Assembly: GCA_947449015.1 (NCBI GenBank)
Contig: CANFQA010000017.1
Span: forward strand, 1-52,357
DNA: 52,357 nucleotides
Direction of reading: 5' to 3'
Source of the DNA: Microthrixaceae bacterium
Lineage (GTDB): Bacteria > Actinomycetota > Acidimicrobiia > Acidimicrobiales > Acidimicrobilacustridaceae
The notes under the pieces were generated by a model. It made no database searches, was not told the origin of the DNA, and saw only the letters and a program-made list of their open reading frames with translations. Shown here piece after piece: positions 1 to 52,357 of this stretch. How positions within the stretch are numbered: position 1 is the first letter of the stretch; each line of letters opens with the position of its first letter. The translations under genes were made by a program, and so were the position numbers.

Positions 1-147
1 GGCACTGAGATGTGTATCCCGGGTGACAACACGGAAATGGTTGTTGAGCTCATTCATCCGATCGCGATGGAAGACGGTCTTCGTTTCGCCATCCGTGAGG
101 GTGGTCGTACCGTGGGCGCCGGCCGCGTCACCAAGATCCTCAAGTAA
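1..147 (+). CDS. tuf: Elongation factor Tu, C-terminal 48 residues (partial)
   Basis: The open frame from base 1 reads [20 protein letters not shown] and ends in [14 protein letters not shown] before a TAA stop. This is the highly conserved end of domain 3 of EF-Tu, the GTPase that brings aminoacyl-tRNA to the ribosome. The 5' part lies outside the window. rpsJ follows after 15 nt, the usual str-to-S10 junction, so the two are probably cotranscribed. Confidence 0.97.
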
Positions 148-162
148 GCAGATCGGCAGACC

Positions 163-483
163 ATGGCAGACAAGCAGAAAATCCGCATCCGCCTGAAGGC
201 GTATGACCATGAGATCGTCGATCAGTCCACGAAGAAGATCGTGGAGACTGTCGTTCGAACCGGTGCCGCTGTTCGCGGACCGGTGCCGCTCCCCACGGAG
301 AAGCACCGTTTCACCGTGATCCGTTCACCGCATAAGGACAAGGACTCCCGCGAGCATTTCGAGATGCGCATCCACAAGCGTCTCCTCGACATCGTGGATC
401 CCACGCCGAAGACTGTCGACTCGCTTCAGCGTCTCGATCTCCCGGCCGGTGTCGACATCGAGATCAAGATCCAGCAGGTCTGA
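163..483 (+). CDS. rpsJ: 30S ribosomal protein S10 (uS10)
   Basis: This 106-residue protein is a full-length uS10, a small-subunit head protein that also acts as NusE in antitermination. It opens with [12 protein letters not shown] and contains the conserved [19 protein letters not shown] loop and the HFEMRIHKR segment. It lies 15 nt after tuf. Unlike the usual S10 operon, it is not followed by rplC. A strong terminator and a dehydrogenase gene come next, so rpsJ appears to end the tuf transcript. Confidence 0.98.
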
Positions 484-515
484 TCCAGTTTTCCCCGAAG
501 TCCTGAAATTCGTTC

Positions 516-545
516 AAAGGCCCCCGGCTCCGGTCGGGGGCCTTT
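516..545 (+). terminator. Rho-independent-like terminator after rpsJ
   Basis: A perfect 10-bp stem (AAAGGCCCCC at 516-525, GGGGGCCTTT at 536-545) closes a 10-nt loop. The 3' arm ends in TTT and runs into a T-containing tract. It sits 32 nt after the rpsJ stop and should separate the tuf-rpsJ transcript from the downstream dehydrogenase and rplC unit. Confidence 0.85.
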
Positions 546-550
546 GTCGT

Positions 551-595
551 TCTCCTTGGCCTCGTTCTCCTTGGCCTCGTTGTCCGTGGCCTCGC
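551..595 (+). repeat. 15-bp tandem repeat, three copies
   Basis: Copies at 551-565 and 566-580 are identical (TCTCCTTGGCCTCGT). The copy at 581-595 differs at three positions. The array starts 5 nt after the rpsJ terminator. No gene covers it. The rest of the 484-711 gap shows no convincing promoter. Confidence 0.85.
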
Positions 596-711
596 TCGCG
601 GTGCTGTGCCGATCGGATTGGCATTTTCGCAGCCTCGAATTCTCGGCAAGAATGCTCCCCTCGCAGCGTCGTCCCACCTCATGGTGACGCGCAGATTTCA
701 AGGGGGAAATC

Positions 712-1491
712 ATGGGTCGTTTCGACGGCAAGGTCATTCTGGTCACCGGTTCTTCATCAGGCCTCGGTGCTGCCACGGTCGAGCGTTTCCTCGCCGAGGG
801 CGCCCGCGTCGTGGGTGGCGATCTCCAGCCTCCGGTGGGTGTGGCCGAGCCCACACTGTTCAGCGCACTCGATGTGACCGATGAGGCCGCCGTGGCTGCA
901 TGGGTTGCCGCCGGCGCCAAGCTTTCGGGCCGCATCGATGCGGTCTGCACCTTCGCCGGGGTGCCCGGTGGTGGCCCCGTGCATTTGGTCGATGTCTCGA
1001 GCTGGGATCAAGTCATCGGCGTGAACCTCACCGGCACGTTCTTCACCTGCAAGCACGTCATCACCCAGATGCTCACCCAGGACCGGGTGGACGATGAGCG
1101 CGGCTCGGTCATCACTGTGGCCAGTGTGGAAGGCATCGAGGGCACCGCTGGTGGCAGCTCGTACAACGCCTCCAAGGGAGGCGTGAACATTCTCACGAAG
1201 AACATGGCCATCGATTACGGCCGCCAAGGCATCCGGGTGAACTCCATCTGCCCGGGTTTCATTGACACCCCGATGCTTCGCACCCTTGGCGACCCCGAAT
1301 TTGACGAAATGCTGGGGGAGATCAAGGAGGAGCACAAGTTGCGCCGCCTGGGTCGTCCCGAGGAGATTGCCTCGGTTGCGGCGTTTTTGGCCTCCACTGA
1401 CGCCTCATTCGTCTCCGGGCAGACCATCGCCGTTGATGGGGGCTACACCGCCGGTCGTGACCACGGGGTCACCAAGCGAATGGGCTTGTAG
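712..1491 (+). CDS. Short-chain dehydrogenase/reductase (SDR)
   Basis: This 259-residue classical SDR has a Rossmann nucleotide-binding motif TGSSSGLG (12-19). Asp37 at the end of the second strand favours NAD(H) over NADP(H). Asn105, Ser138 and the YNASK motif (Tyr151, Lys155) form the catalytic set. The C-terminal SGQTIAVDGG motif is typical of FabG-like family members. The usual NNAG motif is replaced by FAGV. The substrate cannot be told from sequence. A purine-rich AAGGGGGAAATC precedes the ATG. Its position between rpsJ and rplC is unusual; a terminator separates it from rpsJ. Confidence 0.93.
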   Translation: MGRFDGKVILVTGSSSGLGAATVERFLAEGARVVGGDLQPPVGVAEPTLFSALDVTDEAAVAAWVAAGAKLSGRIDAVCTFAGVPGGGPVHLVDVSSWDQVIGVNLTGTFFTCKHVITQMLTQDRVDDERGSVITVASVEGIEGTAGGSSYNASKGGVNILTKNMAIDYGRQGIRVNSICPGFIDTPMLRTLGDPEFDEMLGEIKEEHKLRRLGRPEEIASVAAFLASTDASFVSGQTIAVDGGYTAGRDHGVTKRMGL

Positions 1492-1531
1492 AAGAAGCCC
1501 GGCCGGGGGGCGCCAGTGGCCTGAAGGCGAT

Positions 1532-1561
1532 TTGGAGCCGACCAACCCCTCTCGCTAAGGT
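1532..1561 (+). promoter_or_regulatory. Possible promoter for the rplC operon
   Basis: TTGGAG (1532-1537) and TAAGGT (1556-1561) are 18 nt apart in the 286-nt gap before rplC. The dehydrogenase gene and the terminator after rpsJ isolate rplC, so a promoter is expected here. The match is weak and has not been checked against other promoters of this genome. Confidence 0.3.
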
Positions 1562-1680
1562 CTGACCCCTGTGCGTGACGGCCTTTCTTCGGAATAGCTC
1601 ACGGACGCACCTCTTCGTCGATCGAACCGACGTCTGCGACGGTCCACTCCGGTGGATACCCCGCAGCACAACCGAATGGC

Positions 1681-1707
1681 GCTCGGCCGGGTTTACCCGT
1701 GCCGAGC
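1681..1707 (+). promoter_or_regulatory. Leader hairpin upstream of rplC
   Basis: GCTCGGC (1681-1687) pairs with GCCGAGC (1701-1707). An inner CGGG/CCCG stem closes a TTTA loop, with one bulged T at 1700. A 10-bp palindrome (TTCACGTGAA, 1709-1718) follows. The hairpin lies about 70 nt before the rplC ATG. Many bacteria autoregulate the S10 operon through an mRNA leader bound by L4. This could be such a leader or a plain structural hairpin. The rest of 1492-1777 shows nothing I can name. Confidence 0.4.
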
Positions 1708-1777
1708 GTTCACGTGAAGGGCCCGCTTTTTCAGGGGCGAGACGACGCAAATCCACAACAGAAAGATCGTTGCCATC

Positions 1778-2431
1778 ATGGCGAACAAAGCGATTGTCGG
1801 CGAAAAAGTCGGCATGACACAGGTCTGGGACGACCAAAATCGAGTCGTTCCCGTCACCGTCCTGCGAGTTGATCCCCTGCGTATCGTGCAGGTGAAGACC
1901 CGTGAGCACGATGGCTATGACGCACTTCAGGTCACCTTCGGTGAGAAGGATGCCCGCAAGCTCAATAGTCCCGATCGTGGACACTTCGAGAAGGCCGGCG
2001 TTCGCTCCGGTGTTCGCGTGCTCGAGCTGCGGCTCGATGACGTGAGCGGCTTCGAGGTCGGCCAGGAGATCACCGTCGACACCCTCGCTGAGGGCGAACT
2101 CGTCGACGTGACTGCCATCTCCAAGGGCAAGGGCTTCGCTGGAACCATGAAGCGTCACAACTTCGGTGGTCAGCGAGCCTCCCACGGTGCCCATCGTGTG
2201 CACCGTGCCCCGGGCTCCATCGGCGCCTGCGCCACGCCCGGTCGTGTGTTCAAGGGCAAGAAGATGGCTGGCCGCATGGGTTCGGACAAGGTCACCACGC
2301 TGAACCTCAAGGTCGTGGCCACCGACGCCGAGAAGAACCTCATCCTCATCCGCGGCGCCATCCCCGGCCCGAAGGGTGGCGTTGTCGTCATCCGCAACGC
2401 CGTCAAGGCCGGAACCAAGGCAGGTGCATGA
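1778..2431 (+). CDS. rplC: 50S ribosomal protein L3 (uL3)
   Basis: This 217-residue uL3 starts MANKAIVGEKVGMTQVWDD and has the conserved loop KGKGFAGTMKRHNFGGQ plus SHGAHRVHRAPGSIGACATP. This segment reaches the peptidyl transferase region of 23S rRNA. Length matches the family. It begins the large ribosomal operon here, with a 286-nt leader, and its stop overlaps the rplD start by 4 nt (ATGA). Confidence 0.98.
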   Translation: MANKAIVGEKVGMTQVWDDQNRVVPVTVLRVDPLRIVQVKTREHDGYDALQVTFGEKDARKLNSPDRGHFEKAGVRSGVRVLELRLDDVSGFEVGQEITVDTLAEGELVDVTAISKGKGFAGTMKRHNFGGQRASHGAHRVHRAPGSIGACATPGRVFKGKKMAGRMGSDKVTTLNLKVVATDAEKNLILIRGAIPGPKGGVVVIRNAVKAGTKAGA

Positions 2432-3051
2432 TGACCACAATCACCATGAAGACCCCCGCCGGTGCCGATGCCGGATCGCTTGACCTCGACGCCAACACCT
2501 TTGGCATTGAGCCAAACGTGCCGGTGATGCATCAGGTCGTGACCGCACAGCTCGCCGCCCGTCGCGCCGGCACCCAGAGCACCAAGACCCGCGCTGAGGT
2601 TTCCGGCGGCGGCAAGAAGCCCTGGAAGCAAAAGGGAACCGGCCGTGCCCGTCAGGGTTCGACCCGCTCACCGAACTGGGTGGGAGGCGGTATCGCCCTC
2701 GGCCCGAAGCCTCGCAGCTACGCCCAGAAGACCCCCAAGAAGATGATCAAGCTCGCCCTGCGCTCGGCGCTGAGCGATCGTGCATCCGAGGGTCATGTCA
2801 TCGTCGTTGAGGACTGGAACTTCGATGTTCCTTCCACCAAGGGTGCAATTGCCGCTCTGAAGGCGCTCGGTGTCGACGGTCGTGCACTCATTGTGCTCAC
2901 CCGTGACGATGTCGAAGCCTGGAAGAGCTTCCGCAACATCCCGTCGGTGCACGTGCTCGAAGCCGCTGAGCTCAACACCTACGACATTCTCGTGAGCGAC
3001 TACGTCGTCTTCACCAAGAACACTGTTCCGAAGGCCGAGGCAGCACAGTGA
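2428..3051 (+). CDS. rplD: 50S ribosomal protein L4 (uL4)
   Basis: This 207-residue uL4 carries the tunnel-lining loop [20 protein letters not shown] followed by [15 protein letters not shown]. uL4 lines the exit tunnel and in many bacteria also represses its own operon. Three in-frame ATGs (2428, 2431, 2446) are possible starts; 2428 gives the ATGA overlap with rplC and is preferred. Confidence 0.97.
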
Positions 3052-3338
3052 AGAACCCCCGCGACATCATCATCCGTCCCGTGGTGAGCGAGAAGAGCTA
3101 CGGCCTTCTTGATGCGAACGTTTACACGTTCGTTGTGCACCCCGATGCCTCCAAGCCTGAGATCCATGACGCCATTGAGTCAATCTTCGACGTCAAGGTC
3201 CTCAAGGTGAATACCCTCAATCGCAACGGCAAGCGCAAGCGCAACCGTCGCACTGGCACCTTCGGCTCGCGTCCCGACTCGAAGCGTGCATTCGTCACCC
3301 TCGCCGCCGGCGACCGCATCGAACTGTTCGAGGCATAG
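3048..3338 (+). CDS. rplW: 50S ribosomal protein L23 (uL23)
   Basis: This 96-residue protein reads [19 protein letters not shown] and ends with a basic [20 protein letters not shown] loop, both typical of uL23 at the tunnel exit, where trigger factor and SRP dock. It starts at a GTG that overlaps the rplD stop by 4 nt (GTGA). Confidence 0.97.
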
Positions 3339-3342
3339 AACC

Positions 3343-4179
3343 ATGGCACTTCGTAAACGCAAGCCCACAAGCGCCGGTCGTCGGTTCCAGACCGTCTCCG
3401 ACTTCGCTGAGATCACCAAGAGCACCCCTGAGCGCACGCTCGTCGTGCCCAAGCCCAAGACTGGTGGCCGTAACTCCTACGGTCGCAAGACGGCTCGTCA
3501 CAAGGGTGGCGGCCACAAGCAGCGCTATCGCCTGGTCGATTTCCGTCGCGTCAAGGACGGCGTGCCCGCCACCGTCGCGGCCATCGAGTACGACCCGAAC
3601 CGCACCTGCCGTATCGCGCTGCTCCACTACCACGATGGCGAGAAGAGCTACATCCTCGCCCCGAAGGGTGTTGGCGTTGGCGACATCCTGCAGAGCGGTC
3701 AGGGCTCGGACATCCGTCCGGGTAACGCCCTTCCGCTTCGTTACATCCCGGTCGGTACCGTCGTGCACAACGTCGAGCTGAAGCCCGGCGGTGGCGGCAA
3801 GATGGCCCGCAGTGCCGGTATGAGCATCCAGCTCGTGGCCAAGGAAGGCGATTTCGCCACCTTGCGTCTGCCCTCCACCGAAATGCGTCGCGTGCCGATC
3901 GACTGCCGCGGCACCGTCGGCGAAGTTGGTAACTCCGAGCACGAACTCATCAAGATCGGTAAGGCCGGTCGTAACCGCTGGAAGGGCGTTCGCCCCCAGA
4001 CCCGCGGTGTGGCCATGAACCCCGTCGACCACCCCCACGGTGGTGGCGAGGGCAAGACCTCCGGTGGTCGCCATCCGGTGTCGCCATGGGGCAAGCCCGA
4101 AGGCCGCACCCGCGACAAGAACAAGCCCAGTCAGAAGCTCATCGTCCGTCGTCGCCGCACCCGCGGCTCACGGCGCTAG
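3343..4179 (+). CDS. rplB: 50S ribosomal protein L2 (uL2)
   Basis: This 278-residue uL2 is normal in length. It contains [20 protein letters not shown] near the N-terminus and [19 protein letters not shown] near the C-terminus. The latter includes the conserved His of the peptidyl transferase neighbourhood. The ATG at 3343, 4 nt after rplW, gives the standard N-terminus [14 protein letters not shown]. An upstream in-frame ATG inside rplW is not used. Confidence 0.98.
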
Positions 4180-4191
4180 GAGACGTCACCG

Positions 4192-4470
4192 ATGCCTCGC
4201 AGCCTCAAAAAAGGTCCGTTTGTCGACGACCACCTTCTCAAGAAGGTCGACGTCCTCAACGAGAACAACGAGAAGAAGGTCATCAAGACCTGGTCACGTC
4301 GTTCCACGATCATCCCCGAGATGGTCGGACACACCATCGCCGTCCACGACGGTCGCAAGCATGTCCCGGTCTATGTGACCGAGTCCATGGTCGGCCACAA
4401 GCTCGGAGAGTTCGCCCCCACACGAACCTTCAAGTTCCATGCCGGTCAAGAGAAGAAGGGACGTCGCTGA
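4192..4470 (+). CDS. rpsS: 30S ribosomal protein S19 (uS19)
   Basis: This 92-residue uS19 begins [20 protein letters not shown] and contains [20 protein letters not shown] and [13 protein letters not shown], all hallmarks of the family. It sits in the 30S head near the A-site finger. An AGGAG overlapping the rplB stop codon is 9 nt before the ATG. Its stop shares a base with the rplV start (TGATG). Confidence 0.98.
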
Positions 4471-5147
4471 TGGCGTTCGGAGCGAAGACCAATGAGCGCC
4501 CCGGTGTGCGCTGCGAGGTCAAGTACGTCCGTTCCTCGGCGTACAAGGCCCGTGAGATCCTTGATCTCATCCGCGGTTTGCCAGTGGCCCGTGCACTCGA
4601 GATCCTCGAGTTCGCCGAGCGAGATATCGCCCGCACCATTCTCAAGGCGCTCGAATCGGCAATCGCCAATGCCGAGCACAACAACTCGATCCCGGCCGAT
4701 GAGCTGTACGTCTCGGCTTGCTTCGCCGACGAGGGCCCGACCCTCAAGCGCTTCCGTCCCCGTGCCCGGGGCAGCGCCGCTCGCATCCGCAAGCGGACCT
4801 GTCACATCACGGTGATTGTCAGCCGCTATTCGGCAGACGAACTCGCCAAGCTTCGTGAGCGCGAGGCCGCAAGTGGCCGCGTAAGTGGTGGCCGTGCCGC
4901 CGCCGAGGCTCGCCGCGAGCGCGTGGCCCGCAGTCGTTCGGAGAAGGCCGAGAAGGCTGCCGAGCATGATCACGACCACGATCACGATCATGACCATGAC
5001 CATGACCACGGTGCAGCCGAGGCTGAGGTCATCGAAACCGAAGCTGTTGAAGCTGACGTGACTGAGTCCGAAGCAGCAACCGGCGATGCCGACGCCGCAA
5101 CCGACGCGATTGATGCGGCCGACGATGCCGACGGGAAGGACAACTGA
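4470..5147 (+). CDS. rplV: 50S ribosomal protein L22 (uL22) with a long His/Asp and acidic tail
   Basis: Residues 1-120 are a standard uL22 ([20 protein letters not shown], then [20 protein letters not shown] with the tunnel-reaching hairpin). The family is usually 110-120 residues; this one is 225. The extra part is a basic helix (123-165), an uninterrupted alternating His-Asp run at 166-180 (8 His, 7 Asp, bases 4965-5009) and an acidic Ala/Glu/Asp tail to 225. The tail is in frame and keeps good codon usage. Its start overlaps the rpsS stop (TGATG), and its own stop overlaps rpsC the same way. A metal-binding role for the His run is inference. Confidence 0.97.
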
Positions 5148-6061
5148 TGGGCCAGAAGGTCAACCCCTACGGGTTCCGCCTCGGCGTGACCACCGATTGG
5201 AAGTCGCGCTGGTTCGCCGAACGTGGCGAGTACGCCACCAACGTGATCCAGGACTGGCAGATCCGCGACTACATCATGACGCAGCTGCCCCATGCGGCCA
5301 TCAGCCGTGTTGAGGTCGAGCGCACCCGCGATCGTCTTCGCATCGACGTGCATACCGCCCGTCCCGGCATCGTCATTGGTCGCCGTGGCGCCGAGGCCGA
5401 TCGTCTCCGCAACGGACTCACCAAGATCAGCGGCAACAACAAGGTGCAGCTGAACATCCAAGAGATCAAGCAGCCCGAGCTGGACGCTGCGCTCATTGCT
5501 CAAGGTGTTGCCGATCAGCTTGCTGGTCGTGTGGCATTCCGTCGTGCCATGAAGCGTGCAGTTCAGAACGCTCAGAAGGCCGGCGCTCTCGGCATCCGGG
5601 TGCAGTGCTCAGGTCGCCTCGGCGGCGCTGAGATGTCCCGTACCGAGTGGTACCGCGAGGGTCGTGTGCCGTTGCACACCCTTCGTGCCGACATTGACTA
5701 CGGCTTCCGTGAAGCCAAGACCACCTACGGCCGCATTGGCGTGAAGGTGTGGCTCTACAAGGGCGACATCCTTCCCTACAAGAGCGTCGCTGAGGACAAG
5801 ATCGTCCGCGAGGCCGCTATGGCCGTGGGCGAGACCTCCGGCGATCCGGCGCCCCGCAAGGTCGTCTCTTCGGCCGCTGGCCGTCGTCGCTCCGATTCGG
5901 TTGACGTCACTGGCGTCACCGATCAGGAAGAGGACAACACTCCGCTGCTCAAGGAAGCTGATCCCGAGCTCGAACGACTTCTCGCCGAAGAGGAAGAGAT
6001 CGAGCGCTCGACTCGTCAGCACACCGAGACGCCGCACTTCCGTCCCGGGGATGGTGACTGA
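5147..6061 (+). CDS. rpsC: 30S ribosomal protein S3 (uS3) with an acidic C-terminal extension
   Basis: The first about 215 residues are a normal uS3: [20 protein letters not shown], the KH-domain segment [17 protein letters not shown], and [20 protein letters not shown]. uS3 helps form the mRNA entry channel. Total length is 304 residues, longer than the usual 210-270. The extra tail is acidic (residues about 225-304, with [18 protein letters not shown]). uL22 just upstream also has an acidic tail. Confidence 0.97.
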
Positions 6062-6063
6062 TC

Positions 6064-6480
6064 ATGTTGATGCCCAAGAAGGTTAAGCATCGCAAGCAGC
6101 AGCGCGGTCGCATGAAGGGTGGCTCCAAGGGAGGCACTGAGGTCACCTTCGGTGATTTCGGTATCCAGGCTCTTGAGCCCGGTTGGATCACTGCCCGTCA
6201 GATCGAAGCAGCTCGTATCGCCATGACCCGCCACATCAAGCGCGGTGGCAAGGTCTGGATCAACGTGTTCCCGGACAAGCCAGTTACGCAGAAGCCGGCC
6301 GAAACCCGCATGGGTTCCGGTAAGGGCAACCCTGAGCGTTGGGTCGCCGTGGTTAAGCCTGGCCGCATCATGTTCGAGCTCTCGTACAACGATGCCACGG
6401 TCGCTCGTGAGGCAATCGATCGTGCCATCCAGAAACTGCCGATTAAGGCTCGTTTCGTCGCTCGTGAGGAGGGCTTCTAA
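6064..6480 (+). CDS. rplP: 50S ribosomal protein L16 (uL16)
   Basis: This 138-residue protein begins [19 protein letters not shown] and contains [20 protein letters not shown] and [20 protein letters not shown], the uL16 signatures. It lies at the base of the central protuberance and helps position A-site tRNA. The start is 2 nt after rpsC; the stop overlaps rpmC (TAATG). Confidence 0.98.
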
Positions 6481-6710
6481 TGGCGAAGACCAAGGATTCG
6501 CTCCACGACATCGGCGACGCCGAACTGCTGACGCAGCTCGCATCGGCCAAGGAGGAGGCGTTCAACCTGCGCTTCCAGCATGTGACCGGTTCGCTTGAGA
6601 ACACCGCCCGTTTGGGTGCTGTTCGCAAGCAGGTCGCCCGGATCAACACCGAGCTGCGTGAGCGTGAGATCGCCGCAGCCGAAGCACTCTCGTCCCAAGA
6701 GGAGAACTGA
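6480..6710 (+). CDS. rpmC: 50S ribosomal protein L29 (uL29)
   Basis: This 76-residue two-helix protein carries [20 protein letters not shown] and [20 protein letters not shown], which fit uL29 near the tunnel exit. Both ends overlap neighbours by one base (TAATG with rplP, TGATG with rpsQ). Confidence 0.96.
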
Positions 6711-6994
6711 TGGCTGAAGAAACCACAGCCACCGGGGAAGCCCGACCGAACCCGCGCAAGGTGCGTGAGGGCACGGTCGTGTCGAACAGCATGGACAAGA
6801 CCGCAGTTGTTGCGGTTGTCGATCGTGTGCGTCACCCCCGGTACAACAAGACCGTCCAGCGCACGAGCAAGCTGTATGTCCACGATGAGGCCAATGACCT
6901 CAACGTCGGGGACAAGGTTCGCGTCCAGGAGACCCGACCGCTGTCCAAGCTCAAGCGCTGGCGCATCGTTGATGTTCTGGAGCGTGCACGATGA
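6710..6994 (+). CDS. rpsQ: 30S ribosomal protein S17 (uS17)
   Basis: This 94-residue OB-fold protein has [20 protein letters not shown] and [20 protein letters not shown] followed by [20 protein letters not shown], all typical of uS17. The first 17 residues are a short polar extension. The stop overlaps rplN by 4 nt (ATGA). Confidence 0.97.
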
Positions 6995-7359
6995 TCCAGC
7001 AGGAATCTCGCCTCCGAGTCGCTGACAACAGCGGCGCCAAGGAAGTTCTTTGCATCAAGGTGCTCGGCGGTACTCGCCGTCGCTATGCCTCGATCGGAGA
7101 CATCTTCGTGGCCACCGTCAAGGACGCCATCCCCGGCGCTGCGGTCAAGAAGGGTGACGTCGTCAAGTGCGTCGTCGTCCGGGTGAAGAAGGAGAAGCGT
7201 CGTCCCGACGGTTCGTACATCCGTTTCGATGAGAACGCCGCCGTTCTCATCAACGACAACCTGCAGCCCCGCGGCACCCGCATCTTCGGTCCCGTCGGGC
7301 GCGAGCTGCGCGACAAGAAGTTCATGCGCATCGTCTCGCTGGCACCGGAGGTGTTGTGA
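6991..7359 (+). CDS. rplN: 50S ribosomal protein L14 (uL14)
   Basis: This 122-residue protein is exactly family length. It reads [20 protein letters not shown] and has [20 protein letters not shown] near the end. uL14 forms inter-subunit bridges and is a docking site for RsfS. It starts within the rpsQ stop (ATGA). Confidence 0.98.
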
Positions 7360-7670
7360 TGAAGATTCGTAAGGGAGACCGCGTGCAGGTGCTCTCGGGC
7401 AAGGACCGGGGCAAGACCGGCACCGTGACCCGAGCCATCCCTGAGCGCGGCAAGGTGATCGTTGACGGTGTCAACGTCGCCAAGAAGCATCAGAAGCCCA
7501 CCGGCCAAGCCAACACTGGCGGCATCATCGATAAGGAAATGCCGATCCAGGTGGCCAACGTCGCCATTATCTGCAACGGCTGTGGCAAGCCGACCCGCGT
7601 CGGGTATCGCTTCGAGCCCGACGGCACCAAGGTCCGCATCTGCCGCAAGTGCGAAGGAGATCTCGCATGA
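7359..7670 (+). CDS. rplX: 50S ribosomal protein L24 (uL24)
   Basis: This 103-residue KOW protein begins [20 protein letters not shown] and has a C-terminal [14 protein letters not shown]...CRKC segment. The four cysteines could form a zinc knuckle, as in some uL24 forms. The ATG at 7359 shares one base with the rplN stop (TGATG, the pattern used across this operon). A GTG one codon earlier (7356) is an alternative start. Confidence 0.96.
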
Positions 7671-8239
7671 GCACTGCAACAGCGTCCGTGCCTCGCCTCA
7701 AGGCGAAGTACAACGACGAGATCCGTGCCGCTCTCAAAGAGTCGCTCGAGCTCGGCAACATTATGGAAGTTCCCCGCTTCGAGAAGATCGTGATCAACTC
7801 GGGCGTCGGCAAGGCCTTGGTCCAGTCGTCGCTCATCGAGGGTGCAACCCGCGATCTCGAACTCATCTCCGGCCAGAAGGTCATTGTGACCAAGGCCAAG
7901 AAGTCCGTCGCCGCATTCAAGCTTCGTGAGGGCAACGCCATTGGCGTGAAGGTCACCCTTCGTGGCGATCGCATGTGGGAGTTCCTTGATCGCCTTATTT
8001 CCCTGGCGATCCCCCGTATCCGTGACTTCCGTGGACTGCCCCCAAAGGCGTTCGACGGTCATGGCAACTACACATTCGGTGTTCAGGAGCAGCTCATGTT
8101 CCCAGAGATGGAATACGACAAGATCGACGCCACCCGTGGCTTCGACATCACCATCGTGACCACCGCCCGTACCAATGCCGAAGGCAAGGCTCTGCTCGAT
8201 GCCTTCGGATTCCCGTTCAAGCGTGAGGGGCAGCAGTAA
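7667..8239 (+). CDS. rplE: 50S ribosomal protein L5 (uL5)
   Basis: This 190-residue protein contains [40 protein letters not shown] and [20 protein letters not shown], the hallmarks of uL5, which binds 5S rRNA in the central protuberance. The start at 7667 overlaps rplX by 4 nt (ATGA). Confidence 0.98.
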
Positions 8240-8424
8240 TGGCGAAGAAGGCGCTCGTAAACAAGCAACGCCAGACACCCAAGTTCAAGGTGCGGGGTTA
8301 CACCCGCTGCCAGCGATGCGGCCGACCGCGAGCGGTTTACCGCAAGTTCCAGATGTGTCGCGTGTGTCTGCGCGAACTCGGTCACGCCGGTGAGATCCCT
8401 GGTCTCAAAAAGGCCAGCTGGTAG
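8239..8424 (+). CDS. rpsN: 30S ribosomal protein S14, zinc form (uS14, type Z)
   Basis: This 61-residue protein is the short, zinc-binding S14. It has CQRCG and CRVC pairs around [11 protein letters not shown] and ends in the standard [11 protein letters not shown]. Short CxxC-CxxC forms need zinc, and many actinobacteria keep a second, zinc-free S14 elsewhere under Zur control. The start overlaps the rplE stop by one base (TAATG). Confidence 0.98.
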
Positions 8425-8436
8425 GGGAGACGACCA

Positions 8437-8841
8437 ATGACAATGACTGATCCCATCGCCGACATGCTCACCCGCATCCGCAACGCCAACACGGCGATGC
8501 ATGATGAGGTTCGCATGCCATCCTCCAAGGTCAAGGAAGCGCTTGCACAGCTCCTCCTCAAGGAGGGCTACATCGAATCCTTCGAGCTCACCGACGATCC
8601 CACCCGCCCGGGTCGGGTCCTCACCGTGACCATGAAGTACTCAGCCGAGCGCAAGCGCGTCATCTCTGGCGTCAAGCGCATCTCGAAGCCCGGCCTTCGC
8701 GTGTACACCAAGTCCGACAAGATCCCCCGCGTTCTCGGTGGTCTCGGTGTCGCTGTCCTGTCCACTAGCCAGGGGCTCATGACCGACCGTGAGGCGCGTA
8801 AGCGTCGCATGGGCGGCGAGATCCTCTGCTTCGTCTGGTAG
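8437..8841 (+). CDS. rpsH: 30S ribosomal protein S8 (uS8)
   Basis: This 134-residue protein opens [20 protein letters not shown] and ends in [20 protein letters not shown], typical of uS8, a central-domain 16S rRNA binder. In E. coli S8 also represses the spc operon. A GGGGAGA tract precedes the ATG. The second ATG (8443) is an alternative start. Confidence 0.98.
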
Positions 8842-8850
8842 GAGGCCGCA

Positions 8851-9390
8851 ATGTCCCGTGTCGGTAAAGCACCGATCCCCGTGCCGAAGGGCGTTGAGAT
8901 TTCGATCTCCGGCTCCCACGTCACCGTGAAAGGCCCCAAGGGCACCCTTGAGCGCGATATCCCCGGTGAGATCACCGTCCGTGAGGACGAGGGTCAGCTG
9001 GTGGTTGAGCGCCCCAACGACGAACGCCAGAATCGTGCACTGCATGGTCTGGTGCGCTCGCTGGTGAACAACATGGTCATCGGCGTGAGCGAGGGTTACC
9101 GCAAGGAACTCGAGATCATCGGCGTCGGCTACCGCGCCACTCCCAAGGGTGACACCGCACTCGAGCTGGCGCTCGGGTTCAGCCACCCGGTCAGCGTCCA
9201 GGCCCCGGCCGGCATCACCTTTGAGGTCGCAACCCCGACCCAGATCGCCGTCATCGGTACCGACAAGGAGACCGTCGGTCAGGTCGCCGCAAACATTCGA
9301 GCCATCCGTAAGCCTGAGCCCTACAAGGGCAAGGGCGTCCGTTACCGCGGCGAACACGTCGTGCGTAAAGCGGGCAAGGCCGGGAAGTAG
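8851..9390 (+). CDS. rplF: 50S ribosomal protein L6 (uL6)
   Basis: This 179-residue protein has the two-domain uL6 pattern: [20 protein letters not shown] at the start, and [20 protein letters not shown] with [12 protein letters not shown] at the end. It sits near the sarcin-ricin loop. A full AGGAGG overlapping the rpsH stop lies 6 nt before the ATG. Confidence 0.98.
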
Positions 9391-9398
9391 GGAATCTC

Positions 9399-9764
9399 AT
9401 GAGCGACAGTGCAAAGCAGAAACGAGAAGCACGTATCCGTCGTCACCGCCGTGTGCGCAAGCACGTGCGTGGCAGCGCCGAGCGTCCCCGTCTCGCCGTG
9501 TTCCGTTCCAACCGCCACATCAGTGCGCAGGTTATCGATGACATCACCGGCCGTACCTTGGCCGCGGCGTCAACCGTCGAGACCGGCACCGTATCGGGTG
9601 GCACTAGCAACATCGCCGCCGCATCCGCGGTGGGTCGCCTCGTGGCCGATCGGGCCAAGGCTGCAGGTGTCGACAAGGTCGTTTTCGACCGCGGCGGTTT
9701 CCTCTACCACGGTCGTGTGGCCGCGGTGGCAGATGCCGCTCGAGAAGCAGGACTGGAGTTCTGA
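9399..9764 (+). CDS. rplR: 50S ribosomal protein L18 (uL18)
   Basis: This 121-residue protein carries [20 protein letters not shown] and [20 protein letters not shown] and ends in [20 protein letters not shown], typical of uL18, which binds 5S rRNA with uL5. Its stop shares a base with rpsE (TGATG). Confidence 0.98.
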
Positions 9765-10327
9765 TGGCTCTCAACATTGATGCACTCGCCCTGCGCGAGT
9801 CCCGCGTGATCAACATCAACCGCGTGGCCAAGGTGGTCAAGGGCGGACGTCGGTTCTCCTTCACCGCTCTTGTGGTCATTGGCGATGGTGCCGGTCATGT
9901 TGGTCTCGGCTACGGCAAGGCCAAGGAAGTTCCGCTCGCCATTCAGAAGGGCACCGAAGAGGCTCGCAAGAATCTCTTCGCCGTTCCGATCGCTGGGACC
10001 ACCGTCACCCACCCGGTCATCGGCCGCATGGGCGCCGGTCGCGTGCTCATCAAGCCAGCTGCTCCCGGTACTGGTGTGATCGCCGGCGGCGCCGCCCGCG
10101 CCATCCTCGAAGAGGCCGGCATTCACGACGTGCTGTGCAAGTCACTCGGCTCGTCGAACCACATCAACGTGGCCCGAGCCACCATCGCCGGTTTGCAGGA
10201 TCTTCGTCGTCCCGACGAGATCGCCCGTCTCCGCGGCCTTTCGCCTGAGGAATTCGTTCCGAAGGGCATGCTCGAGGCCTATAAGGAATCAGAGCGCGGT
10301 CCGCATATCCCGACTGAGGTCGCATAA
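9764..10327 (+). CDS. rpsE: 30S ribosomal protein S5 (uS5)
   Basis: This 187-residue protein contains [20 protein letters not shown] and [20 protein letters not shown], then [20 protein letters not shown]. This is the standard order of the uS5 N-terminal double-stranded-RNA-binding-like domain and C-terminal domain. It contributes to decoding fidelity and the mRNA entry. The stop overlaps the rpmD start (TAATG). Confidence 0.98.
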
Positions 10328-10530
10328 TGGCTGAACTCAAGGTGACCCAGGTCCGTTCCGCCATCGGCATCAAGCCCAAGCACCGTGGCACGCTGCGGGC
10401 GCTCGGACTCCGTGGCATTGGCAAGACCAATACCCTTCCCGACCGTCCCGAGATTCGCGGCATGCTTGCACGCGTGCCCCATCTCGTTACCGTCGAGGAA
10501 ACCAACTCCGGCACTGCCGGCGAGGCATAA
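10327..10530 (+). CDS. rpmD: 50S ribosomal protein L30 (uL30)
   Basis: This 67-residue protein reads LKVTQVRSAIGIKPKHRGTL followed by RALGLRGIGKTNTLPDRPEI, the compact uL30 fold. Its length is slightly above the usual 60 because of a short polar C-terminus. Confidence 0.97.
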   Translation: MAELKVTQVRSAIGIKPKHRGTLRALGLRGIGKTNTLPDRPEIRGMLARVPHLVTVEETNSGTAGEA

Positions 10531-10540
10531 GGATACGAAC

Positions 10541-11029
10541 GTGAAGATCCACGATCTCCAGCCCGCACCGGGCTCCAACCGTCGCCGCAAGCGCGTCGGC
10601 CGCGGTATTGGCGGCAAAGGCGGCAAGACTGCAGGCCGCGGTACCAAGGGCCAGAACGCACGCGGCAACATCCCGGCGCGTTTCGAAGGTGGCCAGATGC
10701 CCCTTCACATGCGTATGCCGAAGCTGCGAGGGTTCAACAACCCCTTCCGCGTCGAGTACCACGCCCTCAATCTCGATGCGCTTGATGCCTCCGGCCTCGA
10801 CGTCGCCGATCCCGAGTCCATGCTCGCCTCGGGTCTGACCCACAAGGGTGCGCTGGTCAAGGTTCTCGGTCGCGGTGAGATCACCCGAGCGATGACCGTC
10901 CGGGCCCATGGCTTCTCGAAGTCAGCTGAGGCTGCCATCACTGCCGCTGGCGGTAGTGTCGAAGTTCTGCCCCTTCCCTGGGGTGACCGTCGTCCGCCTG
11001 CCAACGGCAGCCAATTCACCAACCGCTGA
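10541..11029 (+). CDS. rplO: 50S ribosomal protein L15 (uL15)
   Basis: This 162-residue protein has the standard N-terminus MKIHDLQPAPGSNRRRKRVG from a GTG start 10 nt after rpmD, the RGIGGKGGKTAGRGTKGQNA Gly-rich arm, and a globular C-terminal domain ending in a variable tail. Longer upstream in-frame starts would run into rpmD and do not match the family. Confidence 0.97.
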   Translation: MKIHDLQPAPGSNRRRKRVGRGIGGKGGKTAGRGTKGQNARGNIPARFEGGQMPLHMRMPKLRGFNNPFRVEYHALNLDALDASGLDVADPESMLASGLTHKGALVKVLGRGEITRAMTVRAHGFSKSAEAAITAAGGSVEVLPLPWGDRRPPANGSQFTNR

Positions 11030-11063
11030 TCCGACCCGATTCGACCGCGGCAGGAGCCCACCG

Positions 11064-12377
11064 GTGATCTCCAACCTGAAGAACATCTTCAAGGTCGCAG
11101 ACCTTCGCAACAAGGTGCTGTTTACCCTGTTCATGATTGCGCTCTACCGGCTCGGGGCCCATCTCCCGACGCCGGGTATTGACGTTGCTGCGCTCAAGCA
11201 ACTCAAGTCGAGCGCAGACACTGGCGGCATCCTCGCGTTCCTCAAGCTGTTCTCGGGTGGCGCGCTGACGAATTTCGCAATCTTCGCTCTTGGGATCATG
11301 CCGTACATCACTGCGTCGATCATCATGCAGATCCTCGGTGTGGTTATTCCGAAACTTGAGGAATGGCAGAACCAGGGCGCAGTCGGCCAGCGCAAGATCA
11401 CCCAGTGGACCCGCTATGTCACCATCGGCATCGCACTGCTGCAGTCCACTGGCCTTGCCTATCTGTTCCACAACGGTGGCGGCGGTCTCCGCGGTGGCAA
11501 CAACACGGGCATCGATCTCGTGCCGCACTTTGACGTCGCTCACGTGCTGCTCATTGTGCTCACGCTCACCACTGGTACCGCGCTGCTTATGTGGATGGGC
11601 GAGCTCATCACTCAGCGTGGCATTGGTAACGGCATGTCGATCATCATCTTCGCCTCGGTCGTGAGCATCCTCCCGGGCATGCTCGGTCAGATCAAGGCCA
11701 ACGGCGGAATCACTGCGCTCATCCTTGTGCTCATTGGTTACGGCTTCATCCTCGTGGCCATCGTGTTCGTCGAACAGGGGCAGCGACGTATTCCGGTGCA
11801 GTTCGCGAAGCGCGTCGTTGGCCGCCGCATGTACGGCGGTCAGAGCACCTACATCCCGCTCAAGGTCAATCAGTCCGGCGTGATTCCGATCATCTTCGCC
11901 AGCTCTGTGCTGTATTTGCCACAGCTGCTGTCGTTCGTGCTTCCGGCTGACGGTTGGGGCAAAAGCTTCCAGGACTGGATCTCTTCGAACCTCGTCACTC
12001 CGAACGCTCCGATCCACATGATCGTCTTTGGTCTGCTCATCATCGGATTCGCGTACTTCTACACGGCCATCACCTTCGATCCAGTGAAGCAGGCCGATCA
12101 GTTGCGTAAGCAGGGTGGCTTCATCCCCGGTATTCGTCCCGGCCCCCAGACCGAGCGCTACCTGGCCAAGGTGCTCTCCCGCATCACGCTGCCGGGCGCA
12201 TTGTTCATCGCTGCCGTTGCGCTTATCCCTTCCTACATCTTGACCACCTATCTGCCGGGCACCACGGTGCAGTTCACCGGTATCTCGATCCTCATCTCGG
12301 TGGGTGTGGCACTTGAGACCATGAAGCAGGTCGACAGTCAGTTGATGCAGCGCAACTACGAAGGATTCCTGAAGTAG
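11064..12377 (+). CDS. secY: Protein translocase subunit SecY
   Basis: This 437-residue membrane protein is the channel of the Sec translocon. It starts at GTG 11064, with CAGGAG 7 nt upstream, and reads SNLKNIFKVADLRNKVLFTL. Diagnostic segments include YRLGAHLPTPGID, FSGGALTNFAIFALGIMPYI in the plug/TM2 region, GELITQRGIGNGMSIIIFAS, and the cytoplasmic loop FVEQGQRRIPVQFAKRVVGR. About ten membrane helices are visible. It follows rplO by 34 nt and overlaps adk (TAGTG). A large open frame on the opposite strand is an artefact of base composition. Confidence 0.98.
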   Translation: MISNLKNIFKVADLRNKVLFTLFMIALYRLGAHLPTPGIDVAALKQLKSSADTGGILAFLKLFSGGALTNFAIFALGIMPYITASIIMQILGVVIPKLEEWQNQGAVGQRKITQWTRYVTIGIALLQSTGLAYLFHNGGGGLRGGNNTGIDLVPHFDVAHVLLIVLTLTTGTALLMWMGELITQRGIGNGMSIIIFASVVSILPGMLGQIKANGGITALILVLIGYGFILVAIVFVEQGQRRIPVQFAKRVVGRRMYGGQSTYIPLKVNQSGVIPIIFASSVLYLPQLLSFVLPADGWGKSFQDWISSNLVTPNAPIHMIVFGLLIIGFAYFYTAITFDPVKQADQLRKQGGFIPGIRPGPQTERYLAKVLSRITLPGALFIAAVALIPSYILTTYLPGTTVQFTGISILISVGVALETMKQVDSQLMQRNYEGFLK

Positions 12378-13027
12378 TGGCACTCCGCCTGGTCATCTTC
12401 GGACGGCAGGGCGCCGGAAAGGGCACACAGTCCCCGCGACTGTCGGCGCGCTACGGCACCCCGCACATCTCCACCGGCGATATGTTGCGCGCGGCTGTGG
12501 CCAACGCGACTCCGCTCGGCATCGAGGCCAAAGCGGTCATGGACTCCGGTGGACTCGTCTCCGATGAGATCATCCTTGGTGTGGTTGAGGAACGTCTTGC
12601 CGAGGCCGATGTACAGGCCAGCGGGTTCCTGCTTGACGGCTTCCCGCGCACAGTTGTGCAGGCCGAAGGTCTGGCCCGGTTTGCCGATGTCGACGTCGCT
12701 ATTGATCTCGTGGTGCCCGAAGAGGTTGTGCTCGAACGCATGTCCTCTCGTCGGGTGTGCTCCTCATGTGGCCGGGTGTACTCCTTGTCACAGCCGCCGG
12801 CCACCGACTGGACCTGCGACTCCTGTGGTTCAGCGGTTGTCCAGCGCACCGACGACACCCCCGAGGCGATCGCCAAACGTCTGAACACCTATGCCACAGA
12901 GACACAGCCCACCATCGATTGGTACAGCGAAGCTGGTCTCCTTATTGCGGTTGACGGTCTCGGCACACCCGATGAGATCACCGAGCGCCTGCTCGCCGCC
13001 ATCGATGCCGCTGTCGTTGCCCGCTGA
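12377..13027 (+). CDS. adk: Adenylate kinase, zinc-LID form
   Basis: This 216-residue kinase interconverts AMP, ADP and ATP. The P-loop is GRQGAGKGTQ (9-18), with Arg-Gln in place of the common Pro-Pro. STGDMLR and LLDGFPRT are the AMP and core motifs. The LID carries four cysteines (128, 131, 147, 150) that should bind zinc. The start is a GTG overlapping the secY stop by one base (TAGTG). The secY-adk-map order is widely conserved. Confidence 0.98.
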   Translation: MALRLVIFGRQGAGKGTQSPRLSARYGTPHISTGDMLRAAVANATPLGIEAKAVMDSGGLVSDEIILGVVEERLAEADVQASGFLLDGFPRTVVQAEGLARFADVDVAIDLVVPEEVVLERMSSRRVCSSCGRVYSLSQPPATDWTCDSCGSAVVQRTDDTPEAIAKRLNTYATETQPTIDWYSEAGLLIAVDGLGTPDEITERLLAAIDAAVVAR

Positions 13028-13051
13028 ACCGCTGAGAGTTCTCTGACAACC

Positions 13052-13795
13052 ATGGCGAGGCGAACCGCGTCGGAACTTCGCAGTATGCGCGAGGCGGGTC
13101 GAGTCGTTGCTGAGATGCATGAACGCATCCGGGCCGCGGTGCGACCGGGCGTGAGCACAGCGCAACTTGATGCTGTTGGTCGCGATGTCATCGCGAAACG
13201 AGGGGCCACTTCGAACTTCCTCGGCTATCACGGGTTTCCGGCAGTGATCTGTGCCTCGCCCAATGATGTGATTGTTCACGGGATTCCGGGAGCATTCGTG
13301 CTCTCAGAAGGCGACATCATCTCGATCGACTGCGGCGCGGTGGTCGATGGCTGGCATGGCGACGCTGCATTCACGATGGGGGTCGGGGAGATTTCTCCGG
13401 AGGCCGCCCGTCTCATCGAAGTAACTGAGGCTTCGCTCTACGCCGGGATCTCCGCAATGGTGGATGGCAATCACATCGGTGACATCGGGGCAGCCATCCA
13501 GAGTGTGGTTGAGGCCGCCGGATTCTCGATCGTGGAGGAGTACGTCGGCCACGGAATCGGCCGGGCCATGCATGAGAGCCCCGAAGTGCCCAACTACGGG
13601 CGGCCCGGCACCGGTGGTCGGCTCCATACCGGCATGACCCTGGCGGTGGAGCCCATGGTCAATGTGGGCTCGGCTGAGACCTTCCTCACCGAGGACGGCT
13701 GGACAGTGGTCACCGCCGATCAGGCACTTTCGGCCCATTTCGAGCACACGATTGCCATCACGGACCATGGCCCCGAGATCCTTACGAGGCCGTAG
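13052..13795 (+). CDS. map: Methionine aminopeptidase, type I
   Basis: This 247-residue enzyme removes N-terminal Met from nascent proteins. All five dinuclear metal ligands are in place: Asp93, Asp104, His167, Glu200 and Glu231. The YHGFPAVICASPNDVIVHGI and GHGIGRAMHE segments are typical. No SH3-binding-type zinc extension is present, so it is the simple type Ia form. It lies 24 nt after adk and is the last gene before the independent infA promoter. Confidence 0.97.
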   Translation: MARRTASELRSMREAGRVVAEMHERIRAAVRPGVSTAQLDAVGRDVIAKRGATSNFLGYHGFPAVICASPNDVIVHGIPGAFVLSEGDIISIDCGAVVDGWHGDAAFTMGVGEISPEAARLIEVTEASLYAGISAMVDGNHIGDIGAAIQSVVEAAGFSIVEEYVGHGIGRAMHESPEVPNYGRPGTGGRLHTGMTLAVEPMVNVGSAETFLTEDGWTVVTADQALSAHFEHTIAITDHGPEILTRP

Positions 13796-13849
13796 CGGCC
13801 TGGTGGACCGGTGCCATACCACACCGGCGGGGGCCCCGGGATGCCGGTT

Positions 13850-13878
13850 TTGTGTTCGAGGAGGGCCGCCGCTAGGGT
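13850..13878 (+). promoter_or_regulatory. Promoter for infA
   Basis: TTGTGT (13850-13855) and TAGGGT (13873-13878) are 17 nt apart, a good sigma-70-type match with an actinobacterial-looking -10. Transcription would start near 13885, giving infA a leader of about 155 nt. It implies infA and the alpha-operon genes can be made separately from secY-adk-map. Confidence 0.65.
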
Positions 13879-13970
13879 TGCCCCTCGGCCAAATACGCCT
13901 CGCGCTCGTTCGCGTTCCCGACGCGGCCGTGCAGCAGGAAGTTCAAGCAAGAAGTACACGCCGGAACTTC

Positions 13971-14022
13971 CAGTACGGATCATCAGTACGCATCATCACT
14001 ACAAATCATCAGTACGAGTTTT
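13971..14022 (+). repeat. 13-bp tandem repeat in the infA leader
   Basis: Four successive 13-mers read CAGTACGGATCAT (13971), CAGTACGCATCAT (13984), CACTACAAATCAT (13997) and CAGTACGAGTTTT (14010). The first two differ at one base; the last diverges in its second half. The array ends 19 nt before the infA start codon. It could be a recent slippage product or a protein or RNA recognition array. Confidence 0.85.
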
Positions 14023-14029
14023 CACGAGC

Positions 14030-14034
14030 AGGAG
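14030..14034 (+). promoter_or_regulatory. Shine-Dalgarno sequence that sets the infA CTG start
   Basis: AGGAG ends 7 nt before the CTG at 14042, ideal spacing. No ATG, GTG or TTG in the right frame lies near it, so this site is the main evidence for a CTG start. Confidence 0.7.
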
Positions 14035-14041
14035 CAGTGCC

Positions 14042-14266
14042 CTGGCAAAGCCAAAAGAAGACGCGATCGTCCTTGAGGGGACGGTGATCGAGCCTCTGCC
14101 GAACGCCATGTTCCGCGTCGAGCTCGAAAATGGCCACAAAGTGTTGGCCCATATCTCAGGGAAGATGCGCATGCATTACATCCGCATTCTTCCCGGCGAC
14201 CGGGTCCAGGTAGAGCTCACGCCCTACGACCTCACCCGGGGACGCATCACCTATCGCTACAAGTGA
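14042..14266 (+). CDS. infA: Translation initiation factor IF-1, apparent CTG start
   Basis: The frame gives (M)[20 protein letters not shown] followed by [20 protein letters not shown] and ends RGRITYRYK. This is a complete S1-fold IF-1 of 74 residues, the family length. The codon where Met belongs is CTG, with AGGAG 7 nt upstream. The nearest in-frame ATGs (13811, 13841) are over 200 nt upstream, before or inside the predicted promoter, and would add about 70 residues of low-complexity sequence. IF-1 occupies the A site during initiation. Expression from its own promoter and a weak start could tune its dose. A sequencing error at the start codon is the main alternative. Confidence 0.93.
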
Positions 14267-14389
14267 TGCGCCAGTAACACCAGCAGGACCAGACAGTGAG
14301 TGTTCGACCAACAGGGGTCGAACCCGTCGAGGGGAACACGCCTCGATGAACCGGATCATTCGATCACGGCGAAAGAAAGCAAGAAAGAT

Positions 14390-14503
14390 TTGAAAGTACG
14401 TCCAAGCGTCAAGAAGATCTGTGAGAAGTGCAAGGTGATCCGCCGCCATGGGCGTGTGCAGGTCATCTGTGAGAACCCTCGTCACAAGCAACGGCAGGGC
14501 TGA
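14390..14503 (+). CDS. rpmJ: 50S ribosomal protein L36 (bL36), TTG start
   Basis: This 37-residue protein reads [20 protein letters not shown] followed by [17 protein letters not shown]. It is the zinc form, with Cys11, Cys14, Cys27 and His32 as ligands. The start codon is TTG at 14390, preceded by a poor purine tract (AAGAAAG). A longer in-frame ATG at 14300 would add 30 unrelated residues. It is 123 nt after infA and 3 nt before rpsM. Confidence 0.95.
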
Positions 14504-14506
14504 TCG

Positions 14507-14884
14507 ATGGCACGTATCGCAGGCGTCGACATTCCTCGTGAGAAGCGACTCGTTATCTCACTCACCTACATCTACGGCATCGGTAACACCATTGCCGCCA
14601 CGATCTGTGAAGCCACTGGCATCGATCAGAGCACGCGAGTTCGCGATCTGACCGACGAAGAGGTCAACAAGATCCGTGCGTTCATCGATAGCGGCGTCAA
14701 GGTCGAAGGTGACCTGCGCCGTGAGGTCGATCAGGACATCCGTCGCAAGATGGAGATCGGTTGTTACCAGGGCCTGCGCCATCGTCGCGGCCTTCCGGTG
14801 CGTGGTCAGCGCACGCATACCAATGCTCGTACTCGCAAGGGCCCGAAGAAGACTGTGGCCGGCAAGAAGAAGGTGGGTCGCTAG
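14507..14884 (+). CDS. rpsM: 30S ribosomal protein S13 (uS13)
   Basis: This 125-residue protein starts [20 protein letters not shown], has the [13 protein letters not shown] helix-turn region and ends in [20 protein letters not shown] plus a basic tail. It is a 30S head protein contacting P-site tRNA and bridging to the 50S. It begins the typical alpha-operon order rpsM-rpsK-rpsD-rpoA-rplQ. Confidence 0.98.
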
Positions 14885-14886
14885 TT

Positions 14887-15285
14887 ATGGCCAAGCCAGC
14901 AGCGGGCGGCCGTCGCCCCCGCAAGAAGGAACGAAAGAACGTCTCCTACGGCGTCGCTCACATCAAGAGCTCGTTCAACAACACCATCGTCAGCATCACC
15001 GACCAGCAGGGCAATGTGCTCTCCTGGGCCTCGGCCGGCAATGTCGGTTTCAAGGGTTCGCGCAAAAGCACCCCGTTCGCCGCACAGATGGCGGCCGAGC
15101 AGTGTGCCAAGCGGGCCATGGAGCACGGCGTTCGCAAGGTCGATGTCGTGGTGAAGGGTCCGGGCTCCGGCCGCGAGACCGCCATCCGCAGCATCCAGAG
15201 CGCCGGCATCGAAGTCACCGGCATCAAGGATGTCACCCCGGTACCGCATAACGGTTGCCGCCAGCCCAAGCGTCGGAGGGTCTGA
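14887..15285 (+). CDS. rpsK: 30S ribosomal protein S11 (uS11)
   Basis: This 132-residue protein has [40 protein letters not shown] and the end [15 protein letters not shown], all conserved in uS11 of the 30S platform. The ATG at 14887, 2 nt after rpsM, gives the family-standard length; upstream in-frame ATGs lie inside rpsM. Confidence 0.98.
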
Positions 15286-15287
15286 TC

Positions 15288-15905
15288 ATGGCTCGTTATA
15301 CCGGTCCCAAGGCCCGAGTCTCCCGTCGTCTCGGCACGAACATCTTCGGTACCAAGGGCGAAACTGTTGCCCTTGAGAAGCGCCCGTATCCCCCCGGTGA
15401 GCATGGCCGCACCCGCCGCCGTGGCAACCCGAGCGAGTACTTGCTTCAGATGCAGGAGAAGCAGAAGGCCCGTTTCACCTACGGCCTGTCCGAGAAGCAG
15501 TTCCGCAATCTCTACGAAGAGGCCTCCCGCAAGGAGGGCGTCACCGGCGAGAACATGCTCCGCTTCCTGGAACTTCGCCTCGACAATGTGATCTACCGCG
15601 CCGGTTGGGCAGCCACCCGTCCGCAGGCCCGTCAGTTCGTGGGTCACGGTCACGTGAATGTCAACGGTCGTCGTCTCGACATCCCCAGCTACCGCGTCCG
15701 CAAGGGCGACATCATCACGCTGCGCGACAAGGCGCAGGAGATGGTCGTCGTCCAGTGGAACCGCGACATGCTCGATCGCCGTCCCCCGACCTGGCTCGAA
15801 GCCAGCGAAGGCGGACTCATCATCACGGTGGCAGCGCTGCCCGTGCGTGACCAGATCGACGTGCCCGTGCGCGAGCAGCTCATCGTCGAGCTTTATTCGA
15901 AGTAG
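15288..15905 (+). CDS. rpsD: 30S ribosomal protein S4 (uS4), zinc-free form
   Basis: This 205-residue uS4 starts MARYTGPKARVSRRLGTNIF from the ATG 2 nt after rpsK. It lacks the N-terminal Cys cluster of zinc-binding forms and contains the S4 RNA-binding domain (ENMLRFLELRLDNVIYRAGW, then QARQFVGHGHVNVNGRRLDI). It nucleates 16S folding and in many bacteria represses the alpha operon. Confidence 0.98.
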   Translation: MARYTGPKARVSRRLGTNIFGTKGETVALEKRPYPPGEHGRTRRRGNPSEYLLQMQEKQKARFTYGLSEKQFRNLYEEASRKEGVTGENMLRFLELRLDNVIYRAGWAATRPQARQFVGHGHVNVNGRRLDIPSYRVRKGDIITLRDKAQEMVVVQWNRDMLDRRPPTWLEASEGGLIITVAALPVRDQIDVPVREQLIVELYSK

Positions 15906-15972
15906 ACGCACGCGGGTGGGGGAGGCCTCACCGCATGTGTCGATCAGCAACGAACGGAACCGAGGTACTTAC

Positions 15973-16911
15973 ATGTTGGTGATGCAACGTCCGAAGGTCG
16001 AAGCTCTTGGCGACGCAGAGGGGAACCGTCAGCTTTTCGCTGTCGGACCGCTCGAGCCGGGATTCGGCCACACACTGGGCAACTCTCTGCGCCGCACGCT
16101 TCTGTCGTCGATTCCCGGCGCAGCAGTCACGCAGGTTCGCTTCGATGAGGCGCTCCACGAATTCGACACCATCAAGGGTGTCACTGAGGATGTCACTGAT
16201 GTCATCCTCAACCTGAAGGACCTCGTCCTTCTGGTGCATAGCGATGAAGCAATCACCGTGCGCATCGACGTCACCGGCCCGGCTGAGGTCACCGCTGGTG
16301 ACATCAAGCTGCCGTCCGATGTTGAGATCCTCAACCCTGAGCTCCACATCGCCACGGTGAACGCAGAGGGCCGTCTCGCACTCGACGTCACTGTCGAGCG
16401 CGGTCGTGGCTACGTGTCAGCTGATCGCAACAAGTCCACCAGCACCATCGGTGTGATCCCGGTTGACTCGATCTTCTCGCCGGTGCGTCGCGTGACCTTC
16501 TCGGTCGAGCCCACCCGCGTCGAGCAGTCCACGGCATTCGATCGTCTGGTCCTCGATGTTGAGACTGACGGTTCGATCACTGCCCGCGATGCGCTTGCTT
16601 CAGCTGGTGCCACGCTGCAGGCCCTTGTCACCCTTGTCGCCGAGATGAGCGATGAGCCTCAGGGTCTGGAACTCGGCGAGGTCAGCATCATGAGTGTCGG
16701 TTCCCCCGACCTCGACCTCCCCATCGAGGACCTCGACCTTTCCGAGCGTCCCCGCAACTGCCTCAAGCGTGCGCAGGTCAACACCATCGGAGAGCTCCTG
16801 CAGAAGTCGATTGACGATCTCTTGACCGTCACCAACTTCGGACAGAAGTCGCTCGACGAAGTTATCGAGAAGCTCGACGAGCGCGGCTTGTCGCTCAAGC
16901 AACGGGACTGA
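15973..16911 (+). CDS. rpoA: RNA polymerase subunit alpha
   Basis: This 312-residue protein has the alpha-NTD dimerisation motif GFGHTLGNSLRRTLLSSIPG, the AVTQVRFDEALHEFDTIKGV segment, and an alpha-CTD with DLSERPRNCLKRAQVNTIGE and FGQKSLDEVIEKL, which contacts UP elements and activators. The start at 15973 (MLVMQRP) is 67 nt after rpsD; 15982 is a possible second ATG. Confidence 0.98.
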   Translation: MLVMQRPKVEALGDAEGNRQLFAVGPLEPGFGHTLGNSLRRTLLSSIPGAAVTQVRFDEALHEFDTIKGVTEDVTDVILNLKDLVLLVHSDEAITVRIDVTGPAEVTAGDIKLPSDVEILNPELHIATVNAEGRLALDVTVERGRGYVSADRNKSTSTIGVIPVDSIFSPVRRVTFSVEPTRVEQSTAFDRLVLDVETDGSITARDALASAGATLQALVTLVAEMSDEPQGLELGEVSIMSVGSPDLDLPIEDLDLSERPRNCLKRAQVNTIGELLQKSIDDLLTVTNFGQKSLDEVIEKLDERGLSLKQRD

Positions 16912-16917
16912 TCCACC

Positions 16918-17271
16918 ATGCCTGCAACCCCACGCAAATCCCGCCGCTTCGGCGGCAGTGCCTCACACCAGCGGCTCATGATGGCCAATCTTGCTGCCTC
17001 GCTGTTCGCTGCTGAGGGGATCGTCACCACCGAGGCCAAGGCCAAGGCGCTGCGTCCAATTGCTGAGAAGCTCATCACCAAGGCCAAGAAGGGCGGTGTC
17101 CACAATCAGCGTCTGGTGGTCTCCTTCCTTGGCGACCAGGAGATGGCCTCGAAGCTCTTCAGTGACATCGGACCTCGCTATGTCGATCGTCCCGGCGGCT
17201 ACACCCGCATCCTCAAGCTCGGTCCGCGTCAGGGCGATAACGCCCCGATGGCCCGCATCGAACTCATCTGA
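16918..17271 (+). CDS. rplQ: 50S ribosomal protein L17 (bL17)
   Basis: This 117-residue protein begins [20 protein letters not shown] and has [20 protein letters not shown] and a C-terminal [20 protein letters not shown], the bL17 pattern near the tunnel exit. It closes the alpha operon 6 nt after rpoA. Confidence 0.98.
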
Positions 17272-17350
17272 GCGACGGTTTCAGTTGGCCCGTCTCTACG
17301 GACGGTTCGTGCTGCTGTCGACCTCCGGTCCTTTTGGGGACTGAGGTCTG

Positions 17351-18157
17351 ATGACGAACACGCAACAATCGATTCCGGTGCGGGTGATCGCTGATCCACC
17401 CGCACTTGGTCGCGTCCGTATCCGGATGGAGATCGCCTATGACGGCAGTCGCTTCCGCGGCGTGGCGGAGAACACCGGGATCACCACCGTGGTCGGAGAG
17501 ATTCGTCCTGTGCTTGAGCGCTCGGTGGGCCATGAGCTCGAGTTCTCTATTGCCGGGCGCACCGATGCTGGGGTCCATGCCCGTGCCCAGGTGCTCTCGT
17601 TTGACGTGGTCGAGCGGAAGGCCAATCCGGTGGAACTTTCTCGGGCGGTCAATCGGAACCTGGTGCCGGGCATCGTCGCGCAATCATGTTCGGTGGTTCC
17701 CGACACCTTCGATGCTCGCTTCTCAGCGACCTATCGGCACTACCGCTACACGGTGCTGAACCGAGCCGTTCCAGATCCGTTTCTGGCGGCGACCACCTGG
17801 TGGATGGGGATGCAACTCAACCTCGAGGTCATGAATCAGGCCTGTGAGCCCATTATTGGTGGTCATGACTTCTCGAGCTTCTGCCGCCGTCCGAAGACCG
17901 ATGTCGACGTCTCGCTCGTGCGGCGGGTTTCGTTCGCCCAGTGGCAGGACCTCGGCGACGGACTCCTGAGGTTGGACATTCGAGCCAACGCCTTCTGTCA
18001 GCAGATGGTGCGGGCACTGGCCGGGACCATGGTCGATATTGGCCGTGGGCATCTCCGGGCGGGGGAAATGGGTTCGATTCTGGCTGCCCGTGACCGCTCC
18101 AAGGCCGGGCAGGTGGCGCCACCCCATGGGTTATGCCTGTGGGAGGTCGGGTACTGA
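17351..18157 (+). CDS. truA: tRNA pseudouridine(38-40) synthase TruA
   Basis: This 268-residue enzyme makes pseudouridine in the tRNA anticodon stem-loop. The catalytic Asp72 is in AGRTDAGVHA. DARFSATYRHYRYTVLNR and GGHDFSSFCRRPK are family segments, and IRANAFCQQMVRALAGTMVD supports the fold. It follows rplQ by 79 nt; rplQ-truA-rplM is a common order. Confidence 0.96.
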   Translation: MTNTQQSIPVRVIADPPALGRVRIRMEIAYDGSRFRGVAENTGITTVVGEIRPVLERSVGHELEFSIAGRTDAGVHARAQVLSFDVVERKANPVELSRAVNRNLVPGIVAQSCSVVPDTFDARFSATYRHYRYTVLNRAVPDPFLAATTWWMGMQLNLEVMNQACEPIIGGHDFSSFCRRPKTDVDVSLVRRVSFAQWQDLGDGLLRLDIRANAFCQQMVRALAGTMVDIGRGHLRAGEMGSILAARDRSKAGQVAPPHGLCLWEVGY

Positions 18158-18166
18158 TGACCTCAG

Positions 18167-18214
18167 CGGCCAGGTGTTCGGCCAGGTGCTCGGCCAGGTG
18201 TCTGGCCGGGCCTT
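18167..18214 (+). repeat. 12-bp tandem repeat after truA
   Basis: Units CGGCCAGGTGTT (18167), CGGCCAGGTGCT (18179) and CGGCCAGGTGTC (18191) are followed by a degenerate TGGCCGGGCCTT (18203). The array starts 9 nt after the truA stop, in the 213-nt gap before rplM, and encodes nothing recognisable. Confidence 0.85.
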
Positions 18215-18236
18215 CTGCACCCGGTGAACAGCGGGT

Positions 18237-18266
18237 TTGCCGTGGCTCCCGCCATCGCCGTATCGT
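18237..18266 (+). promoter_or_regulatory. Possible promoter for rplM-rpsI
   Basis: TTGCCG (18237-18242) and TATCGT (18261-18266) are 18 nt apart, about 100 nt before the rplM start. The -10 hexamer is identical to the one in front of groES in this window. Not tested beyond this match. Confidence 0.4.
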
Positions 18267-18370
18267 GTCACTCCGCTCTAGTGCGCGGTTGTCCGCCTGC
18301 GCTGGTGTCGTTTCTCATGAACATCCATCCGGAGAACCTGTTCCCCGGATCTCGAACTGAAGGGCTGCGC

Positions 18371-18817
18371 GTGCGCACCTACTCTCCCAAAGCCAGCGAA
18401 ATCACTCGTGCATGGTTCGTGGTCGATGCCGAAGGCATGGTCCTTGGTCGTGTTGCGACCGAGGTCGCCCGCATCCTTCGCGGCAAGCACAAGCCGACCT
18501 ACACCCCGCACATGGACACCGGCGATCACGTCATCGTGATCAACGCCGACAAGATCGTGCTCACATCGAACAAGGGCGACAAGCTGTTCGTGCATCGCCA
18601 CTCGGGTTACCCGGGCGGTCTTCGCACGCAGTCCTACGGGAAGCTTCTCGCCAACAAGCCCGAGGAAGCCGTTCGCGGTGCCATCCGAGGCATGCTGCCC
18701 CACAACCGTCTCGGTCGTCAGCAGCTCACCAAGTTGAAGGTCTATGCCGGCGGTGTGCATCCGCATGCTGCGCAGAACCCTGAGCCCATCGAATTCACCC
18801 ACGCCAAGGCCCGCTGA
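18371..18817 (+). CDS. rplM: 50S ribosomal protein L13 (uL13)
   Basis: This 148-residue protein reads [20 protein letters not shown] from a GTG at 18371, with GAAGGG 6 nt upstream. [20 protein letters not shown] and [20 protein letters not shown] are uL13 signatures. An in-frame ATG at 18224 would add 49 residues with no family support, so the GTG is chosen. It forms the usual pair with rpsI. Confidence 0.97.
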
Positions 18818-18840
18818 GCGGCCGTCACTGAGGAATCCAA

Positions 18841-19233
18841 ATGTCGAAGCCACTTACTCAGACGACCGGTCGACGGAAGCGTGCCGTTGCACGCGTTCGT
18901 TTCCGCCCGGGAACCGGCACCATCATCGTCAACGGACGTCCGGTCACCGAATACTTTCCGACGGCTACTCATCGCATGATCCTCAGCGAGCCGCTGCGTC
19001 TCACCAGCACCGATGAGGCCTACGACATCGACTGCTCCATCGACGGTGGTGGCGTCTCCGGTCAGGCCGGCGCGCTTCGTCATGGCATCGCCCGTGCACT
19101 CATCGAGCTCGATCCCGAGCTTCGCCCCGAGCTGAAGAAGGCCGGATTCCTTACTCGCGACGATCGCAAGAAGGAATCCAAGAAGTACGGCCTCAAGAAG
19201 GCTCGCAAGGCGCCTCAGTACTCCAAGCGCTGA
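18841..19233 (+). CDS. rpsI: 30S ribosomal protein S9 (uS9)
   Basis: This 130-residue protein has [40 protein letters not shown] and the canonical [17 protein letters not shown] tail, whose last Arg contacts P-site tRNA. It is 23 nt after rplM and 17 nt before glmM. Confidence 0.98.
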
Positions 19234-19250
19234 GCCCAGCAGGCCCCTTC

Positions 19251-20606
19251 ATGGGACTGGGATTCGGCACCGATGGTGTTCGCGGCCCAGCCGACGAACT
19301 CACCGAGGATTTCGTCATCGCCTTGGGCGAGGCGGCTGCACGCGTCCTTGGCTCCCGATTTGTCATCGGTCGTGACACCCGTGAATCGGGCGCTCGGCTT
19401 GAGCGCGCACTAAGTGTCGGACTTGAACGGGGTGGGGCATCGGTGGCGATCCTCGGTGTTGCGCCGACTCCGGCGGTGGCCTGGGTCGCGGCCCGCCACT
19501 CGGTATGCGGTGCGGTCATTTCCGCCTCGCATAATCGCTGGTCCGATAACGGCATCAAGTTTTTCGGCACTGGCGGTCGCAAACTCAGCGATGAGGTCGA
19601 GAGTGAACTCGAGGAGTTGCTCGCAACACTTCTTGGAGATGATTTCTCAGCCAGCGCACGCGAAGAAACCACGGTTTCTCTCAGCCCGAAAGACTCGCGA
19701 GATCGCTCAATCGATCCGGTTCTCGAACTGCGGGATTGGTCGGCTGCTCTTCGGGCGAGCGTGACCGATGCCGTCAGCGGATTACGGGTTGTGATCGACT
19801 GCGCCAACGGTGCTGTTTCTCCACTCGCGCCATCGATTATCGAGTCGCTCGGTGTGCAGGTCGAGGTGCTTCACGCATCGCCTGATGGCCGCAACATCAA
19901 CGATGCTTGTGGGTCGACGTATCCGCAGGATCTTCAAAAGAGCGTGGTGCAGTCGGGTGCGCAGGTGGGGCTCGCCTTCGATGGTGATGCCGATCGACTG
20001 TTGGCTGTTGACGAGAACGGCACCATCGTCGACGGAGATCATCTCCTGGCACTTTTTGCTGATGATCTGCGCGAACGAGGTGCGCTTCGTGGCGACTCCG
20101 TGGTTGTCACGGTCATGACCAACCTCGGGTTCCGGCTGGCGATGGCCGAGCGTGGCATTGGGGTGGTCGAGACCCCAGTGGGCGATCGTCATGTGCTCGA
20201 AGCTCTTGCCCGAACGGGAGGCTCGCTCGGCGGTGAGCAGAGCGGTCACATTGTGTTCGCCGATCTCGCCACCACCGGTGACGGTCTGCTGTCTGGATTG
20301 CAGTTGCTTGATCTCGTTGCCCGAAGTGGCCGCCCACTTTCGGAACTCGCGGCGGCGTCAATGACCCAGCTGCCTCAGGTGCTTCGCAATGTGCGGGTGC
20401 AGCAGCGGCGGGCCGACATCGCTGAGGTCCTCGCCGATGACATCGAGCGTGAGCAGGCGCAGTTGGGTGCGCACGGCCGGATCCTGTTGCGTCCCAGCGG
20501 AACTGAACCACTCATCCGGGTGATGGTTGAGGCCGAATCGGCCGAGGTTGCCGATGCAGTAGCGCAGCGCCTCGCCGCCGCAGTGGAACAGGTGTGCTCC
20601 GCCTAG
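19251..20606 (+). CDS. glmM: Phosphoglucosamine mutase
   Basis: This 451-residue enzyme converts glucosamine-6-P to glucosamine-1-P for UDP-GlcNAc. Domains follow the alpha-phosphohexomutase order. FGTDGVRG is at the N-terminus, the phosphoserine Ser93 is in ISASHN, the metal loop is DGDADR (244-249), the sugar loop is GGEQSGHIVF, and the phosphate loop RPSGTEPLIRVMVE is near the end. The residues after the Ser loop are RW instead of the usual P-F/Y. It follows rpsI by 17 nt, as in other actinobacteria, and precedes the GlmS-like gene that makes its substrate. Confidence 0.97.
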   Translation: MGLGFGTDGVRGPADELTEDFVIALGEAAARVLGSRFVIGRDTRESGARLERALSVGLERGGASVAILGVAPTPAVAWVAARHSVCGAVISASHNRWSDNGIKFFGTGGRKLSDEVESELEELLATLLGDDFSASAREETTVSLSPKDSRDRSIDPVLELRDWSAALRASVTDAVSGLRVVIDCANGAVSPLAPSIIESLGVQVEVLHASPDGRNINDACGSTYPQDLQKSVVQSGAQVGLAFDGDADRLLAVDENGTIVDGDHLLALFADDLRERGALRGDSVVVTVMTNLGFRLAMAERGIGVVETPVGDRHVLEALARTGGSLGGEQSGHIVFADLATTGDGLLSGLQLLDLVARSGRPLSELAAASMTQLPQVLRNVRVQQRRADIAEVLADDIEREQAQLGAHGRILLRPSGTEPLIRVMVEAESAEVADAVAQRLAAAVEQVCSA

Positions 20607-20609
20607 AAT
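20604..20609 (+). promoter_or_regulatory. Possible -10 element before the GlmS-like gene
   Basis: TAGAAT overlaps the glmM stop codon, 37 nt before the next ATG. No clear -35 is visible. GAGGAG lies within the following 30 nt as a possible ribosome site. Confidence 0.3.
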
Positions 20610-20645
20610 CGGCAGGGTCCACGAACGAGGAGTCTCCAGCGACAT

Positions 20646-23600
20646 ATGTGCGGGATCATCGCCGTCGTTCGACGTCAATCTGAAAGAGCGCTTCCCGATG
20701 TGGTTGCGGTGTGTGATCCCCTTGATCACGCCTCGCACCTGCTTCATCGACTTGTCCCGCTCGACGCAACGACTGGTTCCATCGTTGCCGACAACATGCT
20801 CCCGGTTGACACTGCGTCGGTGGTCGCCGATGCGGCCCGCTCCGTGCAGTCGGCCGATCTGTTGTTGCGTGGTGTGCCGGGAGTGCGGGCACTCATCGAA
20901 ACTGCGGGTCTCGCGGCGCGAGTCTCGAACCTCATCGACGGCATTGACCTCCAGGTCGCAGCATTCGAAGGGGCCCTCGACCAGGACACCGCAATCACTG
21001 GCTCGGAACTCGAACGGGTCAATGCATCGCTCATCGACCTGAAGGACGCCGTGTGGGCAGTGCGTCGCGATCGACTTCGTGCCGCCGAAGGTGTCACTGC
21101 ACTCGTCGGAGCCGGCGCCAATCCAGCTGCAGTCGCCGTCGGTCTGTCGATTCATCAGGCGCTGTCCGCGCTGGATCGTCTCGAAGTGCGCGGTCGCGAC
21201 AGCGCGGGAATCCATCTTCTTGTGCGCGGACATGGGATCGATCTCGACTCACCCGCGCTTCGCGCTGATCTGGCTGCTCGTCGTTCGGATTCCTTGTTCG
21301 GTTCCATGGCATTGCGCACGCCCGAAGGTCATCTGAGCCTTGTCTACAAAGCTGCTGCTGAGATCGGCGAGCTTGGCGACAACACACGAGTCCTGCGCGA
21401 CTCCATCGCCAATGACCAGTTGCTTGAGCAGGCGCTGGCTTCGACCGAGGTCGAAGCAGTTGTTCTCGGTCACACACGTTGGGCGAGTGTCGGGATCATC
21501 TCGCAACCCAATGCTCATCCGCTGAATTCCGATGAACTCGACCTCGCTGCGCAGGGTGGTGGCTCATCTGCCCCCCAGGCACACCCCTATGTCACTGCAG
21601 TGCTTAACGGCGATGTGGACAATTTCGCCGACCTCAAGGTCAGCGAGTTGTTGCGCATCGCCGATGAGATCACGACCGACGCGAAGGTGATCCCCACGCT
21701 CACTGCCCGCGCAATGGCCGATGGGGCTTCGGCGGGTGAAGCCTTCCGCGACACCGTGAATCAACTTGAGGGTTCTGTGGCCATCGCCGCCAGCGCGGCC
21801 TCCGATGCCGAAGATCTCATGCTTGCCCTACGCGGAAGCGGCCAAGCCATCTATATCGGTCTCGCCGAGGACGCGTTCATCGTTGCCAGTGAGCCCTATG
21901 GCGTGGTTGAAGAGACCACGGACTATCTCCGACTCGATGGCGATGTGCCCGCCGATCCTGCCAATCCCGCAAGTCGTGGTCAGATCGTTCTCCTCCAAGG
22001 CGCCAATGCCGGTCGGATCGATGGCATCACCCGTTGGGCCTACGACGGCTCCACGGTGGCGGTCACTGGAGTGGATCTCGACACCGCCCAGATCACCACC
22101 CGAGACATCGATCGCGGGGACGCTCCGCATTTCCTTCTCAAAGAGATCGGTGAGGCCCCTGCGTCGTTCCGCAAGACACTGCGCGGCAAGTTGGTTGATG
22201 GTCCCGACGGCCTTCGGGTCGCGCTCGGCGATGAGGTACTTCCGGCGTCGGTGCGAGCAGGACTGGCCTCCGGGTCGATCAATCGCATCGTCGCTATCGG
22301 TCAGGGCACTGCTGCAGTCGCTGCTCGTTCGCTGGTTGAGGGTCTCGCGGCATTCGCACCCAACACCGCCCTGCGCGTCGAGTACGCACTCGCCACCGAA
22401 CTCTCCGGTTTCGATCTCGCCGAGTCCATGGTCGACACTCTGGTCATCGCCGTGAGCCAATCGGGCACGACCACTGACACCAATCGCACCGTCGACTTGG
22501 TTCGTGCCCGTGGCGGTCATGTCGTCGCCATTGTCAATCGCCGCAATAGCGATCTCACTGACCGCAGCGACGGAGTGCTCTACACCTCCGATGGTCGCGA
22601 CGTTGAGATGAGCGTTGCATCTACCAAGGCGTTCTACGCGCAGATCGCTGCATGCTTCCTGTTGGCGGCTGCGATCGCCGATGCGGTCGGAGCGGTCTCT
22701 GCTGATCGCGTGGAGGTCCTTGAAGGGCTGCGTTCCATGCCAGCGGCGCTTGAGGCCACCTTTGCGCTGCGCGCTGATATCGCACGAGCAGCGAATGATG
22801 TTGCGCCATCGCGTCGCTACTGGGCCATCGTCGGCAATGGCGCCAACCGCATCGCCGCGGAGGAGGTGCGGATCAAGCTTTCCGAGCTCTGCTACAAGTC
22901 CATCGCCTGTGACGGCACCGAGGACAAAAAGCACATCGATCTTTCCTCCGAACCATTGATCCTCGTGTGTGCTGCTGGACTTCAGGGCTCCACCGCCGAT
23001 GATGTGGCCAAAGAAGTTGCCATCTACCGGGCGCATAAGGCGGCGCCGGTTGTGGTGGCCAGTCTCGGCGAGGAGCGGTTCTCTGCTGCATTGCATGTCA
23101 TCTCCGTACCGGTGGTGCACACCCGACTCGCATTCGTTTTGTCGGCAATGGTCGGCCACTTGTTCGGGTATGAAGCGGCCCTTGCCATCGATGCCCAGGC
23201 TCGGCCGCTGCGAGAAGCCCGCTCCGCCATCGACGAGGCCATCGCCGCAGGCGAGGTTGATGACGGCGCCCAGCTCATGCGCCATCTGCAGACCACCATG
23301 GCGCCTTTGGCCACCCGGTACTTCGACATGCTGCGATCAGGTGCCCTCGACGGCAATCTCGAGGCCAGCACCGCATCGCGCCTGGCCTCGTTATGGCGAT
23401 ATGCACTTGGCATCGCACCACTCGAGTCGTACCAGATTGAGCACGGCAAGGTCGGTACGCCCGGAGTCGTACTCGAGGACCTGACGGTTGCGTTGAGCAA
23501 AGCCATTGACGAACTCACTCGTCCTATCGATGCCATCAAACATCAGGCCAAGACCGTCACGGTTGGAATCTCACGCAGTGATGAAACCCTTATGCAGGTT

Positions 23601-24158
23601 CCGCTGGTCAAGGAAGTGCTCGCCACTGGTGCGCCACGTGACCGTCTCAGTTACGCGACGTTGCGAACACTCGCTGCGCTCGAACCGCTCGTTGACGAAG
23701 TGCTCGGTTACACCCGCTACGACATCGAGGGACATGTTGATCCCGAAGGTCAGGATGCAGCCACAGTGGTCATTGTTGATCGTGGAGGACTTGGGCGCGA
23801 ACTGCGCAGTCGCACCGCCGAACACCCCGAGCTGCGCGGCACCAAACGTTGGGTGGCGGTCGAGCGGACAGTGCTGGTCGCCAAGGGGCGTAGCGACGGT
23901 CGCACAGTGATCATCGTGCCGGAGATCAAGGACGGCGAACCGACCGGACTGGCGCTGCTTCATGTGCGTCTGCGCGAGGAACTCCCGCTTTCGGCGCTGC
24001 GCGCTGTTCTGCAGGGGTACCGGAATCGCTACGGGGCCATCAAGCACGCGGTGACCGAGACCGAACCGGTGTTTCGTGACGACCTGCTTGTCGATGTGCC
24101 CATCATTGAACTCATGACCGAACCGGTCAACGATCTCGCCGAGCGCTGGCGCTCGTGA
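20646..24158 (+). CDS. glmS: Giant glutamine-fructose-6-phosphate aminotransferase (GlmS-like, 1170 aa)
   Basis: GlmS makes glucosamine-6-P from fructose-6-P and glutamine, and is usually about 610 residues. Here all key motifs are present but spread out. Cys2 is the glutaminase nucleophile, with RGRDSAG at 182-188, GHTRWA at 275-280 and NGDVDN at 321-326. LLKEIGEAPASFRKTLRGK (497-515) links to the isomerase half. The SIS motif is SQSGTTTDT at 604-612, with VASTKAF at 657-663. The isomerase residues Lys744, Glu747, His763 and Lys969 keep the canonical K-x2-E and 19-residue K-to-H spacing. Extra material is about 150 residues before RGRDSAG, about 45 before GHTRWA, about 105 between His763 and Lys969, and about 200 after the normal C-terminus. 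glmM lies just upstream. The enzyme is probably active; the role of the extra domains is unknown. Confidence 0.9.
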   Translation: MCGIIAVVRRQSERALPDVVAVCDPLDHASHLLHRLVPLDATTGSIVADNMLPVDTASVVADAARSVQSADLLLRGVPGVRALIETAGLAARVSNLIDGIDLQVAAFEGALDQDTAITGSELERVNASLIDLKDAVWAVRRDRLRAAEGVTALVGAGANPAAVAVGLSIHQALSALDRLEVRGRDSAGIHLLVRGHGIDLDSPALRADLAARRSDSLFGSMALRTPEGHLSLVYKAAAEIGELGDNTRVLRDSIANDQLLEQALASTEVEAVVLGHTRWASVGIISQPNAHPLNSDELDLAAQGGGSSAPQAHPYVTAVLNGDVDNFADLKVSELLRIADEITTDAKVIPTLTARAMADGASAGEAFRDTVNQLEGSVAIAASAASDAEDLMLALRGSGQAIYIGLAEDAFIVASEPYGVVEETTDYLRLDGDVPADPANPASRGQIVLLQGANAGRIDGITRWAYDGSTVAVTGVDLDTAQITTRDIDRGDAPHFLLKEIGEAPASFRKTLRGKLVDGPDGLRVALGDEVLPASVRAGLASGSINRIVAIGQGTAAVAARSLVEGLAAFAPNTALRVEYALATELSGFDLAESMVDTLVIAVSQSGTTTDTNRTVDLVRARGGHVVAIVNRRNSDLTDRSDGVLYTSDGRDVEMSVASTKAFYAQIAACFLLAAAIADAVGAVSADRVEVLEGLRSMPAALEATFALRADIARAANDVAPSRRYWAIVGNGANRIAAEEVRIKLSELCYKSIACDGTEDKKHIDLSSEPLILVCAAGLQGSTADDVAKEVAIYRAHKAAPVVVASLGEERFSAALHVISVPVVHTRLAFVLSAMVGHLFGYEAALAIDAQARPLREARSAIDEAIAAGEVDDGAQLMRHLQTTMAPLATRYFDMLRSGALDGNLEASTASRLASLWRYALGIAPLESYQIEHGKVGTPGVVLEDLTVALSKAIDELTRPIDAIKHQAKTVTVGISRSDETLMQVPLVKEVLATGAPRDRLSYATLRTLAALEPLVDEVLGYTRYDIEGHVDPEGQDAATVVIVDRGGLGRELRSRTAEHPELRGTKRWVAVERTVLVAKGRSDGRTVIIVPEIKDGEPTGLALLHVRLREELPLSALRAVLQGYRNRYGAIKHAVTETEPVFRDDLLVDVPIIELMTEPVNDLAERWRS

Positions 24159-26068
24159 TTCGCGGCGTCGGGATCGACCTGGTCGAGATCGATCGGTTCC
24201 GACGAACATTGCAACGTCGCCCGGGGCTTCTCGACCGACTCTTCACTGAGGGCGAACGCGCCTATGCCGAGCTTCGCAACGATCCAGCGGAACGATTGGC
24301 GGTGCGCTTCGCCGCCAAGGAAGCCGCGCTGAAGTCGATGGGGGTGGGCATCGGTGCCGTCGATTGGCATGATCTCGAAGTTGCCCGCAACGACGATGGT
24401 CGGCCCTCGCTGATTGTCACCGGTCGAGCTGCCGAACTTGCTGAGTCGCTTGGCATTCACCGTTTCGAACTCAGCCTGACTCATGTCGGCGATCTGGCTC
24501 AGGCCGAGGTCATTGCGATTGGCGGACCCGGGCAACGCCGCATGGCCACCTGGCGGGCCGATGCGGCCGAGACACAGTCGCGCAGAGTGCGTCACGAACC
24601 GATCGATCCGCTGATTGCCGGCGCCCTCGTTCCCATCGTGACTGTGGAGGAGATGGGTTCGATTGACGCCGATGCGCCTGAGCCGGTGACGGAACTCATT
24701 GGGCGGGCCGGAGCGGCGCTGGCCCGACATGCGATCACCATGCTGGGAGGAACCTACGGCCGCCGTGTCGTCGTGCTGGTGGGCAAAGGCAATAACGGCA
24801 ACGACGGACGCGAGGCTGCCCGCCGGCTTCGCCGTCGAGGGGTACGAGTGCGGGTCATTGATGTTGCCGATCTCAGTGAGAACACAGACGCCGAGTCCTC
24901 ATCGCAACTCCCTCTGTGCGATTTGGTCATTGATGCTGCATTCGGGACTGGATTCCGAGGTTCGTACACAGCCCCAAAGGCTCCGGCCGATGCCGCGGTG
25001 CTCGCCGTCGACATTCCCTCGGGCGTCGATGGCCTCACCGGCACGGCTGCAGGTCGCGTGCTGCGGGCGGATGCCACCCTCACGTTCGCGGCACTGAAAC
25101 CAGGACTGTTGTTCGCACAAGGGGCGGCTGCGTGTGGTGCCATCACCGTTGCCGATATTGGCCTCGATGTCTCGAGGGCTTCGGCCCATCTTGTGGGCGC
25201 CGCGGCGGTAGCCCGATGGATGCCGCAGCGAACGTCGTCAGTTCATAAGTGGAGCAGTGCGGTGTGCATCGTTGCCGGTGGACCGGGAATGGGTGGAGCC
25301 GCGTCGTTGTGTGCCCGAGCGGCGCTGCGCACGGGCGCGGGCTATGTGCGCCTCGCAACTCCGGGCGATTCGACCGGGCAGTTACCCACGGAGGTGGTTT
25401 CGCTTCAGCTCCCGGCACAGGACTGGGCTGGGTCGGTCATCGATGATCTGACGCGGTTCCGCTCATTGGTCATCGGTAATGGGCTGGGTCTCGATCCGGC
25501 AACGATCGCATCAACCCTCGAGGTGCTCGCGGCGGCCCGGGAACTCGGACTGCCCACGGTGGTCGACGCGGATGCGCTCAGCGCCCTTTGTGAGTCCGGG
25601 GCTCTTGCGGGATCAGAGGTCGAGACGTGGAGCGCTTCGGGGCTTGTTGGACCGAATTGTGTGCTCACACCTCACGATGGCGAGTTCGCCCGACTCATGG
25701 GCGGCGCTCCGCCGGGTCCCGATCGCATCGGTGCAGCCCGCGAACTCTCCCGCCGTAGCGGAGCTGTTGTCCTTCTCAAGGGCCCGGCCACCGTGATCGC
25801 CTCCCCGTCTGGTGAGGTGCTGATCTCCAACTCGGGCGACGAACGCTTGGCCACTGCCGGTACCGGTGATGTGCTTGCCGGCATCATCGGTGCATTGCTG
25901 GCCAGTGGTGATGCACCAGTCAATCCCCTTCATGCGGCGGCCGCCGGAGCATTCATCCACGGGAGGGCGGGCGCCCTAGGCTGGCGCCGCGGTTCAGTCG
26001 CTGGAGATCTCCCTTGGCGGATCCCTGGTGTGTGTGACGAACTGGCGGCCCTTGCGCCCCAGACCTGA
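24155..26068 (+). CDS. Fusion: holo-ACP synthase + NAD(P)HX epimerase + NAD(P)HX dehydratase
   Basis: This 637-residue protein joins three enzymes. Residues 1-125 are AcpS, which puts phosphopantetheine on acyl carrier protein: GVGIDLVEIDRFR with Asp8, and RFAAKEA with Glu56. Residues about 150-345 are NnrE, the NAD(P)HX epimerase, with VGKGNNGNDGREAARRL (209-225) and VDIPSGVDG. Residues about 360-637 are the ADP- or ATP-dependent NnrD dehydratase, with TPHDGEFARL (505-514), LKGPATVI and GTGDVLAGII with Asp572. NnrE-NnrD fusions are common and acpS is often next door; fusion of all three is unusual. The GTG start overlaps the glmS stop by 4 nt (GTGA). No stop or frameshift separates the parts. 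Confidence 0.92.
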   Translation: MIRGVGIDLVEIDRFRRTLQRRPGLLDRLFTEGERAYAELRNDPAERLAVRFAAKEAALKSMGVGIGAVDWHDLEVARNDDGRPSLIVTGRAAELAESLGIHRFELSLTHVGDLAQAEVIAIGGPGQRRMATWRADAAETQSRRVRHEPIDPLIAGALVPIVTVEEMGSIDADAPEPVTELIGRAGAALARHAITMLGGTYGRRVVVLVGKGNNGNDGREAARRLRRRGVRVRVIDVADLSENTDAESSSQLPLCDLVIDAAFGTGFRGSYTAPKAPADAAVLAVDIPSGVDGLTGTAAGRVLRADATLTFAALKPGLLFAQGAAACGAITVADIGLDVSRASAHLVGAAAVARWMPQRTSSVHKWSSAVCIVAGGPGMGGAASLCARAALRTGAGYVRLATPGDSTGQLPTEVVSLQLPAQDWAGSVIDDLTRFRSLVIGNGLGLDPATIASTLEVLAAARELGLPTVVDADALSALCESGALAGSEVETWSASGLVGPNCVLTPHDGEFARLMGGAPPGPDRIGAARELSRRSGAVVLLKGPATVIASPSGEVLISNSGDERLATAGTGDVLAGIIGALLASGDAPVNPLHAAAAGAFIHGRAGALGWRRGSVAGDLPWRIPGVCDELAALAPQT

Positions 26069-26123
26069 TCCACGGTCCCGCTCCCTGTTCGAGATAGAGC
26101 CCTGAATCGTCCCCGGAGGACCG

Positions 26124-26609
26124 ATGCTTCGAGAACTCCCCGTCAGCGAACTGATGACCACCGATGTCCTCACCTTTTCGCCGGGTGACAACGTGCAGGA
26201 CGCAATGCGTGCACTGCTGCGTCGAGATGTCGATGGTGCGCCGGTGGTCGATGGCGGAGCGGTCGTCGGAATGCTCTCCACCAGTGATCTCATTGTCGAA
26301 GAAGCTCGGGTCCATCTCCCCACCGTCATCACGTTGCTTGGTGCCTATCTCGAGCTGCCCTCGTCCAAGAAGCGGTTCGACGCGGACATGGAGAAGGCCC
26401 TCGGTTCCACCGTTGGTGAAGTCATGACCACCGGTGCTCGCTCAATCGGTCCCGACGCCACTGTTGAGGAAGCCGCCACGATCATGCATGAGGAGGTTGT
26501 CGACCGCATTGTTGTCGTCGACGACTCCGGTTCACTTGTCGGCATCATCGCCCGAGGAGACATCGTCCGAGAGATCGTCCGCGAGTTCGACTCGGTGGAC
26601 GGCGAGTAG
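26124..26609 (+). CDS. CBS-domain pair protein
   Basis: This 161-residue protein is two CBS motifs and little else: VSELMTTDVLTFSPGDNVQD with DGAPVVDGGAVVGMLSTSDL, then VGEVMTTGARSIGPDATVEE with DRIVVVDDSGSLVGIIARGD. Such Bateman modules bind adenine nucleotides or SAM and regulate partners. No catalytic domain is attached, so the partner is unknown. CCGGAGGACCG gives a good ribosome site. It lies between the AcpS/Nnr fusion and alr, with alr starting 5 nt later. Confidence 0.93.
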   Translation: MLRELPVSELMTTDVLTFSPGDNVQDAMRALLRRDVDGAPVVDGGAVVGMLSTSDLIVEEARVHLPTVITLLGAYLELPSSKKRFDADMEKALGSTVGEVMTTGARSIGPDATVEEAATIMHEEVVDRIVVVDDSGSLVGIIARGDIVREIVREFDSVDGE

Positions 26610-26614
26610 GGGAC

Positions 26615-27733
26615 GTGCGGGCCGCTCGCGCAGAGGTTGATCTCGGGGCAGTCGTCCGCAATGTGGCGACCCTGCGGTCCGCGGTCGCGCCGGCGCTGTT
26701 CTGCGCAGTTGTGAAAGCTGATGGCTATGGCCACGGTTCGATTGCGGTGAGCGAAGCGATTCTTGCTGCCGGCGCCGACTGGCTTGCCGTTGCACTGGTC
26801 GAGGAGGCCGCAGTGCTGCGCCGGGCGGGGGTCACCGCCCCCATCATGTTGTTGTCGCAACCCCGTTTCGCTGATCTCGATGCTGCAGTGCGTTTCGATC
26901 TGCGCGTCTGTGTCCACACCACTGCCGCTATCGATCTCCTTGCCAATGCGGCACGCGAGCAAAACAGGCAGGTGCTGGTTCATCTCAAGGTAGACACCGG
27001 GATGAACCGGATCGGTGTTGCTCCGGCGGATGCGGTGGCAATGGCACGCGAGATTCAACGGCATCCTGAACTCGAGCTTGAAGGTGTGTTCACCCACTGC
27101 GCGGTAGCCGATGAACTCGACGATCCGTTTACGAACCAGCAGTTCGATCGCTTCGAGCAGGTCCTCGCGGAACTTGCCGCCGTGGGCATCGAACCGCGCA
27201 TTCGCCATGCCGCCAATTCTGCGACTGCGATTGAACATCCGCGGGGTCGTTACGACCTCGTGCGTTGCGGCATCTCGGTCTACGGCATCGCTCCGGCTCC
27301 GGGACTTGCTGTCGGGCTTGGTCTCGAACCAGCGCTCTCGCTTCGCGCCGAGGTTTCGATGGTGAAACGCGTGAGTGCCGGCGAAGGGGTTTCCTACGGA
27401 CTTCGGCACCGATTCGAACGCGACACCAACGTTGCCACAGTGCCTATCGGGTATGCCGATGGCGTACCCCGTCGGTTCGGCCTCAACGGGGGAGAGGTCC
27501 TCATCGGAGGTCGACGTCGATCGGTGGTGGGTGTGGTCACCATGGATCAGCTCATGGTCGATTGTGGTGACGACGTCATTGGCGTGGGTGATGATGTGGT
27601 GCTCATTGGTCGCCAGGGCGACGAGGTCGTGACCGCTGCGGAGTGGGCCGAGGTTCTCGACACCATTGCCTATGAAGTGGTGTGCGGTATCGGTCCGCGC
27701 GTTCCACGCTTCTACCGGCGGGATGACGAATGA
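26615..27733 (+). CDS. alr: Alanine racemase
   Basis: This 372-residue PLP enzyme makes D-alanine for peptidoglycan. The PLP lysine is Lys34 in AVVKADGYGHG and the second catalytic base is Tyr261 in GVSYGLRHRF. HLKVDTGMNRIG, RHAANSATAI and PIGYADGVPRR are family motifs. The start is a GTG 5 nt after the CBS gene; no better start lies upstream. It overlaps tsaE by 4 nt (ATGA). Confidence 0.97.
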   Translation: MRAARAEVDLGAVVRNVATLRSAVAPALFCAVVKADGYGHGSIAVSEAILAAGADWLAVALVEEAAVLRRAGVTAPIMLLSQPRFADLDAAVRFDLRVCVHTTAAIDLLANAAREQNRQVLVHLKVDTGMNRIGVAPADAVAMAREIQRHPELELEGVFTHCAVADELDDPFTNQQFDRFEQVLAELAAVGIEPRIRHAANSATAIEHPRGRYDLVRCGISVYGIAPAPGLAVGLGLEPALSLRAEVSMVKRVSAGEGVSYGLRHRFERDTNVATVPIGYADGVPRRFGLNGGEVLIGGRRRSVVGVVTMDQLMVDCGDDVIGVGDDVVLIGRQGDEVVTAAEWAEVLDTIAYEVVCGIGPRVPRFYRRDDE

Positions 27734-28245
27734 TCTTCGTGCGAACCACTTCGGCGCAGGCCACAAAAGCCGTTGCCGCTGCGCTTGCTGAACTCGCCCG
27801 TCCTGGCGATCTCCTGCTGCTCGCTGGTGATCTGGGTGCGGGCAAAACCGCGTTCACTCAAGGATTCGGTGCTGCGCTCGGTATCGACGAACTCATCACA
27901 AGTCCGACCTTCACGCTGGTCAACACCTACGAGGGTCGTCTCGAACTGAACCATCTCGACGTGTACCGACTTGAGGCGCTGAGCGAGGTACTTGATCTCG
28001 GAGTTCCCGAGATGATCGATGATGGTGGAGTCACGGTCATCGAATGGGGCGATTCGGTAGCGCCAGCGCTGCCGGCTGATTACCTCGAGATTCGCTTCAC
28101 CTACGGCGACTTTGGGGCTGATCCTGGAACCGATGACGTGCGGGTTCTCGAACTCGTGCCGGTTGGTCCACGGTGGTCCGCGCGTATCCGTGCCATCGCG
28201 ACTGCAGTGGCCGAGTGGATCCACGAACCAGATGGTGAGGACTGA
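27730..28245 (+). CDS. tsaE: tRNA t6A synthesis ATPase TsaE
   Basis: This 171-residue P-loop protein has GDLGAGKT (33-40), TSPTFTLVNTYEG and HLDVYRLE followed by VTVIEWGDSV, the TsaE/YjeE pattern. TsaE works with TsaB and TsaD to transfer threonylcarbamoyl to A37 of ANN-decoding tRNAs; all three lie here in one run. It is about 20 residues longer than short family members because of its C-terminus. Confidence 0.96.
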   Translation: MIFVRTTSAQATKAVAAALAELARPGDLLLLAGDLGAGKTAFTQGFGAALGIDELITSPTFTLVNTYEGRLELNHLDVYRLEALSEVLDLGVPEMIDDGGVTVIEWGDSVAPALPADYLEIRFTYGDFGADPGTDDVRVLELVPVGPRWSARIRAIATAVAEWIHEPDGED

Positions 28246-28943
28246 TGCTGATCATCGGGATCGATACCGCCACCGCTCAGGTGAGCGTTGCCATTGGTGG
28301 CCATGAGGGTGTGCTCGCGTTGACCCAGTCGTTGCGGGGTAAGCAGCACGCCGAGGTACTCACCCCAGCGATTCAATTCACCTGTCGCCAGGCTCGTATC
28401 GAACTCTCCGAAATCAGTGTTGTGGCCGTGGATCTCGGACCGGGACTCTTCACCGGCCTCCGTGTCGGTGTCGCCTCGGCCAAGGCCATGGCACATGCCC
28501 TCAACGTTCCGATGATCGGTGTGTCCTCGCTCGATCTGCTCGCCTTCCCAGTTCGGTTCACCTCACGACTCATCGTGGCCACAATCGATGCCCGGCGCGG
28601 CGAACTGTTCTACGCGTTTTACCGACAGGTCCCTGGCGGTGTGCAGCGGATCTCGCCGCATCAGGTTGGCTCGCCTGACGACCTCGCTTCGGAGATTCTC
28701 GCCACCGGCGAGGAGTGCCTGATGGTGGGCGACGGTGCGCAGCGCTATCGCGAAGTGTTCGAGGGACTGAAGAAGATCGAGATTGTGGAAGAAGGCTTTG
28801 CCCATCCCTCAGCGTCATCGCTGGTGATGCTTGCTCATGCGCAGGCGCTGCGCGAGCAGTGGGTGAAGCCGTGGGATCTCCAGCCGCTCTATTTGCGCAA
28901 GCCTGACGCTGAGATCAACTGGACGACAAGGCCCAGTCAATGA
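28245..28943 (+). CDS. tsaB: tRNA t6A synthesis protein TsaB
   Basis: This 232-residue ASKHA-fold protein reads MLIIGIDTATAQVSVAIGG, has QHAEVLTPAIQFTCRQARIE and VDLGPGLFTGLRVGVASAKA, typical of TsaB, which pairs with TsaD. The start overlaps the tsaE stop by one base (TGATG). Its stop is the first link of a chain of ATGA overlaps leading to rimI. Confidence 0.96.
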   Translation: MLIIGIDTATAQVSVAIGGHEGVLALTQSLRGKQHAEVLTPAIQFTCRQARIELSEISVVAVDLGPGLFTGLRVGVASAKAMAHALNVPMIGVSSLDLLAFPVRFTSRLIVATIDARRGELFYAFYRQVPGGVQRISPHQVGSPDDLASEILATGEECLMVGDGAQRYREVFEGLKKIEIVEEGFAHPSASSLVMLAHAQALREQWVKPWDLQPLYLRKPDAEINWTTRPSQ

Positions 28944-28985
28944 GCCCAGAACTATGAGCGCAGAACTATGAGTGCAGAACAATGA
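28940..28985 (+). other. Chain of three overlapping 5-codon mini-ORFs (14-bp tandem repeat)
   Basis: Between tsaB and rimI the 14-bp unit beginning ATGAG recurs at 28940, 28954 and 28968, and rimI starts with the same ATGAG at 28982. Because 14 is not a multiple of 3, each copy opens a new frame and runs only five codons: MSPEL, MSAEL and MSAEQ. Each stop TGA overlaps the next ATG (ATGA), so tsaB and rimI are joined by four stop-start overlaps in a row. It looks like expansion of the original tsaB/rimI overlap. Confidence 0.85.
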
Positions 28986-29623
28986 GTGCGCTGCGGGTGT
29001 CCAGTCTTGGTCGCGAGAGTGCGCCAACGCTTGTGGTCACACAGATGCGTCGTCGCCATCTGCGTTCGGTGCTGCGCATCGAGGAACGCACGAGTTCGAC
29101 GCCATGGTCACTCGGACTCTTCCTCGCCGAGGCCCGTCGTGCTGAACGTATCTATCTGGTGGCCCGCGAGGGTTCCTCCGTGGTCGGGTTCGCGGGGTTG
29201 TTGTTCGCTCTGACTGAAGGTCATGTCACCACCATCGCCGTTGACCCCGATCGTCAGGGAGCGAGGATCGGTACCCGAGTACTGCTGGTTTTGCTGCGCG
29301 AGGCAATCGCTCGCGGTGCCACTGCAATCACTCTTGAGGTCCGCGCCTCGAACCAGGCAGCACAGGCGATGTATCGCCGGTTCGGGTTTGTGCCCGCCGG
29401 TTCACGCAAGGGCTACTACCGCGACCCGGTGGAGGACGCGCTGGTGCTGTGGGCGCACGAGGTTGACTCCGCCGAGTACGGCGGTCGCCTTGATGGCATC
29501 GAAGCCGACCTCGGTGGACCGGTCGTGATTGAACGAATGGCCCGGGTGGAACGTCAGTCCGATGCGTCGACATCTGATGTGCCGACCGTCGGCGAACCGA
29601 CAGAACAGGATCCACGATCATGA
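28982..29623 (+). CDS. rimI: GNAT acetyltransferase, RimI-like
   Basis: This 213-residue protein has the GNAT fold. The acetyl-CoA loop follows the strand HVTTIAVDPDRQGARIGTRV (Q-x-x-x-G-T form), and LEVRASNQAAQAMYRRFGF with YYRDPVEDALVLW matches RimI, which acetylates the N-terminus of S18 and other proteins. Residues about 160-213 are an unusual polar tail. rimI between tsaB and tsaD is a common actinobacterial order. The start is the fourth ATG of a repeated ATGAG series. It overlaps tsaD by 4 nt. Confidence 0.94.
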   Translation: MSALRVSSLGRESAPTLVVTQMRRRHLRSVLRIEERTSSTPWSLGLFLAEARRAERIYLVAREGSSVVGFAGLLFALTEGHVTTIAVDPDRQGARIGTRVLLVLLREAIARGATAITLEVRASNQAAQAMYRRFGFVPAGSRKGYYRDPVEDALVLWAHEVDSAEYGGRLDGIEADLGGPVVIERMARVERQSDASTSDVPTVGEPTEQDPRS

Positions 29624-30627
29624 CCACCCGAGTGCTCGGCATCGAGACCAGTTGTGACGAAACCGCCGCGGCTGTCGTGGTCGACGGGCATCAGGTTCTG
29701 TCCTCAGTGGTGTCGAGTCAGGTTGATCTCCATGCCCGTTTTGGTGGTGTGGTGCCTGAGATCGCCTCTCGAGCACATGTCGAACTGCTCACGCCGGTCG
29801 TCGCCCGCGCCCTCATTGAAGCCGGCATCGATAACGACCATGTCGATGCAGTTGCCGCCACGGTTGGCCCCGGTCTCATCGGGGCATTGCTCGTGGGTGT
29901 GAGCGCGGCCAAGACCCTGGCGCTGGTCTGGGATGTCCCGTTCGTGGCGGTGAACCATCTCGAAGCCCATCTCTATGCGGCATTGCTCGAGGATCCCGAA
30001 ATCGAACTGCCAGTGATTGTTCTGCTGGTTTCGGGGGGCCACACCCTGCTGGTACTTATGGAGGGCCATGGCCGTTATCGCGTGCTTGGCTCCACCATTG
30101 ACGATGCCGCCGGCGAGGCCTTCGACAAGGTGGCGCGCTATTTGGGGCTCGGCTACCCCGGTGGTCCGGCCATCGATGCGATCTCTGATCAGGGTGATCC
30201 TGCGGCTATTGCGTTCCCCCGAGCCATGCTCGCCGAGGGGTATGACTTCTCGTTCTCAGGGCTCAAGACTTCGGTGGTCAATCACGTTCGTCGTAATCCT
30301 GAGGTGGGCACTGCCGATGTGGCGGCCTCGTTCCAGCAGGCGGTTGTCGATGTTCTGGTGACCAAGGCCCGCCGGGCCGCCCATGACCATGGGGCCAAGG
30401 GTCTTTGCCTAGCGGGGGGAGTGGCGGCCAATACCTTGCTGCGCGAGCGCATTCTCGATGTCTGCGTAGCCGATGGGCTGCGGGCGTTCCTGCCCAGCCG
30501 GGCAATGTGCACTGACAATGCCGCCATGGTGGCTGCTGCCGGCTGGTATCGGCTCCAGTCCGATGGACCATCACCGCTCGATACGGGAGCCGATCCCAAT
30601 CTCAGACTGGTTTCAACCCTTCTGTAG
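29620..30627 (+). CDS. tsaD: tRNA t6A transferase TsaD
   Basis: This 335-residue ASKHA protein carries out the final threonylcarbamoyl transfer to tRNA. GIETSCDETAAAVV is at the N-terminus, the metal-binding His113 and His117 are in NHLEAH, LLVSGGHTLLV and DDAAGEAFDKVARYLGLGYP follow, and MCTDNAAMVA carries the last ligand Asp. Length matches the family. The start overlaps rimI by 4 nt (ATGA). Confidence 0.98.
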   Translation: MTTRVLGIETSCDETAAAVVVDGHQVLSSVVSSQVDLHARFGGVVPEIASRAHVELLTPVVARALIEAGIDNDHVDAVAATVGPGLIGALLVGVSAAKTLALVWDVPFVAVNHLEAHLYAALLEDPEIELPVIVLLVSGGHTLLVLMEGHGRYRVLGSTIDDAAGEAFDKVARYLGLGYPGGPAIDAISDQGDPAAIAFPRAMLAEGYDFSFSGLKTSVVNHVRRNPEVGTADVAASFQQAVVDVLVTKARRAAHDHGAKGLCLAGGVAANTLLRERILDVCVADGLRAFLPSRAMCTDNAAMVAAAGWYRLQSDGPSPLDTGADPNLRLVSTLL

Positions 30628-30705
30628 GTCTCGGTCGAGGTCGTTGCCGAGGTCGTGGTCTCGGACCAACCTGCGTGCCTGCTGGGGGATTCGCTCCGGC
30701 TCAGG

Positions 30706-30734
30706 TTGTCACCGGTCGCCGGGACGCGTATCGT
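30706..30734 (+). promoter_or_regulatory. Promoter for groES-groEL
   Basis: TTGTCA (30706-30711) and TATCGT (30729-30734) are exactly 17 nt apart. The CIRCE operator begins at the last base of the -10, so HrcA would block open-complex formation. The leader to groES is about 150 nt. The part of the gap before it (30628-30705) holds GC-rich imperfect repeats and no clear gene. Confidence 0.75.
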
Positions 30735-30760
30735 TAGCACTCGCCCATGGAGAGTGCTAA
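30734..30760 (+). promoter_or_regulatory. CIRCE operator (HrcA site)
   Basis: TTAGCACTC (30734-30742) and GAGTGCTAA (30752-30760) form a perfect 9-9-9 inverted repeat, identical to the CIRCE consensus. HrcA binds it and represses chaperonin genes until heat shock. Confidence 0.97.
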
Positions 30761-30891
30761 CCCTCCGGGTCGTGCAACCGCCGGTCGTCCCTGACGCCAG
30801 CATCGCCCGACATCTGTGGCACCGGACCCAGTGTCAGCCGACACCGGTCTCATCAGATACCCGCATCATCCGATAACGGAGAAGCCCTTTC

Positions 30892-31182
30892 ATGAACCTT
30901 CAGCCCCTCGAAGATCGCATCGTGGTCAAGCCTGGCCAGAGCGAGGAGACCACCGCTAGCGGTCTGGTCATCCCCGACACCGCCAAAGAGAAGCCGCAGC
31001 AGGGTGAAGTCCTTGCCGTCGGCCCCGGCCGCCGCAGCGAGCAGACCGGCGAGATCATCCCGCTTGACGTCAAGGTTGGCGACACCGTCGTCTACAGCAA
31101 GTACGGCGGCACCGAGATCAGCTCTGGCGGCGCAGACGTCCTCATCCTCAATGCTCGCGACGTGCTCGCGATCATCAAGTAA
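30892..31182 (+). CDS. groES: Co-chaperonin GroES
   Basis: This 96-residue protein starts [20 protein letters not shown], has the mobile loop with [20 protein letters not shown] and ends in [14 protein letters not shown]. It caps GroEL as a heptamer. It is regulated through the CIRCE site upstream and followed by groEL after 12 nt. Confidence 0.98.
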
Positions 31183-32838
<1,656 letters not shown>

Positions 32839-32860
32839 CTCAACCCCTACGGGTTGTTCC

Positions 32861-32890
32861 AAACGGCCGGTCCTTCGGGGCCGGCCGTTT
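32861..32890 (+). terminator. Terminator after groEL with UUCG tetraloop
   Basis: AAACGGCCGG (32861-32870) pairs with CCGGCCGTTT (32881-32890). A further T-G, C-G and C-G pair closes a TTCG tetraloop, giving 13 pairs. GCGTTTT follows. A smaller 6-bp hairpin (32841-32856, CAACCC/GGGTTG) comes before it. Confidence 0.9.
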
Positions 32891-32943
32891 GCGTTTTCGT
32901 GGTGGTGTCGCGCTGCGTTCACCGTCCGTTCATGTGAGTTTTC

Positions 32944-32949
32944 TAGGGT
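32944..32949 (+). promoter_or_regulatory. Possible -10 element before the RCC1/DUF285 gene
   Basis: TAGGGT lies 36 nt before the ATG at 32986 and is identical to the infA -10. The -35 region is poor, so the call rests on the hexamer alone. Confidence 0.4.
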
Positions 32950-32985
32950 GCGGGCACATTTCAGCCCCAAGGACTTCAGCAACCC

Positions 32986-35900
32986 ATGTCACGAGTGCGA
33001 CCACACAATCTCATCCTCCTTGTCGTGGTTGTGATCTCTCTTGTTGCGGCATCCAGTGGCTTTGTGGCGACGTTGTCTTCTGCGCAGGGAACCCCACTCA
33101 CCCGAAGTACAGCTTCTGCGCCACTGATCGCGACGCAGGTCACCACGAGTGACGCCGCGTCCTGCGCACTGTTGGACTCCGGTCGCATCAAGTGTTGGGG
33201 CAATGGGCCCCTCGGCTCTGGACTTGGGTTGAGCGCCAGTGCTGTGCCGGTCGATGTTGTTGGTATTTCTGACGCGACCTCGATTACCGGTGGCGGGGAC
33301 TCGATGTGCGCGATCGTCACCGATGGAGCGGTGAAGTGCTGGGGCGGTAACTACTCCGGACAGCTCGGAGATGGGACGCGGACGTTCAGCGACGTTCCCG
33401 TCACCGTGACTGAGCTCACTGAACCGGTGACACAGGTTGTTATGGGAGCTGCGCATGCGTGCGCACTCACGGTTGCGGGTGCCGTGAAGTGCTGGGGCTT
33501 CAACAACGATCAGAAGCTTGGCGACCCAGACTTCCCGGCGGGTGAAGTGTCAACGACTGCAGTCTCGGTGGTCGGACTTGAATCGGGTGTTTCCTCAATC
33601 TCCGCAGGGGTCAATCACACCTGTGCTGTCCTTGACGGTGCTGCGATGTGCTGGGGCCGCAATGATTACGGCGCACTTGGTAACAGTTCCTCGGGCGAAC
33701 TTGTTCAGGTCAAGAATCTTGACAGCGGTGTCGTCAGCGTCGGGGCTGGCCAGGTGCATTCCTGTGCGCTTATGGATACAGGAATCGTGAATTGCTGGGG
33801 CGCCGGATGGGGCGGTGGTGGACTCGGGCGTGGGCCGAACGGCCCTGATGGTGATGCCGTTCCGGGACCGGTTGTGGATCTCACCGACGTTGTGGCGATT
33901 GATGTTGCGCCATCACAGTCATGCGCTCTGACGGCTTCGAGTGACGTGAAGTGCTGGGGCCTCAACAACTCGGGAAGTTTCGCGCTGGGCGAGCCAAATG
34001 TTCACTGGTTCAATTCCCCACAGCTTGCGACTGGGTACCCCAACACTGTTCAAATCTCCGCAGGTAGCGCGCATACCTGTGCGCTTTCGGATACGGGCAA
34101 AGTTCGTTGTTCTGGGAGTAACTGGAATGGCGCATTGGGTGCTGGAAACGTTCCCGATCAGGCCAGCGGCATTGATGTGCTCGGCATCGAAGGAACGCCT
34201 CCTCCGAGTCCATTGATCATGACGTTTGATCCAGTCGTGACCTCCTGCGGAACCTCAACTGCGGGCGTGGGCCTCTCGGGAACCGTCAATGCCACCATTG
34301 ACTGGGGCGATACAACGACCGACATTGTGAGCACTGATGGCGTTACCGAACACACCTATGGAGATTCGTTGGCTCATGAGATCTCGATCTCTGGTTCTGC
34401 CGAGCACTTTTACGCTTCCACCGGACAGTCGGGCGCGAATTGCGTAACGGGTGTCTCGCAGTGGGGAACGCTCGGGCTTACGAGTCTTGCCAATGCGTTC
34501 TATGGGATGCCCAACCTCACCTTGGTGCCCTCGGATCTGCCGGCTTCGGTCACTGATCTCACTTCGATGTTCGAGGGGACGACCTCGTTCAATCAGGACA
34601 TCTCGGATTGGGACACGTCGCATGTCACGTCGATGTCGGGCATGTTTGCTTGGAACCAGTCGTTCGATCAGCCGCTGGATTCTTGGGATGTCTCCAATGT
34701 CACCAATCTCTCCTACATGTTTGGTAACGCTCGCGTGTTCAATCAGCCTCTCAACTCCTGGGACACATCAAGGGCCGGCACGTTTCGGGGAGTGTTTTGG
34801 GATGCCGGCAGTTTCAATCAGGCGTTACCTGACTGGAGTTTCGCCAGTGCGCATATAGCGGCGCTGTGGAACTTCATGAATGGCTCGGTGAGCCCGTACA
34901 ACGTGAGCACATCGTTCATCGGGTGGGCAGGACGTACCCAGAACTCCGGCATCATGGCCTACATCGGTGCTGAGTACGACGAACGCGGCATTGACGCAGT
35001 TGCCAATCTGCGAAGCCAAGGATGGGATCTGCGGGGAACCTATCTGCACGTCCCCCCGACAACGACAACGACGGAAGCTCCGACGACGACAACCACGGAA
35101 GCTCCGACGACGACAACCACGGAAGCTCCGACGACAACCACGGAAGCTCCGACTACGACAACCACGACTGAGCCTCCGACTACGACAACCACGGAAGCTC
35201 CGACGACAACGACGACGGAAGCTCCGACTACGACAACCACGGAAGCTCCGACTACGACGACGACGTTGCCGCCTCCGCCGCCGGATTACACCGTTGAGTT
35301 CTCCTGCGGCGAAGGAACTGGTGCGGCACCGTCACGTCAGTTCGGTCTTCTTCGTTCAACCACGGTGCTTCCGGGTTCGGCAACTCCATGTCGAGCACCG
35401 GCTGGCGCGGAGTTTGAGGGTTGGCGTTGCCTCTCCACCAATGTCGCTGCTGGCGGTGACTACCTCATCGACGGAGATTCCCTGTGTACTGCGCGCTGGA
35501 GGCAGCTTGAGGTACCCCCTTCATCAACGACTGTTCCGGTTACAGCCGAACCGCCTCCGACAACACCGCCTCCATCAACACCGCCTGCGACCACTCCGCC
35601 TGTGACCACGCCGGCTCCGACAACGCCGCCGGCGACCTCTGTGACGGTAACAACTCCGCCTGCGACAATTCCTGCGCCGACCTCTCCGCCCGTAGCGAGT
35701 GATCCATCGGTGAGTAATGCCGCCGAGCTTGCTGCACTCAATGCAGCGCTCATGTCGCCGACCGCAACATCGAGTGATGTCCAAGCAGCGGTAGAAGATC
35801 TCCTGAACGCGGGTGTGAGTGGCTCGCAGGCAGCGGAATTGGCGACGAACCCGAAGGTGCTGGCGAGCATTGACTCGAAACAGGCAAAGGCCATTTTCAA

Positions 35901-36525
35901 GAAGGTTCCTGTTTCCAAGCTCAACGGCGAGCAGGAGGCTGCACTTGTCGCCGCAGTGAGTGCCGCTCCCCAAGGCGTGAAGAACGCGTTCGAGGGGTCG
36001 ATCGATGTGTACGGCGCTGGCCTGGATCGCTACGTGCCGGTTGGTTCGGTTGTTGATGTTGGAGATCGGCGCACGCTGATCGCTGCTGCGGCAGTCACCG
36101 CGGTTGCTGGAGCGGCGGCGGCAGGATCAGTGAGTAGCCGAGTTATGTCTCCGCGTGCTGGGGCCGGTGACGACTCGGGAGGTTCAGGCCCGAGGGTGCC
36201 CACCGGCGCGGACACGTTGAACGAGGCGCAAATGGCTTCAGTGGCCCGGCGGATGGGTCGAGGAATGATGAAAAAGCAGTCAGATCAACCAAATAGATTG
36301 AACTTGGACGGAGAAGAAGATATGGCCGATACACGAGCACCACTTTCGAAAATCTTCAGACGACTCGTGCGTGAAACTGCAGCAATTGGTTTCACAATTG
36401 CCGGTGGTGTTGTCGTGATCTTCACGCTGTCGGGAGATACACGGAAAGTGGCGATGATCGCACTTGGCACCGCGTTTGTTCTCCACGTCGCACATGTGGT
36501 GATGACGACATCATCATCTGAGTAG
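32986..36525 (+). CDS. Large secreted/anchored RCC1-repeat and DUF285-repeat protein
   Basis: This 1179-residue surface protein is not recognised as a named gene. In order: a signal or anchor helix (8-30); seven RCC1-type repeats (about 58-395), each with a CALxxxGxVKCWG-like core; a short PKD-like segment (about 410-490); and three or four BspA-type DUF285 repeats (about 500-635; FNQDISDWDTSHVTSMSGMF is one). A TTTTEAP linker follows (691-760), then a small Cys-containing domain (768-840), a second Pro/Thr linker (844-903), a helical region (908-1010) and a C-terminal part with three hydrophobic segments (1031-1049, 1131-1150, 1153-1173). DUF285 and RCC1 repeats usually mediate protein contacts. 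The base composition, especially after about 36260, is more AT-rich than the neighbours. It occupies the place between groEL and guaB3, which suggests insertion. Confidence 0.9.
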   Translation: MSRVRPHNLILLVVVVISLVAASSGFVATLSSAQGTPLTRSTASAPLIATQVTTSDAASCALLDSGRIKCWGNGPLGSGLGLSASAVPVDVVGISDATSITGGGDSMCAIVTDGAVKCWGGNYSGQLGDGTRTFSDVPVTVTELTEPVTQVVMGAAHACALTVAGAVKCWGFNNDQKLGDPDFPAGEVSTTAVSVVGLESGVSSISAGVNHTCAVLDGAAMCWGRNDYGALGNSSSGELVQVKNLDSGVVSVGAGQVHSCALMDTGIVNCWGAGWGGGGLGRGPNGPDGDAVPGPVVDLTDVVAIDVAPSQSCALTASSDVKCWGLNNSGSFALGEPNVHWFNSPQLATGYPNTVQISAGSAHTCALSDTGKVRCSGSNWNGALGAGNVPDQASGIDVLGIEGTPPPSPLIMTFDPVVTSCGTSTAGVGLSGTVNATIDWGDTTTDIVSTDGVTEHTYGDSLAHEISISGSAEHFYASTGQSGANCVTGVSQWGTLGLTSLANAFYGMPNLTLVPSDLPASVTDLTSMFEGTTSFNQDISDWDTSHVTSMSGMFAWNQSFDQPLDSWDVSNVTNLSYMFGNARVFNQPLNSWDTSRAGTFRGVFWDAGSFNQALPDWSFASAHIAALWNFMNGSVSPYNVSTSFIGWAGRTQNSGIMAYIGAEYDERGIDAVANLRSQGWDLRGTYLHVPPTTTTTEAPTTTTTEAPTTTTTEAPTTTTEAPTTTTTTEPPTTTTTEAPTTTTTEAPTTTTTEAPTTTTTLPPPPPDYTVEFSCGEGTGAAPSRQFGLLRSTTVLPGSATPCRAPAGAEFEGWRCLSTNVAAGGDYLIDGDSLCTARWRQLEVPPSSTTVPVTAEPPPTTPPPSTPPATTPPVTTPAPTTPPATSVTVTTPPATIPAPTSPPVASDPSVSNAAELAALNAALMSPTATSSDVQAAVEDLLNAGVSGSQAAELATNPKVLASIDSKQAKAIFKKVPVSKLNGEQEAALVAAVSAAPQGVKNAFEGSIDVYGAGLDRYVPVGSVVDVGDRRTLIAAAAVTAVAGAAAAGSVSSRVMSPRAGAGDDSGGSGPRVPTGADTLNEAQMASVARRMGRGMMKKQSDQPNRLNLDGEEDMADTRAPLSKIFRRLVRETAAIGFTIAGGVVVIFTLSGDTRKVAMIALGTAFVLHVAHVVMTTSSSE
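35056..35265 (+). repeat. Coding tandem repeat for TTTTEAP linker
   Basis: About eight 21-24-nt units encode (T)nEAP, with codons such as ACGACAACC and GAAGCTCCG. Such Thr/Pro repeats act as extended, often glycosylated stalks in actinobacterial surface proteins and are prone to length change by slippage. Confidence 0.9.
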
Positions 36526-36638
36526 CCCGCGGACACGGAGACATCAGGTTGGGGCATCCTCGCTCCGACCCAGGAGGTCGCCGTTTGCTTTGAGCGGGAA
36601 ACTTCGTTTGGGTCGGTCATGTCGGCACCATGGGTCGC

Positions 36639-36644
36639 TACCCT
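36639..36644 (+). promoter_or_regulatory. Leaderless-type -10 for the 57-residue gene
   Basis: TACCCT ends exactly 6 nt before the ATG at 36651, so transcription should start at or within a base or two of the start codon. No Shine-Dalgarno is present. Confidence 0.5.
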
Positions 36645-36650
36645 TCCGGC

Positions 36651-36824
36651 ATGGACACTTCTGCCGGAACCCCGCCCCCCGATCCCGAAAAGCTGCTTGC
36701 CGCTTGGACTGAATGGGAGACCGGCGAGAACACGCCGGGCCGTGTCATGGCCAATCTCAAGACCGCAGGTATGCCCCAGTTGCTACGTGCCCTTGTCGAG
36801 CAGAAGCAGGCAGGCGCGCTCTGA
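36651..36824 (+). CDS. Small hypothetical protein (57 aa)
   Basis: The protein reads MDTSAGTPPPDPEKLLAAWT and continues EWETGENTPGRVMANLKTAG with a helical end to QAGAL. I do not recognise the family. It is acidic and soluble, without a signal peptide. The ATG at 36651 is chosen over 36630 because a -10-like TACCCT lies 6 nt upstream and the longer form would put that element inside the gene. Its stop overlaps a CTG (CTGA) that may begin the NUDIX gene, so the two may be coupled. Confidence 0.7.
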   Translation: MDTSAGTPPPDPEKLLAAWTEWETGENTPGRVMANLKTAGMPQLLRALVEQKQAGAL

Positions 36825-36922
36825 ATCGGGGAGGCCAACAACAGATTCCCCGTCCACCCTCCACCGTTGAGGGCGGCCCGGCGCCTTGGGCACATCTGGC
36901 ATCAGAACTTCGACGTCCGACG

Positions 36923-37570
36923 ATGGCGGAGATTCGTGCTGTGATGGAAACCGCTCCTTCGCCTCGTTCTCAACCGATTGACGAGGGCGAACTCCGCTCT
37001 GCGGTGCTCGCTGGCCTGTACGAGGAAATTGCCGGTGACGGTCGCCCGCAGGTTGTGCTCACCCGGCGATCAAAGCGCCTTCGCAGCCATAGTGGCGAAG
37101 TCAGTTTCCCCGGAGGTCGTCAGGAACCGGGCGAGGAACTCTGGATGACGGCGCTTCGCGAGGCCGAGGAAGAAATCTCTCTCGATCCATCTGTCGTGAA
37201 GCACCTCGGTGAGCTTGATCATCTGCGAACTGTGTCGAGCCGTTCCTGGATCGTGCCCTATGTGGCTGAAATCACTGACCCGCATCTGGTGATCCCCGCC
37301 TTGCGGGCCGCCCCCGATGAAGTCGAGTTGGTCTTGCACGTCGGTCTTCACGAACTGTTGGAACATGATGTGTTCCGCGAAGAACTCTGGACATTCGGAG
37401 AGTTCACCCGGCCAGTTTTTTTCTTCGAAATTGAAGGCGACACCGTGTGGGGGGCGACCGCGGCGATGTTGCGGAATCTTCTTTCGATCATCACGGGAAC
37501 GCATGATCCGATGGCGGAAATCACACATTGGGACGCTCCGAACGCTGTTCTCCCGCCTGGTCTCGCATAG
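36923..37570 (+). CDS. NUDIX hydrolase, CoA-pyrophosphatase type
   Basis: The protein has LRSHSGEVSFPGGRQEPGEE followed by TALREAEEEISL, which combines the NUDIX box with the preceding L-R-x-H-x-G-x-x-x-F-P-G-G signature of CoA diphosphatases. It should cleave CoA or related dinucleotides. From the ATG at 36923 it has 215 residues. The frame is open further upstream and reads IPRPPSTVEGGPAPWAHL, which may belong to the protein. In that case it begins at the CTG at 36821, overlapping the previous stop as CTGA. No ATG, GTG or TTG is available there downstream of the 57-residue gene. Confidence 0.85.
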   Translation: MAEIRAVMETAPSPRSQPIDEGELRSAVLAGLYEEIAGDGRPQVVLTRRSKRLRSHSGEVSFPGGRQEPGEELWMTALREAEEEISLDPSVVKHLGELDHLRTVSSRSWIVPYVAEITDPHLVIPALRAAPDEVELVLHVGLHELLEHDVFREELWTFGEFTRPVFFFEIEGDTVWGATAAMLRNLLSIITGTHDPMAEITHWDAPNAVLPPGLA

Positions 37571-37668
37571 TAAGGTTTGCTCTTTCCAGCGGAGTTGGGC
37601 CCTTGCGGTCCTGTTCCGCTATTCCTCCCCCGGGGAATACCCGACGGATTTAAGCGAAGGGATCAGCA

Positions 37669-38832
37669 ATGGCTGAAGTTGAAATCGGAATGGGTAAGTC
37701 GGGTCGTCGGGCGTATGGCTTTGATGACATCGCAATCGTGCCGAGCCGCCGCACCCGCGATCCCGAGGATGTCGACATCTCCTGGGAGATCGACGCGTTC
37801 CGCTTCGATCTCCCTTTGATGGCCTCGGCCATGGACGGTGTGGTGTCGCCGGCCACCGCAATCGAAATCGGTCGTCTTGGTGGTCTCGGTGTGCTCAACC
37901 TTGAAGGCCTGTGGACCCGTTATGAGGATCCTGAGTCCTTGCTCGAAGAGATCAGCAAACTCGATGTCGACAAGGCCACTGCGCGCATGCAGGAGATCTA
38001 CGCCGCCCCGATCATCCCCGAACTCGTCGGGCAGCGCATTCGCGAGATCAAAGCTGCCGGTGTCACCAGTTGCTGTTCAGTCACTCCGCAGCGCACCGAT
38101 GCACTTGCCAAGCAGTTCATCGATGCCGAACTCGACCTGCTCGTCATTCAGGGCACCGTCGTGTCGGCTGAGCATGTGTCCAAGACCGTCGAGCCGTTGA
38201 ACCTCAAGAAGTTCGTCCGCGAGCTCGACATCCCCGTGATCGTGGGAGGTTGCGCGTCGTACCAAGCCGCGCTGCACCTCATGCGTACTGGTGCGGCCGG
38301 CGTGCTTGTCGGTGTTGGCCCGGGTCACGCCTGCACCACACGAGCAGTGCTCGGCTTGGGTGTTCCGCAGGCCACCGCCATAGCGGATGCTCGCGCGGCG
38401 CGCATGCGTCATCTCGATGAAACCGGCGTCTACTGCCAGGTCATTGCCGATGGTGGAATGGGCACCGGTGGCGATATCGCCAAGGCGATCGTGTGCGGTG
38501 CCGATGCCGTCATGATTGGTTCCCCGCTCGCGGCCGCCTCCGAAGCGCCAGGACGCGGTTACCACTGGGGCATGGCCACCTTCCATCCCACTCTTCCCCG
38601 TGGTGCACGCGTCAAGACCACCACCCGCGGCACGCTCGAAGAGATTCTCGTCGGTCCGGCGAACGAGAACGACGGACGCATGAACCTCTTCGGTGCACTG
38701 CGCACCTCAATGGCCACCTGTGGCTATCAGACAGTCAAGGAATTCCAGAAGGCTGAGGTCATGGTCGCTCCCGCCCTGCAGACCGAAGGCAAGGTCCTGC
38801 AGAAGGCGCAGGGCGTTGGCATGGGTCACTGA
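37669..38832 (+). CDS. guaB3: GuaB3-type IMP dehydrogenase family protein
   Basis: This 387-residue TIM-barrel protein lacks the CBS insert of true GuaB. The IMPDH loop is GPGHACTTR with the nucleophile Cys222, followed by [36 protein letters not shown] binds the phosphate. This matches the GuaB3 group, which in mycobacteria lies between guaB2 and guaA. Cyanobacterial members are reported to be IMP dehydrogenases; the actinobacterial role is not settled. It is 5 nt from guaA. Canonical guaB2 is not next to it here. Confidence 0.93.
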
Positions 38833-38837
38833 CCCAC

Positions 38838-40394
38838 ATGTCTGAACCCCTCGACACCGTTCTCGTTGTCGACTTCGGCGCGCAGTACGCGCAGTTGATC
38901 GCTCGCCGTGTTCGTGAGGCGCATATCTATTCCGAGATCGTGCCGCATTCGATCACTGCGGCCGAGATCGCTGCCCGTGCCACTGGTTCGGCACCAGTGC
39001 GCGGCATCGTGTTCTCCGGTGGTCCCGCCTCGGTACATGTCGAGGGTGCGCCGTCCATTGATCCCGCGGTGTACGAACTCGGTATTCCGATCCTCGGCAT
39101 TTGTTACGGCGCGCAATTGCTTGCCCGCGACCTCGGCGGCGAAGTAGCCGCAACCGGACGTGGCGAATACGGCCGCACCGAACTCACTGTTGGGACCAAC
39201 GAGGTGTTGTTCAGCGCAGCTCAGCCCCGTACCCAACCGGTGTGGATGAGTCATTTCGACACCATCACGGTGCCCCCAGCTGGCGCTGTCGTCACCGCCT
39301 CAACGCCCGACACCCCGGCTGCGGCCTATGAGGATCGAGCCGCTGGCCGCTATGGCGTGCAGTTCCATCCTGAGGTTGTGCACACCCCGCACGGCCAAGA
39401 GGTGCTCGAGCATTTCCTCTACGACGCGTGTTCGCTTGCTCCCACCTGGACAATGGCTTCCATCATTGACACCCAGGTCGAACTCATTCGGGCTCAGGTC
39501 GGCAGCGCACGCGCCATCTGTGGCCTCTCCGGCGGCGTTGATTCCGCAGTCGCTGCTGCGCTGGTGCATCGCGCTATTGGTTCGCAGCTCACCTGTGTGT
39601 TCGTTGACACCGGCCTCATGCGCCAAGGTGAGGGTGAGCAGGTTGTTGAGACATTCCAGCGTCATCAGGGCATCGAGCTGATTCATGTACGCGCCGGCGA
39701 GCGTTTCTTTGAGCGCCTTGCGGGAATCACTGAACCCGAGGCCAAGCGCAAGGCCATTGGTGAACTCTTCATCCGTGTGTTCGAGGATTCCAGTGGTGGC
39801 ATCGAAGACGCCCAGTTCCTTGTGCAAGGAACGCTGTATCCCGATGTGATCGAGTCGGGCACCAAGGACGCCGCCAAGATCAAGAGTCACCACAACGTTG
39901 GCGGCCTTCCCGACGACATGCAGTTCAAGCTCGTCGAACCTCTGCGTGCGCTGTTCAAAGACGAGGTGCGCAAGGTCGGAACCGAACTTGGTTTGCCCGA
40001 TGAGATTGTCTGGCGCCAGCCATTTCCCGGTCCGGGACTGGGTGTGCGCATTATCGGCGAGGTCACGCCCGACAAGGTCGAGATGCTGCAGCATGCCGAC
40101 GCGATCGTGCGTGAAGAAGTCAAAGCCGCCGGACTCGAACGAGAAATCTGGCAGGCGTTTGCCGTGCTGCCCGATATCCGCTCGGTGGGTGTCATGGGCG
40201 ACGAACGCACCTACGGGCACCCCATCATCATCCGCGCGGTGACCAGCGAAGACGCCATGACTGCCGACTGGGCCCGACTTCCCTACGACCTTCTCGAGCG
40301 CATGTCGAGCCGCATCATCAATGAGGTTCCCGGCATCAACCGAGTGGCCTACGACATCACCTCGAAGCCGCCAGGCACCATCGAGTGGGAGTAA
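38838..40394 (+). CDS. guaA: GMP synthase (glutamine-hydrolysing)
   Basis: This 518-residue enzyme aminates XMP to GMP. The class I amidotransferase has Cys89 in GICYGAQLL with His177 and Glu179. The ATP pyrophosphatase loop is LSGGVDS (230-236). The C-terminal dimerisation domain includes [20 protein letters not shown] and ends IEWE, as in the family. It starts 5 nt after guaB3 and is likely in the same operon. Confidence 0.99.
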
Positions 40395-40410
40395 GGCTCC
40401 ATTCCTGAAT

Positions 40411-40457
40411 CCTCAGGCGCCGGCAAGCTGTGCTTTGCCTCAGGCGCCGGCAAGCTG
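40411..40457 (+). repeat. 27-bp tandem duplication across the LLM gene stop codon
   Basis: The 20-mer beginning CCTCAGGCGCCGG occurs at 40411-40430 and 40438-40457. The second copy is the end of the minus-strand oxidoreductase gene, encoding AQLAGA and the stop. The first copy repeats that end and its stop just beyond it. Confidence 0.9.
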
Positions 40458-41414
40458 GGCCACGATCGGGGCGAAGGATTCGACGGCGTCGATGCCCACG
40501 GTGATGTACGAGAGTCCGAAGCGTTCGCGTCGTTCGACGATGGTGTCGATCAACTGCTCCACGGTGCCGGCCAACGCATGTGGAGATTCGAGCGCTCCCT
40601 GAGCACTAAGTCCGAGTGCGGGCGCAACCATTTCAGCCAGGGCCATGCGGTCATCGGTGACTGCGGCTAGATGCACGCGTGTGTTGAGTTCAAGATCGTC
40701 GTAACGATCACCAGCAGCCTCGGCCAACCACCGCAACTTCTCTTCGGTGGCTTCGGCAGTGGCGTTGGGTCCTGCGCTTGCGTCAATCACGCCCGCGGCG
40801 AGTGACACGTTGATGCCCACGATGTCGGCCTGTTGTGCGGCGAGCGTCAGCATGCGCTTCCCGCCACCGCCGAGTAGGAAACGCGGGCCGGGCTTCTGTA
40901 GGGGCTTGGGAGTTCCTTCGTGCCCGGTGACGTTGTAGTGCTTGCCAGAGAAGGTGACCGGGCCGTCGGCAAAGAGCCCCTTCATGATGGTGATCGACTC
41001 AGCCAGGCGGTCAATGCGCACGCCCGGGCGATCAAGCGCAATGCCGGCCTGTTCGTAGTCGGTAGTCATCCAGCCTGCGCCAATGCCCAACTCCAGACGA
41101 CCGCCGCTGAGCAGGTCGATGGTCGCGGCTTCCTTGGCCAGCACCACCGGATGGCGGTAGTCATTGCACCACACCAGCGTTCCGATGGTGAGCGTTGTGG
41201 TGGCTTCAGCAGCTGAGACAAGCGCCGGGGTGACGGCCCACTGTTCGTCAAGGTGGTCGGCGATGGTGAGCGAGTCGTAGCCGAGGCCCTCGACCTGCTT
41301 GGCCAGTTCTCGCCAGCGCACACCGTCTTGCGCGGTTCCGGTGAATCCGCCCGGCGGTGAACTCGCTTGAATGCTGAAGCGGAACGGCTTGGTGCGGGGC
41401 AGGCGAATGCTCAT
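40440..41414 (-). CDS. LLM-class F420-dependent oxidoreductase
   Basis: This 324-residue protein has the luciferase-like barrel: LAKQVEGLGYDSLTIADHLD, TLTIGTLVWCNDYRHPVVLA, KEAATIDLLSGGRLELGIGA, GWMTTDYEQAG and RFLLGGGGKRML. The set fits the actinobacterial F420-binding family (MSMEG-type TIGR03621-like). The substrate is unknown. The start MSIRLPRTKPF at 41414 is preferred over 41444. It is divergent from the next gene and the only minus-strand gene in this stretch. Confidence 0.92.
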   Translation of the reverse strand: MSIRLPRTKPFRFSIQASSPPGGFTGTAQDGVRWRELAKQVEGLGYDSLTIADHLDEQWAVTPALVSAAEATTTLTIGTLVWCNDYRHPVVLAKEAATIDLLSGGRLELGIGAGWMTTDYEQAGIALDRPGVRIDRLAESITIMKGLFADGPVTFSGKHYNVTGHEGTPKPLQKPGPRFLLGGGGKRMLTLAAQQADIVGINVSLAAGVIDASAGPNATAEATEEKLRWLAEAAGDRYDDLELNTRVHLAAVTDDRMALAEMVAPALGLSAQGALESPHALAGTVEQLIDTIVERRERFGLSYITVGIDAVESFAPIVAQLAGA

Positions 41415-41420
41415 AGGCCG

Positions 41421-41426
41421 ATTCTC
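41421..41426 (-). promoter_or_regulatory. Leaderless-type -10 for the LLM gene
   Basis: On the minus strand GAGAAT is 6 nt before the ATG at 41414. It has A at position 2 and T at position 6 but is otherwise weak. No ribosome site is visible. Confidence 0.3.
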
Positions 41427-41531
41427 GCATCCCGGGGACCCCAACGTCCGGTGCCTGGCGATCTAGCGTCATCGATGGAATGCAGCCGATTCCGGTGGCG
41501 CTGGCGCCCCGGTGTGTGAGGTGGAGGAACC

Positions 41532-42350
41532 ATGGCATCGACCGACCCCGTTGAGGAACAACCGGATGATCTTGCCGATTTCATGAGAGGCGCCTTCACG
41601 CACGATGGAGTCACCCACCATGTGTTCCGCAGTGGCGAGGGCCCGGCAGTCATCGTGATTGCCGAGATCCCCGGGATCACGCCGAAGGTTGCGGAGTTCG
41701 CTCGCCGTGTGCGTGCACTCGGATGCAGTGTGTGGATGCCGGTGCTGTTCGGTGATCCGGGACGCGTGCCGAGCGGGCGCTATATCGCGAAGTCGGTCAG
41801 CCAAGCCTGCGTGTCGCGGGAGTTCACGGCATTCGCGACGCGCACCACTGCACCGGTGACCGATTGGTTGCGGGCGCTGGCGCGCAGCGCGCATAAGACC
41901 TGTGGTGGACCTGGTGTGGGCGCAGTGGGCATGTGTTTCACCGGCGGCTTCGCGCTCGGCATGATGGTCGGTCCGGAACTCATTGCCCCGGTGTTGAGTC
42001 AGCCCTCGCTTCCGATCGGTTTCTCGAAGAAGGCGAAGGCCAGCGTGAAACTCTCCGCTGAGGACCTGCGCATCGTGAAGGATCGGGTGGCCGCCGGCAC
42101 GTGCGTACTTGGTCTCCGATTCACCAACGACGCCGTGGTGCCAGCTGAACGATTCGAAACCTTGCGTCGTGAACTCGGTGAGGGATTCATTGGCGTTGAG
42201 ATTGATTCCTCGCCCGGTAACCCATGGGGCATCCCGAAGAACGCGCATTCTGTGCTCACCCAGCACCTCGTGGACGAACCGGGGCACCCCACCCACGATG
42301 CGCTCAACCAGGTGCTCGAGTTCTTCCGATCGCGACTTCTGCCTGATTGA
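41532..42350 (+). CDS. Dienelactone hydrolase family protein
   Basis: This 272-residue alpha/beta hydrolase has the Cys nucleophile typical of the DLH family in GMCFTGGF (Cys135), Asp200 in LRFTNDAVVP, His239 in KNAHSV and the conserved Glu45 in VIAEIPGI. These four match the known DLH catalytic arrangement. It may cleave lactone rings of aromatic degradation, but most family members have other or unknown substrates. A GGTGGAGG tract precedes the ATG. Confidence 0.92.
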   Translation: MASTDPVEEQPDDLADFMRGAFTHDGVTHHVFRSGEGPAVIVIAEIPGITPKVAEFARRVRALGCSVWMPVLFGDPGRVPSGRYIAKSVSQACVSREFTAFATRTTAPVTDWLRALARSAHKTCGGPGVGAVGMCFTGGFALGMMVGPELIAPVLSQPSLPIGFSKKAKASVKLSAEDLRIVKDRVAAGTCVLGLRFTNDAVVPAERFETLRRELGEGFIGVEIDSSPGNPWGIPKNAHSVLTQHLVDEPGHPTHDALNQVLEFFRSRLLPD

Positions 42351-42394
42351 TCGTTCAGTGCTGGAGTCCGATCCTTGGGTCGCATCTGCGCCGG

Positions 42395-42400
42395 TAGGGT
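42395..42400 (+). promoter_or_regulatory. -10 element before pcrA
   Basis: TAGGGT is 9 nt before the ATG at 42410 and there is no Shine-Dalgarno, so the transcript is leaderless or nearly so. The hexamer is the same as before infA. Confidence 0.5.
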
Positions 42401-42409
42401 GATCTCTCC

Positions 42410-44707
42410 ATGAACGATGACTCAAGTGGCGGCCTTCTCGCCGGCCTGAATCCGGTGCAGTACGAGGCAGTCACCCACGCTGAGGGTCCGCTGCTCATCG
42501 TGGCCGGTGCCGGTTCGGGTAAGACCCGGGTGCTGACTCATCGCATCGCCCATCTCATTTCTGAAGAGGGCATTTCGCCTTTCGAGATTCTGGCGATCAC
42601 CTTCACCAACAAGGCCGCGGACGAGATGCGTTCACGAGTGGCGGAGTTGGTGGGCCCGGTCGCCGCAAAGATGTGGGTTTCGACGTTCCACTCAGCTTGT
42701 GTGCGCATTCTGCGTCGGGACGCCGATCGTCTTGGTTTCCCGAGTTCGTTCACCATTTATGACTCTGCTGACGCCCAGCGACTCACCAGCTATGTCATCC
42801 GGGACCTCGGACTCGATGCCAAGAAGTTCGTACCCCGTGCCATTCACGCCAGCATCTCGGCCGCCAAGAATGATGGGCATAGCCCCACCTCCTACAGCGA
42901 AGCGGCCCAGACCATCTTCGAGCGCAAGATCGCTGATGTCTTCATTGAATATCAGGCCCGCCTCCTCAAGGCCGGCGCGATGGATTTCGATGATCTTCTT
43001 GGCAACGCCGTCGAGCTGTTCAGGAGTAATCCCGACGTGCTTGAGCAGTACCAGCGCCGTTTCCGTCATGTGCTTGTCGACGAGTATCAGGACACCAACC
43101 GCGTGCAGAACGAACTGGTGCTGATGCTGGCGGCACCCTCGGGCAATGTCTGCGTTGTCGGCGACGGCGATCAATCGATCTATCGGTTCCGCGGTGCTGA
43201 TATGCGCAACATTCTCGAGTTCGAGAACGCGTTCCCCGATGTCACGGTTGTGTTGCTCGAACAGAACTACCGCTCCAGCCAGACCATTCTCGATGCCGCC
43301 AATGCGGTCATCACCAACAACCTTGGTCGTCGTCCGAAGGAACTCTGGACCGACTCTGGTCCCGGCGAATCAATCATGCGCTATCACGCCGACGATGAGG
43401 CGGATGAAGCCCATTGGATCGCCAACCAGATCATGCATCTGCATGACAGCGGCCATTCCTGGGGTGACTGCGCAATCTTTTATCGAACCAATGCGCAAAG
43501 CCGCGTCATCGAGGAGTACCTCATGCGCGTCGGCATCCCCTACAAGGTGGTTGGCGGAACGCGTTTCTACGATCGCCGCGAGGTCAAGGACGCGCTGGCC
43601 TATGTGAAGGCCACCGTCAACCCTGCCGATGAAGTTTCGGTCAAGCGTGTGCTCAACGTACCCAAGCGTGGCGTTGGAGAATCCTCGGTGGGTCGGCTTG
43701 ATGCCTACGCCCGTAGCCATGCCATCACCTTCACTGATTCGTTACGTGAGGCCGCTGCCGCTGGCGTTACCGGTAAGGCGCTCAAAGGCATCGAGGAGTT
43801 CCTCAAACTCATTGACGAGCTCGAGCATTTTGTGACTGATGGTCCGGCGCCGCTGATCGAAGCGGCAATGCAGCGTTCCGGGTATGTGGCCGAACTCGAG
43901 GCCGAACATTCCATTGAGGCCGAGGGTCGCGTCGAGAACCTGGCCGAACTCGTGGGAGCAGCGCGAGATTTTGCATCCGTTGATGAGTTCCTCGAGCAGA
44001 TCAGCCTTGTGGCCGATACCGACGATCTCGATGGTGATGAATCGGCAATCGTGCTGATGACGCTGCACGCGGCAAAGGGACTTGAGTTCCCGGTCGTGTT
44101 CCTCATCGGAATGGAGGACGGGATCTTCCCGCATCTTCGTTCCATTGGTGATCCTGACGAACTTGAGGAAGAGCGTCGCCTTGCCTACGTCGGTATTACC
44201 CGAGCGCGTGAGCGACTGCACCTCTCGCATGCATGGGCGCGCACCATGTTTGGCAGCACGCAGTACAACCCGCCGAGTCGGTTTCTCGAGGAGATCCCCG
44301 AGGCGCTGGTCACCGTGGTCAAGGGAGACCGTCGCGGTGCGCGTAGCGGCTCTTCCGGCGCCGGCTCCTATGGAAGCAGTTCGTATGGAGCTCGCACTCC
44401 GGGCTCGGGCGGCTCTTGGGGGCGACGCGATGCTGACGATGACTGGAGCGGTTCGGTCATTGGTGGGGGAGGCCGTTCCCGCCGTGACGCGTCCATCGAG
44501 ACCGCGCTCAAGCCGCCACCCCCGACCCAGAGCGGTGCCGATCAGATCGGATTGCAGGTCGGCGACGATGTCACCCACGGCAAGTTCGGCGATGGGGTCA
44601 TCACCGCCATCGAGGGCAGCGGCGACAAAGCCGAGGCGGTGGTGCATTTCCGGGGGATTGGCGAAAAGCGCCTGCTTTTGGCCTGGGCCCCGCTTACCAA
44701 GCGCTGA
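42410..44707 (+). CDS. pcrA: ATP-dependent DNA helicase PcrA/UvrD
   Basis: This 765-residue SF1A helicase has AGAGSGKTRVLTHRIAHLI (motif I), TFTNKAADEMRSRV (Ia), DEYQDTNRVQ (II), GDGDQSIYRFRGAD (III), LEQNYRSSQTIL (IV), MTLHAAKGLEFPVVFLIG (V) and EERRLAYVGITRARERL (VI), in order. It unwinds DNA in repair and removes recombination filaments. The C-terminus has a Gly/Ser-rich linker followed by a Tudor-like end (VGDDVTHGKFGDGVITAIEG), common in PcrA and thought to contact RNA polymerase. In mycobacteria uvrD1 lies near sucCD as here. Confidence 0.98.
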   Translation: MNDDSSGGLLAGLNPVQYEAVTHAEGPLLIVAGAGSGKTRVLTHRIAHLISEEGISPFEILAITFTNKAADEMRSRVAELVGPVAAKMWVSTFHSACVRILRRDADRLGFPSSFTIYDSADAQRLTSYVIRDLGLDAKKFVPRAIHASISAAKNDGHSPTSYSEAAQTIFERKIADVFIEYQARLLKAGAMDFDDLLGNAVELFRSNPDVLEQYQRRFRHVLVDEYQDTNRVQNELVLMLAAPSGNVCVVGDGDQSIYRFRGADMRNILEFENAFPDVTVVLLEQNYRSSQTILDAANAVITNNLGRRPKELWTDSGPGESIMRYHADDEADEAHWIANQIMHLHDSGHSWGDCAIFYRTNAQSRVIEEYLMRVGIPYKVVGGTRFYDRREVKDALAYVKATVNPADEVSVKRVLNVPKRGVGESSVGRLDAYARSHAITFTDSLREAAAAGVTGKALKGIEEFLKLIDELEHFVTDGPAPLIEAAMQRSGYVAELEAEHSIEAEGRVENLAELVGAARDFASVDEFLEQISLVADTDDLDGDESAIVLMTLHAAKGLEFPVVFLIGMEDGIFPHLRSIGDPDELEEERRLAYVGITRARERLHLSHAWARTMFGSTQYNPPSRFLEEIPEALVTVVKGDRRGARSGSSGAGSYGSSSYGARTPGSGGSWGRRDADDDWSGSVIGGGGRSRRDASIETALKPPPPTQSGADQIGLQVGDDVTHGKFGDGVITAIEGSGDKAEAVVHFRGIGEKRLLLAWAPLTKR

Positions 44708-44743
44708 CAGACGTTTCTGACGAATCGTCAGGTTTGCCTTGCA

Positions 44744-44772
44744 TTGGCAAAATCGGGTGTGTTAGGCATACT
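44744..44772 (+). promoter_or_regulatory. Promoter of the iron permease gene
   Basis: TTGGCA (44744-44749) and CATACT (44767-44772) are 17 nt apart. An inverted repeat GTGTGTT/AACACAC (44757-44763, 44774-44780) spans the -10, and an iron box lies just downstream. Confidence 0.55.
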
Positions 44773-44780
44773 GAACACAC

Positions 44781-44799
44781 CTAAGTTAGGGCTGCCTAA
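44781..44799 (+). promoter_or_regulatory. DtxR/IdeR-like iron box
   Basis: The 19-mer CTAAGTTAGGGCTGCCTAA matches the IdeR/DtxR consensus at about 14 of 19 positions and contains a perfect GTTAGG-N4-CCTAAC inverted repeat (44785-44800). It covers the expected transcription start. Further TTAGG (44762) and CCTAA (44780) half-sites lie upstream. Iron-bound repressor would shut the permease off. Confidence 0.65.
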
Positions 44800-44836
44800 C
44801 ACGCAGTCCTCACCACTCCCAGATGGAGGCTCCCCC

Positions 44837-45712
44837 GTGTTCTCGAACTTCCTCATCGGTCTTCGTGAAGGTCTTGAAGCATCCTTGGTTGTCGGCATTC
44901 TCGTCGCCTATCTGGTGAAGACCGGGCGCACCAACCGACTGGTGCCGCTGTGGACCGGCGTGGCCCTCGCCGCAGCTGCCAGCTTGGGGTTCGCAGCCGT
45001 GCTCCACTTCACCTCGAACGAACTGAGTGACAGGGCCGAGCAGATTTTCGCCGGCGTCATGTCGATCATCGCCGTTGCGTTTGTCACCTGGATGGTCTTC
45101 TGGATGCGCTCCACCTCGCGCACGATGAAGACCGAACTCCACGGCAAACTCGACGCCGCCGCCGAAATGGGCAGCGTGGCCATCGCAGTGATGGCCATGG
45201 TCGCCGTTGCCCGTGAAGGTCTCGAGACCGCGCTGTTTCTCTGGACGAACGAAAAGGCCATGGGGGCGGCATCGCATCCTGCGGTCGGGGGACTGCTTGG
45301 CATCGCTGCTGCCGTGTTGCTGGGGTACCTGATCTACCGGCAGGCAGTCGCAGTCAACCTCGCAAAGTTCTTCAAGGTCACTGGTGCGCTGCTCATCGTC
45401 ATCGCAGCTGGTGTGCTCTCAGCGGGCGTGCACGAACTCCAAGAGGCTTCGCTCATTGGGGGCGAGGACACCGTTGCGCTCAACATCTCTAGTTGGTACT
45501 CGGCCGATGCTTGGTACGGCAGCCTGCTGCGCGGCATCTTCAACTTCACGCCCACGCTCACCGTGTTGCAGGTCGTGGTGTGGTTCGCGTACCTGATTCC
45601 GGTGATGGTGCTGTTCTTCCGCCCGTCGAGCCCGTCTCGTCAGTTGCCGGCGCCAGCATCGACGGAGAAGTCCACCTCGACCCGACCGCTGTCAGAGACC
45701 GTCACCGGATAG
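44837..45712 (+). CDS. FTR1-family iron permease
   Basis: This 291-residue membrane protein has the two REGLE motifs that define iron permeases: Arg10-Glu14 in the first helix and Arg126-Glu130 in the fourth. Seven hydrophobic segments are visible. The start is a GTG at 44837 with GGAGG 7 nt upstream; the upstream in-frame ATG lies in the promoter. FTR1 moves iron with help from oxidases or electron carriers such as EfeO/EfeB. No such partner is adjacent, but a convergent Rieske-like gene overlaps its 3' end by 73 nt. It is iron-regulated if the box upstream is real. Confidence 0.95.
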   Translation: MFSNFLIGLREGLEASLVVGILVAYLVKTGRTNRLVPLWTGVALAAAASLGFAAVLHFTSNELSDRAEQIFAGVMSIIAVAFVTWMVFWMRSTSRTMKTELHGKLDAAAEMGSVAIAVMAMVAVAREGLETALFLWTNEKAMGAASHPAVGGLLGIAAAVLLGYLIYRQAVAVNLAKFFKVTGALLIVIAAGVLSAGVHELQEASLIGGEDTVALNISSWYSADAWYGSLLRGIFNFTPTLTVLQVVVWFAYLIPVMVLFFRPSSPSRQLPAPASTEKSTSTRPLSETVTG

Positions 45713-46134
45713 GACGGCAGTCCAGTTCCATCTGCGGGCACGGTGGTTCCGTCGCATGGGTCGCGGAACTCCGCGCTCTCGGCCTGCCAGGTCACCGAGC
45801 AATCTCGGCTCTGGCCGGGCCGGCGGGCATCGAAGGCGTGCCATCCGGTGGCGTCGTCATCACCGATGTGCTGCAGATACACGTCGCGCTTGCCGCCGGA
45901 CACATCGGGCAGCAGAAGCGGTCCGGCTGACGCGATGGAGCCCGCCAGCGATTGGGCCGAGCCGGCGTCGTAGGTGTTCGAACCCAGCTTGACCTGGACC
46001 TTGCCTGATTCGGTGAGTGAGGGGATGGCGAAGATGAACAGCACCAGTACCAAGATGAGCCCGAGAGCCACTCCCGCCACCGCAAGGATGATCGAGCGGG
46101 GCGTGCGGGTCGGTGTCTGTTTGACCGGTGACAT
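45640..46134 (-). CDS. Membrane-anchored Rieske-like protein lacking cluster ligands
   Basis: This 164-residue protein has one N-terminal membrane helix (14-38) and an outside domain. The segment DCSVTWQAESAEFRDPCDGT resembles the two Rieske boxes. Box I normally gives C-x-H-x-x-C and box II C-x-C-H-G-S. Here the two cysteines that would form the Rieske disulfide (Cys112, Cys127) are kept. The four 2Fe-2S ligands are gone; box II reads DPCDGT. So the fold may be Rieske-like without a cluster. The family match is by pattern only. It is convergent with the iron permease and divergent from sucC. GATACT lies 6 nt before its ATG. Confidence 0.8.
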   Translation of the reverse strand: MSPVKQTPTRTPRSIILAVAGVALGLILVLVLFIFAIPSLTESGKVQVKLGSNTYDAGSAQSLAGSIASAGPLLLPDVSGGKRDVYLQHIGDDDATGWHAFDARRPGQSRDCSVTWQAESAEFRDPCDGTTVPADGTGLPSYPVTVSDSGRVEVDFSVDAGAGN

Positions 46135-46140
46135 GGGTCA

Positions 46141-46146
46141 AGTATC
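46141..46146 (-). promoter_or_regulatory. Leaderless-type -10 for the Rieske-like gene
   Basis: On the minus strand GATACT is 6 nt before the ATG at 46134, with no ribosome site. It lies in the divergent gap shared with sucC. Confidence 0.45.
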
Positions 46147-46243
46147 GCCGCAGCTGGGCGCTTCGATGAAGTCATCGGTCGGCGAGGCCGGCCCAGCTTG
46201 GAACCTATGAGGCTTCGTTTGGGACCGCAGCCCCCTCGCTGAC

Positions 46244-46249
46244 TACCTT
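46244..46249 (+). promoter_or_regulatory. Leaderless-type -10 for sucC
   Basis: TACCTT ends 6 nt before the GTG at 46256 and there is no Shine-Dalgarno. TTGGGA (46219-46224) is a possible -35 with a 19-nt spacer. Confidence 0.5.
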
Positions 46250-46255
46250 GTCGCC

Positions 46256-47398
46256 GTGGATCTTCTCGAATATCAAGGCAAACAGTTCTTCGCAACGTTC
46301 GGTATCCCGGTCTCCGACGGTCGTGCCGTCACGACCGTTGAGGATGCAGTCGCCGCGGCGAACGCAGTCGGTTACCCAGTCGTGGTCAAGGCCCAGGTGC
46401 ATGCTGGTGGTCGTGGCAAAGCCGGTGGCGTGAAACTCGCCACCAATGAGGCCGAGGTGCGAGAGCACGCCGGCAACATTCTCGGGCTCGACATCAAGGG
46501 TCATATCACTCGCATTCTCTGGATCGAGAACGCTTCGGACATCGCCGAGGAGTACTACGCCTCGTTCACGCTCGATCGTTCCGCCAAGAAGCATCTCGGC
46601 ATGCTCTCCAAGGAAGGTGGCGTCGAGATCGAGCAGGTTGCGGTCGATAACCCCGACGCCATTGCCAAGATCTGGATTGATCCGGTTGACGGTCTCAGCG
46701 CAGATGTCTGCCGTGCGTGGGTCAAGGCCGCGAATCTCAACGCCGATGTCACCGAGGACGCTGTCGAGCTGCTCTGCAAGCTCTACACCGCGTACGTCGA
46801 GGGCGACGCCGATCTCGCCGAGATCAACCCGCTCATCGTGAAGACCAATGGCCGGGTGCACGCACTCGACGCCAAGGTCACGCTTGATGACAACGCCGAG
46901 TTCCGCCACGAATGGGATGAGTACGCCACCACGCAGGTGCGCGATGCCCGTGAGGAAGCGGCCCATGCCAAGGGCCTGCAGTACGTGGGCCTTGAGGGCT
47001 CAGTCGGAATCATCGCCAACGGCGCTGGTCTGGCCATGAGCACGCTCGACGTCGTCAACCAGGCCGGTGGCGAAGCCGCCAACTTCCTGGACATCGGCGG
47101 CGGTGCGAACGCCGAGGTCATGGCTGGCGCGCTGCAGGTCATCAACGATGACCCGAGTGTGAAGTCGATCTTCATCAACATCTTCGGCGGTATCACCCGA
47201 GGCGAAGAGGTCGCCAAGGGGATCATCGGTGCGCTTGAGATGGTCGACATCACCGCCCCGATCGTCATCCGCCTCGACGGCACCAACGCTGAGGAGGGCC
47301 GAGCACTGCTCGCCCCGCACCTGTCCGAGCGACTCCAGAGCAAGCCCACCATGCTCGAAGCTGCTGCTACCGCTGTCGCACTCGCGAAGAAGAACTGA
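46256..47398 (+). CDS. sucC: Succinyl-CoA synthetase beta subunit
   Basis: This 380-residue subunit carries the ATP-grasp domain (MDLLEYQGKQFFATFGIPVS, VVKAQVHAGGRGKAGGVKLA) and the CoA-ligase part (NGAGLAMSTLDVVNQAGGEA, FINIFGGITRGEEVAKGI). With SucD it interconverts succinyl-CoA and succinate with nucleotide phosphorylation in the TCA cycle. The GTG start gives the family N-terminus and suits a leaderless mRNA. Confidence 0.98.
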   Translation: MDLLEYQGKQFFATFGIPVSDGRAVTTVEDAVAAANAVGYPVVVKAQVHAGGRGKAGGVKLATNEAEVREHAGNILGLDIKGHITRILWIENASDIAEEYYASFTLDRSAKKHLGMLSKEGGVEIEQVAVDNPDAIAKIWIDPVDGLSADVCRAWVKAANLNADVTEDAVELLCKLYTAYVEGDADLAEINPLIVKTNGRVHALDAKVTLDDNAEFRHEWDEYATTQVRDAREEAAHAKGLQYVGLEGSVGIIANGAGLAMSTLDVVNQAGGEAANFLDIGGGANAEVMAGALQVINDDPSVKSIFINIFGGITRGEEVAKGIIGALEMVDITAPIVIRLDGTNAEEGRALLAPHLSERLQSKPTMLEAAATAVALAKKN

Positions 47399-47406
47399 GG
47401 AATCCG

Positions 47407-48300
47407 ATGAGCATCTTCGTCGACGAGAATACAAAGGTCATCTACCAGGGCCTCACCGGTTCGCAGGGTCGTTTCTACGGCCTGCGCAACCGTGACTACG
47501 GCACCAACGTGGTTGGTGGCACCAACCCCAAGAAGGCCGGAACCGATGTCGATGGCATCCCGATCTTCGCCAACGTCGGTGAGGCTGTCGCCGCCACCGG
47601 CGCCAACGCCTCATGCATCTTCATTCCCGCCCCCGGTGTCCGCGCCGCGATCATGGACGCCGCTGAGGGTGGCGTCGAGTTCATCGTGTGCATCACTGAA
47701 GGCGTGCCGGCCCACGACGAAGCGTGGTTCTACAACGAACTCAAGCGCGACTTCCCGAACGTGCGTCTGCTCGGCCCGAACTGCCCCGGCATCATCAGCC
47801 CCGGCAAGTGCAACATCGGCATCACCGCCGGTGAGATCGCCAAGCCCGGCGGCCCGGTTGGCATCGTGAGCCGCTCCGGCACGCTCACCTACCAGGCGCT
47901 GTACGAACTCAAGCTGCAGAACATCGGCGTCACCACCTGCGTCGGCATCGGTGGCGACCCCGTTCCCGGCACCTCGTTCATCGACTGCCTCGCAGCGTTT
48001 GAAGCCGATCCCGATACCAAGGCCGTCATGATGATCGGCGAGATCGGTGGTTCGGCTGAGGAAGAGGCCGCGGAGTTCATCAAGAACAACATGTCCAAGC
48101 CGGTCGTGTCCTATGTCGCTGGTGTCACCGCCCCTCCGGGCAAGAAGATGGGCCATGCCGGCGCCATCGTCTCCGGTGGCAAGGGCACTGCTGCCGCCAA
48201 GATGGAAGCCCTCGCTGATGCGGGCGTCCGTGTGGGTAAGAACCCCACCGAGGCTGGCGAACTCATGGTTGAGGTCGTCCGCGAGCACGGCTGGGCCTGA
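47407..48300 (+). CDS. sucD: Succinyl-CoA synthetase alpha subunit
   Basis: This 297-residue subunit binds CoA ([20 protein letters not shown]) and carries the phosphohistidine His250 in [33 protein letters not shown] and [20 protein letters not shown] are standard. It starts 8 nt after sucC and ends before a terminator. Confidence 0.98.
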
Positions 48301-48346
48301 GCCCAACGCTGCCGCTGGTTCGGTAGCAGCAATGCAGTTCTGATCG

Positions 48347-48372
48347 AAGGCCCGGCCATCGTGCCGGGCTTT
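48347..48372 (+). terminator. Terminator after sucD
   Basis: AAGGCCCGGC (48347-48356) pairs with GCCGGGCTTT (48363-48372) with one G-U pair and a 6-nt loop. The 3' arm ends in TTT. It lies 46 nt after the sucD stop. Confidence 0.8.
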
Positions 48373-48422
48373 CGTCGTTGCTGGCCCGCGTCATTGTCGG
48401 CCCACGAAATTCCTAAGGCCGT

Positions 48423-48428
48423 TACTGT
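48423..48428 (+). promoter_or_regulatory. Leaderless-type -10 for the amidohydrolase gene
   Basis: TACTGT is 6 nt before the ATG at 48435, with no ribosome site. No clear -35 is at standard distance. Confidence 0.45.
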
Positions 48429-48434
48429 CGGGCC

Positions 48435-50126
48435 ATGCATGATCTGGTGATCTCGGGGGGCATGGTTGTCGATGGGTCCGGGGCTGAGCCCCAGCGGGCC
48501 GATGTGGCCATTGACGGCGACACGATCGTGGCGGTGGGTGCCGATGTCGGTGCCGCCCGTCGAACCATCGACGCTGAGGACCGACTGGTCACGCCCGGGT
48601 TCGTCGACGTGCACACCCATCTCGATGCGCAGTTGGCCTGGGACCCAATCGGCACCTCCACCTGCTGGCATGGCGTCACCTCAGTGGTCATCGGAAACTG
48701 CGGCATGACGTTCGCCCCGGTGCGCGACGGCGAGGCTCCGTTCCTCGCCCAGGCGATGGAGGCGGTCGAGGACATCCCCGCCGATTCGATTCTCGCCGGT
48801 ATGCCGTGGAACTGGAACACGCACGGTGAGTATTTGCAGTGGTTGGCCAGTCAGCCCAAGGGACTGAACTTCGCCGGGTTCGTCGGTCATGGTGCAGTTC
48901 GCTACTACGCCATGGGTGATCGTTCGCTCGATGTAGATACCGAACCCACCGACGATGAACTCGCGGTCATGGTGGGTCTCGTTGATGAGGCAATGCGAGC
49001 CGGAGCGGTGGGGTTCTCCACCTCACGCACCGGTCGTCATGTCACCTTCGATGGTCGCAACGTGCCGGGTACTTGGGCGACCGAACGCGAACTCGTGGCG
49101 CTCGCGTCGGTGCTTGGTGCGCATGGCCGTGGCGTGCTCGGTTGTGCGCCGCGCTTCGATGGTGAGGGGTTGGGTCTGGAACGGGCCCGCAGCGAGGTGG
49201 CGATCATGGCCGCTATGAGCCGGGCCTCGGGCCGTCCGTTCACCTTCAACCTCACCTCGGTGTTCGCCGATCCGCAGCAGTGGCGACAGGTGCTGGACTT
49301 CGTTTCCGAGGCCAACGCCACCGGCGCGAACCTGCGTCCGCAGACCACATCACGTTCAATCGGCGTGATCTTTTCGCTCGCGCACAAGACCCCGTTCGAC
49401 AATCGCACCGGCTGGGATGTCATCGCCGGCCGGACTCTCGCCGAACGAGTGGCCATCCTGCGCGACCCGACTGTGCGCGCTGGTCTCATTGCTCGCGGTG
49501 ATGGCCGCCGTGGACTCGAAGCCACCCGCGAGTACTTCGTGCTCACCCCGGAGCATGGCGCTCGTTACGACTCCCGACCGGAGGACAGCCTCGCCGCCTA
49601 TGCCGAGCGGGCCGGAACCACCGCGGTGGAGGCGTATCTCGATCTTGTTGACGCCACCGACGGCAAGGTGATCCTCAACTGGCCGATCCTGAACCAGGAC
49701 TTCACGGTGATCGATCAGATGCTCACCGATCCGCGCATGATGCTCGGCCTTGCCGATTCGGGTGCGCATGTCGGGCAGATCCTCGATGCGAGTCAGCCCA
49801 CGTTCTTCCTGTCGTACTGGATCCGTGAGCGCGGCCTCATGTCGATCGGCGAGGGTGTGCATCAGCTCACCGGTCGTCCTGCCGAGTTGTTCGGGTTCAC
49901 CGACCGCGGACGGATCGCCGTTGGCACCAAGGCTGATGTCAACGTGTTCTCACTCGAAGACCTCTATCTTCCGCTGCCCACCTTCCAGCGCGACTTCCCG
50001 GCTGGCGCCGGTCGGTTCGTGCAGCGATCGCAGGGATATGACGCCACGATCGTCAATGGCTCGGTGTTCATGGAACACGGCGAACACACTGGTGCTCTGG
50101 CGGGAAGGCCCCTGCTCGCCTCCTGA
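48435..50126 (+). CDS. Amidohydrolase, D-aminoacylase-like
   Basis: This 563-residue metal-dependent hydrolase has DVHTHLD (59-64) with His60 and His62, and VIGNCG with Cys89, the metal-bridging pattern of N-acyl-D-amino acid deacylases. The composite beta-sandwich residues (DLVISGGMVVDGSG and the matching C-terminal strand with TDRGRIAVGTKADVNVF) complete the family. The substrate may be an N-acyl-D-amino acid or another amide; it is not decided by sequence. It sits between sucCD and purN and shares no clear pathway with them. Confidence 0.92.
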   Translation: MHDLVISGGMVVDGSGAEPQRADVAIDGDTIVAVGADVGAARRTIDAEDRLVTPGFVDVHTHLDAQLAWDPIGTSTCWHGVTSVVIGNCGMTFAPVRDGEAPFLAQAMEAVEDIPADSILAGMPWNWNTHGEYLQWLASQPKGLNFAGFVGHGAVRYYAMGDRSLDVDTEPTDDELAVMVGLVDEAMRAGAVGFSTSRTGRHVTFDGRNVPGTWATERELVALASVLGAHGRGVLGCAPRFDGEGLGLERARSEVAIMAAMSRASGRPFTFNLTSVFADPQQWRQVLDFVSEANATGANLRPQTTSRSIGVIFSLAHKTPFDNRTGWDVIAGRTLAERVAILRDPTVRAGLIARGDGRRGLEATREYFVLTPEHGARYDSRPEDSLAAYAERAGTTAVEAYLDLVDATDGKVILNWPILNQDFTVIDQMLTDPRMMLGLADSGAHVGQILDASQPTFFLSYWIRERGLMSIGEGVHQLTGRPAELFGFTDRGRIAVGTKADVNVFSLEDLYLPLPTFQRDFPAGAGRFVQRSQGYDATIVNGSVFMEHGEHTGALAGRPLLAS

Positions 50127-50132
50127 TAGGTT
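50127..50132 (+). promoter_or_regulatory. Leaderless-type -10 for purN
   Basis: TAGGTT follows the amidohydrolase stop and ends 7 nt before the ATG at 50140. No ribosome site is visible. Confidence 0.4.
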
Positions 50133-50139
50133 CGGCGCA

Positions 50140-50703
50140 ATGCGTGTTGCTGTCCTAGCCTCCGGAAGCGGAACCATCCTTGATGCCATCTGCGCCGCTG
50201 GTGTGCCGGTAGCGGTCACTGTGGTCGACCGCGAATGTGGCGCCCAAGACGTCGCTGAACGTAACGGTGTCGAATGCGAACTGATGCAGCGACGCAGTTA
50301 CGCGCGTGACTTCGATCGTGACGGCTACACCGCTGAGGTTGCCGGTCTGCTCACCGGCTACGACATTGACCTCGTCGTTATGGCCGGCTTCGGAACCATC
50401 CTCGGAAAAGGCATGTTCGAAACGTTTCCGGGCCATGTGCTCAACACCCATCCGGCGCTGCTGCCGTCATTTCCCGGTTGGCATGGCGTGGCCGATGCAC
50501 TGGCCTATGGCGTGAAGGTCACAGGCTGCACGGTGCATATCGCCACCGAAGAAGTCGACGCTGGACCGATCCTTGCCCAGGAGGCCGTGGTCATCGAACC
50601 GGGCGACACCGTGGAGTCATTGCACGAGCGCATCAAGGCGGTCGAGCGCCGCATCTATGTCCGCACCATTCGCGAGATCATCGAAAGGGGAAGTGTCCAG
50701 TGA
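50140..50703 (+). CDS. purN: Phosphoribosylglycinamide formyltransferase
   Basis: This 187-residue enzyme formylates GAR with 10-formyl-THF in purine synthesis. The catalytic Asn102, His104 and Asp140 (in LNTHPALLPSFPG and EEVDAGPILAQE) match the E. coli spacing. The phosphate loop GSGTILDAI differs slightly from the usual GSGTNLQAI. The start at 50140 is right after a -10-like element. The stop overlaps the purH GTG (GTGA). Confidence 0.97.
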   Translation: MRVAVLASGSGTILDAICAAGVPVAVTVVDRECGAQDVAERNGVECELMQRRSYARDFDRDGYTAEVAGLLTGYDIDLVVMAGFGTILGKGMFETFPGHVLNTHPALLPSFPGWHGVADALAYGVKVTGCTVHIATEEVDAGPILAQEAVVIEPGDTVESLHERIKAVERRIYVRTIREIIERGSVQ

Positions 50704-52250
50704 GGGCTCTTCTGTCTGTGTACGACAAGTCCGGCATCGTGGAGTTCGCCCAGGCTCTGCATGAACTGGGCTGGGATCTCGTCTCCAGCGGCGGTACCGC
50801 TCGCGTTATCGCTGCAGCCGGTGTTCCTGTCACTGATGTCGCTGATCTCACCGGGGTGCCCGCCATCCTCGGTCATCGTGTCGTGACGCTTCATCCGAAG
50901 GTGCACGGCGGTCTACTCGCGGACCCAACGAACGCAGAACATCGCTCTGATATGGCCGAGTACGGCATCGAACCGATCGAGCTTGTGGTGGCCAACCTGT
51001 ATCCGTTCTCGGCGGAACCTTCGATCGAGTTGATCGATATCGGCGGCCCCACCATGGTGCGCGCCGCGGCCAAGAACCATGCATTCGTCGGCATCATCAC
51101 TGATCCGTCGCGCTACGACGAGGTGCTCACCGAACTTCGGGCCGAGGGCGCACTTACGCAGGCCACGCGCACACGACTTGCCCGCGATGCGTTCGCGCAT
51201 ACTGCGGCCTATGACGCCGAAATCCTCGCCTGGTTCGATGCCGGCCAACCGACTGCTGGTGCGACAGCCGGCGACGCTGCGACGAGCGACAATGCCGATG
51301 CGCCGGCCGAATTACCCGCAACCATCTCGCTCACACTCACCCGCGAGCAGGTGCTGCGTTACGGCGAGAATCCGCATCAGGTTGGTGCTCGCTATAGCGC
51401 CGCCGGCGAAACCGGTTGGTGGACCACTGCCGTGCAGCATGGTGGCAAGGAGATGAGTTATCTCAACGTGTATGACACCGAAGCGGCATGGCGTCTCGTG
51501 CATTCGATCGGCGAGCGTCCCGCTGCCGTGGTCATCAAGCACGCCAACCCCTGCGGTGTCGCCGTGGCCGATGACATCGCCACTGCCTATGCACGCGCAC
51601 ATGCCTGCGACACGGTTTCCGCGTTCGGCGGCATCATCGCTCTCAACCGAACTGTCACTCTCGAGGTGGCTCAAGCCATTGCTCCGGTGTTCACCGAGGT
51701 CCTCGTGGCCCCCGGGTACGAACCCGATGCGCTTGCGGCGCTGCAGGAGAAGAAGAACCTGCGCATTCTCACTGCCGTGGCGCCGGGTGCCCCCGGACTT
51801 TCACTGCGGCCCATCGACGGCGGGTATCTCGTGCAGACGCCTGATCTCGTCACCGATGATCGGTCGGGCTGGACCGTGGCCACCAAGCGAGCGCCCTCTG
51901 AAGCCGAATGGATTGATCTCGTGCTGGCCTGGCAGGTCGTGGCCAAGGTGACATCGAACGCCATCGTTTTGGTGAAGGACGGTCAGGCAGTGGGCATCGG
52001 TTGCGGTCAGCAGAACCGTCGCGATGCCGGACATCTCGCCGCGGTGAAGGCCGAGGGTCGGGCAGTGGGCGGCGCGTACGCGTCAGACGCGTTCTTCCCG
52101 TTCCCCGATGGTCTCGACGCCGCCATCGAGGCCGGTGCCACCTGTGTCATCCAACCCGGCGGTTCCATCCGGGACGAGGAAGTCATCGCCGCTGCCGACG
52201 CTGCTGGTCTCGCCATGGTGTTCACCGGCGAGCGCCACTTCCGTCACTGA
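50700..52250 (+). CDS. purH: AICAR transformylase/IMP cyclohydrolase
   Basis: This 516-residue bifunctional enzyme makes the last two steps to IMP. The N-terminal IMP cyclohydrolase domain reads [20 protein letters not shown] with SSGGTARVI. The C-terminal transformylase has RYGENPHQ and [13 protein letters not shown] with its catalytic Lys-His, and [11 protein letters not shown]-like [13 protein letters not shown]. The GTG start at 50700 overlaps purN by 4 nt. An insert of Ala/Asp-rich sequence lies near residues 180-200. Its 3' end overlaps the convergent gene by 7 nt. Confidence 0.98.
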
Positions 52251-52357
52251 TCGGCAGCACCGACCCAGTAGTTCGCCATCAGCTCGGTCATCCACTCGGG
52301 CTGCTCGATGGTGCCGCGGGCGGTGAACTCCCGCACATGGGGTTTGATGTCGATCAC
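52244..52357 (-). CDS. C-terminal end of a TrmO-like tRNA methyltransferase (partial)
   Basis: The minus strand reads VIDIKPHVREFTARGTIEQP then [17 protein letters not shown] and a stop at 52244-52246. The D-I-K-P motif and the E-L-M-x-x-Y-W end match the C-terminus of actinobacterial TsaA/TrmO proteins, which methylate N6 of t6A37 in tRNA-Thr. Only 37 residues are visible, so the call is tentative. It converges on purH with a 7-nt overlap. Confidence 0.6.
   Translation of the reverse strand: MIDIKPHVREFTARGTIEQPEWMTELMANYWVGAADQ

Follow-up and report, generated by a model that had tools for sequence, protein, structure and literature searches.

The junction between tsaB and rimI in this Microthrixaceae bacterium raises the question of how a single gene boundary came to carry four stop-start overlaps in a row, and whether ribosomes leaving tsaB reach rimI by passing along them. 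In the window (the whole stretch of 52,357 nucleotides that was analysed), all four stop-start steps of the junction are 4-nt ATGA overlaps (at 28940, 28954, 28968 and 28982), with the tsaB stop TGA at 28941-28943 lying within the first of them. The mini-ORFs of the array are 5 codons long, and each ends at a stop 15 nt past its own start and within the next ATGA. The head of rimI, ATGAGTGCG, begins at 28982, which leaves a gap of 38 nt between the tsaB stop and the rimI start. The first-pass annotation had described a chain of ATGA overlaps running from tsaB through MSPEL, MSAEL and MSAEQ to rimI, and direct reading of the sequence together with an ORF check showed this description to be exact. 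The geometry of termination-reinitiation, a 4- or 1-nt overlap of stop and start, was thus found at all four ATGA nodes.

Features of the tsaB/rimI junction and of the neighbouring genes, in window positions.
Feature	Position	Strand	Evidence and remarks
Alanine racemase gene	26615-27733		Pfam Ala_racemase_N, 1.3e-70; 4-nt overlap with tsaE
tsaE	27730-28245	+	Pfam TsaE, 9e-37; 1-nt overlap with tsaB
tsaB	28245-28943	+	ORF; Pfam PF00814, 1.9e-31; t6A biosynthesis subunit
Repeat unit 1, ATGAGCCCAGAACT	28940-28953	+	ATGA node 1; mini-ORF MSPEL-stop, 28940-28957
Repeat unit 2, ATGAGCGCAGAACT	28954-28967	+	ATGA node 2; mini-ORF MSAEL-stop, 28954-28971
Repeat unit 3, ATGAGTGCAGAACA	28968-28981	+	ATGA node 3; mini-ORF MSAEQ-stop, 28968-28985
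rimI-like GNAT acetyltransferase gene	28982-29623	+	Pfam PF00583, 2.8e-18; start is ATGA node 4
tsaD	29620-30627	+	Pfam TsaD, 4.3e-98; start shares 4 nt (ATGA) with rimI stop

The upstream gene is presumably tsaB, a name that we took from its Pfam family and the gene order; PF00814 is the TsaD family, to which TsaB belongs. By coordinates, the array junction is one link of an overlapped chain that runs from the alanine racemase gene through tsaE, tsaB and rimI to tsaD. TsaD works together with TsaB in making t6A, and RimI is dispensable in E. coli. Because tsaD stands behind rimI in one chain, heavy loss of ribosomes at the array would be costly, unless tsaD (anti-Shine-Dalgarno duplex energy of -4.1 at its start) initiates independently.

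Tandem Repeats Finder reported the array on the window as 28940-28986, with a period of 14, 3.4 copies and a score of 73. The four-ATGA pattern had a single instance in the window, and 100 dinucleotide shuffles gave none; the unit pattern ATGAGNNCAGAACNATGAG had three matches in the 2.38-Mb assembly, all of them the array's own units. The array is therefore exact and non-random. A dispersed element was ruled out, since the unit is confined to the array locus within the assembly.

The history of the junction was examined in the genus, where the search covered 21 genomes including that of the window. tsaB followed by rimI was found at 17 loci in 16 other genomes, while the loci returned from the remaining four (G011, G012, G013 and G017) were weak, paralogue-level matches only. 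The array was missing from all 17 orthologous junctions in these 16 congeneric genomes. The nearest three (L003, L004 and L005, with TsaB 94-96% identical) had a single plain ATGA overlap, straight after which the RimI N-terminus read MSAMR, MSALR and MNALR, respectively. The window rimI begins at 28982 with MSALR and matches the same pattern, M[SN]A[LM]R, and on this resemblance 28982 is likely to be the old rimI start. A GTGA overlap was present at six of the 17 congeneric junctions (L006, L007, L009, L010, L018 and L023) and an ATG 2 nt past the stop at eight (L008 and L011-L017), L011 having a TTGA overlap besides. Every one of the 17 thus had a candidate start between -4 and +2 nt from the tsaB stop. 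Because the congeneric junctions are all closely spaced, close stop-start spacing is ancestral and the array is a gain in the window's lineage; among congeners, the array is specific to that lineage. Unit 3 and the rimI head have ATGAGTGC in common. The simplest route to the array was apparently tandem duplication of the junction, with slippage as the presumed mutational route.

Copy number was compared at two other junctions where we found arrays of the same period, with one genome per species. The ABC-transporter permease junction of genome G367 was searched across its genus, and some match, paralogues included, was returned by 120 of 121 genomes. From these 120 we sampled 50 loci, namely the best 30 and 20 chosen among the next best, with G490 outside the sample. 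The upstream stop lay inside an NTGA overlap at all 50 loci (48 ATGA and 2 TTGA). One node was found at 41 loci, two nodes at five (L302, L310, L314, L317 and L321, each with one extra 14-bp unit) and seven nodes at one (G367), while three loci did not fit; the walk into the downstream frame failed at L373 and L380. The permease-junction tree was built from 46 rows, after four rows that were too short had been dropped. G367 and L302 formed a clade with support of 100/100, and the other four two-node loci fell in a separate clade (91/92) together with one single-node member. As the loci with extra units stand in two places of the tree, at least two gains fit best, which suggests that extra units arose independently at least twice at this junction.

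Two permease loci differed from the rest in other ways. L329 (G521) had an insertion of about 1.3 kb at its TTGA stop-start overlap, and L303 (G429), counted among the 41 one-node loci, had 48 bp of a 12-bp repeat that lengthens the downstream N-terminus in frame.

At the alaS/ruvX junction we walked 30 loci and found four nodes in G248, two nodes at L332, L339 and L347, one node at ten loci and none at 16. Since more than half of these loci (16/30) were without an overlap chain, the overlap at this junction comes and goes. The three two-node loci each had a lone extra five-codon ORF with 14 nt between the overlapped starts, and their sequences were unlike. The copy number of such 14-bp units, which the first-pass annotation had taken as the setting of a dial, thus varied unit by unit between related species, as seen at the G367 and alaS/ruvX junctions only.

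Arrays of four ATGA were counted in 396 genomes of the phylum, and were found with a period of 14 bp in 9 genomes, 13 bp in 1, 11 bp in 13 and 10 bp in 3. The comparison of 14 with 13 bp (9/396 vs 1/396) gave a Fisher P of 0.02, which rose to 0.04 when the window genome was omitted. A reversed-pattern control of the same scan returned 4, 3, 2 and 4 of the 396 genomes at 14, 13, 11 and 10 bp, so that the raw count of nine is not much above the repeat background and the counts are modest evidence. The position of the arrays at gene junctions is stronger evidence than their number. In four of the nine period-14 genomes (the window's, G367, G248 and G149) the array lay exactly between two Pfam-supported genes, and in the other five it did not. 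G367 had seven nodes between the genes of its permease pair, G248 had four nodes with diverged units between alaS and ruvX, and G149 had five nodes with spacings of 11, 14, 14 and 14 between coaE and a HAD hydrolase gene, with Pfam matches for both genes in each case. Arrays led into a Pfam-supported gene start in three further genomes: that of an epimerase in G297, that of a PLP enzyme in G373, where the array has a 7-bp sub-unit, and that of a phosphorylase in G309, where the gene starts one unit downstream of the array (L044, about 1500-1560; ATGAGGAGGGAACT, with a strong Shine-Dalgarno sequence per unit). The period-14 array of G163 had no Pfam match behind it. The G139 array was rejected as a relay, as its mini-ORFs end early.

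The G367 locus (L042/L301) carries its seven ATGA nodes on an identical unit, ATGAGGAGTCAGCG (MRSQR and a stop), each with an SD-like GAGGAG. The relay array of G367 is cleaner than that of the window.

ORF lengths gave no gene-array-gene anatomy in any of the four genomes with arrays of period 10 or 13, and a phase test on these few genomes (3/8 vs 0/4 for the 10- and 13-bp arrays) was non-significant (P = 0.49). The 11-bp period is likewise 2 mod 3, and eight of its 13 genomes belong to one family, f25. The repeats of these eight genomes (L285-L292, L294 and L295) are diverged, spaced at 11 bp, ATGAATCC-like and intergenic, and are not obviously at gene starts. The period-11 arrays were rejected as further relays, as ORF lengths and inspection gave a convincing gene-array-gene arrangement at 0 of 16 loci; Pfam searches on both sides of L288 and with the downstream ORFs of L281, L287 and L295 gave no match. 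In viral contigs, the 14-bp scan returned at least 119 stretches with at least 159 arrays and the 13-bp scan 109 stretches with 117 arrays. No 14-bp excess was found there, with two of the 159 listed arrays strict by ORF length vs one of 117 at 13 bp, and a Pfam search with four ORFs taken from the three strict arrays gave no match.

In the window's own family, four-ATGA arrays of period 14 were present in 3 of 37 genomes, namely the window's, G007 (a chance-like run) and G024. The six-node array of G024 (L037) starts at the stop of an ORF of at least 495 codons, upstream of rpsB; its last ATG opens a 66-codon ORF, the stop of which overlaps the rpsB start. A broader RTGA scan of the family gave 6/37 genomes at 14 bp and 2/37 at 13 bp, and no second gene-array-gene case with Pfam support on both sides. 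The flanking ORFs of the RTGA candidates L384, L386 and L390, except the 45-codon one downstream at L390, were put to Pfam, and a match was obtained for the upstream ORF of L386 alone. Tandem repeats of period 14 and of period 13 are both abundant in G024, and part of the recurrence is therefore explained simply by repeat density. An exact-pattern scan of a collection of 84,980 species, from which records of the window genome or near it were possibly excluded, returned one match, in a deltaproteobacterial MAG; by our estimate, a single match to a 19-base pattern in such a collection is expected by chance. Judged from sequence, the array is a real and lineage-specific feature, rare but recurrent in the phylum, for which a translational relay is plausible.

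We then considered the initiation signals. A search for Shine-Dalgarno motifs gave none at the nodes of the window array, where the duplex energies were -3.0, -1.9, -1.9 and -2.2; the background mean was -3.4, and six further gene starts in the window ranged from -4.1 to -6.6. At L003, L004 and L005 the plain overlaps had energies of -2.7, -5.4 and -2.7, and two of the three were without a Shine-Dalgarno motif. A Shine-Dalgarno motif preceded every node in three other arrays: G367 (-7.8 to -7.9), G248 (-5.0 to -7.9) and L044 (-11.7 throughout, apart from -6.3 at node 1). The G149 array had -8.1 at its first node and then merely -3.3 to -3.7. RNA structure at the window junction was ruled out as an explanation, with a folding z of 0.02. 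In E. coli overlaps, loss of the Shine-Dalgarno sequence is reported to lower reinitiation by 60-90% in three gene pairs and to be fatal in a fourth (PMC6728339). As the window array is without such a motif, these data weigh against a relay.

The reading that we prefer, and hold to be reasonably probable, is that an ancestral 4-nt overlap grew by 14-bp tandem duplication and that the array persists mainly because a relay keeps rimI coupled. An ancestral tsaB/rimI ATGA overlap would have gained three extra 14-bp units by tandem duplication. Each copy remakes the stop-start overlap because 14 is 2 mod 3, the unit starts with ATGA and the mini-ORF frame is otherwise free of stops. A ribosome finishing tsaB would then terminate and reinitiate four times, making MSPEL, MSAEL and MSAEQ before RimI. 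Such a relay would keep rimI coupled and, via the next ATGA overlap, tsaD also, and the array would persist. Some loss of ribosomes may be expected at each step. By arithmetic, if a fraction f were passed per step, three extra steps would give f cubed (0.73 at f = 0.9 and 0.13 at f = 0.5).

Published work on coupling bears on this path. According to PMC10666635, the final 15 nt of the upstream gene suffice for reinitiation in E. coli, a gap of +14 nt lowers it by 40-80%, and a gap of +38 nt lowers it by 80-90% in two pairs and abolishes it in a third; in Haloferax, coupling was lost wholly or almost wholly in three native pairs once the gap was 22-23 nt. A review reports a phage gene pair with two starts in which only the start closest to the stop was used (PMC12548453). 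Since a 38-nt gap is mostly fatal to coupling in E. coli, and since the phage pair used the nearest start, a relay is the best-supported path for coupled ribosomes, and we infer that ribosomes most likely use the mini-ORFs in this way to reach rimI. The repeated ribosome restarts proposed in the first-pass annotation thus stand as to their geometry, which is real, at a junction without Shine-Dalgarno motifs, while their use by ribosomes is a likelihood. The length of the mini-ORFs is a further consideration. An upstream nonsense ORF in E. coli is reported to boost its target only at 8-10 codons or longer (PMC13255528), and given this minimum ORFs of five codons may relay poorly. A 2-codon minigene is reported to have raised a downstream gene about 7-fold (PMC8708949).

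The same neutral duplication could also have occurred with no relay, if post-termination ribosomes reach 28982 by sliding or hopping, either from the stop of tsaB or from one of the stops in between, and mostly skip the mini-ORFs. We consider this unlikely. Other systems are reported to reinitiate over long distances (work cited in PMC10666635), and nodes just 14 nt apart are in the range of partial coupling. However, the gaps of 22-23 nt in Haloferax and of 38 nt in E. coli, three native pairs each, nearly or fully abolished coupling (PMC10666635), and the phage pair used only its nearest start (PMC12548453). That rimI initiates de novo at 28982, with the array as an inert spacer, is quite unlikely. 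RimI is non-essential in E. coli, so weak expression from such a start would be enough. E. coli bioF and part of menH translation are reported to be de novo despite an overlap (PMC6728339). However, no Shine-Dalgarno motif was found at 28982 (-2.2 vs the background of -3.4), the ordinary folding of the junction means that nothing special exposes the rimI start, and all 17 congeneric junctions have a start between -4 and +2 nt relative to the end of tsaB.

Other readings give the number of units a role. The first-pass annotation had proposed copy number as a dial for the RimI:TsaB ratio. As a selected dial or a phase-variable switch this is very unlikely: that related species differ by whole units at the G367 junction speaks for it, as does the mutability of tandem arrays in principle, but the array is missing at all the congeneric junctions, extra units elsewhere look sporadic (6/50 loci at the G367 junction), and strong damping would hit tsaD, which encodes the partner of TsaB, unless tsaD starts by itself. 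We found no sign of copy number being tuned, and the claim is unsupported. A more general proposal is that relay arrays are recurrent, evolvable attenuators, in which 2-mod-3 duplications keep coupling, each added unit lowers the ratio of downstream to upstream protein by a fixed factor, and lineages tune stoichiometry by 14-bp units; this we hold to be distinctly unlikely. Given the possible cost to tsaD of heavy ribosome loss, near-neutral growth made tolerable by the relay is favoured over a dial. An assembly or binning artefact is extremely improbable. The window comes from a draft assembly in 86 contigs, but the array is just 42 bp long and its three units are non-identical, which makes assembly collapse unlikely, and the same anatomy is present in other assemblies, some of them of one or two contigs (G248 and G367).

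The nearest precedent is the mycobacterial interspersed repetitive unit (MIRU), an inserted ORF at a gene start that is coupled via a -4 overlap (PMC12548453). The senX3-regX3 locus is reported to have three 77-bp MIRU copies in H37Rv vs two 77-bp copies and one of 53 bp in CDC1551 (PMC4213456). The statement in the first-pass annotation that no such case had been described was thus wrong for the general kind. Compared from descriptions, the two resemble each other in having a short ORF at a gene start with a -4 overlap and several copies between two genes, and the MIRU lengths, 77 and 53, have the same residue as 14, namely 2 mod 3. They differ in that MIRUs are 53-77 bp long, dispersed and apparently mobile, whereas the array unit is 14 bp long, is found at a single locus and looks locally duplicated. 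The array shares the coupling geometry of a 53-77 bp unit with a -4-coupled ORF, but its unit, at 14 bp, is too short, and the three ATGAGNNCAGAACNATGAG matches in the assembly all lie inside the array. The window array is not a MIRU.

Among prokaryotic gene spacings the -4 overlap (ATGA) is the most frequent (PMC10666635), and every array node has the same -4 geometry as ordinary termination-reinitiation. Ordinarily a single step joins two real genes, while the array has four successive steps through 5-codon ORFs. Bicistronic designs, nonsense leaders and minigenes are alike in that a short ORF delivers a ribosome or raises translation (PMC12548453, PMC13255528, PMC8708949), but these are synthetic or single, and neither tandem nor grown from their own junction. 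Among the top-ranked matches in the open-licence literature, judged by titles and abstract openings, no short tandem stop-start array of such a kind was described.

If a 5-codon relay is true, the arrays would offer a natural graded series (1, 2, 4, 5 and 7 nodes) for measuring how efficient one termination-reinitiation step is and how much it loses, a matter still debated between scanning and strict overlap. A relay would further account for how tandem duplication can be taken up by a 4-nt overlap and the downstream gene still be translated. Growth by a period of 2 mod 3 would then keep the relay and growth by 1 mod 3 should break the coupling, while growth by 0 mod 3 lengthens the downstream N-terminus, as at L303.

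The window has other repeats away from the tsaB/rimI junction. Tandem Repeats Finder reported a 13-bp repeat, CAGTACGAATCAT, in 3.6 copies at 13971-14017, between two ORFs that are presumably map-like and IF-1-like. A 24-bp repeat at 35056-35265 and a 15/45-bp repeat at 35550-35668 encode Thr/Pro-rich stretches of an 1179-aa ORF (32986-36525), which presumably carries RCC1-like repeats.
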